From an uncultured Pseudodesulfovibrio sp. (GTDB lineage Bacteria; Desulfobacterota; Desulfovibrionia; Desulfovibrionales; Desulfovibrionaceae), in assembly GCF_963675635.1 (NCBI RefSeq), contig NZ_OY776488.1:1401501-1465500 (forward strand): a stretch of 64,000 nt of DNA. Direction: 5' to 3'. The position numbers and the translations under genes are program-made. This document shows, in pieces, positions 1 to 64,000 of the stretch (the first letter of the stretch is position 1; each line of letters starts with the position of its first letter). The notes beneath the pieces are model-generated. The model saw only the letters and a program-made list of their open reading frames with translations, was not told the origin of the DNA and searched no databases.

Positions 1-924
1 CAATGAGTTCTTGCAGTCCATGGCCAGGACATCACCCTGGATCACATTTCCATTTTCGTCCTTATCGCCAAGACGATACATGGCCTCCCAACTGCCAAGG
101 TCGTCCCAATCAAAGCCAGCACGGATCACAGCGATATTGTCGATCTTCTCGACAACCCCATAATCAACTGAAATATTTGGAATATCACGATACCCCTGCA
201 CAAGTGGCGTCGTATCCCGTTCCATCCACCAGTTCCATAGAACTGGTTCGCATTTAGCGACCTGCGTCAAAAAATGTTTGGCAGAAAACAGGAACATACC
301 ACTATTCCAATAATGGCTGTCTTCTCGAACGAACTTCTCAGCCAAAACGTATTCGGGCTTCTCCACAAAACCATCCACCGCATGAACTCCGAGGTCCAAC
401 TCTTCGCCCAACGCGATATAACCGTATCCGGTCTCGGGCTTGCGAGGCTTGACACCGAAGGTGACAAAACGCTTATCAGCCGCCAGAAACGAAGCCTTGA
501 CCAAGTCCCGCACCCAGGCATCACCGTCACTGACGAGATGATCGGACGGAAAAACCGCAGCCAATGCCGTTGGATCGGCTTCAACGACCTTATCCAGTCC
601 GAGCATGATGGCAGGCAGTGTATTTCTGCCCAAAGGTTCGGCCAAAACCTGACCTTTCAAGTCCGTATTGAGGGCCTCCACCTGTTTACGCACCTCGAAA
701 ACGTGTTCTTCATTAGTCACGACCCAAATATGGGAAGGCGGAAACGCTTCAAGTACCCTGGACACGGTTTGCTGCAAAAGAGTACTTTTGCCACCCAAAA
801 CGAGCAGTTGCTTTGGTAGAAGATTTCTACTGAGAGGCCACAACCGTGTCCCGGAACCACCCGCAAGGATGATCGCATGACAGGGACGGGCAAATTCTGC
901 CTGGAATTGTTTTATTTCGGGCAT
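1..924 (-). CDS. manC: Mannose-1-phosphate guanylyltransferase (3' part outside window)
   Basis: Makes GDP-mannose from mannose-1-phosphate and GTP for surface polysaccharide synthesis. Reading 924 downwards gives 308 uninterrupted codons running off the window edge. Residues about 16-30 hold the nucleotidyltransferase signature IILAGGSGTRLWPLS with the following LPKQLL. Further on are VFPSDHLV, a FVEKP metal/sugar-binding motif, NSGMFLF and WDDLGSWEA, all typical of the ManC/AlgA family. Family members are usually about 470 residues, so the C-terminal isomerase-like part should lie to the left. It starts only 4 nt after the rfbC stop, so the two are co-transcribed. Confidence 0.9.
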   Translation of the reverse strand, partial: MPEIKQFQAEFARPCHAIILAGGSGTRLWPLSRNLLPKQLLVLGGKSTLLQQTVSRVLEAFPPSHIWVVTNEEHVFEVRKQVEALNTDLKGQVLAEPLGRNTLPAIMLGLDKVVEADPTALAAVFPSDHLVSDGDAWVRDLVKASFLAADKRFVTFGVKPRKPETGYGYIALGEELDLGVHAVDGFVEKPEYVLAEKFVREDSHYWNSGMFLFSAKHFLTQVAKCEPVLWNWWMERDTTPLVQGYRDIPNISVDYGVVEKIDNIAVIRAGFDWDDLGSWEAMYRLGDKDENGNVIQGDVLAMDCKNSL

Positions 925-928
925 ATTG

Positions 929-1498
929 CTAAACCTCAAAGTTGAAGGGGGAATCAAAGTTTGCCAAACGGGGCAATCGTTTGTCTTTTTCAGAAAGGAT
1001 CGGCCTACGATCAGCCAAAGCTGCAGCCCAATTTACACCAATATCAGGATCATCCCAGGCGATACCGCCGTCGTGATCAGGGGAATACGGTGCATCGACC
1101 TTATATTGAAATTCTGTATCGGGCATAATGGTGACATACCCGTGCGCAAAGCCCGCAGGTATGAACATGCGCTTGAAATTCGCACTGCTGAGAACAACAT
1201 GCTGCCATTTACCGAATGTGGGAGATCCCTTACGCAGGTCAACCGCCACATCCATAACCGCTCCACGCGTAACCCAGACCAGCTTAGCCTGTGCTTTGGG
1301 GGGTGTCTGAAAATGCAAACCACGCAGTACTCCCGTATCTCGCGAGTAAGCGTGATTATCCTGCATAAAATCACATGAAATACCAATACGTTCAAACGCA
1401 TCGCGGTTATAGCTTTCCAGAAAAAAACCCCGCTCGTCCTGAAATACTTTGGGTGTCAAAACGAGAAGGCCGGGAAATTCGGTTTCATGGACTTGCAT
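929..1498 (-). CDS. rfbC: dTDP-4-dehydrorhamnose 3,5-epimerase
   Basis: Epimerises dTDP-4-keto-6-deoxyglucose on the way to dTDP-rhamnose for O-antigen or exopolysaccharide. The 189-residue product has the RmlC cupin signatures: DERGFFLESY near residue 20, the catalytic-region RGLHFQ, then FIPAGFAHGYVT and VDAPYSPDHDGGIAWDDPD. I chose ATG 1498 because AAGGAGAGG lies just upstream and homologues begin close to FPGLLVL; a longer frame starting at 1597 would add an unrelated 33-residue leader. It is the upstream gene of a pair with manC. Confidence 0.92.
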   Translation of the reverse strand: MQVHETEFPGLLVLTPKVFQDERGFFLESYNRDAFERIGISCDFMQDNHAYSRDTGVLRGLHFQTPPKAQAKLVWVTRGAVMDVAVDLRKGSPTFGKWQHVVLSSANFKRMFIPAGFAHGYVTIMPDTEFQYKVDAPYSPDHDGGIAWDDPDIGVNWAAALADRRPILSEKDKRLPRLANFDSPFNFEV

Positions 1499-1694
1499 CC
1501 ACCTCTCCTTGCTCTCTTTACTTCGATAAAACGTACTCGTGATCATGTAGCCGAGATCGCATGCGGACACAAGCCCAACCCTCTTTTCAATTGACATAAA
1601 AGAAAAAAAAGGGATTCCTCAGTTCACATTTCTCTTTCAGTTTGGTAGATCCTCTTTCAAGACACTCACTTCAGCGGATCAAGGATACGATTGC

Positions 1695-2222
1695 ATGAAT
1701 TTCCTGGACATCATTCTCATCTGCATTATTGCTCTCTTTCTCCTGCGGGGATTCTTCCGGGGACTGATTCAGGAAGTCCTCTCACTTATCGCCGTCATTC
1801 TGGCCCTTTATCTGGCCTCCAACTTCGACCACCTGATCGCGCCACATCTGGAGCTTTACATAAAGAACTCCATTACGGTGAGTGCAGTGTCATACGCCCT
1901 GATTTTCATTGGCACGCTCGTCGTGTTCTGGCTGATCACAAAACTTATTCGGTCAGTCCTGGAACTCTCGCTTTTGGGTTGGGTCGACCGAACGGCAGGT
2001 GGTGTCTTCGGCCTGATAGAAGGCGTCCTCATCTGTCTCGTCGGACTGATGTTCCTGCAAACTTTTGCGCCAGATGCCGACATCCTGAGGGAATCATATC
2101 TTGCACCGCACGCACAACACCTGATCGACACTCTCAGCGCACACGTCGATATACCCTCGCCTCAAGAAGCATTGGACAATGCCAAGAACGCACTGGGTAT
2201 AGCAAACGAGACCGCACAGTAG
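1695..2222 (+). CDS. CvpA family membrane protein
   Basis: A 175-residue inner-membrane protein of the CvpA (colicin V production) family. The N-terminus MNFLDIILICIIALFLLRGFFRGLIQE is characteristic (helix followed by RG-F-RG), and three more hydrophobic segments follow at roughly residues 28-42, 62-85 and 100-125. The C-terminus is soluble. The exact role of CvpA is not settled; it is linked to envelope integrity and secretion. It sits 40 nt ahead of mazG on the same strand and diverges from rfbC. Confidence 0.85.
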   Translation: MNFLDIILICIIALFLLRGFFRGLIQEVLSLIAVILALYLASNFDHLIAPHLELYIKNSITVSAVSYALIFIGTLVVFWLITKLIRSVLELSLLGWVDRTAGGVFGLIEGVLICLVGLMFLQTFAPDADILRESYLAPHAQHLIDTLSAHVDIPSPQEALDNAKNALGIANETAQ

Positions 2223-2262
2223 TCATTCGACCTTCTCAAACCATTTCGAAGGAGTATTCGCC

Positions 2263-3069
2263 ATGAGCGAGAAGAATCATGAAGCCTCGGCACAGGCCAT
2301 GAAAGAATTGCTTGGTGTCATTGATGCCCTGATCGCCCCTGACGGCTGTCCATGGGATCAGGAGCAGACCCCCCATTCCATGTGTGACTATCTGGCAGAA
2401 GAAGCGTTTGAACTCATCGAAGGTATTAGAAACAAGGACAGGGCCGAAGCCATGGAAGAACTTGGCGATGTCATGTTCATCCTCCTGTTCATAGCCACAC
2501 TCTACGAGAAGGAAGACGCGCACACCCTGGCAGACTCAATCAACTACAGTGCTGCAAAAATGATACGCCGTCACCCACACGTCTTCGGTGACAAAAATTT
2601 CAAAGATCTCAACGAACTGTGGGACAACTGGGAAAGTACCAAGCGGGAGGAAAACAAAAAAACAGGCAGAAATCGAGTCTTTGACTCCCTGCCCAAAGGG
2701 CTCCCTCCCCTGCTCAAGGCCTACCGCATAAATTCCAAGGCCGCCCGCAACAAGTTTACCTGGAACTCAGACGAGGCCGTGGAAACTCAGCTCAAGGAAG
2801 AATGGCAGGAATGGCAGGAAGCTCTGGCTGATAAAGATCAGAGCGCGTCGGAACAGGAATTCGGCGACTACCTTTTCACATTGGTGGAATTGGGAAGACG
2901 CAAAGGAATCAAAGCCAACAGCGCACTGGACTTCGCCAATCAGAAATTTCTCGACCGTTTCGGCAAGATGGAAGAACTGGCCGAAATGCGCAACATGGTC
3001 CTTTCAGAATTGAATCTGGACGAAATGAACGCCCTGTGGGACGAAGTAAAGGACTGGGAAGGGAAATAG
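2263..3069 (+). CDS. mazG: Nucleoside triphosphate pyrophosphohydrolase MazG
   Basis: Hydrolyses (d)NTPs to monophosphates and pyrophosphate, a house-cleaning enzyme. The 268-residue product has the two-domain MazG layout. The first domain holds CPWDQEQTPHS (about 29-39) and the metal-binding pattern EEAFELIE followed by EELGDVMF (about 46-75). The linker has HPHVFGD, and the second domain has KEEWQEWQEAL and EFGDYLFTLVELGR. AAGGAG lies 8 nt before the ATG. It converges with the small membrane-protein genes that follow. Confidence 0.93.
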   Translation: MSEKNHEASAQAMKELLGVIDALIAPDGCPWDQEQTPHSMCDYLAEEAFELIEGIRNKDRAEAMEELGDVMFILLFIATLYEKEDAHTLADSINYSAAKMIRRHPHVFGDKNFKDLNELWDNWESTKREENKKTGRNRVFDSLPKGLPPLLKAYRINSKAARNKFTWNSDEAVETQLKEEWQEWQEALADKDQSASEQEFGDYLFTLVELGRRKGIKANSALDFANQKFLDRFGKMEELAEMRNMVLSELNLDEMNALWDEVKDWEGK

Positions 3070-3082
3070 ACGCTGGCTAGAC

Positions 3083-3247
3083 CTAGTTAATGAGATACTT
3101 CAAGGCATAAAATACGGCGACACCTGCGCCGATAGCTGCATAGGTAAGCAGTCACGGAAGACAGTTCTTCTTGAATTTCCAGACAAGAAGACTCCCAACT
3201 CCGACGGCCGCTGCCAAGGCAATAGTGATCCTAACGGTTTCATTCAT
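3083..3247 (-). CDS. Candidate CxxU membrane selenoprotein, 54 residues, in-frame TGA
   Basis: The frame from ATG 3247 runs 31 codons, meets TGA at 3154-3152, then continues for 22 more sensible codons to TAG at 3085-3083. Read through, it is a two-helix membrane hairpin: helix about residues 5-23, a short basic turn with KKNCLP-U (C29 and position 32 form C-x-x-U), and helix about 33-53. Both helices are fully hydrophobic and the second half has no other stop, so it does not look like decayed DNA. A SECIS-like hairpin lies 26 nt after the TGA (separate entry). GGAGG precedes the start by about 10 nt. The alternative is a nonsense mutation, for example from CGA (Arg). No family assigned. Confidence 0.55.
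3113..3134 (-). promoter_or_regulatory. Candidate bacterial SECIS hairpin
   Basis: On the minus strand, downstream of the in-frame TGA (3154-3152), CGGCG at 3131-3127 pairs with CGCCG at 3119-3115 around the loop CAGGUGU (3126-3120). Below the stem a U (3132) bulges and UA pairs with UA. Known bacterial SECIS elements, such as that of E. coli fdhF, also have a bulged U and a GGU-containing apical loop, and sit about 16-37 nt after the UGA; here the loop begins 26 nt after it. Identification is by eye, without folding software. Confidence 0.5.
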
Positions 3248-3268
3248 GAATTCATGTTCCTCCGCGGC

Positions 3269-3457
3269 TCAAGGCCACCCGGTTCTTCCACTCCCGAACA
3301 CCACGTTCAGGATATAATACACTGCAAAGAACATCCCTACAGCGGCCATTACAAGATAGGGCTTCGACAGTCTGGGTCGTTGCCAGCGATAGAGTATGAA
3401 GCCGATACATACCGTGATCACGGCGGCAAGAACAAGCCATCCGATTGCAATCTGCAT
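3269..3457 (-). CDS. Small two-helix membrane protein
   Basis: A 62-residue product with two hydrophobic helices, about residues 4-24 and 34-53, joined by a basic turn (RWQRPRLSK). The C-terminus is short and ends TGWP before a TGA stop. GGAGG lies 4 nt upstream of the ATG, so translation is well supported. It has the same hairpin layout as the gene just downstream (21 nt between them, same frame), and the two may be paralogues or partner subunits. I do not recognise the family, and no catalytic motif is visible. Confidence 0.6.
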   Translation of the reverse strand: MQIAIGWLVLAAVITVCIGFILYRWQRPRLSKPYLVMAAVGMFFAVYYILNVVFGSGRTGWP

Positions 3458-3523
3458 AGTTCCTCCACATACTGACTATACCTCGACGCTCTTTCCAAGG
3501 GCAACTTTTTTTATTGAGCCCCC

Positions 3524-3550
3524 TAAAGACATGAAGCTACCTGTCGATAC
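3524..3550 (+). promoter_or_regulatory. Sigma-28 (FliA) promoter
   Basis: TAAAGACA at 3524-3531, an 11-nt spacer, then GTCGATAC at 3543-3550. This fits the flagellar sigma-28 consensus TAAAGTTT-N11-GCCGATAA at the core positions of both boxes. The transcript would start near 3557, about 40 nt before the ATG at 3598. Confidence 0.7.
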
Positions 3551-3597
3551 AACGGATAGGCGTTATTTCCAACCTAACGACTATGGAGGGTACGCTT

Positions 3598-3888
3598 ATG
3601 ACCATGGCAATCGGCGGTCTTGGAGGCTCTTCGCCTTTTGATCAGCAGACATTCGGCGCAGCCGTGGTTTCCGAGACCCTGGACTACATGAACAATACCG
3701 GCAGCGGCTCAAGCTTCGCTCCAGTGGACAAAGTGTCCGCCGAGGCGTCGCTTGTTTCCAAAACCCTGGACTACATGAATCCCGGATCCTCGTCGGCAGA
3801 CAAAACCGGCATGGCACAAAGTTACGACTTCCAAACCAGCGTCCTTAGTGCACACGCCAAGGGCGTGGTCATCGACGCCATTATCTGA
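3598..3888 (+). CDS. Small sigma-28-controlled protein with a repeated VS-TLDYMN motif
   Basis: A 96-residue soluble protein with no signal peptide. Two copies of a repeat, AAVVSETLDYMNN and ASLVSKTLDYMNP, are separated by about 30 residues and linked by Ser/Gly-rich segments. The C-terminus QTSVLSAHAKGVVIDAII resembles a third, diverged copy. I chose ATG 3598 because GGAGGG lies 7 nt upstream; the frame opens five codons earlier without a ribosome site. The sigma-28 promoter suggests a motility-linked role, perhaps like the short putative motility proteins of the YjfB type, but that is inference. A strong terminator follows. Confidence 0.7.
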   Translation: MTMAIGGLGGSSPFDQQTFGAAVVSETLDYMNNTGSGSSFAPVDKVSAEASLVSKTLDYMNPGSSSADKTGMAQSYDFQTSVLSAHAKGVVIDAII

Positions 3889-3915
3889 CCCCTGGAGATA
3901 ACGCCACGACAGGAC

Positions 3916-3960
3916 CCCCGCTCTTCCCTCAGGGAGGAGCGGGGCTACTCTTTATTTTTA
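3916..3960 (+). terminator. Rho-independent terminator
   Basis: A 13-bp stem (CCCCGCTC pairing with GAGCGGGG, continued by TTCCC with GGGAG) closes a three-base loop at 3916-3944. It is followed by a T-rich run to 3960. It ends the 3598-3888 transcript and lies directly at the end of the convergent kinase gene. Confidence 0.85.
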
Positions 3961-6243
3961 TGTATCAATAGAGAGGCAGAGCTCGCACTCCGCTTTCGGA
4001 AAGGAAATTTCAAAACAGGCACCGGCAGACTCCCATGATTTGGCTGAGATTTCCCCACCGTAGTCACTGACTATACCATAGGAGATGGACAGCCCGAGCC
4101 CTGTTCCCTTGCCCACATTCTTGGTGGTAAAAAACGGCTCGAACAATCGCTCGCGGATAGGCGTTGGGATACCGGAGCCGGTATCGCAAACCTTGAAATG
4201 CACAGTGTCTTCAGTGCTGAAAGACCGGATATGAATACGTTTATCTGCATCAAGTCCCTGATTCTTCCATCGATCTTCAATGGCGTCCCGTGAATTAAGC
4301 AGCAGGTTGATGACAACCTGTTCCAATCGATTGGAATCAGCCATGATCATCGGCAAGTTGTCTTCCAACTCCCAAACAACCTGAATATTATGGATGCTGA
4401 GTTGTTGACTGAAGAATTCAAACCCACGTTCCAAGACTTCATTGATCTGGACCGGCATGGTTTTCAAGTCCGACTTGCGACCAAATTCCCGCATATGCTC
4501 TATTATTTTGCTGGCTCGATCTACATGGGTTGAAATGCCTTCAGCCATCTCTTCCATCAGTTCAGGCTCAAAAGTCGACCCATTGGTCGCTTTGCGCGAC
4601 AACAGATTACTGATGGCCTTCAAAATGGTCAGGGGCTGATTGAGTTCGTGAGCCACCCCGGTAGACATTTCGCCCAAAGTGGTCATTTTGCTCGCCTGAA
4701 TAAGCTGTTGTTCAGCCTCCATTTTCTTGGTCACATCGGTACACGTGACAATCAACGTATCACTCTCCTCGAACCGTGCAGGAGAAACACGCAAAAATAC
4801 GAAGATAGGCTGACCGGACTTGATCACATGCGTACATAATTCAATCTCAGGCAATGTCCGTAGGGCGGGTTCCCAGTCCATGGCCTCTTCCTCACGGAAG
4901 AACTGCATGAACGACTTCCCGGTCATCTCCTCACGACTCCAGCCGTACACCGCTTCCGCAGCCTCATTGCAATTGAGAATCTCTAGGTCGGCACGATCCA
5001 GTACGAAAACGGCATTGGGAATAGAATCGAAAATGGCGTGATAGCGATGCTCTGATGCAGCCAGCTTATGTTCCAATTCCTTGCGGGGAGTAATGTCGAT
5101 CATCATCTCCATGGCGGCAACGACTTTACCCTGCTTGTCACGCACAGGCGAGGTGTACACAATCCAGTGAATAGGTCTGCCATCCTTAGACAACCCCTCT
5201 TCCTCACTCATATGTGAAAGTCCGTCAACAAAGGTGCGGTCCACTGGACACTCTTCGCATTTTTCCAAGCGCCCCTTGTTGATCTGCCAGCACCGCTTGC
5301 CCATGGGCAACCCAAAATGCCGTTCATATTCATTATTGTGCCGAATCACCCGATAATCGAGATCAACCACACTGACGAGGCACGGGACGTTGTCGAAAAG
5401 GTTGCGAAATTCTTCGCGCTGTTCCATGAGCTCCCGATGTTTATCAGACACACGCTGCCCCATCAGATTGAACGCTTCCCCCAACGTACCTATTTCATCC
5501 ACCTGTTCTATCTCCAGAGCGGTAAATGTCTCGTAGGACTTATACCCGCGTGTAGCAGCAATGAACCGCTTGATAGGTCTGAAAATGAAGCGATAGGTAA
5601 AGAAAAACAAGGCGATAAACGTGGCGATGAAGACGACCACGGAAATAATTATATTGGCTCGCTCAAACATGGCCATGGTGGCGTTTTTCTTCTCCATGGT
5701 CACAGTCACGTCCAGAAGGCCGAGCACCTGTTCATCCGCCTTGTGGACATGGCACGGCCCGGGGGAACACCCTTCGGAGTTGGGGATGGGCGTCATGATG
5801 GACATGAGTTGTTCGCCCTTACCGTCTATCATCCGCGTTCGCTGCTTCAGAGGCATGGTGGGCGGTGTCGGCGTGTATTGATGGCAGGTCCAGCATGAAG
5901 GTGACTCCACCTCGATGACAGTCCCGATTTCTTCCTGGATATTGGAAAAAACAATCCTGCCCGCCTTATTGTATACACGGATACTGCGAATATCCTCCTG
6001 ACGGCTGATATTCTTTATATTCTCTTCAATATCCTCTTCGGAATCAAGCATCATGGCATAGTGGAGTGCGAGCATGATGGTATCAGACACCAACTCGATA
6101 TCGGACACGGCGTTGGTAACAACGTGTCGTCTGAAATGATAAATATTGAAACACGACCAGAGAATGACACACAAAAGGAGTGTGACACCTCCAAAGAGTA
6201 TCATCTTGGCAATCAGACTTTCGCGAAATCGCTTGAACAGCAT
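3958..6243 (-). CDS. Membrane sensor histidine kinase with periplasmic c-type haem motifs
   Basis: A 761-residue kinase. A transmembrane helix lies at about 13-32, then a periplasmic sensor domain that contains two c-type haem-attachment motifs: CWTCH (117-121) and the CX4CH form CSPGPCH (159-165). A second helix follows at about 197-217, then HAMP, two PAS domains (the first with [10 protein letters not shown]), a HisKA dimerisation helix with [12 protein letters not shown], and a HATPase ending with [18 protein letters not shown] 6243 has GGGAGG upstream; the longer frame from 6324 runs into rrf2. As last gene of the hmc regulatory block it probably senses periplasmic redox state. Its partner may be one of the lone receivers at 8841 or 9337. 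Confidence 0.85.
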
Positions 6244-6283
6244 TGCGCCTCCCTCATGGCATGCCGTTGTGCCGCAATGACGG

Positions 6284-6724
6284 CTACTCTTTCGGTGGAG
6301 GATTTTGCGGACACAGATAGGCATCCTTCATAAGATCGGCCAGAGAAAATGAATCGAGCATTTTATACATAGCCATGCTGGCATCATCCCAGATAGACCG
6401 TTTAAGGCACACAGCTGCACGGGGACATGTGGACACGTCCCCTTCACATCCGAGGACCTGTTCTTCGCCATCCAGAATACGGGCGACTTCTCCGATGGAG
6501 ATATCTTCCGGTTTCCGTACGAGAACATTGCCACCGTTAGGTCCGCGCTTGCCCACGACATACCCTTCCTGTTTAAGCATCTTGATGAGCTTTTCCAGGT
6601 ATTTGAGGGACAACCCTTCGCGTTCTGCTGTGTCCTTGCTCGGCACAGGGCTGCCGTCTCTGGAATGCAAGGCAATGTCGAGAAGCAATCGTGTGCCGTA
6701 TCTGCTGCGTGTAGTCAATTTCAT
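6284..6724 (-). CDS. rrf2: Rrf2-family transcriptional regulator
   Basis: A 146-residue winged-helix regulator. The N-terminus MKLTTRSRYGTRLLLDIA and the LSLKYLEKLIKMLKQEGYV/GPNGG region are classic Rrf2. Three cysteines in a CX6CX5C arrangement (GCEGDVSTCPRAAVC, about 93-108) resemble the Fe-S cluster ligands of IscR, so cluster-dependent sensing is plausible. In D. vulgaris rrf2 lies at the end of the hmc operon and represses it; the position here, downstream of hmcA-F on the same strand, supports the same role. It is separated by 40 nt from the haem-kinase gene. Confidence 0.92.
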   Translation of the reverse strand: MKLTTRSRYGTRLLLDIALHSRDGSPVPSKDTAEREGLSLKYLEKLIKMLKQEGYVVGKRGPNGGNVLVRKPEDISIGEVARILDGEEQVLGCEGDVSTCPRAAVCLKRSIWDDASMAMYKMLDSFSLADLMKDAYLCPQNPPPKE

Positions 6725-6830
6725 AAATTTTTATCTCGCGGCGAAAGCATGTTGTGCGCTGAAACGCCTAAGAAACATAGCAGAATCCCTCAGACAATGA
6801 AATGTCCAAGATTCAGGGCATCTCGATGGA

Positions 6831-8753
6831 TTACCGGTCTGTCTTCAACGGGAGCGTGACAATGAATTTCGATCCTTTGTCCGGAGAAGAAACCACTTTG
6901 ATGGAACCGCCGTGCTGTTCAATGGTCTGGTTCGAAATGAACAGCCCGATGCCAGTACCGCGCTTGCCCTTGGATGAGAAGAACAAGGTAAATATCTTTT
7001 CCCGCGTCTCCTGATCCATACCCATACCGTTGTCTGCAACAGTAATGATCAGATTGTCGCCATCGCGCTCGGCAGAGAACTCAAGTCGTCCACCTCCGTC
7101 AACGTTTCGGCCTTCACAGGCATCCACTCCGTTTTCAAGAAAATTGACAAGCGCTGCCGACATGGCCGCACTATCGAGCCTGAGCTCACCCAAATCATCC
7201 GGCACAATACAGACAAACTCAACTCCGGCAGCTTCGGCCTTGGCTTCGGCAATATCAGCCGTTTCCCTGAGAAAGTGAGAAGCGTCGAGCACCTCGGTCT
7301 CCAACTCACGGGACTTGGCATAATACAGGATGTCGAGAACCATTTTCTTGACCCTGCCGATCATGGACTTGAGAACACGGGTCGCATCTTTGACACGTGC
7401 TTCGTCATTTCTTTTCAGACCTGACTCCAGGCGATAAATTCCACCATCAAGCGAGGTCAGCATGCCTTTCACTCCATGCGACATGGAGCCGAGCATAATA
7501 CCGAGCGAAGTGAGATGATCCTGCAATCTGCGAATCTCAGTAATGTCCGTGGACATTTCCATGGCCTGCACAATCTCTCCTGCCGCATCAAATATCGGCG
7601 CGGACTGCACAAGCATGTTCTTCTGCTCACCGGACAATGTAGTGACCACGGTTTCCCGCTGCCTGGACTTACCGTCAGCAAAAGTTTTACGAACCAAACA
7701 ATCCGCACACGGCTCGCTTCGATGCTTGTAACTGTCGAAACAATGCCTGCCCACGGACTGTCCGAAATCCCGTTTGAAAAGGTGATTGGCTTCTGCAATG
7801 GAGAGATCGGGATTTTGCACGGTGATATAACAGGGGGCATCATTGAACACCCGCTGATATTTGTATTGAGTGGTGAGCAATTCGTCCTTGAGACGTTTCA
7901 ACTCGGTCATATCCACCGATATATCCAACACCAGTTCAATTTCACCGTCATTGTTGGGCAAGGGAGCAGTGTAGACAGTGACAGGGATTTCCTCCCCGTC
8001 CTTGCCAAGAAAATTTTCCTTACTTCGTTGTCCCTTGCCGGTCTCGAACGTCTTTTGCACGGGACAGGCGTTCCCCGGAGAATCTCGATCAGAATAAATA
8101 TCAAAGCTGTTATTACCGACCTGATTACCCAAACGCTCTTCGAACAGCGTGTTGTGGGCAACGATCTCAAGATAACGGTTGTGGATGGAAACAAGGCAGG
8201 GAAGTTCGTTGAAGAGACCGGAACCGGTTTCAACCTCCTGAGCAGCATTCGACAAGGCTGCGGACAACCCCTCCACCACCTGAGAGGCTGCATTCTGCCG
8301 CTCCAACTCAACAATACGTCGAGTCTTTTCCTCGACCATTTTCTCAAGATTCTCAGTATGTTCACGCAACTGCCGTTTCATGTTGAAACGGGCACGTGCA
8401 CGCTCAAGAGAGACTTCAAGAACATCGTTATTGATGGGTTTCGTAATAAAATCAGAAGCATCGAACTTGAGCGATTCGATAGCCAGATCCAAATCGCCGT
8501 GACCTGTAATCATGATCACTTCGGTATCCGGGGACTGCGCCTTGATACTTTTGAGTAGCTCTATACCGTCCATGACGGGCATCTTGATATCCGTAAAGAC
8601 GATATCAGGCCGGAATTCCTTGAAAAGCTCAAGAGCTTTTTGGCCATTGGCAGCCGTCTTGACCTCATATCCAAATTCCATGAATGAAAGACCGAGGAAG
8701 CGTCTTACTCCCTCCTCATCATCCACGAGCATCAATTTCCTGAAGTCCATCAT
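6831..8753 (-). CDS. Hybrid kinase: receiver, two PAS domains, histidine kinase
   Basis: A cytoplasmic protein of about 640 residues without membrane helices. It opens with a receiver (LMLVDDEEG, phospho-acceptor in VFTDIKMPVMDG, then TKP), followed by a coiled coil (about 120-165), a PAS with NACPVQKTF, a second PAS with CADCLVRKTF, a HisKA-like helix with the unusual MSHGVKGML box, and a HATPase ending GTGIGLFIS. An amino-terminal receiver means it is itself an output target. Start is uncertain between ATG 8753 and 8750; both follow GGGGG closely. It sits between the lone receivers and rrf2 in the hmc regulatory block. Confidence 0.85.
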   Translation of the reverse strand: MMDFRKLMLVDDEEGVRRFLGLSFMEFGYEVKTAANGQKALELFKEFRPDIVFTDIKMPVMDGIELLKSIKAQSPDTEVIMITGHGDLDLAIESLKFDASDFITKPINNDVLEVSLERARARFNMKRQLREHTENLEKMVEEKTRRIVELERQNAASQVVEGLSAALSNAAQEVETGSGLFNELPCLVSIHNRYLEIVAHNTLFEERLGNQVGNNSFDIYSDRDSPGNACPVQKTFETGKGQRSKENFLGKDGEEIPVTVYTAPLPNNDGEIELVLDISVDMTELKRLKDELLTTQYKYQRVFNDAPCYITVQNPDLSIAEANHLFKRDFGQSVGRHCFDSYKHRSEPCADCLVRKTFADGKSRQRETVVTTLSGEQKNMLVQSAPIFDAAGEIVQAMEMSTDITEIRRLQDHLTSLGIMLGSMSHGVKGMLTSLDGGIYRLESGLKRNDEARVKDATRVLKSMIGRVKKMVLDILYYAKSRELETEVLDASHFLRETADIAEAKAEAAGVEFVCIVPDDLGELRLDSAAMSAALVNFLENGVDACEGRNVDGGGRLEFSAERDGDNLIITVADNGMGMDQETREKIFTLFFSSKGKRGTGIGLFISNQTIEQHGGSIKVVSSPDKGSKFIVTLPLKTDR

Positions 8754-8840
8754 ACCCCCGGTATGCCCAATCACATCCAGCCACCCCGGCAGCATGCGAT
8801 CATTGCGGCACCCTAGAACCGTCAATTGGCGCTATCAGCG

Positions 8841-9197
8841 TTAATCGCCCAACGCCTCATGCACTATCTGAATCACGTCGGCTGGGTCGAACGGCTTCTT
8901 GATGGTCGCCACTGCCCGCCGAATGGCCAGATGTATCCCGGACAAACCGCTGATAACTATCACCGGAATATCCGAAAATTCCTCTTCATTTGTCAGCCGA
9001 CGATAGAATCGCGGCCCCCACTCGTGAGGCATCTCGATATCCAACGTAATAAGGTCGGGCTTTTCTGCCTTTGCTACATCGTACGCTGATATTCCGTCAG
9101 ACGCGCGGCAGGTGTCGTATCCGTGATCTTCGAATACATTGATGAGGTAGTCGACGATATCCGGATCGTCATCCACCACCATGATTTTCTTTGGCAT
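8841..9197 (-). CDS. Stand-alone response-regulator receiver (paralogue of the next upstream gene)
   Basis: A 118-residue single receiver domain: acidic pocket VVDDDPD, phospho-acceptor Asp in LITLDIEMP, switch region VIVISGLS and conserved Lys in IKKPF. There is no output domain. It shares an unusual EMP-x-EWGPRFYR stretch with the receiver at 9337-9690, so the two are tandem duplicates. ATG 9197 is preceded by AGGTAG; the frame from 9245 has no ribosome site. It may pass phosphoryl groups between the two nearby kinases. Confidence 0.88.
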   Translation of the reverse strand: MPKKIMVVDDDPDIVDYLINVFEDHGYDTCRASDGISAYDVAKAEKPDLITLDIEMPHEWGPRFYRRLTNEEEFSDIPVIVISGLSGIHLAIRRAVATIKKPFDPADVIQIVHEALGD

Positions 9198-9283
9198 TCG
9201 TTCTACCTGTTGTTCAAGGTATTGAGTTTCCCGCAATCCTTGCAACGTACACTCAACCTGCCCACTTGTTCAAGCTTGAATAT

Positions 9284-9316
9284 CCGACCCGCAGGCTCTG
9301 AAAGCCCGCGGGTCGG
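9284..9316 (-). repeat. Intergenic GC-rich hairpin between two receiver genes
   Basis: CCGACCCGC (9284-9292) pairs with GCGGGTCGG (9308-9316), with a further GGCT/AGCC pairing inside. No clear T-run follows on the minus strand, so it looks more like an RNA-processing or stability hairpin, or a leaky terminator, than a strong stop. Confidence 0.6.
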
Positions 9317-9336
9317 CGTGCTACACCACCTACAAT

Positions 9337-9690
9337 TTAGCCGATTGCGTCCTTGACGATTTTCAGCAGTTGAGCAGGTTCAAAAGGTTTCGTAAGGCTT
9401 GCGATTGCCTTGGGAATAGCGTATTTGATCGAGTTGAGCCCGCTGATCACCACAACGGGGGTACGCTTGAGTTCCTCGTCCTGGCTGATCTTGCGGTAGA
9501 ATCTGGGACCCCACTCATTGGGCATTTCCAGATCCAGAGTGATGAGATCGGGCTTTTCCTGCTTTGCAATCTCAACAGCCTCGGAGCCGTCTACGGCAGT
9601 CACGGTTTCATAACCGTTGTCGCTGAGAAGTTCGGACAGATAAGAACGGATTTCCTTGTCGTCATCAACGATGAGAATCTTCTTGGACAT
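9337..9690 (-). CDS. rrf1: Stand-alone receiver, Rrf1-like
   Basis: A 117-residue receiver: LIVDDDKE, phospho-acceptor Asp in LITLDLEMP, VVISGL and the Lys in LTKPF. It has no DNA-binding domain. ATG 9690 follows GGAGGG at 5-nt spacing. In D. vulgaris the hmc operon continues into rrf1, a lone receiver, and rrf2; order and domain content match here, although a stress-protein gene and extra sensors have been added. The gene symbol is by position and domain type; the 8841 copy is an equally possible orthologue. Confidence 0.8.
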   Translation of the reverse strand: MSKKILIVDDDKEIRSYLSELLSDNGYETVTAVDGSEAVEIAKQEKPDLITLDLEMPNEWGPRFYRKISQDEELKRTPVVVISGLNSIKYAIPKAIASLTKPFEPAQLLKIVKDAIG

Positions 9691-9736
9691 AACAACCCTC
9701 CTGGTACGCATGAATCATTATTTTGATTCTTGACTT

Positions 9737-9808
9737 TGCCGCAGTCGCTCCCGCCAAGGCCGACTGCGGCATTAATATTTGAGCGTCCGGCCCGGAAGGA
9801 CCGGACGC
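9737..9808 (-). repeat. Two tandem strong hairpins after the stress-protein gene
   Basis: On the minus strand two perfect hairpins follow the uspA-type stop: GCGTCCGG/CCGGACGC (9783-9808) and TGCCGCAGTCG/CGACTGCGGCA (9737-9771, 11 bp). Neither has a good T-run. They separate the hmc structural part from the regulator part and could set different mRNA levels for each. Confidence 0.6.
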
Positions 9809-9819
9809 ATTTAACACAC

Positions 9820-10713
9820 TTATACTTTGTCAGGCTTGCTGACGCTGACAACCGGACAACCGGCGCGCAGGATAACCTGCTCCATGGTCGAACCGATCCG
9901 GGCCTTTTCGGGGTCCAGTTCGTGACTATGGTGTGCCATGACAATAAGGTCGGCAGACCGTTCGCGAGCCATCTTGACGATTTCCACGTAAGGAACGCCT
10001 TCCCACACCTCGATATCGAAGTTTTTGAAGTCGCTCATGTGCGGTACATACATATCGCGGATACGCTTGCGTGCAGCAATGAGTTCGTCTTCGATCTGAT
10101 TCTGGTCCAGCACCTTGCCGCTGATATCCAGCGCATGGAGAAGCGTCAGGTCGCAATCAAGTTCCTTGGCAGAAGCCAGGGAAAACTTGAAGGCGTGCTC
10201 AGCCTGCTTAGAGAAATCAGTGGCAAAGACGATGTTGCCGAATCCACCCCAATAGGATGCTGTCTCACGGTGGACGGTCATCACAGGGCAGCGGGCAGCC
10301 TTGGCCACACGCTGCAAAGTGGAACCGGGGTATCCCATACGATATGAGGAGGACTCACCGGAGCTGGCTCCCATGACGATCAAATCCACATCTTCATCGC
10401 GTGCAGCGCGAAGGATTTCACGATGCGGCACGCCGGTGGTCAGAATCATCTTGGAGAACTCCACGCTTTCGATCTGTTTTGCGAAGGTGTTTTTCAACTC
10501 CTCCTCAACCCAGGAACGATAGTCGTCGTCGACCTCGATCTTCTCACCTGTACGGACGTCATTGACTTCCTGTGAGAAGGCCTTGGTGGGCACACCCATG
10601 ACGTTAAAGACAATGACTTCCGCGCCGTAGCGTTTGGCCATGTCGAAAGCGACACGAGCGGCGCCGAAGGTGGACGGAGCACCGCTGGTAGCCAGTAGAA
10701 TCTTTTTGAACAT
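9820..10713 (-). CDS. Tandem-domain universal stress protein
   Basis: A 297-residue protein made of two UspA folds. The first starts MFKKILLATSGAPS and has the nucleotide-binding pattern VMGASSGESSSYRMGYPGSTLQRVAKAA...PVMTV. The second starts IVFATDFSKQAEHA and ends VMAHHSHELDPEKARIGSTMEQVILRAGCPVVSV. The G-x-G-x9-GST-type ATP-binding loop is visible in both. It lies 19 nt after hmcF, so it belongs to the hmc transcript; a role in energy-stress response tied to electron flow is inference. Confidence 0.88.
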   Translation of the reverse strand: MFKKILLATSGAPSTFGAARVAFDMAKRYGAEVIVFNVMGVPTKAFSQEVNDVRTGEKIEVDDDYRSWVEEELKNTFAKQIESVEFSKMILTTGVPHREILRAARDEDVDLIVMGASSGESSSYRMGYPGSTLQRVAKAARCPVMTVHRETASYWGGFGNIVFATDFSKQAEHAFKFSLASAKELDCDLTLLHALDISGKVLDQNQIEDELIAARKRIRDMYVPHMSDFKNFDIEVWEGVPYVEIVKMARERSADLIVMAHHSHELDPEKARIGSTMEQVILRAGCPVVSVSKPDKV

Positions 10714-10732
10714 ATTTCACCTCGTCCTTTGG

Positions 10733-12124
10733 TTACTCGTCCTTGGGCAGCAGATGCTCGGGAACATCCAGCATTTTGATCACCAGCGGCTTGAGGAAGG
10801 ACCAGCGGATGCCGATTTCATACTCTTCCTCCAGGTCGCGGATGGCGTCCCAGCAGTTATGGCACGGAGCGATGACGAGCTTGCAGCCCGTATCGAGGAT
10901 CTGATCCATCTTCTTGCGAAGGGCCATGTTGCGCTGTTCACGGTATTTGCCGATGCCGTTGAAACCACCACCACCGCCGCAGCAGTAGTTATGCTCTCTG
11001 GTGGGGGACATTTCTACGAAATATCCGGGTTCCACGATGTAGCTGATGATTTCGCGAGTGACATCCTTCAGTCCCTGGTTGCGCACGTAGTTGCAGGAAT
11101 CCTGCAATGTGACCGGCTCCTTGATCCGCTTTGAGGGATCAATCTTGAGCTTGCCGGTACGCAGCGCCTCTGCCAGCCATTCCACGTAGTGAACGTAAGG
11201 AACAGGCGGCTGACCGTCTTCACGACCGACCCAGTACGGGCCTTCGATGACGGTGGCACGGTGTGCGTGACCGCATTCGGTGCCGGTAGCACGCTTGGGC
11301 TTCAGGCGTTCGATGGCATTGTATACATTTTGAACGTTGTCCTTGCAGCATTCCCAGTCACCGGCGAACATGGACAGGGAGGTCTGCTCCCACCCTTCCG
11401 AAGGAACGGTCCAGTTCTCACCGGCCACATGGAAGAGAATAGCCGCTTCGGCGATGTCTTCCGGGTAGTGCTTGGGTTCACGGGCGTTACAGGTATACAT
11501 GATATCCGCACCGACCTTGTCGACAGGGATCTCAAGACCCGGCCATTCCTCTTCGGTCTCCTCGGCCATCCATTCGCATGTCTCGACCCAGTCTTCCGTC
11601 GTAACGTCCATCTGAGCACGATACACGCGGTGCATACCGGAACCGATCTTAAGCTCCCACGGCACGAAGCCCTGAGAAAACAGCAGGCCGCGCAGGTAGC
11701 TGAACATGACACCCATATCAATGCCATGCGGGCAGTACATGCCACAACGGTTGCAACAGGTGCATTTGGACCATGCAGTCTCCATGCACATCTGCATGAA
11801 CTCGTTGTCGACCTTGCCCTTTTTCTTGACGATCTGGCCAAGGGTGGACTGGATCTTATAGGACGGAACCTGTTCGGGCACGCGTCCGTTAACCTGGTAA
11901 AGGAAGCAGGACTCGGCACACAGGCCGCAGTGAGCACAGATTTCCAACCAGGTTTTCATCCTGGACTTAATGGTCTTCTGTATGGTTGCCCACAGCTTAT
12001 CCGAATCCACTTCCAGGTGGTTCATTTCTTCGTAATATTGCTTGCCACCCTTGTCACCGAGAGTCAGCTTGAGCTGTTCATCGGTGTTGATGGGCGTCTT
12101 GTTGCAAAGTTTTCCTTCAGGCAT
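10733..12124 (-). CDS. hmcF: Hmc complex cytoplasmic iron-sulfur subunit HmcF
   Basis: A 463-residue protein of the HdrD/GlpC type. Two CxxCxxCxxxC-P ferredoxin motifs near the N-terminus ([11 protein letters not shown] at about 60 and [14 protein letters not shown] at about 114) bind [4Fe-4S] clusters. Two cysteine-rich CCG-type domains follow, the last ending [13 protein letters not shown] and APCHNCWD. In Hmc this subunit is cytoplasmic and passes electrons between the membrane subunits and an unknown partner. It lies 39 nt after hmcE and 19 nt before the stress-protein gene. Confidence 0.93.
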
Positions 12125-12163
12125 TGTGCTTCTCCATTCTCTTGGGCTGTGTATAAAGCCCGA

Positions 12164-12841
12164 TTACCAGGCCATGTCCGAGCCTTTCATGCCACCACGC
12201 TTGATGCCGTAATCCATACCCAACTGCATGCGGGACATGAAGAACAGGATGGCGTGACTGAGCTTGGTGAAAGGCAGACAAAGCAGCCAGATTTCCGCAC
12301 TGATGATATGAGCCATCAGCCAGAAGTTGTAATCGCCCATTTCGTAGCGTGCGATCAGGCCGGTGATGAAAGGCATCACCGTGATGACCAACAGCAGGTA
12401 ATCGTAGAAGGTTGTGATGATACGCACTTCGGGGAATGCTATCCGGCGCAGGACCATGAACAGTCCGCCGACCAGGCATATCCAGGCAAGCGTGTCCGCC
12501 ACAAAAGTGGGCAGTGCAGGCAGGCTGAATCCGAATGCATCTTGCAGCATCACGTTATGTGCTTCCAGGAAGATCGGGGTGACAAGCAGCCCAATATGGA
12601 AGGCAAAGAAGATGATGGTAAAACCGGGGCGAACCCTCCATAACCGGGCCTTGAACGGGATGATGAAGGCCAGGATGGAACGGAATCCACCACGCAGTCC
12701 GTAACTCATGTTGGGGCGGTAAGCCACCCTGTCAAGCTGCCAATTCAGGCCCCTGACATACATGACGGCGCGAACTATCAGGCCGCCAAAGCTGACGAGA
12801 AACGTCACCCAGAGCATGGGCCCTGTCAGGAAATCGTACAT
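12164..12841 (-). CDS. hmcE: Hmc complex membrane subunit HmcE (NarI-like)
   Basis: A 225-residue integral membrane protein with five or so hydrophobic helices: about 8-27, 58-85, 110-130, 138-160 and 170-190. Histidines within helices (FHIGLL, AHIISAEIWLLC) are candidates for haem b ligands as in NarI-type subunits. It is the gamma-type subunit of the Hmc complex, between HmcD and HmcF. The C-terminus is basic and cytoplasmic. Confidence 0.88.
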   Translation of the reverse strand: MYDFLTGPMLWVTFLVSFGGLIVRAVMYVRGLNWQLDRVAYRPNMSYGLRGGFRSILAFIIPFKARLWRVRPGFTIIFFAFHIGLLVTPIFLEAHNVMLQDAFGFSLPALPTFVADTLAWICLVGGLFMVLRRIAFPEVRIITTFYDYLLLVITVMPFITGLIARYEMGDYNFWLMAHIISAEIWLLCLPFTKLSHAILFFMSRMQLGMDYGIKRGGMKGSDMAW

Positions 12842-12895
12842 TTCCGCTTCTCCTTGATTGTCATATCGTTAGTAATAAAACGATGGCCTCAGCGC

Positions 12896-13027
12896 CTAGT
12901 CGTCCTTTTTGTTTCCGCCCATGAGGAACTGCCAGTAGAGGGTGACCCCTACCAGAATTGCGCCCATGATCAGATACACAGTGCCTTTGGTGAAGGTGTA
13001 GTAATCCTGTAAATTAAAGAATTCCAT
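12896..13027 (-). CDS. hmcD: Hmc complex small subunit HmcD
   Basis: A 43-residue single-helix protein. ATG 13027 follows GGGAGG at 7 nt. The product begins MEFFNLQDYYTFTKG, has one membrane helix at about 15-35 and ends in a charged NKKDD tail at TAG 12896. Its size, single helix and place between hmcC and hmcE match HmcD of Desulfovibrio. It is easily missed because of its length. Confidence 0.85.
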   Translation of the reverse strand: MEFFNLQDYYTFTKGTVYLIMGAILVGVTLYWQFLMGGNKKDD

Positions 13028-13044
13028 CTCAATACCTCCCCAGG

Positions 13045-14220
13045 CTAGTGTTCGCCCTTGTAATCAGGGTGCTCGTAGAAAATGGGCATCCTGGTGCTGA
13101 TGAACCGGAAGACAAGTACGCCGATGGTAACCACGAACAGGGAGATGGTGATCTCGCCCCAGCTCGGGAAGTACCGCTCTGCGGAAGGCAGGTGGTAGTT
13201 GAAGGCAACCATGGAGATATTGAATCGGTTGACGATAATGCCGAGGACAGTCAGTCCTGCGGCCCATTTGATGACAGTGATATTCCTGTCCCGGACGCCG
13301 ATGGCGTACAGGAAGGAAGGCAGGGCTACGCAACCGAGCATCTCAACCAAGTACCACGCGCCGTAGCCGGTGGTCAGGTAATGCCAGTTGTTGTCGTATG
13401 CCAGGCCGATAACCTTGATGGAGAAGTACCCGAACAGCACGAGGGAAGCGGCCTTTCCGAATCCAAGGATAAGACCATCGTGGTTATTCAGGTACTCCTC
13501 GTCCATCAAGTGGTGCATGGGCTTATGAGAGAGAGTTCCTTCGAAGATGACCATGGACATACCCGCACAGATACTCGACACGAAGAAGAATACCGGAAGG
13601 TACTGCGAGTACCAGAGCGGATGCAGCTTCGACGGCGCAATGGTGAACAGCGCGCCGAGAGAGGACTGATGCAGGGTAGACAGGACCACACCAAAGATGG
13701 TCAGTGCCAGGGTCAATTTAACCACGGTGTTGCGGATCTTCTTCATACCGAGCCATTCAAACAGGGCCGGAGTGAATTCGATGAACAGCACGGTCAGGTA
13801 CAGCATGACGCACAGACCCACTTCAAAGAGCAGAGAAGTCGTTCCCTGCTGAACAAAGAGGGGGTACGGCAAACGCCAGGGACGGCCGACGTCGTATCCG
13901 AGAGCGAAGACCACCAGGGCATAGCCGAGGAATGCGGTCAGAATCGCCGGACGGACACCGGCATGGAACTTCTTGAGACCGAACACGTAGCAGGCTGCGG
14001 AGGTGGTATACCCACCTGCTGCCAGAGCGACGCCGCACATCAGATCGAAACCGATCCAGATGCCCCACGGATTGTTCTGGTCAAGGTTGGTGACGGCACC
14101 GAGGCCGCCGGTAAAACGCATCACCGTAACGATGAGTCCGGCAATGAGAATGACTCCAGCAATAATATTGAACGGCGTGAACAAGGATTTCTTTTCAGCC
14201 GCAATGGTGTCGACAGACAT
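13045..14220 (-). CDS. hmcC: Hmc complex membrane subunit HmcC (NrfD family)
   Basis: A 391-residue NrfD/PsrC-type integral membrane protein with about ten helices, beginning with the helix at 14-36 and a second at 51-72 (GIWIGFDLMCGVALAAGGY). The family binds quinone and may move protons or electrons between the periplasmic Fe-S subunit and the cytoplasm. It starts directly at the hmcB stop (adjacent codons), so translation is coupled. Confidence 0.93.
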   Translation of the reverse strand: MSVDTIAAEKKSLFTPFNIIAGVILIAGLIVTVMRFTGGLGAVTNLDQNNPWGIWIGFDLMCGVALAAGGYTTSAACYVFGLKKFHAGVRPAILTAFLGYALVVFALGYDVGRPWRLPYPLFVQQGTTSLLFEVGLCVMLYLTVLFIEFTPALFEWLGMKKIRNTVVKLTLALTIFGVVLSTLHQSSLGALFTIAPSKLHPLWYSQYLPVFFFVSSICAGMSMVIFEGTLSHKPMHHLMDEEYLNNHDGLILGFGKAASLVLFGYFSIKVIGLAYDNNWHYLTTGYGAWYLVEMLGCVALPSFLYAIGVRDRNITVIKWAAGLTVLGIIVNRFNISMVAFNYHLPSAERYFPSWGEITISLFVVTIGVLVFRFISTRMPIFYEHPDYKGEH

Positions 14221-15273
14221 TTAGGATTCCTCCTCACCGGTTTCGGCTTCTTCCTTGGGAGCAAGAGCCTCTTCAACGGCCTTCTTGACCTCGACCTCGA
14301 TGCGACGCTGGTTGGCGACTTCAGCCTTGGACAGCTCGGCATGGAGCTTCTTCTCGGCTTCTTCACCAGCTCTTTTCAGAGCGTCCTTGACAGCTGCAAC
14401 ACGCTCGTCGTTGGCAATCTTGTCCTTGCGCTTGCTTACGGCATAGATACCGCCCAGCAGCACAGGCCACAGACCGACGACGACAGGAACTGCGGCCAGC
14501 GCACCGGCAGTCAGCTCAGGTGCAGAGGCGGTGCCCAGGTCTTCACGCATGCCGATCTCGGAGAAAGGCTCGCCGGAGATGTACATCCAGCTTGTGCCGC
14601 CCATTTCCCGCTCGCCGTAGATATGATCCACGTAACGGTCCGGGTAGGCAGCAATGCGCGCACGAGCGATCTTGATGATCTCGTCGCGAGGGCCAAACGT
14701 CAGCGCTTCCTTGGGGCAACGCTCCACACAGCCGGGCAGCTTGCCTTCGGCCAGACGCGGTGCGCACAAGGTGCACTTCATGACTCTGGGTGTCAGAGGC
14801 TCATCATATTCATATGCCGGAATCTCGAAGGGACAGGCGACCATACAGTAACGGCAACCGACACAGACGGAAGCGTCATAGCTGACGGCTCCATTTGGCT
14901 CCTTCTTGAACGCCTTGACAAAGCAGGCGGAGGCACAAGCAGGTTCCAGGCAGTGGTTACACTGCTTTTTCACGAAGACCGGAGCGGTCTTTCCCTGGAA
15001 CTTGTTAACGACAGTATATGTTTTTTCATCGGTCCGACGTTTGGTGTCGAGGACGGTCAGGTCATCGAACGCCTGGTCGGGTGCGGGCAGTTGGTTCACC
15101 TCGTTGCAGGCCAGCTCGCATTTGCGGCAACCGATACAACGGGTGGCATCAAAGAGCACGGCCTGCGTGTCGGGATGCGGACCAAAGGACTTACCTCCGG
15201 CCTTTGCCGACGTGGGAAGCGCGACACTCGCGCCAGCGGCGCCCAACAGTCCGAGGAATGTTCTACGTAACAT
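14221..15273 (-). CDS. hmcB: Hmc complex iron-sulfur subunit HmcB
   Basis: A 350-residue ferredoxin-like subunit with four [4Fe-4S] motifs: [35 protein letters not shown] and CTLC followed by CVERC. The N-terminus [25 protein letters not shown] is a signal of Tat type (RRTF). After the Fe-S domain comes a single helix (about 240-262) that anchors it in the membrane, and then an unusual 80-residue Ala/Lys/Glu-rich tail predicted to be coiled coil. It takes electrons from HmcA to HmcC. Confidence 0.93.
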
Positions 15274-15290
15274 CTAACGTTCTCCTTCGG

Positions 15291-16898
15291 TTAGTTGGCT
15301 TTTTTCTCGTGGCACGCGACACAGTTCGTGGCAGCGGGCTTCTCGAGCTTCATTTCAGTGTGGCAGTTCATGCACTGGGCATGGTACGCAGCCTTCAGGC
15401 CGGGCTTGCCTTCGGTCTCAAACGGCTTGGCGTGACAGCTCGCGCACTTGGACGGAGTGACAGACGCCGGAGCATTGTGATGGCACCCTGCGCACATGGC
15501 TTCAGGCGTGGCGTGGAAGGAGGTAGCCAGCGGGCTATCCTTCATGCCTTTTGCTATTGAAAGCACAATTTTGCGGTGAGGCATCTTGCTCGGCTCGTAC
15601 TTGTCGGAGATGACACCGATGGTCACGGTTTCCGGGATGTCGTCGATTGCGACCATGGCCTGGCTTGCAGGACGTGTTGCAATAGCGGTCATTGCTTCGG
15701 TCTGCAGTGCTTCCTTGGTAGCACCGGGCATGGGCTGGGCTGCATTATGGCAGCTCTTGCATGTTGCTTCGGCATTAGCCTTGGAAACAGGACGAGCCGC
15801 GTGACAGCCAGCACATTCAGGCTTCTTCTGTTCCTTTGCATGGCAACCCACGCAAGAAGCATCAGAAGTCACGTCGTGCATAGCCTTGAAGCTCTTGTCC
15901 ATGGGAGCATTCACACCCTGGACGTGACACGCGTTACAGGTGTCGACCTCGGACTCATGGAGCTTGTGATTGAATGCGACAGGAGCCATGCCGGTTGCCT
16001 TTTCAGTAGCCGGGCCTTCAACCTTGGCCATCATCAGGACGGCGTCAGGCTGTTTGCGCGGCAAGCGCGGCAGTTCACCCATGGCCTTGACGACCTTGGC
16101 GCTCTCTGCCTTACGAGCATCAACTTTCTCGGCATCGTGACAGCTTGCGCAGTCAACGGGACCACTACGTTCCGCCTTCTTCTCAATGAGTGTCTGGTGA
16201 CAGGTCACGCACTGATTGTGGAAGACTTCCCTTGTGGAAAGGTTCGCCATTTCTTCAGGAGAATACACAGTCGCATAACGCCAGCTGTCTTCTTCACCTT
16301 TCTTGTAAACGGCTTTCTTGGTGGTCTCGTCGTAGACCGTGTGACAAGCGCCACAGTTGGTTTGCTCACCAGCGTCAGCAGGGATAATCTTGGAATCCCA
16401 GTGCATGAAGTGGAGCGTGTTGTCCATGCCGGACTCGACGCGTTCAGCGACGATTTCAGGCTTGGCCTGATGACAGCTGCGACACTCGCCCACCATGGGG
16501 CCGGTCTTGAATCCCTTGTCGCCGCTTTCGACGTGACAGGAGATACAACCGTCATGATAAATGTCTTTGAGCTCGGACGCGGACAATTCGGGCTGTCCCT
16601 CGCCTTCCAATCTATTGAAGGTCAGGGACATATTCCCTTCTGCATCCTTCTTGTGACAGGAAGTACAGCTCATGCCCTGTTCTTTCAGGGCTTTTGTGTG
16701 TGCGTCGTGTTTAAACACAGCCGCAGACTGTTCAAGTGACTCTAGTTTGGCGATGGTGTCGATCATGATTACGTCAGGCCTACCCGTGGCCTTCTCCGCT
16801 GTATCAAGCATGCCCATGGCTTCCATCTGAAAACCCAGCACGCCGACCAGCGCAATCATGATTACAGCAAATCGCAACATCCTTTTACCGTTTGCCAT
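15291..16898 (-). CDS. hmcA: High-molecular-weight multihaem cytochrome c HmcA
   Basis: A 535-residue secreted cytochrome with a signal peptide (about 1-30). I count 14 CxxCH haem motifs, from CTSCH near residue 78 to CVACH near 529, in class III cytochrome c3-like groupings. The D. vulgaris protein binds 16 haems, so two are absent here or use a variant spacing I did not find. It accepts electrons from periplasmic hydrogenases through cytochrome c3 and hands them to the membrane complex. It is the first gene of the operon. Confidence 0.93.
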   Translation of the reverse strand: MANGKRMLRFAVIMIALVGVLGFQMEAMGMLDTAEKATGRPDVIMIDTIAKLESLEQSAAVFKHDAHTKALKEQGMSCTSCHKKDAEGNMSLTFNRLEGEGQPELSASELKDIYHDGCISCHVESGDKGFKTGPMVGECRSCHQAKPEIVAERVESGMDNTLHFMHWDSKIIPADAGEQTNCGACHTVYDETTKKAVYKKGEEDSWRYATVYSPEEMANLSTREVFHNQCVTCHQTLIEKKAERSGPVDCASCHDAEKVDARKAESAKVVKAMGELPRLPRKQPDAVLMMAKVEGPATEKATGMAPVAFNHKLHESEVDTCNACHVQGVNAPMDKSFKAMHDVTSDASCVGCHAKEQKKPECAGCHAARPVSKANAEATCKSCHNAAQPMPGATKEALQTEAMTAIATRPASQAMVAIDDIPETVTIGVISDKYEPSKMPHRKIVLSIAKGMKDSPLATSFHATPEAMCAGCHHNAPASVTPSKCASCHAKPFETEGKPGLKAAYHAQCMNCHTEMKLEKPAATNCVACHEKKAN

Positions 16899-17408
16899 GT
16901 GTGATCCCTTTCCTCAAAAGCGTTGATGGCAACGAACCAGCCTCTCAGCCAATTCTTCAGGCCCCGTTTCCAGGGCCTCTTCCGGCCCCCTGACGCGGCC
17001 ACCCGGCACGCGCCTTTAAACTTTGTCAAAAAACTCCTCCTGAATTGGGAGGTTAAATAACCCACCTAACCACGAGGTTTTTATCCATACCGAGCCGGTA
17101 TGTTAAATTCATCACAATCGTCAAGTGATTTTCACAATCTAAGAATAATTATTATTTTATGTTCAAATACATATAATCACTGAGGAACCTCAATAGGAGG
17201 TATTTTGAAATTCGTTCTCAACACCCCCCTTTGACCTAAGAATCACAAGGTGTTTCATACTTTTTAAATAGAGAATTATTTCGCATAAAAAAAATATTAA
17301 TTTGCTATTTATGGATAGTTTTTCACATCATATTTGTCATTTTTCACGGGACAAAATGGGCTTTTTTTTTGCCGAGACATACGACAACTCCCCCTCATTT
17401 CAGACCAC
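16899..17408 (-). promoter_or_regulatory. Long leader/promoter region of the hmc operon
   Basis: No gene is evident in about 510 bases, most of it AT-rich, upstream of hmcA. Candidate control sites are the inverted repeat GGTTA-AA-TAACC at 17051-17062 with another GGTTA half-site at 17067-17071 (minus strand), which could be an Rrf2 operator, and a -35-like TTGACG at 17124-17119 without a good -10. An AGGAGG at 17198-17203 on the plus strand precedes only a nine-codon frame. Confidence 0.45.
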
Positions 17409-17439
17409 GAAAAAAGTCGCACTCGATTGAATGCGACTT
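17409..17439 (-). terminator. Rho-independent terminator of the amino-sugar minus arm
   Basis: AAGTCGCA (17414-17421) pairs perfectly with TGCGACTT (17432-17439). On the minus strand a run of six T follows. It lies about 35 nt after the Gfo/Idh gene. Confidence 0.85.
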
Positions 17440-17471
17440 CTTAAATCTCAAGGGAGAAAAATGATGTTGGA

Positions 17472-18554
17472 TTACTCTAGAAGCGAAACAGACCGTCCCG
17501 TACGAACCGATTTATCAGCAGCCAGCACAATACGCAGACTGTTAACTGCGTCACGCATGTGTTCGGTCAAATCGACATTATCCTGGATAGCCTTGAGGAA
17601 AAAGACCTGTTCTCGAAAGCACAAATCATCATGCCCAGGCTCGTCTTCCATCTCGATCAGTTCATCTTCTTTGACAAAAAAGCCCTTCCCGTCTGTCCGA
17701 GAATGGTGCAGCCGCAAGAGGTTGGCCTTGGCGTGGCCCTCGACATCAGATGATCCATGCCCCTGCCCGGCCTGTTCTGCAGCGACGATGCTGACGCATC
17801 CTTTGGGACCCACCACATCTTTCACGAAGAACGCGGTTTCACTCATCATCGGCCCCCAACCGGCTTCATACCAACCTACGGAACCGTCATCGAAAAACAC
17901 TTGCAACTGCCCATAATTATACATGTCCGGAGCGATTTCATCGGTCAATCGCGCACCCATTGCATTCACCCTGACAGGCTTTGCGCCACTCATGAGACAC
18001 ATGATGTCCACATAATGCACACCGCAATCAACGATGGGCGACATGGACTGCATGAGCTGCCTGTGAACGCCCCACTCGTTGCCGCTGGATTGCTGATTCA
18101 GGTTCATACGCATGACCAGCGGCTTCCCTAATCCCTGCGCCAACTCAACAAACTTCGCCCATGAAGGATGGTGACGAAGAATGTACCCGACCACCAATTT
18201 TCGATTCGCCTTGACGGCTGCGTCCACAACCTGCTGAGACTCTTCAACCGTAGGAGCCATTGGTTTTTCCAGAAAGACGTGCGCTCCGGCCTCGAAAGCA
18301 CTGCATGCATATGCCGCATGGGTATCAGGATAGGTGTTGATACTCACCGCGTCAGGTTTTACAGCCTTGAGTGCTTCGTAATATTCATCAAACCGTGGAT
18401 ACTCGGCCAACTCCGGCGGAAGATCAGTCAAAGTCGTAGCGTGACGACTGCACAGCCCCACGATCTCGAAACCCTCCAGTGCATGGTACGCCTTGGCGTG
18501 CGAAAGCCCCATATTTCCCAGACCGACAACCAGCACCCTGACTCGTTCCTGCAT
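17472..18554 (-). CDS. Gfo/Idh/MocA family NAD(P)-dependent oxidoreductase
   Basis: A 360-residue sugar dehydrogenase-like enzyme. The Rossmann motif VLVVGLGNMGLSHAKAY lies at 7-23, the family lysine in HVFLEKPMAPTVEES at about 93-107, and YILRHHPSWAKF follows. The C-terminal alpha/beta domain includes GVHYVDIMC. The substrate is not evident; position as last gene of the amino-sugar arm suggests a sugar or sugar-acid derived from cell-wall material. It is separated from nagA by 17 nt. Confidence 0.85.
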   Translation of the reverse strand: MQERVRVLVVGLGNMGLSHAKAYHALEGFEIVGLCSRHATTLTDLPPELAEYPRFDEYYEALKAVKPDAVSINTYPDTHAAYACSAFEAGAHVFLEKPMAPTVEESQQVVDAAVKANRKLVVGYILRHHPSWAKFVELAQGLGKPLVMRMNLNQQSSGNEWGVHRQLMQSMSPIVDCGVHYVDIMCLMSGAKPVRVNAMGARLTDEIAPDMYNYGQLQVFFDDGSVGWYEAGWGPMMSETAFFVKDVVGPKGCVSIVAAEQAGQGHGSSDVEGHAKANLLRLHHSRTDGKGFFVKEDELIEMEDEPGHDDLCFREQVFFLKAIQDNVDLTEHMRDAVNSLRIVLAADKSVRTGRSVSLLE

Positions 18555-18571
18555 TGTTCAACCCTGCCCAG

Positions 18572-19711
18572 CTATAAAGAATTATCTCCGGCAATCCACG
18601 TATTAAGGACGCCGAACTCATCATCCATCAGCACAAAATCCGCCTGACACCCGATAGAGATACGCCCCATCCGGTTTTCCAGCCCCAGGAAGGTCGCCGG
18701 ATACAAAGACGCCATGCGCAACGCTTCCTCCACTGGCAGATGCAACTGCTTCACCGCATTACGGACGGCATCAGCCATATTCAGATCAGACCCCGCGAGG
18801 GTGCCGCCTTCGGACTGACACCGACCACCCTCGGCTATAATGGACTGTCCCTGCAAAACAAAATTTTTGTTTTTGGCCCCAACGCTCGGCATGGCGTCCG
18901 TGACCAGCATCATCCTGCCTCGTTTCTTGGCGGCAACCGCCACCCGCAGGGAAGCAAAATGAATATGATGCCCGTCCGCAATGATGCCGACCCAACTGTC
19001 CTCATCTTCCAGCGCAGCACCGACAACGCCCGGCTCACGGCTGGTCAAAGGAGACATTGCGTTGAACAGATGGGTAATGCCTGTGATGCCCGCGTCCAGT
19101 CCTTCACGCGCCTGTTCATACGTCGCCGCGGTATGTCCGGCACACACCCTGACTCCAGCCTCTGCCAGAGAACTGATATAATCGTTCGAAACCCGCTCAG
19201 GGGCCACAGTGGTCATCACCACGCCCAGATCATCGGCAGACAACAGTTCCAATGCACCTTCATCCACTTCACGCACAAACGATTCCTGATGAATGCCCTT
19301 GCGCTCAGGGTTGATATACGGCCCTTCAAAATGAATGCCCAGTAATCCCGGCATCCCTTGCTGCACCCCCTGCCGAACAGCCTCAGCGGCTTTGACCATG
19401 GATTCCCATCCATCCGAGATGAGCGTTGGCATCAATCCGGTGGTACCGAATTGACGGTGCGCGTCGATGATCGTCCTGAGAGTTTCCGGGTCAGGGCTGT
19501 CGTTGAAGAGGACACCGCCGCCGCCATTGACCTGAACATCTATGAAACCGGGAGAAAGCAGGTTGCCGCCAAGATCCACGACTTCAACGCCGCAGGCCAT
19601 TCCACCTTCTGTAATAAGGGCAACGACCTTCCCATCTTCGACTTCCACACTCAGACCTTCATAGATGGCGTCACCTGTAAAGATTCGCCCATTGGCAAAA
19701 TATCTACGCAT
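18572..19711 (-). CDS. nagA: N-acetylglucosamine-6-phosphate deacetylase
   Basis: Converts GlcNAc-6-phosphate to glucosamine-6-phosphate and acetate. The 379-residue product shows the NagA amidohydrolase pattern: PGFIDVQVNGGGGVLFND (about 53-70), GIHFEGPYINPERKGIHQ with the metal-binding Glu, AGHTAATYEQA, GITHLFNAMSPLTSREPGVVGAA and LVTDAMP with the catalytic Asp. The ATG at 19711 overlaps the stop of the SIS gene (TGATG), showing translational coupling. Confidence 0.93.
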   Translation of the reverse strand: MRRYFANGRIFTGDAIYEGLSVEVEDGKVVALITEGGMACGVEVVDLGGNLLSPGFIDVQVNGGGGVLFNDSPDPETLRTIIDAHRQFGTTGLMPTLISDGWESMVKAAEAVRQGVQQGMPGLLGIHFEGPYINPERKGIHQESFVREVDEGALELLSADDLGVVMTTVAPERVSNDYISSLAEAGVRVCAGHTAATYEQAREGLDAGITGITHLFNAMSPLTSREPGVVGAALEDEDSWVGIIADGHHIHFASLRVAVAAKKRGRMMLVTDAMPSVGAKNKNFVLQGQSIIAEGGRCQSEGGTLAGSDLNMADAVRNAVKQLHLPVEEALRMASLYPATFLGLENRMGRISIGCQADFVLMDDEFGVLNTWIAGDNSL

Positions 19712-20754
19712 CACAGCGTCTCCGTCACCTTCTTGAGAGAAGGCGGATTATCCGGGTTCATGCCACGCGCCAAAGCAAGCTGATTGGCCATAGTATAAAA
19801 AGATTGAATCATGGCAATTGGTGCTGCTGCCGGATGCATTCCCGGAACCACAGGCAGGCGACCAGGTGTTGGCCCACCCTCCTCGGCCATGAACAGTTTG
19901 GCGCCCTTATCCCGCAGGACCTCGGCCAACTCCAGCAGACCGGGACGGGTCGCGTCTTGCTGACTGAATACCAGAATCCGTGAACGACGACGGATCAACG
20001 CCAACGGGCCATGCATGATTTCGGCACCACTAATGCCCTCACCATGCAATGATGACGTTTCCTTGAGCTTGAGTGCAGCCTCCAACGCCACACCGTAACT
20101 CAAACCACGCCCGACCACGAAAAGATTTTCGGCATCGGCCAACGGTTCAACAGCCTCGTCCCAGGATAGCGAAAGAGCCTTTTCAAGGTTGTCCGGCAAC
20201 CTGTTGAACGCGTTACCCAAGGCCATGTCCCCAGACATGGCGGCAGTAAAATGCAACAAGGCGCTCAACGACGCGATATATGACTTGGTGGCAGCCACGC
20301 TTTTCTCCGGTCCGGCCAGCAGCGGTATAACGGCATCAGCCATGTGCGCAGCCGGGGAGTCTTCCTGATTGACCAGAGCAAGAATGAATGCGCCGTTATC
20401 CCTCGCCCATTGTGCGCTGGCGAGCAGGTCAGGGCTTTTCCCTGACTGAGAAATAACGATATACAGGCACCCTTCGAGATTCATGGGATTGCCATAAATG
20501 GACCCTACTGACGGCGCAGCGGACATCACCGGGATACCCAGATACACTTCCATGAGATACTTGGCGTAGCTGGCTGCATGATCCGAGCTACCGCGTGCGC
20601 ATGTCGCCACAAGACGCGGCGGAGTATTCATATATCGGGAAGCCAACTCGGCACAAACCAAATCGTTTTTCTCCTTTTGGAGAGCAACGACCGCAGGAGC
20701 CTCACGAGTTTCGCGGTACATAAACGTCGATGTCGGTTCGATCATATCACTCAT
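19711..20754 (-). CDS. SIS-domain amino-sugar isomerase/deaminase (GlmS C-terminal type)
   Basis: A 347-residue protein with two SIS folds, like the isomerase half of GlmS and like NagB-II/AgaS. Motifs: ATCARGSSDHAASYAKYL (about 51-68), VISQSGKSPDLL, TKSYIASL and VVGRGLSYGVALEAALKLKETS. No glutaminase domain is present, so it probably works catabolically, turning glucosamine-6-phosphate into fructose-6-phosphate and ammonia. GAGGA lies 7 nt before the ATG. It follows the kinase gene and overlaps nagA. Confidence 0.87.
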   Translation of the reverse strand: MSDMIEPTSTFMYRETREAPAVVALQKEKNDLVCAELASRYMNTPPRLVATCARGSSDHAASYAKYLMEVYLGIPVMSAAPSVGSIYGNPMNLEGCLYIVISQSGKSPDLLASAQWARDNGAFILALVNQEDSPAAHMADAVIPLLAGPEKSVAATKSYIASLSALLHFTAAMSGDMALGNAFNRLPDNLEKALSLSWDEAVEPLADAENLFVVGRGLSYGVALEAALKLKETSSLHGEGISGAEIMHGPLALIRRRSRILVFSQQDATRPGLLELAEVLRDKGAKLFMAEEGGPTPGRLPVVPGMHPAAAPIAMIQSFYTMANQLALARGMNPDNPPSLKKVTETL

Positions 20755-20764
20755 TGCCTATTCC

Positions 20765-21649
20765 TCAGGAGTCATTCTTTTCGCAATACATCCGCGCCAG
20801 AAGCAACGCCCCGTCCAAAGAATCTCCCTTAGGCGAAACAAGAAAGGATTTCACGTCCTCAGGCAGCCATTTATCAATGGCCTTTGCCACGCCACCGATC
20901 AACACGACACGATCGGTTCCTTTGGCCTGCAACGCACGAAGCAACAGAGCCGTATCCTGAGCTGCCTGACGCATGATACCCTCAGCCATTTCATCGCCAT
21001 CATCCGCCCACTGGGAAACAAGCGGCGCAAACGCACCGTACTTGGCGGGAGTGGCCTTTTCAGCCCATGGAACAGCCCTTTCCGGCGAATTCCCGAGACA
21101 GTCCATAACTTCAATAGCCAGGCCTCCCATGGGAATCACGCCTTCAAATGCGAGCAGCGCACCGCGCACTGCCTGATGCCCGATAAATGCGCCACTTCCA
21201 TGATCGGATATTTCAAAACCCCACCCGCCGACAGTATGCTCCTCTCCACCGAGAATGGCACAACCGCAACTGCCGGTACCGAGGATAAGGATACCTCCAT
21301 CCTGACCTCCGTGCGCCCCAAGACAGGCGATATATGCATCGGATTCTATAGTCATAGATTTGAACGGATGCTCATAACTGGCCAGCAGATCACGTTCTCT
21401 CTGTAATGAAACACCGGCCAGCCCGAGTCCGGCGTGCAGATCTTTTTTTCTGTCCAGACTCAATCCTGCCGATGCAAGAGCAATGTCCGTAGCAGCAATA
21501 ATGCTCCCGAATGCAACATCCAAACCCAGACGGGTATTGGCTGGCCCTCCCCGACCTTCACCGAGGATTTTCCCGTCCATATCAGAAATACGAGCACGAC
21601 ACCTGGTGCCGCCTCCATCTACTCCAACCAGAAATTTGGCATCTTGCAT
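20765..21649 (-). CDS. BadF/BadG-type N-acetylglucosamine kinase
   Basis: A 294-residue ATPase of the sugar-kinase/Hsp70 fold. FLVGVDGGGTRCRARI (about 6-21) is the phosphate-1 motif, ILILGTGSCGCAI the phosphate-2/adenosine region and VVLIGGVAKAI the late glycine motif. Proteins of this type phosphorylate GlcNAc, MurNAc or glucosamine at C6. ATG 21649 has GAGGAG 8 nt upstream; the frame extends to 21751 without support. First gene of the minus arm, divergent from murQ. Confidence 0.87.
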   Translation of the reverse strand: MQDAKFLVGVDGGGTRCRARISDMDGKILGEGRGGPANTRLGLDVAFGSIIAATDIALASAGLSLDRKKDLHAGLGLAGVSLQRERDLLASYEHPFKSMTIESDAYIACLGAHGGQDGGILILGTGSCGCAILGGEEHTVGGWGFEISDHGSGAFIGHQAVRGALLAFEGVIPMGGLAIEVMDCLGNSPERAVPWAEKATPAKYGAFAPLVSQWADDGDEMAEGIMRQAAQDTALLLRALQAKGTDRVVLIGGVAKAIDKWLPEDVKSFLVSPKGDSLDGALLLARMYCEKNDS

Positions 21650-21774
21650 GGTTTCCACTCCTCTATGAGACGTACTCAATATACGCCGCCACGGCAAACA
21701 TATACGATAAAATCGGTGACCGAAATAAACCCTTTTTCTTTCACGACACAAACCTCTGTGTTAACCATCCTGGT

Positions 21775-22692
21775 ATGTCAGCAATAAAGGATTCCACACA
21801 CACAGCAACAGAGCGCACTTCCCCCCGTTCCATCGGCATCGACACATGGCCGTCCGCAGACGTACTCACCCACCTCTGGCAGGACCAGATCAACGGAGTC
21901 TCCGCGGTCAGAGCAGCCATACCGCACATAGAAGCTGCCGCTCTTGGTTCTGTAGATCGCCTGAGAGATGATAAAAGCCGTCTCATGTATGTGGGTGCGG
22001 GATCATCCGGTGTACTGGCCGGACTGGACGGCATCGAGCTGCCATGCACCTTTGGCTGGCCTGAGAATCGCCTTGCCGTTTACCGGGCAGACGATGCCGA
22101 CAACATCCTGACCATCACCACACCGGGTGATGACGATGTGGTAGCCGCACAGACAGACTTCAGGAAAAGCACTATTTCCGGCTACGACGTGGTTGTGGCA
22201 GTCTCTGCCAGTGGCAACACGGCATACACATGCACATTTGCCGAACAGGCCAAACAACATGGCGCACTGGTCATAGGGATCGCAAACAACGCCATGTCCC
22301 GCCTGCTCTCCATTGCCAACCATCCGATTCTGCTCGACACAGGCCCGGAGGTTATCGCCGGATCAACCCGACTCAAGGCCGGGACCGCACAGAAAACCGC
22401 TCTTGGCATGTTCTCGACTCTGGTTATGACCAGGCTGGGGCATGTTCATGACGGTATGCTGATCGACGTAGAACCGGAAAATGCCAAACTGCGTAAAAGA
22501 GCAGCCCGTGTGGTCGCATCAATTGCGGATGTCCCTGTTGACGTTGCCGAGGTCGCACTCGATCAAACTGAATATGCAGTCAAGCCAGCCGTGCTTGTCG
22601 CCAAGGGAATGACTCCGAAACAGGCACAGGAAGCATTGAAGAAGTCAGGACAGAATCTGAGAGAAGTCCTGATTCACATTGCCCAAGCCTGA
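21775..22692 (+). CDS. murQ: N-acetylmuramic acid 6-phosphate etherase
   Basis: Splits MurNAc-6-phosphate into GlcNAc-6-phosphate and D-lactate. The 305-residue product has the MurQ SIS motifs: RLMYVGAGSSGVLAGLDGIELPCTFG (about 62-87), VVVAVSASGNTAYT, and GPEVIAGSTRLKAGTAQK (about 198-215), the family signature. The C-terminal helical part has KPAVLVAKGMTPKQAQEAL. ATG 21775 fits homologue length, though its ribosome site is weak; the frame is open further upstream. It starts the plus arm. Confidence 0.9.
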   Translation: MSAIKDSTHTATERTSPRSIGIDTWPSADVLTHLWQDQINGVSAVRAAIPHIEAAALGSVDRLRDDKSRLMYVGAGSSGVLAGLDGIELPCTFGWPENRLAVYRADDADNILTITTPGDDDVVAAQTDFRKSTISGYDVVVAVSASGNTAYTCTFAEQAKQHGALVIGIANNAMSRLLSIANHPILLDTGPEVIAGSTRLKAGTAQKTALGMFSTLVMTRLGHVHDGMLIDVEPENAKLRKRAARVVASIADVPVDVAEVALDQTEYAVKPAVLVAKGMTPKQAQEALKKSGQNLREVLIHIAQA

Positions 22693-22738
22693 GTGGAGAT
22701 GTATATTGTCCATCAAATTCCTAAATAGGGAGGAACCG

Positions 22739-23998
22739 ATGCTTAAAAGATTTACTGGATTTGCGCTGGCCGCGCTGCTGATCACCAGCATGCTCGCCAC
22801 CAGTGCCTTTGCCGCAACCACGCTGAAAATAGAAAGCTGGCGTAATGACGACAGCGACATCTGGACCGACACCATCATCCCCGCATTCAACAAGAAGCAC
22901 CCGGACATCCAACTTGTCTTCGCTCCAATGCCTCCGGCAGAATACAATGCTGGTCTCAATGCCAAGCTGGCTGGCGGAACCGCCGGCGACCTGATCACCT
23001 GCCGCCCCTTTGACGCCTCCCTTGAACTGTTCAACAAGGGCTACATTGTCGCACTGGACGATCTTGCAGGCATGAAAGAATTTTCCGGCGTTGCCAAATC
23101 CGCATGGCAGACCGATGACGGTAAATCCACCTTCGCGGTCCCCATGGCTTCCGTCATCCACGGCTTCATCTACAACAAGGAAGCCTTCGAAGAACTCGGC
23201 CTGTCCGTCCCCGCAACTGAAGCAGAATTCTTCACCGTTCTCGAAAAAATCAAGGCCGACGGCAATTACATTCCTCTGGCTTTTGGCACCGCTGACCAGT
23301 GGGAAGCTGCCACCATGGGTTTCCAGAACATCGGTCCCAACTACTGGAAGGGCGAAGAAGGCCGCAAAGCACTGATCGCAGGTACAGCGAAGCTGACCGA
23401 CGCTCCATACGTCAATACATGGAAGCAGCTCGCCAAATGGGCTCCTTACATGGGCAAGGGCTTCAAGGCGCAAAAATATCCTGACAGCCAGAACCTGTTT
23501 ACCCTTGGACGCGCCGCCATATACCCGGCCGGTTCCTGGGACATCACCACTTTCAACACCCAGGCCGACTTCAAATTCGGCGCATTCCCTCCGCCGCTGC
23601 CTGAAGGTGCTACCAAAGGCTACATTTCCGATCATACCGACATCGCACTGGGCCTGAACGCTGCCTCCCCGAACAAGGACGCTGCACGGCTGTTCCTGGA
23701 GTGGTTGTCCTCTCCTGAATTCGCTGAATTGTATGCCAACTCCCTGCCCGGCTTCTTCCCCCTGTCCAACCACAAAGTCTCCCTGAAAGACCCGGTTGCC
23801 CAGGAATTCGTAAACTGGCGCAACACACACGAGTCCACCATCCGCAACTCCTACCAGATCCTCTCCCGTGGTACCCCGAACCTTGAGAATCAGCTGTGGA
23901 ACGTCAGCTCTCAGGTCATCAACGGCACCATGACTCCCGAGGACGCTGCGAAGGAAACACAGGCCGGCCTCGAAAAGTGGTACAAGCCCCAGCAATAG
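22739..23998 (+). CDS. Sugar ABC transporter periplasmic binding protein
   Basis: A 419-residue family-1 solute-binding protein. A signal peptide ends at about 26 (LATSAFA-AT). The body begins TTLKIESWRNDDSDIW and has the typical PAEYNAGLNAKLAGGTAGDL segment and AGSWDITTF near residue 265. Its place after murQ and before the permeases suggests amino sugars or disaccharides from peptidoglycan or chitin as cargo. AGGGAGGAA precedes the ATG. A terminator-like hairpin follows, as is common for over-expressed binding proteins. Confidence 0.9.
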   Translation: MLKRFTGFALAALLITSMLATSAFAATTLKIESWRNDDSDIWTDTIIPAFNKKHPDIQLVFAPMPPAEYNAGLNAKLAGGTAGDLITCRPFDASLELFNKGYIVALDDLAGMKEFSGVAKSAWQTDDGKSTFAVPMASVIHGFIYNKEAFEELGLSVPATEAEFFTVLEKIKADGNYIPLAFGTADQWEAATMGFQNIGPNYWKGEEGRKALIAGTAKLTDAPYVNTWKQLAKWAPYMGKGFKAQKYPDSQNLFTLGRAAIYPAGSWDITTFNTQADFKFGAFPPPLPEGATKGYISDHTDIALGLNAASPNKDAARLFLEWLSSPEFAELYANSLPGFFPLSNHKVSLKDPVAQEFVNWRNTHESTIRNSYQILSRGTPNLENQLWNVSSQVINGTMTPEDAAKETQAGLEKWYKPQQ

Positions 23999-24013
23999 CA
24001 TTCCAATAAACAA

Positions 24014-24037
24014 AGGGGCTCCCGTGAGGGAGTCCCT
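24014..24037 (+). terminator. Attenuating hairpin after the binding-protein gene
   Basis: A ten-pair stem (AGGGGCTCCC with GGGAGTCCCT, one G-T pair) with a GTGA loop, followed by TTTTCACATTTTT. It sits between the binding protein and first permease, so partial read-through would give more binding protein than membrane parts. Confidence 0.75.
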
Positions 24038-24063
24038 TTTCACATTTTTCCGAAGGTATCAGA

Positions 24064-24996
24064 ATGAGCGCATCAGGCGGAAGATTCGCGCGTTTCCCGC
24101 ATCACATCGTACTATTCCTGGCTCCGGCCACGATCATCTACACTTTGTTCATGATCTATCCCCTGCTCGATTCCATCCGACTGAGTCTTTACAGCACAGA
24201 CGGAAGCGGAACATTCTCCTTCTCGGGATGGGCCAACTATGTCGCATTGATCACTGACCCCCAATGGTCAGAAGCATTCTGGAATGCACTCTGGAACAAC
24301 TTCAAATTTTTCTGTGTCCACATGTTCGTGCAAAATCCTATCGGCATCATGCTGGCCGCCCTACTCAGTCTGCCCAAACTCACAGGGCGCACAACGTACC
24401 GCACACTGATTTTCATTCCGACCATGCTTTCAGTCGTTATCATCGGTTTCATCTGGCAGCTTATTCTCAGTCCACTCTGGGGCGTAAGCGAAACCCTGCT
24501 CAGCTTCGTAGGCCTGACAGACTGGTTCCAGCCCTGGCTTGGACAGGAAGGTACTGCCCTTGTTACCCTGTCACTGATCTCGGTCTGGCAGTTCGTGGGT
24601 ATTCCCATGATGCTGATCTATGCCGCCATGCTGAACATTCCGCATGATCTGGTGGAAGGCGCCATCATCGACGGTGCCACCCACTGGGATATTTTCTGGC
24701 ACATCAAACTGCCGCTCATCCTGCCGACTATTGCCATGGTCTCTGTTCTGACCTTTGTGGCAAACTTCAACGCCTTTGATCTCATTTATGCGGTCAAGGG
24801 GGCACTGGCAGGGCCGGACTTCTCCACCGACATCATGGGGACCCTCTTCTACCGCACGTTTTTCGGGTTCCAGCTCCAATTAGGCAACCCGACAATGGGG
24901 GCAACTATCGCAACCATGATGTTCATGGTCATCCTGCTTGGCGTCCTGCTCTATCTCTTTATCCTGCAACGCAAACTGCGCCGGTACGCACTGTAG
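24064..24996 (+). CDS. Sugar ABC transporter permease (MalF type)
   Basis: A 310-residue membrane protein with six helices; the first is at about 14-36. The EAA loop that docks the ATPase is EGAIIDGATHWDIFWHIKLPLILPT (about 198-222). It pairs with the next permease to form the channel of the importer. Confidence 0.92.
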   Translation: MSASGGRFARFPHHIVLFLAPATIIYTLFMIYPLLDSIRLSLYSTDGSGTFSFSGWANYVALITDPQWSEAFWNALWNNFKFFCVHMFVQNPIGIMLAALLSLPKLTGRTTYRTLIFIPTMLSVVIIGFIWQLILSPLWGVSETLLSFVGLTDWFQPWLGQEGTALVTLSLISVWQFVGIPMMLIYAAMLNIPHDLVEGAIIDGATHWDIFWHIKLPLILPTIAMVSVLTFVANFNAFDLIYAVKGALAGPDFSTDIMGTLFYRTFFGFQLQLGNPTMGATIATMMFMVILLGVLLYLFILQRKLRRYAL

Positions 24997-25007
24997 GAGG
25001 ACATATC

Positions 25008-25844
25008 ATGCACAAGACCAAGAAAGCCGTCAGCACGCTGGGCATCCACTTAATCCTGCTCACCTACACGCTCATTGCCCTATGGCCAATTTTTCTGACA
25101 ATCATCAACTCGTTCAAGACACGCAAGGCCATCTTTCGTAATCCCATGAGCCTGCCCGGAATGGATACGTTCAGCCTCAAGGGATTCGTCAAGGTACTGG
25201 TCCGTTCGGATTTCGAAATATACTTCATGAATTCCATCATCGTCACGGTGGCGACATTGGTATTGGTACTCCTGCTCGGCGCAATGGCTGCCTGGGCGTT
25301 GTCCGAATACGAATTCAAGGGCAACAAGTGGCTCGGTCTCTATCTGGCAATCGGGATCATGATCCCCATCCGCCTCGGTTCGGTCAGCCTGCTTCAGCTC
25401 ATCGTGGACATGAACCTGACCAATACCCTGACCGCACTGGTACTCGTTTACGTTGCACAAAGCATCCCACTGGCAATATTCATCCTTTCGGAGTTCATGC
25501 AGCAAATACCAAAAGATCTGAAGGAAGCCGCCCGCTGTGATGGCGTAAGCGAATACACTATTTTCTTCAAAGTCATCCTGCCGCTGACCCGTCCCGCCAT
25601 CGCCACTGTCGGCGTCTTCACGCTGGTCCCGGTCTGGAATGATCTCTGGTTCCCGCTGATCCTGGCCCCGAGTGAACAGACGCAGACCATCACCCTGGGC
25701 GTCCAGCAGTTCATCGGCCAATATGTCACTGACTGGAACGCAGTGCTGGCGTCTTTGACACTGGCTATCGTCCCGATTCTGATTATCTACATTCTGCTGT
25801 CCAGGCACCTGATCCGCGGCATTACCGCCGGTGCTGTCAAATAG
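25008..25844 (+). CDS. Sugar ABC transporter permease (MalG type)
   Basis: A 278-residue membrane protein with six helices. The EAA loop reads EAARCDGVSEYTIFFKVILPLTRPA (about 176-200). A ribosome site AGGAGG lies before the ATG, and it follows the MalF-type permease by 11 nt. The C-terminus RHLIRGITAGAVK is the usual ending of this family. Confidence 0.92.
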   Translation: MHKTKKAVSTLGIHLILLTYTLIALWPIFLTIINSFKTRKAIFRNPMSLPGMDTFSLKGFVKVLVRSDFEIYFMNSIIVTVATLVLVLLLGAMAAWALSEYEFKGNKWLGLYLAIGIMIPIRLGSVSLLQLIVDMNLTNTLTALVLVYVAQSIPLAIFILSEFMQQIPKDLKEAARCDGVSEYTIFFKVILPLTRPAIATVGVFTLVPVWNDLWFPLILAPSEQTQTITLGVQQFIGQYVTDWNAVLASLTLAIVPILIIYILLSRHLIRGITAGAVK

Positions 25845-25853
25845 AGGAAAAAC

Positions 25854-26933
25854 ATGTCCGATATCCAACTGAAAAACATTGATAAGGCGTTCGGCAAGGT
25901 CGAAGTCCTCCACGACGTGAATATGACCGTCAACGACGGAGAATTCGTCGTATTTGTCGGCCCGTCCGGCTGCGGCAAATCCACACTTCTACGCGTCATT
26001 GCCGGACTGGAAAAAGTCACGGCAGGCGAAATATTCATCGACAATGAACTGGTCAATGACATCCAGCCCCGCGAACGCGGTATCGCCATGGTATTCCAAT
26101 CCTACGCACTTTACCCGCACATGACGGTCTATAAAAACATGTCTTTTGGCCTGAAACTCAAAAAACACGACAAGCAGGAAATTGACCGCCGCGTCCGTCA
26201 CGCAGCCGACACTCTGCAACTGACCGAGTACCTGAATCGCCGCCCCGCAGAGCTCTCGGGAGGCCAGAGACAACGTGTAGCGATTGGTCGGGCCATCGTC
26301 CGCAAACCCAAAGTTTTTCTCTTTGACGAACCGCTGTCTAATCTTGACGCCGCGCTCAGGGTGCAGACACGCATCGAAATAGCCAAGTTGCATAAAAAAC
26401 TTGACGCGACCATCATCTATGTCACCCACGATCAGGTGGAGGCCATGACACTGGCTGACAAGATCGTAGTGCTTCACGATGGCCGGGTGGAACAAGTCGG
26501 CGCCCCCCTTGAACTCTACAACGCCCCGGCCAATCTATTCGTGGCTGGATTCATCGGCTCGCCCAAGATGAATTCCCTCAAGGGTGTTGTAACCTCCGTC
26601 AAAGGGACAACAGTTGAAATCAGCCTGCCTGACGGAAAGGCAATCACCATCGAGCACGAAACCCCCGGAAACGAGAACGCACAGGCCACTGTGGGCATCA
26701 GGCCAGAGCACCTGATCCTTGCCAAACCAGAAGACGGACTGCTCAAGGCAGAGGTGGATGTAGTCGAACGGTTGGGCGATGTCAGCTATCTCTACTGCAC
26801 GCTGTCGGACGGCACTGCGATTATCGCCAGTACCCCCGGCACCAGTCTGGCAACCACCGGAGATATCGTTCATTTGACAGCCCGCATCGAAAAAATCCAC
26901 GTTTTCGGCCCGGACGGCACAACCTGGAAATAA
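25854..26933 (+). CDS. Sugar ABC transporter ATPase (UgpC/MsmX type)
   Basis: A 359-residue ATPase. Walker A GPSGCGKST (about 37-45), Q-loop QSYALYPHM, signature LSGGQRQRVAIGRAI, Walker B VFLFDEPLSNLDA and H-loop VTHDQ are all intact. The C-terminal regulatory OB-type domain (about 240-359) is present, as in MalK. It completes the importer coded by the four consecutive genes. Confidence 0.94.
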   Translation: MSDIQLKNIDKAFGKVEVLHDVNMTVNDGEFVVFVGPSGCGKSTLLRVIAGLEKVTAGEIFIDNELVNDIQPRERGIAMVFQSYALYPHMTVYKNMSFGLKLKKHDKQEIDRRVRHAADTLQLTEYLNRRPAELSGGQRQRVAIGRAIVRKPKVFLFDEPLSNLDAALRVQTRIEIAKLHKKLDATIIYVTHDQVEAMTLADKIVVLHDGRVEQVGAPLELYNAPANLFVAGFIGSPKMNSLKGVVTSVKGTTVEISLPDGKAITIEHETPGNENAQATVGIRPEHLILAKPEDGLLKAEVDVVERLGDVSYLYCTLSDGTAIIASTPGTSLATTGDIVHLTARIEKIHVFGPDGTTWK

Positions 26934-26961
26934 CCAATTCATAATCCAAAAAAAATCAAAG

Positions 26962-26983
26962 GGCCGCCGGATATCCGGCGGCC
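26962..26983 (+). terminator. Palindromic hairpin after the importer operon
   Basis: A perfect 22-base palindrome, GGCCGCCGGAT followed by its complement, then TTCTTCG. The T-run is short, but the stem is very strong. It separates the transporter from the ROK regulator. Confidence 0.75.
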
Positions 26984-27066
26984 TTCTTCGTGATATCCAT
27001 CTCCCGTATTGTCAAAAATCACGCCTGCGACTATAGGTCGTACGAATCCACAAAGGGAGGGATCAA

Positions 27067-28269
27067 GTGCAGGCGGCCAACAGGGAACTCATGCGCGCCA
27101 TCAACCGCGACAGCGTCCTCAGGACGATCAGGTTGCAGGGCGAAATATCACGCAAGCAGATTGCAGCGCAGACCGGACTCGGACAATCGACCGTCACGGA
27201 CATCACTGCGGCCCTGCTTCAGGAAAACCTGCTGCTTGAAAAATCAGCTCCCGGCAGTCACGCCGGCCGTCCCCCTATCCTCCTTTCTCTCAACCCGGAC
27301 GGCACGTTCGTTGCCGGAGCATACATTACATCACGACAAATCAGCGTGGTGGTCATTAATCTGGAAGCTCAGGTCATGGGGTCCCATGCAAATCTTCTGG
27401 ACAAAAATGCCACCACTCCAGAGAAAATTGCTGATCTCGTAGCCGAAACGGTAAGGACGTGCTGCACACGAAATGGCTTTCTACCGGACGACATCTCCGG
27501 CCTCGGCCTCGGCATACCGGGGCTGGTCAATTCTGACAACGGCATGATCCACTTCCACCCTGGCTTCAACAAGGGATTCGACTGGTCGAATATCCCCTTC
27601 AAGGATTTGGTGGAAAAACGAACCGGATTCCAGACATTTATCGAAAATAGCTCCAACACGCTGGCTATATTCGAACATTGGTTTGGTGCTGCGAGGGGTA
27701 TCGACAATTTTTTCGTGACCACACTGGAGCACGGTGTCGGTCTGGGCCTCTACGCTAATGGCGCACTTGTCCGCGGATGGCAGGGTATGGCTGGAGAATT
27801 CGGTCACGTCAGAGGCAATTGCCACGATTCCGTGTGTCGGTGCGGCATGAAAGGCTGTCTTGAAGCGGTTGCCTCGCCTTACGCCATTCTTGAACAAGCA
27901 CAGATAGCCGCCCGGCAGGGCTTGTGGCACCCGAAATCAGAACATATCACACTGGAAGAGGTCATTCTCGCAGCCAATAACGGCGAGCAACCCCTGCTGG
28001 AGATATTCACCCGTGCAGGCACCATTCTCGGTCAGCGAATAACCGATCTGACACGCATTCTGAACCCGGAAACCATCATCATCACCGGCAAGAACAATCT
28101 GGCTGAAGACATGCTCTTCACGCCGTTGTCTCAAGCCATGGAAAACTGCAACTCCGAAATCTTCGGCACCATGCCAAAGCTTGTCATCCGCCCATGGCGC
28201 GAAGAAAACTATGCACGAGGGGCTGGAGCCCTGGTCCTCCAGAGACTGCATCAGAACTGCGCGCTGTAA
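27067..28269 (+). CDS. ROK-family transcriptional repressor (NagC-like)
   Basis: A 400-residue ROK regulator with an N-terminal helix-turn-helix (ISRKQIAAQTGLGQSTVTDITAALLQ, about 28-53) and a sugar-kinase-like domain. The ROK zinc site is visible as CRCGMKGCLEA (about 258-268), after GEFGH. It starts with GTG; GGGAGGG lies 6 nt upstream. It likely reads an amino-sugar or its phosphate and controls the divergent arms; a dyad CGAC-N5-GTCG at 27028-27040 just ahead may be an autoregulatory site. Confidence 0.9.
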   Translation: MQAANRELMRAINRDSVLRTIRLQGEISRKQIAAQTGLGQSTVTDITAALLQENLLLEKSAPGSHAGRPPILLSLNPDGTFVAGAYITSRQISVVVINLEAQVMGSHANLLDKNATTPEKIADLVAETVRTCCTRNGFLPDDISGLGLGIPGLVNSDNGMIHFHPGFNKGFDWSNIPFKDLVEKRTGFQTFIENSSNTLAIFEHWFGAARGIDNFFVTTLEHGVGLGLYANGALVRGWQGMAGEFGHVRGNCHDSVCRCGMKGCLEAVASPYAILEQAQIAARQGLWHPKSEHITLEEVILAANNGEQPLLEIFTRAGTILGQRITDLTRILNPETIIITGKNNLAEDMLFTPLSQAMENCNSEIFGTMPKLVIRPWREENYARGAGALVLQRLHQNCAL

Positions 28270-28288
28270 TCCCAAAGGAGAAATAACC

Positions 28289-28768
28289 ATGCTCCAATAC
28301 ACAACATTTGACACGCCACTATGGGAACTCATTCTCGTCGGCACAGAGCAGGGAATCACGAACCTGCATATAATGACCGATCAGACCAAACGACAATTCG
28401 AAATTGATCCTTCATGGAAGCGAAATGATTCCCTCTTTGACAAAGCCAAAACACAATTGCTGGAATACTTTGCCGGAAAACGTAAGGAATTTACGCTGAA
28501 CCTCATACCGCAGGGAACCGATTTTCAAAAAAAGGTCTGGAGCGCACTCGGCAAAATTCCATACGGCGAAGTGCGAACCTACAAGGATATTGCCATAGCC
28601 ACTGGTAATTCGAACAGTTCCCGGGCCGTAGGCATGGCAAACTCGAAAAACCCCATTCCAATCATTGTTCCATGCCACAGAGTCATCGGTTCAAACGGAA
28701 AACTCACCGGATTCGCCCTTGGCCTCAAGGCCAAGGAACACCTCCTGAATATTGAAAAAGGAAAATAA
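28289..28768 (+). CDS. ogt: Methylated-DNA--protein-cysteine methyltransferase
   Basis: Repairs O6-alkylguanine by moving the alkyl group to its own cysteine. The 159-residue product has the active-site IPIIVPCHRVIGSNGKLTGF (about 125-144), the helix-turn-helix segment FQKKVWSALGKIPYGEVRTYKDIA, and SSRAVGMANSKNP with the arginine finger. AAAGGAG lies 8 nt before the ATG. It follows the ROK gene by 19 nt and may be co-transcribed, but no functional link is apparent. Confidence 0.93.
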   Translation: MLQYTTFDTPLWELILVGTEQGITNLHIMTDQTKRQFEIDPSWKRNDSLFDKAKTQLLEYFAGKRKEFTLNLIPQGTDFQKKVWSALGKIPYGEVRTYKDIAIATGNSNSSRAVGMANSKNPIPIIVPCHRVIGSNGKLTGFALGLKAKEHLLNIEKGK

Positions 28769-28775
28769 CACCAAA

Positions 28776-28805
28776 AAGGGCTTGCCTCATTTGAGACAAG
28801 CCCTT
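28776..28805. terminator. Bidirectional terminator between ogt and tRNA-Ser
   Basis: AAGGGCTTG (28776-28784) pairs with CAAGCCCTT (28797-28805), with an inner CTC/GAG pairing. T-rich sequence lies on both sides, five T on the minus strand, so it ends both ogt and the tRNA. Confidence 0.85.
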
Positions 28806-28813
28806 GAATTTAC

Positions 28814-28905
28814 TGGCGGAGAGGAGAGGATTCGAACCTCCGGACGAGTTGCCCCGTCTCTGGTTTTCAAGACCAGCGCATTAAACCGAGCTCTGCCACC
28901 TCTCC
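28814..28905 (-). tRNA. tRNA-Ser(UGA)
   Basis: A class II tRNA of 92 nt with encoded CCA. The acceptor arm GGAGAGG pairs with CCTCTCC; the anticodon loop CTTGAAA carries UGA, flanked by the stem CTGGT/ACCAG. A long variable arm and the T-loop GTTCGAATC are present, as expected for serine. Confidence 0.95.
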
Positions 28906-28946
28906 GTGTGAATCGGCGTTTTTAAAATACCGAATTGCAGGAACAC

Positions 28947-28975
28947 GTTGTAGGAATCACTCCATTGATTGTCAA
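28947..28975 (-). promoter_or_regulatory. Sigma-70 promoter of tRNA-Ser(UGA)
   Basis: A perfect -35 TTGACA (28975-28970), a 17-nt spacer and -10 TACAAC (28952-28947). Start would be about 35 nt before the tRNA. Confidence 0.7.
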
Positions 28976-29110
28976 GGTTGAAAACGAAATTCATGAAAAG
29001 ATATTGTCGTTCAGGCCATATAAAAAAGTGTAACGGACTGTTTGACACCCTTTATTGCTTCCCGTATTGAGAGATTGTATCGAAATTCAAACAAACCGAC
29101 GGGATAAAGA

Positions 29111-29539
29111 ATGAAAGCCCCGCAAGATGTCTTTGCAGAATATCTGGCTAATGAGAACCTCAAGATGACGCCTCAACGCAGGCTCATTCTCGACACTATT
29201 CAAAAAAACAACGACCATCTGTCTTCAGAAGAGTTATACGCCAAAGTCAAAAAAAGAGACAGCTCTGTCGGTCAGGCCACAGTCTACCGGACGCTCAAGC
29301 TTTTGAGTGATTCGGGACTGGTCGAACCGTTGGACTTTGCCGATGGTGTCACCAGATATGAACCAAGCTACGGCAAGGACCACCACGATCACCTCATCTG
29401 TGAAAATTGTGGAAAGAACATCGAAATTCTGGATGATACCATCGAACAGCGTCAGGAAGAGCTTGCCGCAAAGCATGGGTTCACCCTGCTTCGCCATAAA
29501 ATGTACCTGTACGGCCTTTGTCCCGACTGCCAGAAGTAA
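29111..29539 (+). CDS. Fur/PerR-family metal-dependent repressor
   Basis: A 142-residue regulator. The winged helix holds MTPQRRLILDTI and the recognition helix region SSVGQATVYRTLKLL (about 57-71). The regulatory metal site is HHDHLIC (about 96-102), and structural zinc is bound by CENC (about 102-105) and CPDC (about 138-141). Without known targets Fur and PerR cannot be told apart; a dyad ahead of tpx (37388-37401) would fit a peroxide role. A -35 TTGACA with a 17-nt spacer at 29042 may be its promoter. Confidence 0.88.
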   Translation: MKAPQDVFAEYLANENLKMTPQRRLILDTIQKNNDHLSSEELYAKVKKRDSSVGQATVYRTLKLLSDSGLVEPLDFADGVTRYEPSYGKDHHDHLICENCGKNIEILDDTIEQRQEELAAKHGFTLLRHKMYLYGLCPDCQK

Positions 29540-29556
29540 AAAACTGAAGCTGCCCG

Positions 29557-30543
29557 TTAGCCCTGAAGCTGGGAAAGAAATTTTCCAAGAGACTTGATGC
29601 CGCCGTCTACGGCGCGCCAAGTATATCTACTGCCGACAGGTTCACCTTCGGATGTAAACTGGATTCCCAGGCCAATGGCCCCACCCCTGCCTGAAAAACG
29701 GCTGCGAATAGTTCCTAGCACCGTGAAATACGTATATTTATTGGTCTTCGGGTTCCAGATACTAACCCGAAGCACCAACTGATTTCCCTTCTGTAAAGGC
29801 GGTAGGGCCCCTTTGGGGTTCACCACATACATGCGCATTCCCCCGGCAGAAACATTCTCCACAATCAGACGCGTATATTCGCCGTAGCGTGCCGGGTTGT
29901 TTACAGTCTGCAACTCCGGGCGCTGCATCCAGAACGTATTTGCCTTGCGGCCACTCCACATCTTGACGCGGACAGTCCCCTCGCGGGCCACTCGCTGTCT
30001 GGCATGTTGGCGTCTAATGATGTGCTTATACCGAACTGGTGTCATCAGGGACAATTCCTTGATAACAATTCCTCGGCGTTTCATATGGCTGATGAATGTG
30101 ACGAACGAATTGATTCGCCTGCCTGAATAGGCGAAGGGCTTCATCAGACAAATGACACGAGCGCTTTTCAATTTGGCGACCACAGGGCTTGTGTCAATCA
30201 ATTGCAATTTCATTCTGCCACCGACCACACTCGTCACACGGGCACTGCAGAGCCGCTTCCCTACACCATCACCGGAATAGAGACAGACCTCAATAACAAC
30301 ACCCCGTGAAACCAGATAATTTTCAATTATCCTGCGACTACGAGAAAACAGGTTCCGGACAAAAAATCGTACGGCAAAAAAAAGAATCTTCCGACGATAT
30401 CGCCAAAAGATAATGACCAATACCATTGGCACGAGAACAGACAACGCCTGGGTAAAAAAGCCCATGACATCCAGATTGCCGGTTCCGCCAAAGGTGCGTT
30501 GCACCTCATGCAAATAGTTTGATCTGGCCAAATACGTGATCAT
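29557..30543 (-). CDS. Membrane-anchored PilZ-domain protein
   Basis: A 328-residue protein with one N-terminal membrane helix (about 28-48), a YcgR-like N-terminal beta domain and a C-terminal PilZ domain. The c-di-GMP-binding signature appears as RRQHARQRVAR (about 180-190), then VENVSAGGMRMYV (about 234-246). It therefore probably senses c-di-GMP at the membrane and acts on motility or surface behaviour. The start at 30543 has GGGAAG too close to be ideal. A second PilZ gene lies upstream on the same strand. Confidence 0.82.
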   Translation of the reverse strand: MITYLARSNYLHEVQRTFGGTGNLDVMGFFTQALSVLVPMVLVIIFWRYRRKILFFAVRFFVRNLFSRSRRIIENYLVSRGVVIEVCLYSGDGVGKRLCSARVTSVVGGRMKLQLIDTSPVVAKLKSARVICLMKPFAYSGRRINSFVTFISHMKRRGIVIKELSLMTPVRYKHIIRRQHARQRVAREGTVRVKMWSGRKANTFWMQRPELQTVNNPARYGEYTRLIVENVSAGGMRMYVVNPKGALPPLQKGNQLVLRVSIWNPKTNKYTYFTVLGTIRSRFSGRGGAIGLGIQFTSEGEPVGSRYTWRAVDGGIKSLGKFLSQLQG

Positions 30544-30630
30544 CTTCCCACCGCTTACTGTTCAACAAATTGACGCCAATATACCGTAAGCATAAGTCTT
30601 TGCAAATTCAATACCCTCGACATACTCAGC

Positions 30631-30665
30631 AAAAAAAAGCCTGCGGTCGATCAACAACTGCAGGC
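30631..30665 (-). terminator. Rho-independent terminator
   Basis: GCCTGC (30639-30644) pairs with GCAGGC (30660-30665); eight T follow on the minus strand. It ends the PilZ gene at 30693-31370 and so makes the two PilZ genes separate transcripts. Confidence 0.85.
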
Positions 30666-30692
30666 CCGACACACAAAAAACATATGTACTGA

Positions 30693-31370
30693 CTAATATG
30701 ACAGCATCTCAAGATACCGTCCCATCTGCTTGTATGCCTCACCAGTCGCATGAAACTCCAGACCATAATTGGTCGCACTGGCTTCCTGCGACATGCTCTT
30801 GACCGTGCAGGAAAGCTCTATCTCCCCGAGACCAGACAGGCTAAAAACAAGACTTGCCTTATCATCGAGAGAGACATGCTCTTTTCCCTTGAGGCTGGCC
30901 TGATACACTGTGAGACTGCACCCACCGGAACTAATATCATTGATAAGACAATGATAGTGGGCTTCATCATTGAACATGCGCGCCGGGATTCTGCCCGCAA
31001 AGCGCTTGTGTGCGCGAAACTCGAAGGACTCCACCTCAGATGGGTATTTGAGATACATGACGGGTGCAGGATCATAATGAATCTGAAGAATCTCGGAATA
31101 AAATCCGTAAACGGTTCCTTCTTTGACAAACTTCACAATGACCGTTGACCCCGGAGTATATCGTGCCCGATGGCCGATGACCAAAGGGATTTCCAGAATC
31201 AGATATTTGTATTCGCTCAAGCCGATTATGCGGCCGCTGAGCTTCTCCTTATCAAACACCTTGGTCACATGAACACTTGCACCATAATAGATGGAGTGAT
31301 CGGCCCAGTGCTCACGATTCACCTTGAATGTGTCGGGTTTTTTTGCCCCGACGATTTCTGGATTTGACAT
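30693..31370 (-). CDS. Soluble PilZ-domain protein (YcgR-like)
   Basis: A 225-residue cytoplasmic protein. The N-terminal half is a YcgR-type flagellar-brake beta domain, and the C-terminal half a PilZ domain with RAHKRFAGR (about 118-126) and NDISSGGCSL (about 144-153) as c-di-GMP contacts. It is a likely c-di-GMP receptor for motility, matching the flagellar genes elsewhere in the window. No membrane helix is seen. Confidence 0.85.
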   Translation of the reverse strand: MSNPEIVGAKKPDTFKVNREHWADHSIYYGASVHVTKVFDKEKLSGRIIGLSEYKYLILEIPLVIGHRARYTPGSTVIVKFVKEGTVYGFYSEILQIHYDPAPVMYLKYPSEVESFEFRAHKRFAGRIPARMFNDEAHYHCLINDISSGGCSLTVYQASLKGKEHVSLDDKASLVFSLSGLGEIELSCTVKSMSQEASATNYGLEFHATGEAYKQMGRYLEMLSY

Positions 31371-31540
31371 AACCCCTCATCACATAGGTTCCGACTCTCC
31401 AAGAGCAATCCATCGAAAGCTCCACTATATTTTCATAGCAAACGTGGACGCATATCTCCACAGGAAAGTTCCCGGTACACGCACAACGACTCTACCATGT
31501 ACCTTTCTTAATAAAACGAGTTGCCGTAACCCCCTTCATT

Positions 31541-31580
31541 TGTTACGATCCTGCTGCATTTGTGTTACGAAAATGTGACA
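31541..31580 (+). promoter_or_regulatory. PhoB-box-like array
   Basis: Four 7-bp units, TGTTACG, TGCTGCA, TGTTACG and TGTGACA, each separated by exactly 4 bp (31541, 31552, 31563, 31574). This 11-bp periodicity is the layout of PhoB boxes. A -10-like GATAGT lies 11 bp after the last unit. It precedes the transporter operon at 31645. Confidence 0.6.
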
Positions 31581-31644
31581 TAGCATCACAAGATAGTGGC
31601 ATCTATAAGGGAATACATTCATTCAACAATCTGAGGAGAAAAAC

Positions 31645-32667
31645 ATGAAACGACTGACAGTGTTTCTCGTAGCGATGTTCGTACTCGGCATGGCTGCCAC
31701 CAGCTTCGCCGAAGGGCGCCTGGTCATTTACTGTTCCAACGAGCCTTTTGCATGCCAGGCTGTGGCTGACGAGTTCGCCAAAAAGTTTGATGTAAAGGTT
31801 CAAATGACCCGCTCCGGTTCAGGCTCTACCTATGCCAAGATTCTGGCTGAAAAAGACAACCCAAAAGGTGATGTCTGGTACGCAGGAACTCTTGATCCTC
31901 ATTCTCAGGCTGGCGTGAACGGCCTGCTGGAATCCTATGAATCCCCAATGCTCAAGGAAATTGGTCCTGAATTTCAGAATCCCGCCACCAGCAAGAAATA
32001 TCAATCCACCGGCGTTTACGCTGGCGTACTTGGCTATTCCGTCAATACCGACGTATTAAAGGAAAAAGGGTTGGAAATGCCCCGTTCCTGGGAAGATCTG
32101 ACCAAGCCCGAATACAAGGGCATGATTCAGGTTGCCAGCCCCCAGTCTTCCGGCACCGCCTACACCGTTCTGGCCACCATGGTTCAGCTCAAGGGTGAAG
32201 ACGCGGCTTACGAGTACCTCGCCAAGCTGCACAAGAACGTGAACCAGTACACCAAATCCGGCTCGGCTCCGGGCAAAGCCGCTGCCCGTGGCGAAACCAT
32301 GATCGGCATCGGCTTCCTGCATGACCATGCGCTTCAGAAGGCCAACGGCTTCCCGCTGGAACTGGTTGTCCCGAGTGAAGGCACCGGCTACGAGATCGGC
32401 GGTCTGTCCATCATCAAGAACTGCCGCAACCTCGAAAACGCCAAGAAATTCGTCGACTTCATGCTCAGCGCAGAAGGTCAGGAAGTTCCCCAGCGCGTAA
32501 AAATGTTCCAGGTTCCCACCAACATCAATGCCAAGGTGCCTGCTGAAGCCATCCGTCTGGATGAGGTCAAGCTTATTGACTACGACTTCGTCAAATACGG
32601 CTCCGAAGACATGCGTGCTCACCTAATTGATCGCTGGGTCATGGAAATCAAGCCGCTGGCCCGTTAA
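31645..32667 (+). CDS. ABC transporter periplasmic binding protein (AfuA/FbpA fold)
   Basis: A 340-residue secreted protein with a signal peptide ending near 22 (ATSFA-EG). The start of the mature part, RLVIYCSNEPFACQAVADEF, the RSGSGSTYAKI box and GDVWYAGTLDPHSQAG follow the iron(III)-type binding-protein family. Members of this family also carry hexose phosphates (AfuA) or aminoethylphosphonate. The PhoB-like box upstream and a HAD phosphatase downstream favour a phosphorus-containing cargo here. CTGAGGAG lies before the ATG. Confidence 0.85.
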   Translation: MKRLTVFLVAMFVLGMAATSFAEGRLVIYCSNEPFACQAVADEFAKKFDVKVQMTRSGSGSTYAKILAEKDNPKGDVWYAGTLDPHSQAGVNGLLESYESPMLKEIGPEFQNPATSKKYQSTGVYAGVLGYSVNTDVLKEKGLEMPRSWEDLTKPEYKGMIQVASPQSSGTAYTVLATMVQLKGEDAAYEYLAKLHKNVNQYTKSGSAPGKAAARGETMIGIGFLHDHALQKANGFPLELVVPSEGTGYEIGGLSIIKNCRNLENAKKFVDFMLSAEGQEVPQRVKMFQVPTNINAKVPAEAIRLDEVKLIDYDFVKYGSEDMRAHLIDRWVMEIKPLAR

Positions 32668-32691
32668 TCATCACACAAGACATTCCGCTCA

Positions 32692-34806
32692 ATGAATATG
32701 AAAAAACAAACCGCTCCCGGAGAGGTTGGCCCCTGGGTCATCCTCTCCTGGACGGTTGCCGCATTCGCCGCATATTGGCTATTGCCTTGGGTGGCCCTCG
32801 ACTACGGGCTGACCGACTCTACCATGGAAGAGTTGATCGACGCCCTTGGATGGAAGTACAGTGACATAACACTCTTGGTCCCGGCCTTCCTCGCCTTGAT
32901 CGTCCCCTTTGCCCGGATTCGACTTCCCGGCAAAACACACGGAACCTTTTTCACGACTATTGCCGCCATCGGCATTTTCGGAATACTCTACGGATTCATT
33001 TCAACCAATACGCCGCTGGGTCTCGGGGCGTGTGTGGTCATCATGTGCCTAGCCGCACTCGGGGCCATCGGCATCGCGGAGCTCGGCTTCCAGCGTGGCG
33101 ACACTTTTGTGGCCGGTGCCGTAATTTTCGTTATCTTCATGGTGGCAGCGTTCATTTTTTTCCCGGTATGGGAAGTGTTTAATCGACTGATCTTTGACAA
33201 GACCGGCGCATTTGCTCCCTTTCAGTTCTTCCATATCATCACGTCATTCGGTGTCGGCAGAGTTATCACCAACACGCTTGTGCTCGCCTTTACTGTCGGA
33301 GCAGCCACCACGCTTTTCGGCCTGATATTCGCGCTGTACGCTGTCCGGGCCACCACCCGGCTGCGCTACCTGATCCGGGTCTTCTATATCCTGCCGATCA
33401 TCACTCCGCCCTTTGTGGTGGGCATGTCGCTCATCCTGCTGTTCGGGCGCGCAGGCATGGTCAACGACGGACTGATGATGCTCTTTGGACCACATGGATT
33501 CTTCACGCCTGAGGGAGGCGTGGCACTCTTTGAACGATCCGGTTACATCTACGGTTTCCTCGGCATCTTTCTGGCACAGACACTCTCCCTGACGCCGGTA
33601 AGTTACATGGTGATTTCGGGTATGCTTTCCTCTATCAACCCCGCCATGGAAGAAGCGTCCCTGACCATGCGCGCCGATCGCTGGAAAACCCTGTGGAACG
33701 TCACATTCCCACTACTACGGCCAGCTATTGCAAACGCCTTCCTGCTCGGCATGATTTCGTCAGCGGCCGACTTCGGCAACCCGCTGGTTCTAGGCGGCGA
33801 ATATGATGTCTTATCTACCGAAATCTATTTTTCCATCGCCGGTGCACAGTTAGACTTTGCCAAAGCGGCAGCACTGGGGCTTATCCTGCTGATTCTATCC
33901 TTAACGGTCTTTCTCATTCAAAAGAAATGGGTGGGACAGAAGTCCTATGTCACTGTTACCGGAGTTGAAACCGCCGGCAATGTCACCCCGCTCCCCAAAG
34001 GATTGCAAAAATTCATGACGGGTTTCATTGCAGCATGGCTGGGACTGGTAGGTATTCTATACGTATCCATTTTCCTCGGCGGCTTTGTGAAACAATGGGG
34101 CGCGGACTACACCCTGACGTTGAAGCACCACACAGAACTCTGGCTGAACGGCTTATCGTCAGGAGCGTGGCCTTCGTTCTTCCACTCCATCTCGTTTTCC
34201 ATGGTGGCCGCCCCGCTGACCACGTTGGCGGGCATTCTGATCGCATACATCCTGACACGTAAAAAATTCCATGGTCGGGGCGTCATTGATTTCGGCACAG
34301 TGCTGATTTTCGCAATACCCGGCACAGTCACCGGCGTGGCCTACATTCTGGCTTTCAACACACCGCCCATCGAATTGACCGGGACAGCAGCCATTTTGAT
34401 AATCACCATGGCCATCCGAGCCATGCCTGTGGGTATTCGTGGCGGCATGTCCGCACTCAGCCAGATATCAACGAATCTGGAAGAAGCGTCGCTTCTGCAA
34501 CGTGCAGGCAGTTTCAAGACGATCAAATCAGTCCTGCTGCCGCTCCTCAAATCGACTATTGTTTCTTCCATGGCCTACAGTTTCATCAGGGCCATGACCA
34601 CGGTTTCCGCAGTCATTTTCCTGGCCACCGCAGGCACGGACGTCGCTACCACCTACATTCTTTCACGAGTGGAAAGCGGCGATACCGGCGTTGCCGTGGC
34701 CTATGGCTCGGTTCTCATCTTTACAATGCTTATATTCACTCTGCTGGTCCAGGCCCTGACCGGGCGCTCCAAGACCGACCGACAGGTGAAGACAACACGA
34801 GGCTGA
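32692..34806 (+). CDS. Double-length ABC permease (FbpB type)
   Basis: A 704-residue membrane protein holding two permease units in one chain. Helices start at about 15-37; the first EAA loop is EEASLTMRADRWKTLWNVTFPLLRPA (about 320-345) and the second EEASLLQRAGSFKTIKSVLLPLLKS (about 598-622). Fused permeases of this sort are normal in the ferric/thiamine/aminoethylphosphonate group. It lies 24 nt after the binding protein. Confidence 0.9.
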   Translation: MNMKKQTAPGEVGPWVILSWTVAAFAAYWLLPWVALDYGLTDSTMEELIDALGWKYSDITLLVPAFLALIVPFARIRLPGKTHGTFFTTIAAIGIFGILYGFISTNTPLGLGACVVIMCLAALGAIGIAELGFQRGDTFVAGAVIFVIFMVAAFIFFPVWEVFNRLIFDKTGAFAPFQFFHIITSFGVGRVITNTLVLAFTVGAATTLFGLIFALYAVRATTRLRYLIRVFYILPIITPPFVVGMSLILLFGRAGMVNDGLMMLFGPHGFFTPEGGVALFERSGYIYGFLGIFLAQTLSLTPVSYMVISGMLSSINPAMEEASLTMRADRWKTLWNVTFPLLRPAIANAFLLGMISSAADFGNPLVLGGEYDVLSTEIYFSIAGAQLDFAKAAALGLILLILSLTVFLIQKKWVGQKSYVTVTGVETAGNVTPLPKGLQKFMTGFIAAWLGLVGILYVSIFLGGFVKQWGADYTLTLKHHTELWLNGLSSGAWPSFFHSISFSMVAAPLTTLAGILIAYILTRKKFHGRGVIDFGTVLIFAIPGTVTGVAYILAFNTPPIELTGTAAILIITMAIRAMPVGIRGGMSALSQISTNLEEASLLQRAGSFKTIKSVLLPLLKSTIVSSMAYSFIRAMTTVSAVIFLATAGTDVATTYILSRVESGDTGVAVAYGSVLIFTMLIFTLLVQALTGRSKTDRQVKTTRG

Positions 34807-34807
34807 C

Positions 34808-35905
34808 ATGAGTAGTACCTCCATAAAAGTCGTCCTGAAGAATGTTTCCAAACACTTCGGAAAAGTACGTGCTGTGGACGACATAGACATCGAATTAGCC
34901 CCCGGCACCCTGACAACCCTGCTCGGTCCGTCCGGGTGCGGTAAAACAACATTGCTTCGCCTTGTTTCCGGACTGGAAGAAGCCACATCCGGCGAAATAT
35001 GGTTCGGTGATGAGAAAGTCACCCATCTTTCGGCGACCCGTCGGGACGTAGGTATGGTCTTCCAGTCATACGCCCTGTTCCCGCACATGACCGTCGAGCA
35101 AAACGTAGGCTACGGCCTCGGAGTGCTCAAGACACCGCTGGACGAAACACGGCAACGGGTCAAAGACGTGTTGCAGATGGTGGATATGGATGGCTATCAA
35201 AACCGCTATCCCAATGAACTGTCAGGAGGCCAGCAGCAACGGGTTGCCGTGGCCAGGGCCATGGTGCTCAGGCCCAAGGTTTTGCTGTTCGACGAACCAC
35301 TATCCAATATCGACTCTAAATTGCGCCGTTCAATGCGTGACGATATCCGTAGGCTCCAGCAAGCATCCGGCATCACATCCATCTACGTCACCCACGATCA
35401 GGCCGAAGCTCTGGCCGTATCCGACGAGATTATCGTCATGAAGAGCGGGGCCATAGAGCAGCAAGGCTCACCAAAATCTCTGTATCACAAACCCAAAACC
35501 GCTTTTGTCGCCAATTTTATCGGTGAATCGAATGTGGTCAACGGGATGCTGTCCAGCAAGAACGGCAACAAAATTGTCAGCTACGGGGATGCGGTCATCG
35601 AACTGCCTGTCACTGAACAGACAGATCATCCGGATGGGCCGGTCAACCTGTCGTTGCGACCTGAGGTCATCGAGATTGTCCCTGAATCTGAAACCTCTCC
35701 ACAGGCCTTATCCGGCGTCATCAGGCAGAGCGCTTATATGGGACCGATCATCGAATATACCATCGAGACCAATGCAGGCTCACTGTTTACCCGCGCCCCG
35801 GCCTATGCGGGTATCTTCGAAATAGGTGACAAGGTAAAGGTTCTGGTTCGCCCGGATGAAATCATCATCATTCCAGAAAACGGCGATAGTGAGAACATGG
35901 CATAA
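34808..35905 (+). CDS. ABC transporter ATPase
   Basis: A 365-residue ATPase with Walker A GPSGCGKTT (about 39-47), Q-loop QSYALFPHM, signature LSGGQQQRVAVARAM, Walker B VLLFDEPLSNID and H-loop VTHDQ. The C-terminal TOBE-type regulatory region begins near 240. It starts 1 nt after the permease stop and completes the importer. It belongs to the FbpC/PotA/PhnT branch. Confidence 0.93.
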   Translation: MSSTSIKVVLKNVSKHFGKVRAVDDIDIELAPGTLTTLLGPSGCGKTTLLRLVSGLEEATSGEIWFGDEKVTHLSATRRDVGMVFQSYALFPHMTVEQNVGYGLGVLKTPLDETRQRVKDVLQMVDMDGYQNRYPNELSGGQQQRVAVARAMVLRPKVLLFDEPLSNIDSKLRRSMRDDIRRLQQASGITSIYVTHDQAEALAVSDEIIVMKSGAIEQQGSPKSLYHKPKTAFVANFIGESNVVNGMLSSKNGNKIVSYGDAVIELPVTEQTDHPDGPVNLSLRPEVIEIVPESETSPQALSGVIRQSAYMGPIIEYTIETNAGSLFTRAPAYAGIFEIGDKVKVLVRPDEIIIIPENGDSENMA

Positions 35906-36011
35906 CCGGACAATCACCGACTCATGATGCCGTTATAGACTTCAACAAGAGTTGATTATTGACGCATGGATGATCATAAGCGATCATGCATGACACTTTT
36001 TCAACAGACGC

Positions 36012-36701
36012 ATGACGTCAAAGAACACAACAATGACACAGCTAGGTGCAGTCCTTTTCGACATGGACGGCGTTCTTTTTGACTCGGAACCCATCCACGA
36101 AAAAATATTCATCGAATTTGCCGCTGAACTCGGATTCGTCTGCCCGCCGGACGAATACCGTCAACTCATCGGTACTTCCAGTGTCAGCCAGTGGCGGCTC
36201 ATGAAGGATAAGTATGGGCTTAATGCCACACCGCAAGAGCTTTCGGATACCAAAATGGAGCATTACAAGACCTTCCTCGGGGCGACCAAAGGGCTACTCC
36301 CCATTCCGGGCATCGTCTCCCTGCTCGACGACCTACAGATGCAGAATATCCCTTTCGCCCTGGCTTCTTCCAATACAACGGACGTCATTGAAGCCACTCT
36401 GTCAGCCATTGGTCTGAACACGATGTTGACAACACGCGTTGGGGGCAATGACGTGCCGCAGGCCAAACCGGCCCCGGACATTTTCCTGCTGGCCGCCGAG
36501 AAACTCGGCGTCTCCCCTGCTGACTGCGTTGTTATCGAAGACTCCACCAACGGTGTGCTGGCTGCCAAAAATGCAGGCATGCGCTGCATCGGCTTCGACA
36601 ATCCGAACTCACCGGGCCAGGAATTATCCAAGGCAGATGTCCGGCTTTCAAGCCTGGATAATTTGACACTCAACAAAATCCAGAGTCTTATTCTCAATTA
36701 A
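36012..36701 (+). CDS. HAD-superfamily phosphatase or beta-phosphoglucomutase-like enzyme
   Basis: A 229-residue haloacid dehalogenase-fold protein. Motif I is FDMDGVLFDSEPIHE (about 15-29), motif II ASSNT (about 117-121), Lys in KPAPDIF, and the acidic motif VVIEDSTNGVLAA. It hydrolyses or isomerises a sugar phosphate by family. It follows the transporter by 106 nt, and together they could serve uptake and dephosphorylation, but it is not a phosphonatase by its motif I. ATG 36033 is an alternative start. Confidence 0.85.
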   Translation: MTSKNTTMTQLGAVLFDMDGVLFDSEPIHEKIFIEFAAELGFVCPPDEYRQLIGTSSVSQWRLMKDKYGLNATPQELSDTKMEHYKTFLGATKGLLPIPGIVSLLDDLQMQNIPFALASSNTTDVIEATLSAIGLNTMLTTRVGGNDVPQAKPAPDIFLLAAEKLGVSPADCVVIEDSTNGVLAAKNAGMRCIGFDNPNSPGQELSKADVRLSSLDNLTLNKIQSLILN

Positions 36702-36792
36702 TTAAACCCCATGCCACTAGGCACCAGCCGGAAGCGACACCGATGGAGGTGAATGAACCCGGCACACGCTGTCTGGCAAATACTAACAAAAA

Positions 36793-36825
36793 AAGAGCCC
36801 CTTGCCATGTTGGCAAGAGGCTCTT
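36793..36825 (-). terminator. Rho-independent terminator of tpx
   Basis: AAGAGCC (36793-36799) pairs with GGCTCTT (36819-36825), with inner TTGCC/GGCAA. A seven-T run follows on the minus strand. Confidence 0.88.
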
Positions 36826-36843
36826 CTCATGTATTGGTCAGTC

Positions 36844-37362
36844 TTATCCAACAACTTGTCGAGCTGCCTCAAGGGCTGCTGCATAATCTGGTTCCTCTGT
36901 AATTTCCTTCAGATACTCGACGTAGACAACCTTGCCATCCTTACCGACAACAAAGACTGCGCGAGCTAGAAGACGCAGTTCCTTGATAAGTGTTCCCCAG
37001 TTTTCACCAAAGGATGCTCCGGCATGGTCAGACAACGTCTGGACGGCTTCGACGCCGGCAGCACCGCACCAGCGGGCTTGGGCAAACGGCAAATCCATAC
37101 TGATCGTCAGAATTTTCACGTCATCGCCCAGGGCTGCGGCCTCGGTGTTGAAGCGGCGGGTTTCCATATCGCACACGGGGGTGTCCAGAGACGGCACGGC
37201 GGCGATAATCAACACTTTACCTGCATAATCAGCCATTGTGGCAGGAGACATGTCGTTAGCAGCAACGGTAAAATCAGGAGCAGCGTCACCAACCTTGATT
37301 TCAGGACCGATCAAGGTCAACGGATTGCCCTGAAAAGTAATAACTCCAGTACGTTCACTCAT
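36844..37362 (-). CDS. tpx: Thiol peroxidase Tpx
   Basis: A 172-residue atypical 2-Cys peroxiredoxin that reduces peroxides in the cytoplasm or periplasm with thioredoxin. The peroxidatic cysteine is in PSLDTPVCDMETRRFN (about 55-70) and the resolving cysteine in DLPFAQARWCGAAGVEAVQTLSDH (about 89-112). The N-terminus TFQGNPLTLIG is typical. Useful for an oxygen-exposed anaerobe. AAGGAG precedes the start, and a dyad at 37388-37401 may be its operator. Confidence 0.94.
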   Translation of the reverse strand: MSERTGVITFQGNPLTLIGPEIKVGDAAPDFTVAANDMSPATMADYAGKVLIIAAVPSLDTPVCDMETRRFNTEAAALGDDVKILTISMDLPFAQARWCGAAGVEAVQTLSDHAGASFGENWGTLIKELRLLARAVFVVGKDGKVVYVEYLKEITEEPDYAAALEAARQVVG

Positions 37363-37387
37363 AGTATCTCCTTCTCAAATGAGGGTT

Positions 37388-37401
37388 GTTATCTAAATAA
37401 C
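37388..37401 (-). promoter_or_regulatory. Possible operator ahead of tpx
   Basis: GTTAT-N4-ATAAC inverted repeat, AT-rich and located 26 bp before the tpx start. It is partly like a PerR box but does not match the 7-1-7 form exactly. Confidence 0.3.
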
Positions 37402-37555
37402 TATTATCAGCTAGGAAACAGAAATAAGTCAACGATTAAAGTCTTAAAAACAACCCTTATGAGAACATGTCTCCCTAAAGCATGAAAGATAAGGATTTTC
37501 GCCGAAGACCTGAACATTGATTATTCATATGACAATCAAAAAAACTTTTGCGGAC

Positions 37556-38578
37556 TCACAAATTGAGTGAATGAGCACAAATGCTGCAATATCCATTTTT
37601 CAACGTTGTCGACCGAACCTTACACCGTTTGCATTCCTTAAGAGAGCCAGCATAAAGAGTGCTCGGGATCTCATTCGTTAAAGATTCAAGGGTAGCGGGA
37701 CGACGCTCTATACTTCCAGAAAGGCATGACTTGATGCACAGGCCGCAATCAACGCATTTCCAGGCCATGAAACGGATTGAAAAATTATGTGTATCGGCGA
37801 TAAACTCAAGCGCATTCACCGGACAAATGCGAGAGCAGGCTCCACATCCGGTACATGACTGCGTTATTTCGATTTCTGCGATGCGTACGGTTTCCGGCAC
37901 AGACAGCACACACGACAGCGAGCCGAATACCGTATGCAGTCGCACGCGTTTCGAATCCAAACCCAGGAGGTGAGAAAAGAACGAGTCGTCAGCCGTCACA
38001 GGAGAGGACACAGCGTCTTTGCACGAACCGAACATATTGAAAAGCCCTCGCCGGGTCATGGTGTTTGCAGCAACCTGGGGAGACGAATCTTTCAATACAC
38101 ATTTCATTTTTTCAACAGAGTCTGGACATGCCGTACGCAATGCTCTCAGCGTTTTGACAAACAGATGACAATGATCCCCCTTCGGGCATTTATCACAATG
38201 ACCGTGGACAAACTGAATGGTTTCAACATCAGCAAGAGCCAAAGCAGCCAAAGCATCCAATCCGATTGCTGAAAGACAACCATCCAACTGCACCATTCCC
38301 GCAGGGACAAAGGGGATGGCAAAACACCCCACGGAAATGGTGGCAGTTGGACAAAGAGAGGCGATCTTTTTCAGGAGCTGAGCTGTCGATCTGTGTTTTA
38401 CCGCATCAACAGGACAAGCGGAAGCACATGCTCCACACGACAGGCAGAGCCCACCGGCAACAGAGGGTGCTCTCGAAAGGGAAATGGCTTTTGAAGGGCA
38501 CACATCAGCGCAGGAAGTACACTCTCCACCCTTGAAGCGAATACACGCACTTTCCATAAGACGAGGTTGGTACGGCAT
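37556..38578 (-). CDS. Polyferredoxin, NapF/NapG-like, of the dms operon
   Basis: A 340-residue cytoplasmic protein with at least four 4Fe-4S motifs: CTSCADVCP (about 20-28), CLSCGACASACP, CTGCGACSRICP (about 240) and CVDCGLCIKSC. A central CDKCPKGDHC and a C-terminal CKRC-x10-CSIC zinc-ribbon-like pair add more cysteines. It probably feeds electrons to, or helps cluster insertion into, the DMSO-reductase-type enzyme. ATG 38578 was chosen over a TTG four codons upstream. It lies 15 nt after the torD-like gene. Confidence 0.8.
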   Translation of the reverse strand: MPYQPRLMESACIRFKGGECTSCADVCPSKAISLSRAPSVAGGLCLSCGACASACPVDAVKHRSTAQLLKKIASLCPTATISVGCFAIPFVPAGMVQLDGCLSAIGLDALAALALADVETIQFVHGHCDKCPKGDHCHLFVKTLRALRTACPDSVEKMKCVLKDSSPQVAANTMTRRGLFNMFGSCKDAVSSPVTADDSFFSHLLGLDSKRVRLHTVFGSLSCVLSVPETVRIAEIEITQSCTGCGACSRICPVNALEFIADTHNFSIRFMAWKCVDCGLCIKSCLSGSIERRPATLESLTNEIPSTLYAGSLKECKRCKVRSTTLKNGYCSICAHSLNL

Positions 38579-38593
38579 ACCGCTTACCAAATA

Positions 38594-39232
38594 TTATTGT
38601 TCCAAAATCCCGGGCAGAGAATCCATGGTGTCCATGCACAGTCTGGCCATTGATTTATAATAAGCCGTGGTCGCTTTCGATGCAATTTCCGACAGACAAT
38701 CCTTTGCCCATTTCCCGAAATGATCCTGATAAAAAGTCCTGACATCTTCTGCGCACTCAGCAGCTTTGACAGCATCCCCTGCTTCCATCGCATCAGCCGA
38801 CAAAGCAAACAGACGCGCCATGAAGTCCAGTTCCAAACCGATGTGGTCATCCGGCTCATTGTTCAACTTGGGCGCGACAACACCGTAGCGCGCATACGCT
38901 TCGCGCACTGCAAAAGTTGGATCACCGAAGAGAAGCCGTTCCTTGGTGGTCCATACGGATTCCCATACGGGGACAGCGGAATCGGGAATGACAAACAACG
39001 AATTGTAATCATCCTGCAAAAGGCCCACTCCCTGATCGTCAAGATCGGCAATGCATGTACTCAACACATCAAGAGAACCTTTTACGTCCGGGGTTGTATC
39101 AAGGGGCCACTCTGCCAAGAGGTTCTCATCATGAACCTGTGTAATGAATTCTTTTTCCGGGTCGTGCAAAAAAACTCTGCCGAAAAACGCGCATACTATA
39201 GCTGCAGCAAAATATGTATCTGATTTTTCCAT
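38594..39232 (-). CDS. TorD/DmsD-family molybdoenzyme maturation chaperone
   Basis: A 212-residue all-helical protein of the TorD type. The conserved middle motif appears as EPDDHIGLELDFMARLF (about 120-136), and the C-terminal helix as KWAKDCLSEIASKATTAYYKSMARL. It should bind the Tat leader of the catalytic subunit and hold it until the molybdenum cofactor is loaded. It lies just downstream of dmsC, separated by a strong hairpin. Confidence 0.85.
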   Translation of the reverse strand: MEKSDTYFAAAIVCAFFGRVFLHDPEKEFITQVHDENLLAEWPLDTTPDVKGSLDVLSTCIADLDDQGVGLLQDDYNSLFVIPDSAVPVWESVWTTKERLLFGDPTFAVREAYARYGVVAPKLNNEPDDHIGLELDFMARLFALSADAMEAGDAVKAAECAEDVRTFYQDHFGKWAKDCLSEIASKATTAYYKSMARLCMDTMDSLPGILEQ

Positions 39233-39242
39233 GATTTTCCAA

Positions 39243-39270
39243 AGGCCCGAGGGAGCAGTCCCTCGGGCCT
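39243..39270 (-). terminator. Strong intergenic hairpin between dmsC and the chaperone gene
   Basis: A perfect 12-bp stem (AGGCCCGAGGGA with its complement) and a 4-nt loop. Only three T follow on the minus strand, so it is probably a leaky terminator or mRNA end-protector that lowers expression of the accessory genes. Confidence 0.7.
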
Positions 39271-39280
39271 GGTATGTATA

Positions 39281-40156
39281 TTACAGTCCAATTCGGAGGT
39301 AGGTACCATAGAACACGAGCCTGCCGACAATTTCACCGGCAAGAACAAGCCCGAAAGCGCACAGACTGATGTTGGTCATGGCAGTCATTCCCTTGGATGC
39401 AACGATTTTGTATACACCCCATGCGAACACGGCTATTCCAAGGAACGTCAACGCAACGCACGCTACGAAAAGGAATGTTCCTCCCATTGTCAGTACATCA
39501 ATGCCGGAAACACCCATATTATTGGTCGCATCAAGTGAGATCACATTGAGCGGTACGCCCACAAACTTCAGTCCCAGACCAAGAACGGCCGCAACGATAA
39601 ATGTACCTGCAATACGGACATAATCACTCTTTTCAATCGTTTCACCCTTGTTGCTTTGGATGCCGAACAGCGCGCCGCCTGCAATGGAACCAAGAATCAA
39701 CGTGGTACCGTAAAATCCCAGCATAGTTGAAACGCTGTCCCATACCGGCACAGTTTGAAGCATATAGACTTTGGACATGACAAATACGGTGACAAGTCCC
39801 AGGAGACCTGCAACCACAGAAACTCCGGTAGCCTTGGCTTCCGGATCTTTCATGCGAATAACGGTCAAAGCCACAACCGAGGCAAAAAAACCGCCTGTGG
39901 CGAGAATCTCACGACTCAACCACGAAGACCCCGCATTGAGAATCGTATAAATGCTATGCATGGGAGTTCCAAGGTGTCCCAGAGAGAACAGCAGGGAAGC
40001 ACCGGTCACCAGACTGATTGCCGGAAGCTGCCAAGAAAAGCTTTTCCCTGTCGAAGACGGCGAAACAACCCGCGCGACTTCAGACACCAACAGCATGCCA
40101 ATAGCTGTTTGTACGAGGATGGTGAAAACGACCAGACTCCATTCATTAAAGAGCAT
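39281..40156 (-). CDS. dmsC: DMSO reductase-type membrane anchor DmsC
   Basis: A 291-residue integral membrane protein with eight helices, opening with EWSLVVFTILVQTAIGMLLVSE (about 4-25), typical of DmsC. It anchors DmsAB and passes electrons from menaquinol. The segment FSLGHLGTPMHSIYTILNAGSSWLSREI (about 57-84) holds the conserved family histidines. It starts 2 nt after dmsB. Confidence 0.9.
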   Translation of the reverse strand: MLFNEWSLVVFTILVQTAIGMLLVSEVARVVSPSSTGKSFSWQLPAISLVTGASLLFSLGHLGTPMHSIYTILNAGSSWLSREILATGGFFASVVALTVIRMKDPEAKATGVSVVAGLLGLVTVFVMSKVYMLQTVPVWDSVSTMLGFYGTTLILGSIAGGALFGIQSNKGETIEKSDYVRIAGTFIVAAVLGLGLKFVGVPLNVISLDATNNMGVSGIDVLTMGGTFLFVACVALTFLGIAVFAWGVYKIVASKGMTAMTNISLCAFGLVLAGEIVGRLVFYGTYLRIGL

Positions 40157-40158
40157 TG

Positions 40159-40779
40159 CTACACCTCCTCAGGATTTTGAATTGTACCAAGACGAGATCC
40201 GGCCGGTTGCGCATTGCGGTTGGCTGAAACTATCAGGTTGGGATACGTAATCGACGGGTCAGGCAGCGGAGCGACGACTTGAGAAGCTCCATGCTTGGCA
40301 ACCAGATCTTCATATTCCCCAAACTCAAGAGCACGAGTGGGACAGGCCGCCACGCATGCCGGCGGCTTGCCCTGCTCCAGATAGTCACGACAAAAATCGC
40401 ATTTTTCCATTTTGCCTTTTTTCGCATTGTATTGCGGCGCGGAATAGGGGCATCCCCACTCACAGTAACGACATCCGACGCACTTATCATGGTCGACAAT
40501 GACGATACCGTTTTCATCCTTGTGCATGGCCGTAGTCGGACAGGAACGAACGCAAATCGGGTTCTCGCAATGATTGCACGACACAGACAGGTAATAGGCA
40601 AATATGTTCTGTTCGTATGCACCGTTCTTGTCTTGTATCCAATCACCACCGGCATACTCCGTGACACGCCTGAAAAGGACACCATCCGGGAGATCATTTT
40701 TGTCAATGCATGCGATCATGCACGTTTTACATCCCGTGCATGCTTCCATATCAATATAAAATGCAGGTCTTTTTAACAT
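40159..40779 (-). CDS. dmsB: DMSO reductase-type iron-sulfur subunit DmsB
   Basis: A 206-residue electron-transfer subunit. Four cysteine clusters are visible: CTGCKTCMIAC (about 15-25), CNHCENPICVRSC, CVGCRYCEWGC and CDFCRDYLEQGKPPACVAAC. It carries electrons between DmsC and the catalytic subunit. It follows dmsA by 13 nt. Confidence 0.92.
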   Translation of the reverse strand: MLKRPAFYIDMEACTGCKTCMIACIDKNDLPDGVLFRRVTEYAGGDWIQDKNGAYEQNIFAYYLSVSCNHCENPICVRSCPTTAMHKDENGIVIVDHDKCVGCRYCEWGCPYSAPQYNAKKGKMEKCDFCRDYLEQGKPPACVAACPTRALEFGEYEDLVAKHGASQVVAPLPDPSITYPNLIVSANRNAQPAGSRLGTIQNPEEV

Positions 40780-40792
40780 GAATCAGTCTCCC

Positions 40793-43231
40793 TTACGCCT
40801 TTTCGACCTGGACAAGGTTGGTATGCTGAGGGTTACCCTTTGCCAACGGTGAAGGCCGAAGCGTCGTCAGAACGTTCACACAGCCGCCGTGGTCGGCTCC
40901 ATCCTTGCCGGGAGTAAACCAGGCTCCCTCGGGCAGGGTCAAAACACCAGGCATGATACGGGGTGTGACCTTTGCCGTGGTATAAACCACGCCTCGGCCG
41001 TTGAAGACCTTGACCTTTCCGCCGTGGACAATGCCACGTTCTTCAGCATCCATGGGGTTAATCCAAAGTTCCTGCGGAGCGACTTTTTTCAGCCAGTCCA
41101 CATTGCCATAGGTGGAGTGCGTCCGTTGTTTGTAATGATGACCGATCAACTGCAAAGGGAATTCCTTTTTCAACGGATCGGAAACGCCTTCCCAAGTGGG
41201 AACGTATTCCGGAAGGCCGGAAATAACGTCACCTTCAGCGAGTTCCCATTCATGGGCAATATCCCATAACTGTTTGGAGAAGATTTCCAACTTGCCGGAA
41301 GGACTCTTCAAAGGGTGGCCTTCAGGATCATCCCGAAATTCCTTGTAGGGAACTGGCGGCAGGCCGGGTTTTTCCTGCTTGTAAATACCCATGGCAAAGG
41401 CATCCTTAAGCTTGGCTGGAAGTTCAGGCAGTTTTTCACGTGACTTCTGATAGACATATTCAACCCACTGTGCACGGGTGCGCCCCTCGGTGTATGTCTG
41501 TCCAGCGCCCAAACGCTCAGCAACACCTGCACAAATGTCAAAGATAGTACGGCTCTCAAAAAGCGGCTCAACGACTTTTTCTGCAAAAACAACATAGCCC
41601 ATTTCCGAAGCAAAACCTTGAGGTGCAAAGTCATCTTCTTCAAGATTCGAAGTCGCAGGCAAAAGGTAATCAGCGAATTTAGCACTTGGAGTCATGAAAT
41701 TATCCACGACCACAACTGTTTCACACTTACTGTCGTCAGCCAGAATTTCCGACGTCCGATTGCTGTCGGAATGCTGATTCACGAGACAGTTGCCAGCATA
41801 GTTCCAAATGAATTTGATGGGAACGTCCAAACGGTCACGACCCTGAACACCATCTCTTTTTGCGGTCATTTCCGTGCCGCGCTCAATGGCATCGGTCCAG
41901 GTGAAACAGGATATGGACGTCTTGACCGGATTTTGAAGAACCGGGAAAGGAGCAAACGGGATTCCGAACCCACTTTCACGGGCACCGGTGTTGCCACCTT
42001 GCACGCCGACATTGCCGGTAAGGATAGGCAGCATGCTAATGGCACGACAGTTGTTCTCACCGTTGGCCTGACGCTGTACGGACCAGCCCTGAGAAATATA
42101 ACAAGGCTTAGCCTGTCCTATCTCACGGGCAAGCTGAATAATGCGACGAGCAGGGATTCCCGTAATCTTCGAAGCCCACTCAGGCGTCTTTGCCTCAGCA
42201 TCCTTTCCTTTGCCAAGGATATACGACTTATAAGAATTACCAGCCGGGACCCCTTCTGGCATGGAGTCTTCATCATATCCAACGGTACACCGCTTGATAA
42301 AATCGTTATCAACAAGATTCTCGGAAATCATCACATACGCAAGGCCACAAACAAGAGCGGCATCAGTGCCTGGACGAATGGGAATCCATTCGTCAGCCAA
42401 CGTTGTGGCTGTGTCCGTAAAACGGGGATCAATAACAATGATCCGTGCATTTCCTTTTTTCCTGGCCTGGATCACGTCATGCACAAGACCGCCACCGCTC
42501 ATGCGGGTTGCAGCGGGATTGTTACCGAAAAATACAACCAGCTTGCTGTTCACGATATCCGACAGAAGATTGCCTCGGACCCACCCTTTACCAAAGGTAT
42601 ACGGCAACGCCATGTCAATCTGTGCGTCACTATATGTTCCATACTGGTTTAGATAGCCGCCCAGACAGTTCATGAGACGGGCGACAGGAGTGGACCCCGT
42701 CGGCCAGGACTTGGACAAGACTGCTCCAAGGTTGCCTGTGCCGTAATTCAGGTACACTGATTCATTGCCCCACTTTTCAATGGTGTCGCCCAGACTCTTT
42801 GCGATACCATCCAACGCCTCATCCCACGAGATACGTTCAAATTTGCCTTCACCACGTTTGCCCACGCGCTTCATGGGGTACTTCAAACGATCCGGTGCAT
42901 AAATACGGTGGCGCATGGAACGACCGCGAAGACACGCTCGAACCTGATGATCGCCATAAACATCATCACCCTTGTTGTCTGTCTCGACACGGGTGACCAC
43001 TCCGTCCTTAACAAAGGCACGTAAGGCGCAACGGCTACCGCAGTTGACATTGCATGATGTCCACACGACCTTGTCGGCGAAAGGCTCTGCGCTCTCGACA
43101 GACCGAAGACCGTAAAAAACACCTGTCCCCGACAGGGCTGTCACCCCACCGAGCGCAGCACTCCATTTCAGGAATTTACGTCTTCCAAGCCCCCCTTCAA
43201 CCGGGGTTTGCTCTGATTTTTCTTTATCCAT
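40793..43231 (-). CDS. dmsA: DMSO reductase-family catalytic subunit DmsA
   Basis: An 812-residue molybdopterin enzyme. A Tat leader with GRRKFLKWSA is at about 16-25. The Fe-S motif CNVNCGSRCALR is followed by a cysteine in VRACLRGRS. The stretch SWPTGSTPVARLMNCLGGYLNQYGTYSDAQI (about 155-185) closely follows E. coli DmsA, including the serine expected to ligate molybdenum, and SQGW, GNVGVQGGNTGAR and ATRMSGGG are present. It reduces DMSO or a related S- or N-oxide outside the cytoplasm; the true substrate is unknown. ATG 43231 has GAGG upstream. Confidence 0.88.
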   Translation of the reverse strand: MDKEKSEQTPVEGGLGRRKFLKWSAALGGVTALSGTGVFYGLRSVESAEPFADKVVWTSCNVNCGSRCALRAFVKDGVVTRVETDNKGDDVYGDHQVRACLRGRSMRHRIYAPDRLKYPMKRVGKRGEGKFERISWDEALDGIAKSLGDTIEKWGNESVYLNYGTGNLGAVLSKSWPTGSTPVARLMNCLGGYLNQYGTYSDAQIDMALPYTFGKGWVRGNLLSDIVNSKLVVFFGNNPAATRMSGGGLVHDVIQARKKGNARIIVIDPRFTDTATTLADEWIPIRPGTDAALVCGLAYVMISENLVDNDFIKRCTVGYDEDSMPEGVPAGNSYKSYILGKGKDAEAKTPEWASKITGIPARRIIQLAREIGQAKPCYISQGWSVQRQANGENNCRAISMLPILTGNVGVQGGNTGARESGFGIPFAPFPVLQNPVKTSISCFTWTDAIERGTEMTAKRDGVQGRDRLDVPIKFIWNYAGNCLVNQHSDSNRTSEILADDSKCETVVVVDNFMTPSAKFADYLLPATSNLEEDDFAPQGFASEMGYVVFAEKVVEPLFESRTIFDICAGVAERLGAGQTYTEGRTRAQWVEYVYQKSREKLPELPAKLKDAFAMGIYKQEKPGLPPVPYKEFRDDPEGHPLKSPSGKLEIFSKQLWDIAHEWELAEGDVISGLPEYVPTWEGVSDPLKKEFPLQLIGHHYKQRTHSTYGNVDWLKKVAPQELWINPMDAEERGIVHGGKVKVFNGRGVVYTTAKVTPRIMPGVLTLPEGAWFTPGKDGADHGGCVNVLTTLRPSPLAKGNPQHTNLVQVEKA

Positions 43232-43296
43232 AATTATCCTCACTCGTTTGACTGTGCGCGAGGGCACAGTGAATCTAACATCATGGAAATTTTGAT

Positions 43297-43312
43297 ATCA
43301 ACATTCATGCCA
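43297..43312 (-). promoter_or_regulatory. Sigma-54 -24/-12 promoter of the dms operon
   Basis: On the minus strand TGGCAT-N5-TTGAT against the consensus TGGCAC-N5-TTGCW: the GG and spacing are kept, one base of the -12 GC differs. It lies 66 nt before the dmsA ATG. A TTTCC-N9-GGAAA dyad at 43373-43391 could be the activator site. Confidence 0.55.
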
Positions 43313-43436
43313 CAAACATAAGTCAATAAATACAAGTGATTAAACTTTAAGCAAACCCTAACAAAGAGAATATTTCCAATTATTTCGGAAAACAGCGTGG
43401 TGCTTTCAGGGAGTGACTCCAAAAAGACTGGAAAGG

Positions 43437-44855
43437 TTATTCTTTTTCGATACCGTATTGTTTGAGCTGGTCGTAGACTCGACTTTTTCGTAGTCCAGAG
43501 AAAATGCAGGCCCGTTCAATATCCCAACACGAGGCTTCCATCAAACGAGTAAAATAGTTCTTGTCGGCCTGTTCCAGAATCTGCCGTCGGTATTCCTTAT
43601 ATGATGGCAAGGTACCACATTGTTCCATGTGATCGTCAACCGGCCCGTCAATAAGATATGCCCCATTGTCCGGCACAAGGTCATTTCGCAACATTGCAAT
43701 GCGAGTCCGTTCAGGCAAATGATTCGCAAACAGTTCCGTATGGCCGTAGGCGCTTATCATCGCATTCTCAAGAACGTTGACCAACTCGCGAATGTTGCCG
43801 GGCCAGTCGTATTTTGCAAGGGCTTCCATGAAATCATCAGAAAACGTCTTGGGAGGAATTGAGTTTTTCTCGCAGATATGCCGTGCGAAATGCTGAGTCA
43901 GTTCCCCCAGATCCTCCTTGCGATCGCGCAATACGGGGAGATTGATGGTCATGGCCCCAAGGCGATACAAGAGGTCATTGCGGAAAAGGCCTTTTTGCAC
44001 CATTTCATTCAAATCTCGGTGCGTAGCTGCCACCAGCCGGAAGTTACTGCTGACCTCCTGGCTTCCACCGACCTGACGGTACTTTCGCTCCTGCAAGACC
44101 CGAAGCAGCTTCTTCTGTAAAGGCAGGGGCATCTCACCTATTTCATCAAGAAAAAGTGTGCCGCCGTGCGCTTCGAGGACCAATCCGCAACTCGAACGGT
44201 CCGCGCCGGTAAAAGCCCCTTTAACATGACCAAACAACGTGCTCTCCAACAAGTTTGCCGGAATTGAAGCACAGTCAACAATCACGAAAGGCCCTCGACT
44301 CCTCTTGCTGTTTTCATGCAGGGCACGCGCAAAGAGTTCCTTGCCCGTCCCAGTTTCACCAGTAAGCAGGAGACTGGCATCGCTGTGTGCGGCCGCTCCC
44401 AAACGTTCCAGGGCATGACTGATAGCAGGCCCGTTACCGACAATTCCACACCGCTTGAGGGAAAATTGATCATGCCCTTCGTTGCGGAGAGTATCCCGAT
44501 ATTTAAGCACTCGCTGAAGGGGAAGCAGGATTTTCTTTGGAGAAAGAGGTTTTTGCAGATAATCCCATGCACCGTTGCGTATGGCCAGCTCAGCTCCATC
44601 AGGATCACCGAGTCCGGTGAGAATAATGACTTCAGGAGGAACGGGAAGCTCCCGGAGTTGCGGCAGAATATCCAACCCATTTCCATCGGGAAGCCTGATA
44701 TCAAGAAAGACGACATCAAACTCTTCGGACAAATTCTTTTCCAGTCCTTCCTGAACGCTTGATGCGTAATCAGCCTCATGCCCAATATTGCGAATCAGCT
44801 CCATGAGCGCATCACAGATAAAGCGGTCATCATCTATCACAAGGACCTTTGCCAT
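43437..44855 (-). CDS. NtrC-family sigma-54 response regulator
   Basis: A 472-residue protein: receiver (VLVIDDDRF, phospho-acceptor in VVFLDIRLPDGNG, about 1-120), AAA+ domain (GETGTGKELFARA, sigma-54-contact loop GAFTGAD, LFLDEIGEMP) and a short Fis-type helix-turn-helix (WDIERACIFSGLRKSRVYDQLKQYG) at the C-terminus. It is the partner of the kinase 10 nt upstream and most likely drives the -24/-12 element in front of dmsA. Confidence 0.93.
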   Translation of the reverse strand: MAKVLVIDDDRFICDALMELIRNIGHEADYASSVQEGLEKNLSEEFDVVFLDIRLPDGNGLDILPQLRELPVPPEVIILTGLGDPDGAELAIRNGAWDYLQKPLSPKKILLPLQRVLKYRDTLRNEGHDQFSLKRCGIVGNGPAISHALERLGAAAHSDASLLLTGETGTGKELFARALHENSKRSRGPFVIVDCASIPANLLESTLFGHVKGAFTGADRSSCGLVLEAHGGTLFLDEIGEMPLPLQKKLLRVLQERKYRQVGGSQEVSSNFRLVAATHRDLNEMVQKGLFRNDLLYRLGAMTINLPVLRDRKEDLGELTQHFARHICEKNSIPPKTFSDDFMEALAKYDWPGNIRELVNVLENAMISAYGHTELFANHLPERTRIAMLRNDLVPDNGAYLIDGPVDDHMEQCGTLPSYKEYRRQILEQADKNYFTRLMEASCWDIERACIFSGLRKSRVYDQLKQYGIEKE

Positions 44856-44865
44856 TTATCAGCTC

Positions 44866-47445
44866 CTATTCCATAAAGTCATGCGTTTCTTTCTCAAGGT
44901 CGGGCCGTAAATATTTCCGAACGGCCAAAGCCAGCATTTTCAGGCTGATCGGTTTCTTGAGGTATTCCATTATGCCGAGAGACGCTGCGGTGCTTTCATC
45001 AAAACTCTGACTATAGCCGCTGCACAGGATAACCGGAACATTCGGTTTTTCGCCAAGAATCTTCCGGGCGAGATCATCACCGCTCAGACCGGGCATGTTG
45101 TAATCAGTAATGACAAGATCAAATGTATCGGGGGCACTTCTGAAAAGATCCAAAGCAGCCTGACTATCAGTTTCCGCATGCACCTTATACCCGAGATTGG
45201 TGAGGAATTCGGAGCAGGATCTGACCAGCTCCTCTTCGTCATCCACAAATAGAATACACCCCGTTCCCTTGGAAATTTCTCCACTACTTCCCAGCGGTAC
45301 CGGCTGCGTACCATGCTCGCTTCTAGCCGGTATGAACACCTGAAAAAGAGAACCCTTTCCAAGGGTGCTTTTTACCAGCACCTCGCCACCCCAGGATTTT
45401 ACGATACCCTGGACAACAGAAAGTCCAAGCCCCGTTCCTTTCCCTGGCTCCTTGGTCGTAAAAAACGGATCGAAAAGCCGTTCCATCAACTCCGGTTTGA
45501 TACCACTTCCAGTGTCTCGAACCTCAAGAATCAGATACGGACCAGCCGTCAGGGTCTGCGCCCCGACCTGATGGGGGTTGACCGTTCCCGATCGCAAGGC
45601 AAGATCGAGTCTGCCTCCAATGCTCTCCATTGCATGGGCCGCATTGGTACACAAATTCATCAGAACCTGATGCATTTGCGTCGGATCGACAAGCACCGTC
45701 GATTCCGGAGACTCGATGGCATAATCAATGGTAATTGAAGCCGGCAGGGAAGATTGAAGGAATTTGACGGTTTCCTTGAGAATAGGGCCGACATTCAGAA
45801 CTGCCGCTTCTTCATTGCTTTTTCTCGTGAAGGTCAAAATCTGATTGACCAGATCTCGTCCTCGATACGCTGCCGCGAGAATGGCACGGATTTTAGGATA
45901 AACAGCACGATCAACGTCCAGATGGAACATTTCGACCATCTCGCCATTGGCGATAATCACACCAAGTATATTATTGAAATCATGAGCAATGCCGCCAGCC
46001 AGGGTACCAAGAGCCTCCATGCGCTGCACCCGCTGTAGCTGGCGTTCCTTTTCATGCAGCGATATCTCGGTACGCTTACGTTGCAACGCTTCTTCAAAAG
46101 CAAACAAGACTTCCGCCAGCAGAGAAACTTCATTGGAAATGTACCTGCTTTCACTTCTGGCAACTGCAATGATCTTCATATTGGTCCCGGCAAGAATCTG
46201 GAGCGGAACCATAATGAGATGAGGATGGGCTTTCCTGCCTCCCCTGATGGACACGTTGACAACATGCCCACCGGCCAGACGTTCCAGATGCTCAACCTCG
46301 AGGACAATATCCTCGAACTCGGCACAATCCCATTCCGGGCAATCCACAGAACCTTCCGTAGCGAGAAGAACCTTGATTAAACCTGTTTGCTGAACCTCCC
46401 CCAGAAAAGCTCGTTCACTCGACGACATCGCCTTTGCTTCCTGAAGGCACCGCAACATGACTTCCCGCTCCGTATGGCAATCCAATGCTCCGAGTAATAC
46501 CTTGTTGATTGAACTCAAAGCCAGGGTTCTTTGAGCCACCTGACGTTTGAGGCTGCGATTCCAAAACAGGACAAGGACAATGCCACCGAAGACAACGCCA
46601 AGCACACCAAGCAACCCCATCCAGAATTTCCAACTGGCCCAGATTGGCCGATAGTGCAGAGTCAACCATTTCTCTTCAATGGTTTTGCGCTCATGCGGAA
46701 GGATCATCGCAAGTCCCTTTCTCAAAATCTGACCGACAATGGGCTGACTTTTGAGTGAGGCTATTCGCAAGTCTATCGTATAACTTGAGATACCAGCTAT
46801 TCGCAGATTGCTGATACGGGCATTGGCTATATAGCGCGAAGCAAGGGCCATGTCGCAGATCAGAGCGTCCACATCACCGACCGCCAGAGAACGCAAACCG
46901 CCGATATACCCGCCAGCCATCGGAATGACTGTATAATCACCCGGGAAATACTTCTCCATATATCCGATGAATTCCGGTGAAACCGTGACGCCTATTCTCA
47001 TTCCGTCGAGCTTTTCAAGAGAAAGTTCTCCCTTGAATTCCTTCCGGGTTATTATCGCCGCCGGAACATTCACATATGGCTGCGTAAAATCGAGCAATTC
47101 ACGTCGCTTGTCCGTCATTTCCAGAGCAGCGACAACAGAGACTTCGCCCTTCTTGATTCCTGCCAGGACTTCATCACGGTTTCTGAACCGTACCGGAACG
47201 AATTTCAGCCCGGTTTTTTCATTTATCAATCGAATATAGTCGGCACTCAGCCCTTGATACCCACCCTTCAGACCAAACTCTTCATACGGTGGATAATGAA
47301 GGGAGACCCCAAGCGGAATCTCCTTGTTTTCATTAATCCACGCCCGTTCTTCCGACGTGAGAGGAGTGTGCCCGTCAAGCGGGGAACAGGAGAATGCTGC
47401 CAGCAGCATGCAGGCGCACAAAAGAAATCCGAATATCTTTTTCAT
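44866..47445 (-). CDS. Hybrid histidine kinase with periplasmic binding domain
   Basis: An 859-residue kinase. A lipoprotein-type leader ends LLAAFSC (Cys20), then a family-3 solute-binding domain (PLGVSLHYPPYEEFGLKGGYQGLSADY, about 39-270), one membrane helix (about 288-312), a GAF-like region, HisKA with GTLAGGIAHDFNNILG, HATPase (GTGLGLSVVQGI) and a C-terminal receiver (LFVDDEEE, TDYNMPGLSG). It should sense a small ligand in the periplasm and control the next gene, the NtrC regulator. ATG 47445 is chosen to place the leader; the open frame extends to 47634. Confidence 0.88.
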   Translation of the reverse strand: MKKIFGFLLCACMLLAAFSCSPLDGHTPLTSEERAWINENKEIPLGVSLHYPPYEEFGLKGGYQGLSADYIRLINEKTGLKFVPVRFRNRDEVLAGIKKGEVSVVAALEMTDKRRELLDFTQPYVNVPAAIITRKEFKGELSLEKLDGMRIGVTVSPEFIGYMEKYFPGDYTVIPMAGGYIGGLRSLAVGDVDALICDMALASRYIANARISNLRIAGISSYTIDLRIASLKSQPIVGQILRKGLAMILPHERKTIEEKWLTLHYRPIWASWKFWMGLLGVLGVVFGGIVLVLFWNRSLKRQVAQRTLALSSINKVLLGALDCHTEREVMLRCLQEAKAMSSSERAFLGEVQQTGLIKVLLATEGSVDCPEWDCAEFEDIVLEVEHLERLAGGHVVNVSIRGGRKAHPHLIMVPLQILAGTNMKIIAVARSESRYISNEVSLLAEVLFAFEEALQRKRTEISLHEKERQLQRVQRMEALGTLAGGIAHDFNNILGVIIANGEMVEMFHLDVDRAVYPKIRAILAAAYRGRDLVNQILTFTRKSNEEAAVLNVGPILKETVKFLQSSLPASITIDYAIESPESTVLVDPTQMHQVLMNLCTNAAHAMESIGGRLDLALRSGTVNPHQVGAQTLTAGPYLILEVRDTGSGIKPELMERLFDPFFTTKEPGKGTGLGLSVVQGIVKSWGGEVLVKSTLGKGSLFQVFIPARSEHGTQPVPLGSSGEISKGTGCILFVDDEEELVRSCSEFLTNLGYKVHAETDSQAALDLFRSAPDTFDLVITDYNMPGLSGDDLARKILGEKPNVPVILCSGYSQSFDESTAASLGIMEYLKKPISLKMLALAVRKYLRPDLEKETHDFME

Positions 47446-47461
47446 TGGTCGAATGATCTTA

Positions 47462-49132
47462 CTACCTTCCAAACGAACATTTAGGGAAAGTGCAATTGGA
47501 ACATCCAAGACACATGCCGCCTTCTCCCATCTCCGCCAGATCATCTCGCGAGATATCAACATCTGCAAGCAACCGGGGCAACAGAAGATCAAGGCTGGTT
47601 CGTTGGAAGAACAGAGCACAAGCGGGAACCCCAAGCAATCTGGCTGCCCCGATTTTCCCGATCAGGGTCATGGCTCCCGGAAGAATCGGCGCACCATATG
47701 TCAGGGAATGGGCTCCGGCATCAACCAAACCGTGTCTGGTCACGTCGTCCGGGTCCACCGAAAGACCGGCTGTCGTAATGAGTAAATCACATCCGCCCTC
47801 GACCATTTCCAAAGCCGCAACACGAATAGCATCACGATCATCCGGTACCAGTACGGCCTTGTATACCGTGCAGTTGAAGGCCGTCAATTTGGCACGAATG
47901 ATCTCCTCAAAACGATCTTCGATAGTTCCGTTGAAAACCTCATTGCCAGTAATCAAAATGCCGACAGTTGCCTGTTTCAACGGCAGAACTTCAAAGAGCG
48001 GGCCAGACGAAAGGACACCCTGCGCACATTCAAACTGATCGCGCTGCATATACAGTGGGATAGCCCGTGTTCCCGCAATCTCTGCCCCTTTTCGTACGAA
48101 TGTCCACCCTTTTCGACTCGCAGCCATGACGCCGGGTGACAGATTGAAGGCTTTCAACCTGTGGGTATCAACAAACAGCAAGCCATCATGTTCCGCCTTG
48201 AGAGTGACCTTGCCTTCATGCGGAGCCTGTCTGGGAGCGATGCCCTTTCCGGCCATAGCTTCTGCAAAACTTTGAGCACAGTCATCTTCATGCACCCATT
48301 GATCGTCAACGGCCTCTTCCTGTACAAAAAGCGTATTTTTCCCCATCTGCTGAAGTCGGCACAAGTCGCCAACATCAAATGTCTGTCCATTCCTGAAGGC
48401 CGCACCCTTGTCAGAACCTGGGATTATCTGGGTCATGTCATGGACGGCTCTTTTCCCCAAGGCACCTTCTGCACCGACTTTACGAATCTGTTTTGGAAGC
48501 GGATACAGGATGGAAGACTCCGCCTTCAGGCTCCCTTCATAGGGAGATTCCCCTCTGCACGAACGGCAGATTGAACCATGCGCCGAAGGATACGCCTCGC
48601 CGCACACTGAACAGACGGCAATTTTTCCCTTGTTCCGCCTGACCAGTAAGCTTCGATTCAAAGTGATCTTTTCAACCGACAGAATAGAAGCACCGGCCAT
48701 ACCTATTTGATGACGTAATAATTCAGAATCCTGATCCGGTTTGGCCTTGGTCTTCAGAAACCATGTCCGGATTTCAGATTCATGTGGAATCTTTTCAAGA
48801 TCAAGCCAGACTCTGATCCCTTCACGTGTAGATTTGTCGTACAGACTCATGGCGTACAACCCGAAATTCATAACACGCATCCACCCGTTGCCAACCGTGC
48901 ACGGGGTCAGCATCTGAATGGCATCAGGCAGGCACCAGGACGTTTCCGAGATAGCCTCATACAGCGTCCCTTCCGGCATGTAACGCTGCGCCTCGGCAAC
49001 CATATACCCACCTATGAGCAACCCAGGAGCAGGATAATTATGAAACAGACTAGCCATTTCTATAAATTCTTCAAACGTATGCTGGCCAACGTTCTGGTAG
49101 ACCTCACTCTCTATAACACCACGATTCACCAT
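47462..49132 (-). CDS. FmdE-domain / molybdopterin-binding-domain fusion
   Basis: A 556-residue cytoplasmic protein. Residues about 15-150 resemble FmdE (FHNYPAPGLLIGGYMVAEA, then TVGNGWMRV), ending in a zinc ribbon CSVC-x12-CRSC (about 174-193). The C-terminal half is a MoeA/MogA-like molybdopterin-binding domain (VGILITGNEVFNGTIEDRF, LITTAGLSVDPDDVTR). The very end has a cysteine cluster CLGCSNCTFPKC. A role in handling molybdenum cofactor or metal for the dms enzyme is plausible. ATG 49132 has GAGG 6 nt upstream; a TTG at 49183 is the frame's other start. Confidence 0.8.
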   Translation of the reverse strand: MVNRGVIESEVYQNVGQHTFEEFIEMASLFHNYPAPGLLIGGYMVAEAQRYMPEGTLYEAISETSWCLPDAIQMLTPCTVGNGWMRVMNFGLYAMSLYDKSTREGIRVWLDLEKIPHESEIRTWFLKTKAKPDQDSELLRHQIGMAGASILSVEKITLNRSLLVRRNKGKIAVCSVCGEAYPSAHGSICRSCRGESPYEGSLKAESSILYPLPKQIRKVGAEGALGKRAVHDMTQIIPGSDKGAAFRNGQTFDVGDLCRLQQMGKNTLFVQEEAVDDQWVHEDDCAQSFAEAMAGKGIAPRQAPHEGKVTLKAEHDGLLFVDTHRLKAFNLSPGVMAASRKGWTFVRKGAEIAGTRAIPLYMQRDQFECAQGVLSSGPLFEVLPLKQATVGILITGNEVFNGTIEDRFEEIIRAKLTAFNCTVYKAVLVPDDRDAIRVAALEMVEGGCDLLITTAGLSVDPDDVTRHGLVDAGAHSLTYGAPILPGAMTLIGKIGAARLLGVPACALFFQRTSLDLLLPRLLADVDISRDDLAEMGEGGMCLGCSNCTFPKCSFGR

Positions 49133-49476
49133 GATAGACCTCGTAACAACACTGGAGTTAGTATAATCGACGAATAAATACAAAGATCATACCAAGCAGA
49201 GACGATAAATTCATCTACAATTCAAGCATGTTACCAGGTTGAGGTAAGTCAACCAACGCTTTTTTCCAAAAAAACCGGAATCAGCCTTGGCAGGGAAAGG
49301 ACGTTTTCCATTAATACTGGAAACTATGAAGTGAAATATTTCATACAAAACAGTCAATGAGTCATAAAACAGACGAAGCAAGAAGGACAAAAAGCTGTTT
49401 TTCCAAATCAAGCACACAACGCAGAAGGTTTTACCGCCTCCAGACCAAGGGCATCCAGAGGCGATGTTTACTTTGC
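49133..49476 (-). other. Intergenic region without a gene
   Basis: About 340 bases. Seen: a poor sigma-54-like TGGTAA-N5-TTGA at 49236-49221, a dyad GGTTGA-N6-TCAACC at 49237-49254, and a hairpin CGCCTC/GAGGCG at 49435-49463 just after the isomerase gene that may be its terminator, though no T-run follows. A 68-codon frame at 49211-49417 has no coding character. Confidence 0.4.
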
Positions 49477-50370
49477 CTACATCCCGATCTTAAGCACCTC
49501 TCGGGCGTATTTGATGCTCCTTATACAAGCATCCAGTTCTTTTTCACGGGCGACCTCAAGGGAGTCATCTCCCATATCCCATTCGATTTCAAACGTGATA
49601 CGATCTGTGGGAGATGCTTGCCGTATAGTCTTATACGTTTTGAAACAGTCAATATCTCCGTCCCCCAAGGCAACACCGTGAAACTGGATGCCGAACTGAT
49701 CTCGATCGAGTTTATGGTCGCAGAAGTGGTTCGAAAAGGCATAAGGTGCCAGCTTTTCCACCGCTGTTTCCGGATTCTCAAGGACCCCCATGGAGTTCAC
49801 AGTATCTACACACGCTCCCACAAGAGGATGATTGATTTTATCAATTAACCAGAGAATTTCATCAGCAAAGGTTTCAGTATGGTTTTCTAAAGCCAGCTTG
49901 ATGCCGGTTTGTTCCAGCATGGGGAGCGCCGCTTTCACTTCATCGTGAACAGCGCAGAGCTGTTTCATAACCTCCGGGTGAAAACAGCTGCCGTAGAGAG
50001 GACGCGGGCGACGGATATCCAAACTGACTTTACCCAGGTCAGCGCCAATCTTCTCTGCGATACGAATGCCGTCCTCAACACTGTCGGTCAGTCGAGAATC
50101 AAACTCTTCATCCAGAGAAAAATTGTACTCCAGATAAAGGCCTCTGGCTTCAGCAGCGTCTTTGACTTCTTTTAACCGTTGATCGTCCTTGGTTTCCAGA
50201 TCACATCCCGTTATGTGAAGCCCATCCAGCCCCCATTCAACAGCCTTATCCATCAATTGAATCAAGGTCATCTCCTTCGGACGTGGCTCCGCTATCATAC
50301 CCCAATTCTGACCAAGTCCCCAAAGATGCAAAGTATAAGTGTGCAGTCCCAACTTCATTTTCCTTCCCAT
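49477..50370 (-). CDS. TIM-barrel sugar isomerase/epimerase-like protein
   Basis: A 297-residue enzyme of the xylose isomerase-like/AP-endonuclease-2 fold. It opens MKLGLHTYTLHLWG, and shows metal-site pieces GLDGLHITGCDLE, ALENHTETF with the Glu ligand (about 156-164), ACVDTVNSMG and SNHFCDHKLDRDQFGIQFHGVALGDGDID. Sugar-acid decarboxylases and epimerases share this fold, so the reaction is open. AAGGAG lies 7-8 nt before the ATG at 50370. It stands alone behind its own -24/-12 element and an activator gene. Confidence 0.8.
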   Translation of the reverse strand: MGRKMKLGLHTYTLHLWGLGQNWGMIAEPRPKEMTLIQLMDKAVEWGLDGLHITGCDLETKDDQRLKEVKDAAEARGLYLEYNFSLDEEFDSRLTDSVEDGIRIAEKIGADLGKVSLDIRRPRPLYGSCFHPEVMKQLCAVHDEVKAALPMLEQTGIKLALENHTETFADEILWLIDKINHPLVGACVDTVNSMGVLENPETAVEKLAPYAFSNHFCDHKLDRDQFGIQFHGVALGDGDIDCFKTYKTIRQASPTDRITFEIEWDMGDDSLEVAREKELDACIRSIKYAREVLKIGM

Positions 50371-50728
50371 AACGGATCTCCTTGATTCAGGTTGAAATGA
50401 ATTTGCGCATCCTTTGCAACATTTGGTATTTTTAAAAATACTCATGCTGGAGCTTCATGGAACGTTCGTTCATTAATCTCTGATGCGCTTCAATTGCAGA
50501 TAGCAACGGATATGCCACCAGCCGCAACAACCGTCTGAATCAATATAAAATCCTGAAAAACATGGAGATTAGTATGCGGGATTGGAAACATAACAAAAAA
50601 ATGGAACACAATGCAATTTTGCAATTCCAAAGCGGAGTTTTAAAAAGACAAAAGATTTTTTAAAACCGTGATCCCCCATGGAAAACACAGGAGAATACAA
50701 TTCGGCCAAAGCGAATACTCAAGATTTT
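50371..50728 (-). promoter_or_regulatory. Control region between activator and isomerase genes
   Basis: About 360 bases with no gene. It holds the sigma-54 element at 50502-50517, an inverted repeat TGCAA-TT-TTGCA at 50612-50623 inside an outer TTGGAA/TTCCAA pair (about 50582-50629), and an AT-rich hairpin at 50637-50667 after the activator gene. The repeats are about 100 bp upstream of the promoter, the usual place for enhancer sites. Confidence 0.5.
50502..50517 (-). promoter_or_regulatory. Sigma-54 -24/-12 promoter of the isomerase gene
   Basis: TGGCAT-N5-TTGCT on the minus strand: GG and GC are in register and 10 of 11 consensus bases match TGGCAC-N5-TTGCW. It would start a transcript about 120 nt before the ATG at 50370. 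Confidence 0.7.
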
Positions 50729-52294
50729 TTATATGAGAAATTCTTTTCGCTGAATGTTGTGTTTCTTCATCTTATAATGAAGCAACTGGGGAGAAAGACC
50801 AAGTTTTCTCGCTGCTCTGGACACATTACCTTGAAAAAACGCCAACATTTCGCGAATCGTCCGACTCTCATTTTCAGCCTGAATATTAGCCAGAGATTTT
50901 TTCGGATGGAAGACAACCGGGGCAGGCGCACAGGAATCCACTGGAAAGACAACGTTGAGCGGACCGGCTGGGGTCGCAGTTCCCTTCTCCGCCAAACTGG
51001 TGGACGGAGTTGATACGCCGGGCAATGATACGGTCGATTGACTAATGTGGACCGGCATATGCCGGATTTCGATAGCTTCGCCGTCCGTGACCAGATTTAC
51101 AGCTCCTTCGATGACATGCTCCAACTCCCGAACATTGCCGATCCAATGATGATTATGAAAAAGGTCCATCACATCAGCCGAGATGACATTAATCTTTTTT
51201 TCAAGGAGGAGGCTGTATTTATGCAGAAAGTGACAGATCAATTTTTCCATGTCCTCCATCCGCTCCCGAAGAGGTGGAATTCGGATTATCAAAACACCAA
51301 GACGGTAAAGCAAGTCGTAACGAAGAGCACCTCTTTCTGCGGCCTGATGAGGATCTTCATTCACTGAACTGATAATCCTGATATCCATGTTGTTCTCTTT
51401 CAGAGAACCGATGCGACGCACTTTGCGCTCCTGAATTACACGCAACAATTTGGCCTGTAATCCAATGGACATGGAATTTATCTCATCAAGAAAAAGAGTA
51501 CCGCCTTCCGCCTGTTCAAAAAGTCCCTGCTTGTCCATCGTTCCGGTAAAAGCTCCTTTGGCGGTTCCAAAGAGAATACCTTCCAACAGATGTTCGGGAA
51601 TAGCGGCGCAGTTAATAGCCGTAAATGGCTTGCTCTTTCTAGCGCTTTTGTTGTGGATGGACTGGGCCAGAAGTTCTTTCCCGGTTCCGGTCTCCCCATA
51701 AAGCATAATAGACGAGGGAGAATCTGCAGCTACACGGGCAGATTCCACTGCTTTGACAAATTCAGAGGACTTCCCAATTATATCATTGAAAGAGAATCGC
51801 GTTCCATTTCCCAGATCACGACGCTTAGCAGGGGTGCCCGAAATATTAAAAGTTCTAATTTCACGACTTGCATGGGGTTGGGAAATAGTTTCAAAAGTCT
51901 CCCGAGTAATGCTGTAGTCTCTCACGAAGCAAATTGTTCCGATCAACGTTTCATAAGAATGTAGGGGATATACATTATGCACAGAGTTAACGACCTTCCC
52001 CAGCCTAGTGCGATAATAACAGGCAAAATTATCTACGGTCCTGCCTGAATGCACACACTTCATAATGGGAGTGACGTCATCGTCCACACGGTAGCAATCA
52101 GTGACCTTTTGGCCGACGACATCGTTAGGATCAAGATTGTCTATTCGCGCCTGCACATCATTAAAATACAGAATCTTACCGACGGTATCCGTTATCACCA
52201 CCCCCATATCAAATTGATCGAGAATGGAGAGAAAAGAGACGGACCCCGGGGCGATGTCAGGGAACAAGCTGTGAATTGCATTTGGCTTCATCAT
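50729..52294 (-). CDS. PAS-containing sigma-54 activator
   Basis: A 521-residue bacterial enhancer-binding protein with no receiver. A PAS domain (about 20-130, GVVITDTVGKILYFNDVQ) precedes the AAA+ core: GETGTGKELLAQSIHN, sigma-54-contact GAFTGTMD, LFLDEINSMSIGLQ. A Fis-type helix at the end, VSRAARKLGLSPQLLHYKMKKHNI, binds DNA. It is a one-component sensor and probably controls the isomerase gene downstream. The start may be 52294 or 52291. Confidence 0.9.
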   Translation of the reverse strand: MMKPNAIHSLFPDIAPGSVSFLSILDQFDMGVVITDTVGKILYFNDVQARIDNLDPNDVVGQKVTDCYRVDDDVTPIMKCVHSGRTVDNFACYYRTRLGKVVNSVHNVYPLHSYETLIGTICFVRDYSITRETFETISQPHASREIRTFNISGTPAKRRDLGNGTRFSFNDIIGKSSEFVKAVESARVAADSPSSIMLYGETGTGKELLAQSIHNKSARKSKPFTAINCAAIPEHLLEGILFGTAKGAFTGTMDKQGLFEQAEGGTLFLDEINSMSIGLQAKLLRVIQERKVRRIGSLKENNMDIRIISSVNEDPHQAAERGALRYDLLYRLGVLIIRIPPLRERMEDMEKLICHFLHKYSLLLEKKINVISADVMDLFHNHHWIGNVRELEHVIEGAVNLVTDGEAIEIRHMPVHISQSTVSLPGVSTPSTSLAEKGTATPAGPLNVVFPVDSCAPAPVVFHPKKSLANIQAENESRTIREMLAFFQGNVSRAARKLGLSPQLLHYKMKKHNIQRKEFLI

Positions 52295-52498
52295 GTTTAT
52301 TTACCATGTTGGTTATCAGGTAAAATGAACATAACAGCATATCAAAAATTAGAAAATGGATTTAGTTCGATGATCCAGTTTTTATGGGGTGTTACGCTTA
52401 CCCCTAGCAAAGTGACAACCAGTCAGAATGCTCAATCGCGGCATAAAACACCCCAGGAAATGACCCAAAAGGGGCACAAAATCAAAATAAGAACAAAA

Positions 52499-52528
52499 AA
52501 GGGCTTACGACATTCATCGTAAGCCCTT
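52499..52528 (-). terminator. Terminator of tRNA-Ser(GCU)
   Basis: AAGGGCTTACGA (52499-52510) pairs perfectly with TCGTAAGCCCTT (52517-52528); six T follow on the minus strand. Confidence 0.9.
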
Positions 52529-52534
52529 AAAATA

Positions 52535-52628
52535 TGGCGGAGAAGGAGAGATTTGAACTCTCGAACGAGCTTAACACCCGTTACACGCTTAGCAGGCGTG
52601 CGCCTTCAGCCAACTCGGCCACTTCTCC
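52535..52628 (-). tRNA. tRNA-Ser(GCU)
   Basis: A class II tRNA of 94 nt with encoded CCA. Acceptor GGAGAAG pairs with CTTCTCC; the anticodon arm CACGC/GCGTG holds CTGCTAA with GCU. Long variable arm and T-loop GTTCAAATC are present. A possible -35 TTGACA is at 52702-52697. Confidence 0.95.
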
Positions 52629-52718
52629 TATCCCGATCCATTGATGGTGACATCAACGGGTCGAGGAAAAATCGTCTACACTTTTCAACGGTTGCTTGTC
52701 AATGAAGACAGCCGTTAT

Positions 52719-54236
52719 TTAGCGTTTTTTCCTTACTTTCCCTTTCTTTTCCATTTCTTCTTTCTCTTCTCTGTGACGCTTACTCTTGAGAGCCTTGTAT
52801 TTTGTCTCATGACGACGAGTCTTTGCTCCGCCCATACGCTCTCGACCCGGACCCCGCTTGCCCATGGCTGAAATGCCACGGTTCTTCTCCCATTCCTTCT
52901 TGTCATGACTGGACCGGAATACGATATTCACCGGCGCAGTCTTGATACCCAGCATCTTGCGAAACTGGTTTTCCAGATAACGAACGTAAGAAGTCTTAAC
53001 CAGCGTATGATCGTTACAGAAAAATACGAATGTTGGAATTTCCTCGTCTGCCTGCGTCACATAGAAAAATTTAGCCCGGCGGCGCTTTACAACAGGCGGC
53101 TGCTGGCGTTCAAGTACTGCCTGCAACGACCGATTGAGTATTCCGGTACCAATACGAATCTGGCACTCCTTGCGCATAGCCTCGGCAATTGGAAGAAGTT
53201 TTCCAATACCCACGCCCTTGTGCGCACTTGTCATAACGATCGGGACATGCGGGATGATGCGCAGCTCATTTCTGAATGCTTCCAAGGCCTGGTTGGTTTC
53301 TTTACGGGGGACCAAATCGGCTTTGTTGACCACAACAATGAACGGGGTCTTTTCTTTGGCCAAAAATTCAATAAGCCGTTTATCCTGTCGTCCGACACCA
53401 AGAGTGATGTCAATGGTCAGGATGGTCACGTCAGAACGCTTGGAGTTCTTCAGGGCACGAATGACACTGATTTTTTCCAAATGCTCCTGAATATTCGCCC
53501 GCCTGCGAACTCCTGCCGTGTCAACAAACGTGTACCGCTTGCCACTTTTTTCAAAAGTAACATCAATTGTATCACGGGTGGTACCGGCTACATCGGACAC
53601 GATCAGACGGTCCTTGCCGATAATTGCATTGATAATGGAAGATTTACCAGCGTTGGGCCGTCCGAGCATTGTCAGGCGCAAGCCCTTTTCAATGCCGTCG
53701 TCGTCTTCTTCGGGCATATCCAGATCAATGACGAACTGTTTCACCCGATGACGCACATCATGCAAATTATATCCATGCGCTGCTGAAACAGGCAGAAATT
53801 CAATACCGAGTTCATGGAACTCGACCGTCAGTTGCGGGGCAAACTCACTGCCGTCAACCTTGTTCACAAGCATGATCAAAGGTTTACCTGAGCGGCGCAC
53901 ATATTCTGCGGCCTGCCGGTCAAGAGGCGTCAGCCCTTCCTTGCCGTCCACCACGAAGATGATGGCGTTGGCCTCTTCAATGGCTTCCTGGGCCTGTTCG
54001 AAAATTTCATCCTCGAAATCTTTTGACAGTTCGGGAATAGCTTCTGATTCCAGGACCATACCACCAGTATCTACGAGGTCAAAACGCACGTCCCCCATCT
54101 GGCATTCGCCATAGATGCGGTCGCGCGTCACTCCCGGCAGATCGTGGGTAATGGCCCGCGATTTCCTGAGCAGACGGTTGAAAAGTGTGGATTTACCCAC
54201 GTTGGGGCGACCCACAAGGGCGACGATTGGCAGCAT
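52719..54236 (-). CDS. der: Ribosome-assembly GTPase Der (EngA)
   Basis: A 505-residue protein with two consecutive GTPase domains. G1 motifs GRPNVGKST (about 9-17) and GRPNAGKSS (about 191-199), G3 DTGG and DTAG, G4 NKVD and NKAD are all intact. A KH-like domain follows. It acts in maturation of the 50S subunit. The C-terminus has an extra basic tail rich in Lys, Arg and Glu (about 460-505) compared with typical 440-490-residue members. Confidence 0.95.
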   Translation of the reverse strand: MLPIVALVGRPNVGKSTLFNRLLRKSRAITHDLPGVTRDRIYGECQMGDVRFDLVDTGGMVLESEAIPELSKDFEDEIFEQAQEAIEEANAIIFVVDGKEGLTPLDRQAAEYVRRSGKPLIMLVNKVDGSEFAPQLTVEFHELGIEFLPVSAAHGYNLHDVRHRVKQFVIDLDMPEEDDDGIEKGLRLTMLGRPNAGKSSIINAIIGKDRLIVSDVAGTTRDTIDVTFEKSGKRYTFVDTAGVRRRANIQEHLEKISVIRALKNSKRSDVTILTIDITLGVGRQDKRLIEFLAKEKTPFIVVVNKADLVPRKETNQALEAFRNELRIIPHVPIVMTSAHKGVGIGKLLPIAEAMRKECQIRIGTGILNRSLQAVLERQQPPVVKRRRAKFFYVTQADEEIPTFVFFCNDHTLVKTSYVRYLENQFRKMLGIKTAPVNIVFRSSHDKKEWEKNRGISAMGKRGPGRERMGGAKTRRHETKYKALKSKRHREEKEEMEKKGKVRKKR

Positions 54237-54275
54237 ATTGGCTCCAGATTATAAAAATGATGCGAGAACGACAAG

Positions 54276-54310
54276 ATCCCGCACTTCCGTTAACAGGGGA
54301 AGCGCGGGAT
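54276..54310 (-). terminator. Hairpin between mtnA and der
   Basis: ATCCCGC/GCGGGAT plus CTTCC/GGAAG with a G-U pair gives a 13-bp stem on the minus strand. The following CTTGTCGTTC is only moderately T-rich. Confidence 0.6.
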
Positions 54311-54337
54311 TAGCCTATCTTTAAAAGAATGTCGAGT

Positions 54338-55390
54338 CTATCCTTCCGGGTAATCCTCAAAGAGTTTTTTAATGGACTCGGTATATGGAGGATACAGCAC
54401 ACCCTTTTCCGTGATAATCCCAGCGATCAATTCGTTCGGGGTCGGATCAAATGCAAGGTTGTACACCTCAACGCCTTCAGGCGGAATACGGTGGTCGCCG
54501 ATGTGGGTGACTTCTCTAGGATCACGATCCTCAATAGGCACATCGTCACCACAAAGAGTCTCGGTATCAATGGTATACTGCGGGGCAGCCACATAAAAAG
54601 GAATATTGAACCGATCAGCCAAAACGGCCACACCAAAAGTACCGATCTTGTTCACAGCGTCCCCGTTGGCGGTGATACGGTCAGCACCAACCACGACCTT
54701 GTCCACCAACCCACGCTTCATGAGCAGTGCACAGGCGTTGTCACAGGCGACCTTCACCGGGATGCCGTCCTTGTGTAGTTCATATGCAGTCAAGCGTGCA
54801 CCCTGCAAAAAGGGTCGAGTCTCATTGGCAATGACAGAAACGTTCTTGCCCTGATCGATGGCGCCGCGCACAACTCCAAGCGCCGTGCCGTACCCTGCGG
54901 TCGCCAGGGCTCCGGCGTTACAGTGGGTCATGATGGTATCGCCATCGTCCATGAGAGCACCACCGAATTTACCGATGAGTTCACACATCTCGATATCACC
55001 AGCATGAATTTCCTTGGCGCGATCCAACCAGATCTCCAACAGTTTTTCCAGAGAAACATCACCGGCATCCTTCCAGATGCGACGCATTTCACGAACGGCC
55101 CATCGCAAATTAACTGCGGTCGGACGGGCATCATGGATCTGGTCAAGCTTGGCTTCGAGGTTCACTTTCCAGTCGCCGTCCATTCCCTGGACTTCACGAC
55201 CGGCCAGATAACAACCATAGGCAGCGGTCACGCCGATAGCGGGCGCACCGCGTACGACCATGACCACCAGAGCGAAACAGATGTCGTCCGTAGTTTTACA
55301 TTCGAACCAGTCTTCGCGGTTGGGCAGGAACCGTTGGTCGAGAAGGATCAGGGCATCTTTTTCCGGGGAATACTGAATATGTTCGGTCAC
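54338..55390 (-). CDS. mtnA: S-methyl-5-thioribose-1-phosphate isomerase
   Basis: Methionine-salvage enzyme converting methylthioribose-1-phosphate to methylthioribulose-1-phosphate. The 350-residue product has [15 protein letters not shown] (about 43-57), [19 protein letters not shown] with the catalytic cysteine, [18 protein letters not shown] with the catalytic Asp, and [12 protein letters not shown]. The best start is GTG 55390, with GGAGGT 5 nt upstream; an ATG at 55444 lacks a ribosome site. No other salvage genes are in the window. Confidence 0.93.
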
Positions 55391-55557
55391 TTTTACCTCC
55401 GGTGGCTCAAGAAATTTTTGAGAAAGCTCCTCGAAAATCTCCAAAACTTTATATCACGGCGCTATCTATTTCAGAGTCGGCAAAAGCCTGCAGCGCCCAT
55501 TGGGTTTCAGCCAAAAATCAATTCATGCATACAATGCGAAAACGCATTCCATGTTTA

Positions 55558-56991
55558 TTACGAAAGTTTTTCCTGAATCATCTTGGTCACGATGCCGGGA
55601 TTGGCCTGGCCTTTTGAAAGACGCATGACCTGCCCCATGAAAAAGCTCATGAGCTTTTTCTTACCACCCCTGAACGCTTCCGCTTCCGAAGGGTTGTCAG
55701 CAATGACCTTATCGACCATGGCCTCCAGTTCGCCGGAATCGGACATCTGCACAAGCCCCTTGGCCTTGACGTATTCCGCCGGATCATCACCGGATTCGCA
55801 CAGATCACGGAAAATATCCTTACCGATCTTGACGGAAATGGTACCGTCATCAACCAGAGCAAGCAGCGCGGCCAGCTTCTCGGGAGAAAGCTTCACGTCA
55901 CAGGCTTCCGCTACGGTATCATTACAGAACGGCAGCAACTCTCCGACCACCCAGTTGGTGACTTTTTTGGCTTCGCCGCCATACGCCTTCACGGTCGCTT
56001 CGTAGTATTCGGCAACAGCCCGATCTGTAGTGATCAATGCAGCATCATAATCGGCCAACGCATACTCGGCCATGAACCGTTCACGCTTGGCACTGGGCAG
56101 TTCCGGCAACTCAGAACGCCATTTTTCGACCCAAGACTTCTCCAAAACCAGCGGAACAAGGTCAGGGTCGGGGAAGTAGCGATAATCGTGTGCCTCCTCC
56201 TTGCCACGCATGGATTGGGTGATGCCCTTGTCTACATTGAAAAGCCGAGTTTCCTGCACCACACTCTCGCCATCTTCGACGAGATCAATCTGGCGATCCA
56301 CTTCGTATTCAATGGCCTTGAGGATATGCTTGAACGAGTTGAGATTCTTGAGCTCCGCACGGGTTCCGAACTCTTCCTGCCCGTAAGGACGGATGGAAAT
56401 GTTCGCGTCACAGCGGAAACTGCCCTCTTCCATGTTGCCATCGCAGATACCGAGATACAGAAGCACGGAACGGACTTCCTTGAGATAGGCGACAGCCTCT
56501 TCGGCACTCCGCATATCCGGCTCGGAAACGATCTCGATCAACGGTACACCCGTCCTGTTCAGATCCACGAAGCTGACATTGTCTGCCGCAGAATGGATGT
56601 TCTTTCCTGCATCCTCTTCCATATGGATACGTGTCAGACCGATACGTTTCTTTTCGCCGTCCACCTCGATATCCACATATCCATGCTCACAGATAGGCAG
56701 TTCGAACTGGGATATCTGATAGCCTTTGGGCAGGTCAGGATAGAAATAGTTCTTGCGCGCAAACACGGACTTGAGGTTGATCTCGCAGTTGGTAGCCAAC
56801 CCCATTTTGGTCGCGTACTCAGCAACCTTTTCATTAAGCACAGGCAGAACACCGGGCATACCGGAACAGACTGCACAGACGTTTTCGTTAGGGTCTTTGC
56901 CGAACTCGGTAGAGCAGGAGCAGAAAATCTTGGTCTTGGTTTTGAGTTGAGCGTGCACCTCAAGACCGATGACGGTTTCGTAGCGGGACAT
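55558..56991 (-). CDS. gatB: Asp-tRNA(Asn)/Glu-tRNA(Gln) amidotransferase subunit B
   Basis: A 477-residue GatB of normal length. It opens [21 protein letters not shown], has the zinc-type cysteines CSCSTEF and [20 protein letters not shown] (about 130), [11 protein letters not shown], and the C-terminal YqeY-type domain ending [17 protein letters not shown]. It transamidates misacylated tRNAs; gatA and gatC are not in the window, which is common. Confidence 0.95.
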
Positions 56992-57000
56992 GTCGCGTAC

Positions 57001-57645
57001 CTATGATTTGTTTTGGTAGAGTTCCGGATTCAGACTGGGATCGTTATACATCTTGAACTGGAAATACACCTTGGGTTTCTTGGTACCGGCAGTATACTCA
57101 TCGACCAATTCCAGAATGGCCTGCCCCAGGTCCGCATGCTGACGCATCAGAACACCAACCTTGGCATTACACTGATCCACATGCGCTTCATCGACATCCC
57201 TGCGGCTGCACTGTTCTTTCATATGGTAGATCTTGAGCGCCTGAATGGACAGCCGGTCCAGAGCGGCGCCCACAGTCTCTGTATTGTACTTTTCAACGGC
57301 ATCACCGGGCAACAGCGGGGAAATCATGTTAATCAGGCATTCGTCCACCCGTTCGATCAGATCGTTGCGCTTTTGATTGAGCTTGTCGATGGCGTATTTG
57401 CAATCTGCGATGACTTTGGCTTCCACATCCTTGCGACGGGCGCGATCTTCAACATGCCAAAGCTGGAAATTGGCCCAATGCTGACGGGCCACGAGTTCAC
57501 GCAGGCCAGGCACGCCGCACAGGTCGTCGGCAGGGTCCCCGTCATACACAGGTTCGCCGTAATGCCAATCCATCACTGACCGGGTCTGGTGAGCGATGGC
57601 GTCCTGAAGAGTCTCTTTTATACTGTCTATGGTAATATCAGCCAT
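57001..57645 (-). CDS. DUF4254 protein
   Basis: A 214-residue mostly helical soluble protein. The pattern RELVARQHWANFQLWHVEDRARR and KYAIDKLNQKRNDLIERVDE (about 48-100) matches the DUF4254 family as I remember it, as does the C-terminal KPKVYFQFKMYNDPSLNPELY. Function unknown. It overlaps the 3' end of mltA by 8 nt and is followed after 9 nt by gatB, so it is part of a housekeeping operon. Confidence 0.7.
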   Translation of the reverse strand: MADITIDSIKETLQDAIAHQTRSVMDWHYGEPVYDGDPADDLCGVPGLRELVARQHWANFQLWHVEDRARRKDVEAKVIADCKYAIDKLNQKRNDLIERVDECLINMISPLLPGDAVEKYNTETVGAALDRLSIQALKIYHMKEQCSRRDVDEAHVDQCNAKVGVLMRQHADLGQAILELVDEYTAGTKKPKVYFQFKMYNDPSLNPELYQNKS

Positions 57646-58990
57646 TGATAAATGCTTCTTTGCTTATAAGGAGATAGACGGTGGCCTCTGTTTTTATATT
57701 GTTGGCAATGGGCTCCACCGCATTTCCCTCGCCAATATAATAATCTACCCGTGAGCCGCGAATGGCTGTTCCCGTATCCTGGGCCAACCCTATACCGGAC
57801 ACCGTCCGCTTGCCGACAGGCCGTCCATCCCTGGCATCAGGAATCTCGGCTTCAAAGGCGAGCAGGCTGCCAAGCGGCAGGAGCTTTCGGTCTGTAGCCA
57901 GTGAAACCATCGGCGTCAACGGCTTTCCAATGGTCCCTTCAGGCGGAGAGTTCTGCAAACGGAAGAAAACGTAACTCCGATTCTCAGCCATCAACTGAAA
58001 CATCTTTTCGGGATTCTTGGCAAAATATGATTTGACGTGATCTTTGGAAAGTCGCCCTTTCGGAAGCAACCCACGAGAATGAAGAATCCGTCCAAGACTT
58101 CTGAAGCCATACCCGTTCTTTGCGCCATACAGTACATTTTTTGTGGTACCGTCCGGCAACCGAAGGCGTCCGCACCCTTCCACCTGCATATAGAACACGT
58201 CAATAGGATCTTTGGCCCAGGCTATTTCCAGACCGCGTCCTGTCAGCACCTTACGAACATCCATATCACCCCGGTCGTAATATGGCAGGACACGTCCCTT
58301 CTCCACTCTATAAAACTGCTTATACCCACGAACTTTACCGTAGCGCAGGTCTTCCGGGACACCATAAATCGGAAATTCATACCCGGGTCTCCGAGTCAGA
58401 CTCGCCTCAATCTCAGGGGTGTAATACCCAGTCATGACAGGCTTTTGACGCATACCGTACCAAACAAAACGCTGGCCGAGCAATTCCGGAGCATCGTCAA
58501 GATGCGGCAGCAGGTCGAGAAATTTTTCCAAAGAGCAGACAACCTGCGCCCAGGTCAGGACCATACCGGGCCGCACCAGTGCCGGGGCATCCTGATCCAT
58601 GTTCAGAGCATACTCAAGGCTACGTTGAACAGGACCTTCCAGAGCGGTCCATGACGACAGCCCCTGACTGGTAATATCTATCCGGGCCGTACTCTCGGCT
58701 CCTTCAAGGTTGGACAAAGGGAAAAACATATCACAGGCAGGAACGGAATTCGGCTCACGGACCACACGCAAGGTCAACTTGCCCGTCACCCGGGGACCGC
58801 ACAAACTCCCGTTACACGCTTGCTCGACAGGCGCCACGGACTTTCCAGTCTCCACCACAGAAGGCGGAGACTCTACCTCGGCATGATGAACTGAACCGTC
58901 CTTCACGCAGGATAAGAGTGCCGCCAGACACAGCAGCGCGACCAAAAGCCGAATCGTTCGCAAGGCAAATGTACCCATGTTTGTTTTCAT
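57638..58990 (-). CDS. mltA: Membrane-bound lytic murein transglycosylase A
   Basis: A 450-residue lipoprotein-like enzyme that cleaves peptidoglycan. The leader ends LLCLAALLSC (lipobox cysteine about 27). The MltA core has VMTGYYTPEIEASLT, IDVFYMQVEGCGRLRLPDG and the 3D domain with VPLASL-like SLATDRKLLPLGSLLAFE, GLAQDTGTAIRGSRVDYYIG (catalytic Asp region). ATG 58990 places the signal peptide; the frame opens at 59032. Confidence 0.9.
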   Translation of the reverse strand: MKTNMGTFALRTIRLLVALLCLAALLSCVKDGSVHHAEVESPPSVVETGKSVAPVEQACNGSLCGPRVTGKLTLRVVREPNSVPACDMFFPLSNLEGAESTARIDITSQGLSSWTALEGPVQRSLEYALNMDQDAPALVRPGMVLTWAQVVCSLEKFLDLLPHLDDAPELLGQRFVWYGMRQKPVMTGYYTPEIEASLTRRPGYEFPIYGVPEDLRYGKVRGYKQFYRVEKGRVLPYYDRGDMDVRKVLTGRGLEIAWAKDPIDVFYMQVEGCGRLRLPDGTTKNVLYGAKNGYGFRSLGRILHSRGLLPKGRLSKDHVKSYFAKNPEKMFQLMAENRSYVFFRLQNSPPEGTIGKPLTPMVSLATDRKLLPLGSLLAFEAEIPDARDGRPVGKRTVSGIGLAQDTGTAIRGSRVDYYIGEGNAVEPIANNIKTEATVYLLISKEAFING

Positions 58991-59024
58991 ATCCCGCATC
59001 TGTTCAATATCCGACCCCACTATT

Positions 59025-60788
59025 CTATCCACACGAATCGATGGCTACATCACAGAACTTACCAACCCCGTACTCCCTTCTGCGGAAGAACTTCTCAGGA
59101 TTCGGCCCGATGATCTGCAACTCCGGGTGCGCCCTCTGAACATCCAGAGCAATATGCATTTCCTTGGTACACCCGGTGGAATAGGTGGCGTCCTTACCAG
59201 TCCATACCGGCGGAACTTTTCGACCCATCAATTCGAAGCTCTTTTCAATATCGAAATACGTCTGAAAACGCCAGACATTGATATATCCGCTCCGCTGCAC
59301 CTTTTCCCACATGAACATCAGATCATCGGCGTCCATGCCCTCTTCAAAATGCTCACCGGGATTGATTATATAGACATCATCAAGCTGTGAACGCAGATGT
59401 TCCACATACGTGGTTATGACCTCAATGGCGGCCCGGGTCTGACCGGGAACTGAGCCAATGATGCCGGAATAGAACATGACCGTCTTGCCGAGCGATCGTG
59501 CGACGCGCATCTCGGCAATGATTTCATCTGCCTTGGTCTCAATATACTGCTCGCTGAAAGAGACCACCGACTCAGGTCTGGGGCGATAGTGCAGATGAAA
59601 CTTTCCATGCTCATCCCTATAGAAATTCACAATATCCCGCGTAAAATCGTGACTGCTCTTGATAAGCCTGTTGTGGACGCCCTGCCCTTTTGCCAGGACC
59701 AGATCACATTCTTTCCAGGCACGAGCAAAAGTGACGGAAGCACGATAGGGATTAAAACGCTCACGAGTTCCGTCGGAAATAACCACGAACGGATGCTGCG
59801 CCATGATGCTCAGCAATTGATTCTTGGACAACCGATCCTCGCTGACAAACTTCGCGCTATTGAACGCTTTTGCCAACACAGGGTCGTTATCCCTGTCCCA
59901 AAAAGTCGGGTGCTCAAAATAGAATCCCTCTTTCAAGGCCATGACCACCCGATGCCCCAGCCGCAAAAGCGTCTGTACCACCTGAAGATCAAACATTATG
60001 CCGCCTGCCCTATTGGGAAGATACAAAATACGATGCCGCTTCTCCCCCTCTTTCCCGAGTCGTTCAAAGACGTCACGAAACAACCGCGACCCTTCTTTGA
60101 CTTCTTCGGACAAAACGGATGATTCAAGCGCTTCCGGAGTGAAACTTTCAGGCTCCCAATGATCGGTCATGGTGGATATACGCATCAGCCGTTCAATTTC
60201 AACCATGTCTATCTTGAATCGAAGCTCATCAATACGGCCGGGCTGCTGAACATTCGCCAAGCAGCTATTCACCATGGCATCGAAAACATTACTCTCAACG
60301 ATCTTGAAAGCCTTACCGTTTAAGTCCCTGCGAATATTTCTATACGGGTCGTCGATGCCACTCTGGGTCATAAAAATCGTGATGAACCGCTTCATCAGAC
60401 GTGACGGCAGGATAATGGGAGAGGCAAGCACCATACGAAATTTATGCCGGGCCAATTGAATGAAGCGCCGGGCAATTTCCCTGTCTGTACAGAAATTCCG
60501 AGACAGACTGATAAAAGTCTTCCACTGGACAAGGTACTCTTCCAGCAGCCGATCAGGCAGACCGTCTTCAAGGAGCATACGGAACATCCAGTCTGAACAT
60601 GGGGCATAGAAATCCCCTTCTTCAAGCGCCATCATAAAACGAACCTGTTCACCCGACGCGTTCTTGTCCGGATCAATGGAGTAGTCTAGATGATTCTCCG
60701 TCATAAAATGAAGCAGCAACGCATCGAGAGCAGCGTCCTGACCGTACCGGATGTCTCGAATCGATTCTATCTGCCGAGCCAAACCCAT
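59025..60788 (-). CDS. ARMT1-like (DUF89-type) metal-dependent phosphatase-like protein
   Basis: A 587-residue cytoplasmic protein. The C-terminal part has VVISDGTRERFNPYRAS and ARAWKECDLVLAKGQGVHNRL (about 325-365), which resemble the active-site region of DUF89/ARMT1 damage-control phosphatases. The N-terminal half is helical and not recognised. AGAGGT lies 5 nt ahead of ATG 60788; a GTG at 60794 is next to it. It overlaps the longer mltA frame, and so probably forms an operon with mltA. Function in Desulfovibrio is unknown. Confidence 0.6.
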   Translation of the reverse strand: MGLARQIESIRDIRYGQDAALDALLLHFMTENHLDYSIDPDKNASGEQVRFMMALEEGDFYAPCSDWMFRMLLEDGLPDRLLEEYLVQWKTFISLSRNFCTDREIARRFIQLARHKFRMVLASPIILPSRLMKRFITIFMTQSGIDDPYRNIRRDLNGKAFKIVESNVFDAMVNSCLANVQQPGRIDELRFKIDMVEIERLMRISTMTDHWEPESFTPEALESSVLSEEVKEGSRLFRDVFERLGKEGEKRHRILYLPNRAGGIMFDLQVVQTLLRLGHRVVMALKEGFYFEHPTFWDRDNDPVLAKAFNSAKFVSEDRLSKNQLLSIMAQHPFVVISDGTRERFNPYRASVTFARAWKECDLVLAKGQGVHNRLIKSSHDFTRDIVNFYRDEHGKFHLHYRPRPESVVSFSEQYIETKADEIIAEMRVARSLGKTVMFYSGIIGSVPGQTRAAIEVITTYVEHLRSQLDDVYIINPGEHFEEGMDADDLMFMWEKVQRSGYINVWRFQTYFDIEKSFELMGRKVPPVWTGKDATYSTGCTKEMHIALDVQRAHPELQIIGPNPEKFFRRREYGVGKFCDVAIDSCG

Positions 60789-60794
60789 GCTCAC

Positions 60795-61080
60795 CTCTCT
60801 GGTCGAATTTCCATATTTTCGCAGTCTCTGCTAGAATGCATGACAGCTACCCCGGTGTCACTCTTCCTGTCTCTGGAAAAAGCACACGGACATGACCGTT
60901 TTCATCAATATCAAAACCCACAAAAAACATTCATTGTGTAAATAATCGATATTTTTCTTTCGGGACAGGCGTGAACAAATTTATAGTTAATCTTACAAAA
61001 ACATTCAACCTTTTCTCCCACCCACTCTTGACAAACAGAATGAGAATGACACTTTTCTAAAAAAAATTCCCTTTTCCCCC
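60795..61080. other. AT-rich intergenic region without a gene
   Basis: About 290 bases between the divergent ARMT1-like and DVU0524-type genes. Apart from the sigma-28 element at its right end, I see no repeat, RNA or coding signal. Confidence 0.5.
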
Positions 61081-61107
61081 TAAAGTTATTTTTACACCAG
61101 TCGATTT
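61081..61107 (+). promoter_or_regulatory. Sigma-28 (FliA) promoter of the flgM operon
   Basis: TAAAGTTA at 61081-61088, an 11-nt spacer, and GTCGATTT at 61100-61107, close to TAAAGTTT-N11-GCCGATAA. It lies 27 nt before the GTG at 61134. FlgM genes are commonly sigma-28 dependent. Confidence 0.75.
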
Positions 61108-61133
61108 TAACAATTAAGGAAAGGAAAAAAACC

Positions 61134-61544
61134 GTGAATGTATCGTCTGCCAATGTTCGAAATATGTTGCGAACCTATGGGAAGCAACTTACGAGCGCGA
61201 AGCGACTTGCTCGCTTCCGGCAGGCAATGGGTGATGTTGAACCTCTGGACGACATCGCCAAGCGGGCAAAGCGCCGTGAATTGGTAGAGCGCATTGCACA
61301 CGAGGTCATTGAAAACCTGGTCGTCAACTCCGAACCTTCCCCTGTGGTCAAGGCCGTCCTTGTCCAGCTTGAAAAGGAATTCGGATGCCGGTATCTCTTC
61401 GAGTTTCCCCTTGAAGGCGGCGATGTCCAGATATTGAAGGAAACACGAAGTGGACCGCGTGATATTGAAGGATCCGAAAGGAACAAGGTCATGCGCCGCT
61501 TGTGGGAAATAACATTGTCAAAGGTGGACGACACCATGCTTTGA
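61134..61544 (+). CDS. DVU0524-family FlgM-associated protein
   Basis: A 136-residue soluble protein of unknown function that Desulfovibrio keeps beside flgM. The N-terminus MNVSSANVRNMLRTYGKQLTSAKRLARFRQAMG is basic and helical. The C-terminal half has VVKAVLVQLEKEFGCRYLFEFPLEGGDVQILKE. It starts with GTG after AAGGAAAGG and reads from the sigma-28 promoter. Perhaps a partner of FlgM or of export control; that is a guess from position. Confidence 0.8.
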   Translation: MNVSSANVRNMLRTYGKQLTSAKRLARFRQAMGDVEPLDDIAKRAKRRELVERIAHEVIENLVVNSEPSPVVKAVLVQLEKEFGCRYLFEFPLEGGDVQILKETRSGPRDIEGSERNKVMRRLWEITLSKVDDTML

Positions 61545-61571
61545 TAGCCCCGTATACACGGGAGGAACGTC

Positions 61572-61880
61572 ATGGTTATCAAGAACATTGTGGGGGATCA
61601 AAACCCTTACGCAAACAAGAAGATCGAACGGCCGCAGGCCAAGGAACTGCAACGGACGCAGGAGGCTGTAAAGAACTCCGGCGAAGCTGCAGATCGTGTA
61701 GTCCTGTCCCCTGAAGGCCGACTGCGTGGCGCAGCCCTTCAGACTGCGAATGAAGCGCCCGATGTCCGCCGCAAGAAGGTGGATGAGCTGAAAAAACAGG
61801 TCCAGGACGGCTCCTACAGGCCAGACCTGAAAAAGGCCGCCGCGAATCTCATTCGTGACGACCTCGATCTTCTCGTTTAA
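61572..61880 (+). CDS. flgM: Anti-sigma-28 factor FlgM
   Basis: A 102-residue protein that holds FliA inactive until the hook is finished. The C-terminal half, RKKVDELKKQVQDGSYRPDLKKAAANLIRDDLDLLV (about 66-101), has the FlgM signature (V-x-x-LK-x-x-I/V-x-x-G-x-Y-x-x-D and helices that bind the sigma factor); the N-terminal half is disordered and polar. GGGAGGAACGTC precedes the ATG. Confidence 0.92.
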   Translation: MVIKNIVGDQNPYANKKIERPQAKELQRTQEAVKNSGEAADRVVLSPEGRLRGAALQTANEAPDVRRKKVDELKKQVQDGSYRPDLKKAAANLIRDDLDLLV

Positions 61881-61905
61881 ACTGTAAGGAAATTGATCGA
61901 CTCAA

Positions 61906-62325
61906 TTAGCCCTTAATCGGATTGAAGTGCGTGGGATACCCGGCTTCAGTCTGTGGAACCTGGAGACCTATTCTTGCCTCGGTGTTGATGACAATCGGCC
62001 CCTGAAGGTTCAGAGTAGTGTCTTCGGGTCTGTTCTGTGGGATAGTCACTGTCACCAGAATGGCCAGTTGGTGGATATTTTCGACTTTGAGGGCTTTTCG
62101 ATCAACATTCTCGATCTTCACATCATAATCGTCGATAAACGAATACGGGTCTGCCACAAGGAGACCGAGTCCCGGGTCTGTTATGCATTGCAACAGCAGA
62201 AAGGGTGAATCTTCACTCTTAACGCTCAGCAGTGCAAACTCGCGCTTGTCTTCAAGCCCCACGAGTCCCCGGGGGAAATAAATGATACCTTCGGAGCTGA
62301 CTTCTCGCTCCCCCAGTCGCGTCAT
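61906..62325 (-). CDS. fliW: Flagellar assembly factor FliW
   Basis: A 139-residue protein that binds CsrA and flagellin and so ties flagellin synthesis to export. [32 protein letters not shown] matches FliW N-termini, as does [14 protein letters not shown]. Its ATG overlaps the csrA stop (TAATG), so the pair is translationally coupled. A frame from 62352 exists but would overlap csrA by nine codons. Confidence 0.93.
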
Positions 62326-62567
62326 TATTTTTTGTTTTCTTTCTTTTGCCATAGCGCAGCCGCCGCGAGCAGGTCCTGCTGGCTGATTTCCAGCGCCTGC
62401 CTGTTCTGTTCCTTGATCTTAAGATACACCTCTTCCCGATAGACAGTCATGTCTTCAGGAACTTCCAGGCCGATCTTTATCTGCTTCCCCTGAACGCTCA
62501 GGATCTTCAGCTTGATATTATCGCCCAGATAGAGGCTTTCTCCCGGTCTCCGGGTCAGTATCAACAT
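62325..62567 (-). CDS. csrA: RNA-binding carbon-storage regulator CsrA
   Basis: An 80-residue Csr[49 protein letters not shown] is the canonical fold with the RNA-contact residues at both ends. AGGA lies 5 nt before ATG 62567; the longer frame from 62600 adds nothing conserved. It represses flagellin translation until FliW binds it. Coupled to fliW. Confidence 0.95.
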
Positions 62568-62658
62568 GTGATTCCTAATTCTTTCCTTCGGCTTGTCCAC
62601 ATCACGCGGATATTCAGAGCCGACTACATTACGTAATTACTTTAGTAAAGCTTTTCAC

Positions 62659-64000
62659 TTAGATAAACTTACCCAGATTCAATTGCATAATCATGGAAGT
62701 TGACCGCAGAACGGATTCATACACAATCTGCTGCTGGGCCAATTGCGTCATCAATTCCGATACATCCGCATCTTCAATGGAACTGATAAGAGAATCCTCA
62801 TTGAGCTTCAGCCCATCCAGAATCCCCTTGCTGACAGCCAATCTATTTTCTCGGCCGCCAATTTCCGCAACAGAATTCATGAGATGTTCCTGAACTTTTT
62901 TCAAGTTGGCGAGAGACTGCTGACACCCAGTTTGGTTGTTGGTCTCGGCAAAGGCCACAAGATTACCCATGACTTCAAAAAGATTTTGGGAAACTTCATC
63001 GTCGCCCTGAATGGTCAACCCCATTTTTGAACCATTGGCATCATGGAATACCCGGCTTCCGCTCATACTGGAAAGAGGCACAATAGAACCATTTGATGCG
63101 AGGATATTGTCGGGATCCATATAGATTCCGCCAAAGATATCCTTGCCCACGGAATTGACCTGTACCTGTTCACTGGATGAAACATCCAATTTGATGGCTG
63201 CACTTCTGGGACGAATAACATATTGCTGTCCGGGTTGAAGCACATTGGAACCGGCATTGCTCAACGTCAGAATTCCGCCGTTGGCTACACTGAGGACTGC
63301 GTTGTCCGCTGTAGCATCAGCAGGAGCCACATTGCCAGTCACCCAATTGATGCCGCCATCCATGCTGTAGGAATAGTGAATTTCCTGGTCCATGGTCACA
63401 TCAGACGTATTGTCGATACGGACCGTCACATTTTTATCAAGAAAGGAACCGGAAGCACTCGGCTTGATTTGGTTTGATCCAGGACCCATGGCATCAACCT
63501 GCGGCGGCGGATCATCATCATCGCCCATATATTGAACCGAAGGCCGTATCCACATCCACGTGCCATCAGAAACAGAAGGATCAGTCTGATGATTGACCTT
63601 AATTTCCGGATCATTGGCAAACGTCACAGAGGTTCCACTCTGTGGAAGACTCAATGTACCGCCTGTGATGGAAGCATCGTTCTGCCATGTATCACCGCCA
63701 TCCAGGGAATACCGGATGCCGAGGTTGGGATCAGAAAGATTCATGGGGTCACCGACAGCCGATGCCCCGGTCGTATCGAAATACTGGACAAGCACCGTTG
63801 AACTGGCCGAACCATTGACCGTGAAATCGGCATTGGTGCCAAAATCTTCATCATTGGTCGTCAACCACATGATCTCTTTGAATGCCGGGTCGTTAACTTT
63901 GTGACCGGCAAAAATGGATTTGCCTTCAAAGTCCGAGTTGGCAAGACCGATCAGCTGTTCAAACAGGGAACGCATCTCGTAACTGACCTGCTCACGGTTG
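62659..64000 (-). CDS. flgL: Flagellar hook-associated protein FlgL (5' part outside window)
   Basis: 447 codons are visible, running to the window edge in an open frame. The start of the visible part, REQVSYEMRSLFEQLIGLANSDFEGKSIFAGHK, and the end, LNEDSLISSIEDADVSELMTQLAQQQIVYESVLRSTSMIMQLNLGKFI, are the two halves of the flagellin-like D0/D1 helices. Between them lies a large variable insert with repeated beta-type modules. It joins hook to filament. Confidence 0.9.
   Translation of the reverse strand, partial: NREQVSYEMRSLFEQLIGLANSDFEGKSIFAGHKVNDPAFKEIMWLTTNDEDFGTNADFTVNGSASSTVLVQYFDTTGASAVGDPMNLSDPNLGIRYSLDGGDTWQNDASITGGTLSLPQSGTSVTFANDPEIKVNHQTDPSVSDGTWMWIRPSVQYMGDDDDPPPQVDAMGPGSNQIKPSASGSFLDKNVTVRIDNTSDVTMDQEIHYSYSMDGGINWVTGNVAPADATADNAVLSVANGGILTLSNAGSNVLQPGQQYVIRPRSAAIKLDVSSSEQVQVNSVGKDIFGGIYMDPDNILASNGSIVPLSSMSGSRVFHDANGSKMGLTIQGDDEVSQNLFEVMGNLVAFAETNNQTGCQQSLANLKKVQEHLMNSVAEIGGRENRLAVSKGILDGLKLNEDSLISSIEDADVSELMTQLAQQQIVYESVLRSTSMIMQLNLGKFI

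Follow-up and report, generated by a model that had tools for sequence, protein, structure and literature searches.

A putative two-helix membrane selenoprotein with a Cys-x-Pro-Sec motif, widespread in sulfate-reducing bacteria

Closest described systems and the locus

A cysteine and a selenocysteine (Sec) set three residues apart are a classic redox centre. MerT-like mercuric transport proteins are membrane proteins, and the SECIS element of E. coli fdhF displays an AGGU loop. Known selenoproteins with a CxxU motif, among them GrdA and the SelW-like and AhpD-like proteins, combine that motif and an in-frame UGA codon with a downstream SECIS element and the Sec machinery (PMC13188914, Table 1). 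According to the same inventory, which dates from 2026, most characterised selenoproteins have a thioredoxin-like fold, and a Sec-containing MerT-like protein (PF02411) carries a C/SxxU motif. Its model of the bacterial SECIS element puts the apical loop at a distance of 16-37 nt from the UGA and calls for a G within the first two loop positions (PMC13188914).

The gene described here appears to share all of these features with the known CxxU selenoproteins, but whereas those mostly adopt a thioredoxin-like fold, its predicted product is a 54-residue hairpin of two transmembrane (TM) helices without a known domain. The Cys/Ser-x-x-Sec motif is also common to the Sec-containing MerT-like protein, from which the present family differs in having no PF02411 match and a signature of its own, namely CxPU followed by Tyr(+4) and Gly-x-Gly. 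We consider it very probable, from comparative sequence analysis, that this is a genuine selenoprotein gene of a large undescribed family of two-helix membrane proteins of about 54 residues with a redox role, a degree of confidence that applies mainly to the family itself.

The gene lies in a 64-kb stretch of DNA, the whole of which was analysed and is called the window here, in a host genome assembled as one contig of 3.52 Mb. It occupies 3083..3247 on the minus strand (54 codons and a TAG), an assignment based on the frame, its relatives, hydropathy, structure prediction and codon substitutions, and its ATG is preceded by a GGAGG Shine-Dalgarno sequence read at 3259..3263 on the same strand. 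The translation is MNETVRITIALAAAVGVGSLLVWKFKKNCLPULLTYAAIGAGVAVFYALKYLIN. Its sole interruption is the TGA of codon 32 (3152..3154, minus strand), presumably read as selenocysteine as judged by the TGA in family rows, in the setting C29-L-P-U32; the codon of Cys29, the partner of Sec32 in CxPU, is at 3161..3163 on the minus strand. Averaged over 19 residues, hydropathy comes to 1.94 and 1.77 in two segments, and AlphaFold2, run on the window protein as a single sequence, predicts helices at residues 3-25 and 30-53 (pLDDT 75.7), with Cys-x-Pro-Sec at the start of helix 2 in a two-helix membrane hairpin. Translation, hydropathy and structure prediction thus bear out the starting observation of an earlier note on this DNA, a 54-codon two-helix frame broken only by Cys-x-x-TGA. 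Among the 161 short TGA-interrupted frames of the window, CxxU occurs in seven and two hydrophobic segments in three; only the selenoprotein frame has both. The conservation seen across the family exceeds by far what this chance count conveys.

Relatives and their TGA codon

The window gene belongs to a large family in sulfate-reducing bacteria that seems to have been overlooked. Relatives were sought with stop codons of every kind read through. Starting from a single sequence, the search of the host's family (199 genomes) matched 27 genomes, with one in-frame TGA in 27/27 rows, and the pattern C-x-[PLV]-U-xxx-Y-xxx-[GA]-x-[GT] fits all 27 members. Extending to the 348 genomes of the host's order, a profile search returned 74 rows from 69 genomes, 72 of them with TGA. 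A family HMM supports 70 of these 72 rows, spread over 66 genomes and six taxonomic families; the 27 members from the single-sequence search served to build it, and its support for those members is therefore circular. The two TGA rows without HMM support (G093 and G106) were dropped. Neither of the two rows without a stop is a Cys form: one (G337) is the neighbouring paralogue and the other (G065) part of a longer membrane protein that lacks the motif. Within the genus of the window, the profile search found a member in 32 of 36 genomes.

A search across the phylum (395 genomes) gave 16 rows with E <= 5.4e-9, each with TGA, and eight weak rows (E 0.002-0.0098) without it. In a second order, that of genome G690, 213 of 257 genomes match (136/148 among good-quality genomes), and one TGA is found in every row among the matches listed. 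This order is apparently Desulfobulbales, going by the organism names met in a DNA-pattern scan of named genomes. That scan, which requires TGA, gave at least 117 stretches, of which 101 were examined and 97 are members (96 by HMM and L163 by eye), including Desulforhopalus, Desulfopila, Desulfofustis, Desulfogranum, Desulfurivibrio, Desulfocapsa and Desulfonatronum; the other four (L203, L206, L250 and L258) were judged chance matches. Plasmids yielded no match to the family. Homologues with Arg or Trp at position 32, or with a frame truncated there, which the earlier note had named as evidence against a selenoprotein, were not found in the read-through searches, where relatives carry TGA.

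Some copies are unusual. In one member (L101, genome G330) a further TGA interrupts the frame within helix 1, for which decay of this copy or an error in sequencing may account. At locus L088, which holds a good member, a second and weaker CPPU-like frame (ILWSIKNECPPUAFFFGS, 18.5 bits) lies at about 3220-3290. Finally, a MAG labelled Clostridiales contains a 38-residue single-helix CPPU form (L172, 5769-5882) with a register-B hairpin, and its genome has selB. No other member was confirmed in the 218 genomes of its order, and this one may reflect transfer or a binning error; the search of these genomes also gave seven weak rows without TGA, one of them with TAG (E 0.0004-0.009).

Neighbouring genes and possible roles

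Neighbourhoods were compared at 79 loci, among which one place is counted twice. Directly upstream of the window gene (3269..3457, minus strand) is a gene for a 62-aa two-TM protein ending in GRTGWP, whose cluster (C5) is found at 15 of the 79 loci. It aligns with the family profile (pairwise hhalign E 1.1e-5, probability 82%), scores 11.5 bits with the HMM in the window copy and 20.3 bits in the best copy, and has a relative in genome G337 that matches the family profile at E 1.9e-5; both Cys and Sec are missing at the motif. We therefore regard it as probably a Cys/Sec-less paralogue and operon partner of the selenoprotein, an assignment made by profile comparison. No match to the neighbour protein was found in viral contigs. 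The convergent neighbour mazG (2263..3069, plus strand; cluster C0, 27/79 loci) is mentioned for context only. Divergent from the operon, at 3583-3888 on the plus strand, a 101-aa protein without a Pfam or NCBIfam match is conserved in 26/79 loci. At another locus, L083, a 291-aa gene that by eye looks like a metal ABC-transporter substrate-binding protein follows 22 nt downstream on the same strand.

In one genus (g29), a rubredoxin motif lies directly upstream in 6/6 members (L013, L014, L018, L019, L023 and L027); the gene was called in four of these loci, with a gap of 1-14 nt, and one copy was checked in Pfam. In the second order, a loose motif of a TypA end lies just upstream in 62/180 rows, with one cluster representative confirmed as TypA, and der and mtnA are neighbours elsewhere. 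Over the 79 loci the neighbours vary between lineages, and the neighbourhood offers only hints because no partner is universal.

The distribution of charge bears on how the motif is placed. In 83 distinct profile-derived members, the interhelix loop has a net charge of +2.45, against -0.39 for the N-tail and +0.78 for the C-tail. Under the positive-inside rule, positively charged loops face the cytoplasm, and CxPU, where helix 2 begins, would therefore lie on that side, with Cys29-x-Pro-Sec32 at the cytoplasmic mouth of that helix. This placement, together with the Cys-Sec pair, leads us to favour a thiol/selenol oxidoreductase anchored in the membrane and working through a selenenylsulfide; it is the motif that points to this biochemical role, and we would give it about an even chance. 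Cys and Sec could form a reversible selenenylsulfide, by which the protein might shuttle electrons between a donor in the cytoplasm and an acceptor that resides in the membrane or is soluble in it, for instance a peroxide, polysulfide or a further membrane protein. A candidate partner is rubredoxin, whose gene immediately precedes that of the selenoprotein in one genus. Helix 2 also has a Gly-x-Gly face, probably for packing onto a neighbouring helix, which could belong to a second copy or, in Pseudodesulfovibrio, to the paralogue encoded just upstream.

Small accessory subunits are typically of a size that matches these roughly 54 residues. Alternatively, the same selenoprotein could serve a larger membrane complex as one of its small subunits, regulatory or structural, with Sec as a redox sensor and not a catalytic centre. 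The Gly-x-Gly helix face and the non-redox paralogue that adjoins the gene in 15/79 loci would suit such a role as well as the size does, but the gene partner is not constant across lineages, and we regard a subunit as possible, though doubtful. Another function for the same selenoprotein would be to bind or move a soft metal or metalloid (Hg, Cu, Ag, As or Se) through CxPU, as the small Mer transporters do. The tiny two-TM form with a Cys/Sec pair at a helix mouth is in keeping with this, as are the Sec-containing MerT-like protein (PF02411) of the 2026 inventory (PMC13188914) and the putative metal ABC-transporter binding-protein gene downstream of L083, seen by eye at a single locus. Against it, 49 members gave no match to PF02411 (E <= 0.01) or to an NCBIfam metal-transport model, and near-universal presence in one order (136/148 good genomes) looks like core physiology, not resistance. 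Transport or binding of metals is thus unlikely, and a membrane oxidoreductase remains the role that we favour.

Decoding of the UGA codon and cysteine counterparts

Conservation beyond the UGA was counted in the 83 profile-derived members, all of which had been retained for having TGA; rows derived from the DNA pattern were excluded because the pattern itself fixes these residues. Cys(-3) is present in 81, Pro(-1) in 77, Tyr(+4) in 79, Gly(+8) in 76 and Gly(+10) in 82. The two members without Cys(-3), L104 and L105, come from one genome (G241) and are paralogues that read NMSU and DISU and keep the TGA and the hairpin; their lack of the Cys weakens the case for a strict Cys-Sec pair. A larger count of 180 rows, with TGA in all and Cys, Pro, Tyr and Gly in nearly all, agrees with this picture but is partly circular, because 96 rows are pattern-derived, all are TGA-selected and some contigs are present twice. 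When 27 pairs without overlap were compared, the first, second and third codon positions showed 150/127/276 substitutions in 648 codons upstream of the TGA and 101/50/190 in 513 codons downstream. The pattern after the TGA therefore indicates that the downstream frame is a protein under selection.

These observations bear on the simplest alternative, in which the UGA is a true stop that ends a 31-residue single-helix peptide and the similarity downstream is incidental. UGA does end translation in most bacteria, and 13 of the 27 members from the single-sequence search use TGA as their own final stop. Nonetheless, purifying selection by codon position and the nearly invariant Tyr(+4) and Gly(+10) lie downstream of the codon, TAA or TAG never replaces TGA in family rows of the 199-, 348- and 395-genome searches, and a hairpin with compensatory changes follows the UGA. 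A true stop is in our view highly improbable.

The hairpin of the window gene (3115..3131, minus strand), CGGCG-C-AGGU-G-U-CGCCG, is called register A here. It is present as the earlier note had claimed, with a bulged U and an AGGU loop 26 nt past the UGA, and it has this loop in common with fdhF of E. coli. Compared with the bacterial SECIS model, the family differs in using at least three registers (loops at 20, 20 or 26 nt); the third, with a GGG loop at 20 nt, is found in other Desulfovibrionales and in L172, and 50/180 sequences have no uninterrupted 5-bp stem in any of the three. Against synonymous codon shuffles, 48/69 members satisfy the published model together with a stability of -7.5 kcal/mol, where 21.6 are expected (simple stem model), and 58/69 hairpin z-scores are negative.

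In a search that assumed no structure, over 78 clusters at 80% identity, the top helix (z 9.7) joins positions 15-22 to 27-34, counted from the UGA, and encloses a four-base loop 20 nt past the UGA; the z scale is uncalibrated, because several unrelated helices reach 7.7-7.9. Among 43 cluster representatives, drawn from loci L121 and above, pairing in this helix stands at 85.8%, compared with 76.8% in shuffled and at most 55.5% in slid sequences, and the same helix has 39 cells of double changes where shuffles give 13.3, the register having been taken from the 78-cluster search, which contained those sequences. Additionally, the Ile before the loop Gly is encoded by ATA in 13/15 cases at loci L121 and above, as against 17% in the pool, a codon choice that makes the AGGU loop; other lineages, with another register, show no such preference (0/7).

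In the window's own genus the signal is mixed. Each of the five outer pairs of register A forms in 93-96% of 28 sequences, against 61-96% in synonymous shuffles, and in an unguided helix search other helices rank first (best z 7.8, pairing 9-15 with 26-32), with register A absent from the top 12. The window's hairpin is no more stable than shuffles in three tests (z +1.43, +0.59 and -0.31), and at -5.6 kcal/mol in the simple stem model it falls short of the published -7.5. As fold stability is insensitive for this register, we relied on tests at family level. The folding check proposed for this candidate SECIS element thus gave a divided answer: the hairpin is there and is conserved at family level, and the stability of the window copy is unexceptional. 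Rfam gave no match at 2900-3600. The lack of a conserved hairpin, which the earlier note would have counted against a selenoprotein, is not what the family presents, and at family level a SECIS hairpin is supported by the sequence comparisons.

Sec machinery was found in the host as well, with scores over cut-off for selA (609 bits), selB (383) and tRNA-Sec (82), where absence of selB or selC had been named as an argument to the contrary. In the order, selB is found in 284/348 genomes. It is present in 60 of the 66 genomes with a member, the remaining six being draft assemblies, four of them with tRNA-Sec above cut-off; this co-occurrence is consistent but weak evidence, because about 224 of the 282 genomes without a member have selB too. 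SelB and tRNA-Sec would then decode the UGA of codon 32 as selenocysteine, directed by a hairpin within the coding sequence whose start lies 12-20 nt past the UGA. A UGA read as Trp, Cys or Arg through a changed code or a suppressor would equally lead one to expect conserved coding downstream, but with TGA as the normal final stop in 13/27 members, no sense codon at the position in confirmed rows of the 199-, 348- and 395-genome searches, and SelB, tRNA-Sec and the SECIS hairpin all present, it can practically be dismissed. Taken together, the TGA kept by read-through relatives, the hairpin conserved at family level and the Sec machinery argue for the CxxU membrane selenoprotein that the earlier note had suggested.

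That note knew of no described family with such a layout, and the sources consulted agree. When 49 members were compared with all of NCBIfam and Pfam (E <= 0.01), no fitting model and no selenoprotein model was found; one member each weakly matches Loki-CTERM, DUF3918 and DUF4126. Table 1 of the 2026 inventory, with 119 selenoprotein families, has none of such description (PMC13188914), the open-access literature searched, to which most subscription journals do not belong, contained no description of the family, and no solved structure was relevant. The selenoprotein family is widespread and apparently new, and the comparative evidence for it is strong. That it was missed could be due to the way in which candidates are selected: as the deep-Sep method is presented (PMC12013277), Cys homologues exist for all known selenoproteins, and candidates without them may be dropped. 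Salidesulfovibrio onnuriiensis, a test genome reported there with 0 new selenoproteins, apparently contains a member (L084).

A search for homologues with Cys or U at the TGA position had been proposed, and only the second were found. No Cys form was confirmed in the 199- and 348-genome searches or among the matches listed for the 257 genomes of the second order. A scan of genome contigs with the window protein carrying C for U found no relative either, which counts only against a close Cys form, because the motif patterns of that scan spell Cys. Selenoproteins without Cys homologues were mentioned as something to seek as early as 2005 (PMC1242214). This may be the only known selenoprotein family without a Cys counterpart, an obligate-Sec two-helix membrane redox protein with a reaction in which sulfur cannot replace selenium; we hold that proposition to be evenly balanced.

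The family may be one of the commonest selenoproteins in two orders of sulfate reducers, and it is missing from Pfam, NCBIfam and Table 1 of the inventory. It would also illustrate what pipelines that depend on Cys homologues, as deep-Sep is described, may discard. Finally, an apparently obligate-Sec protein of 54 residues would make the question of why proteins require selenium at all testable in a small system.
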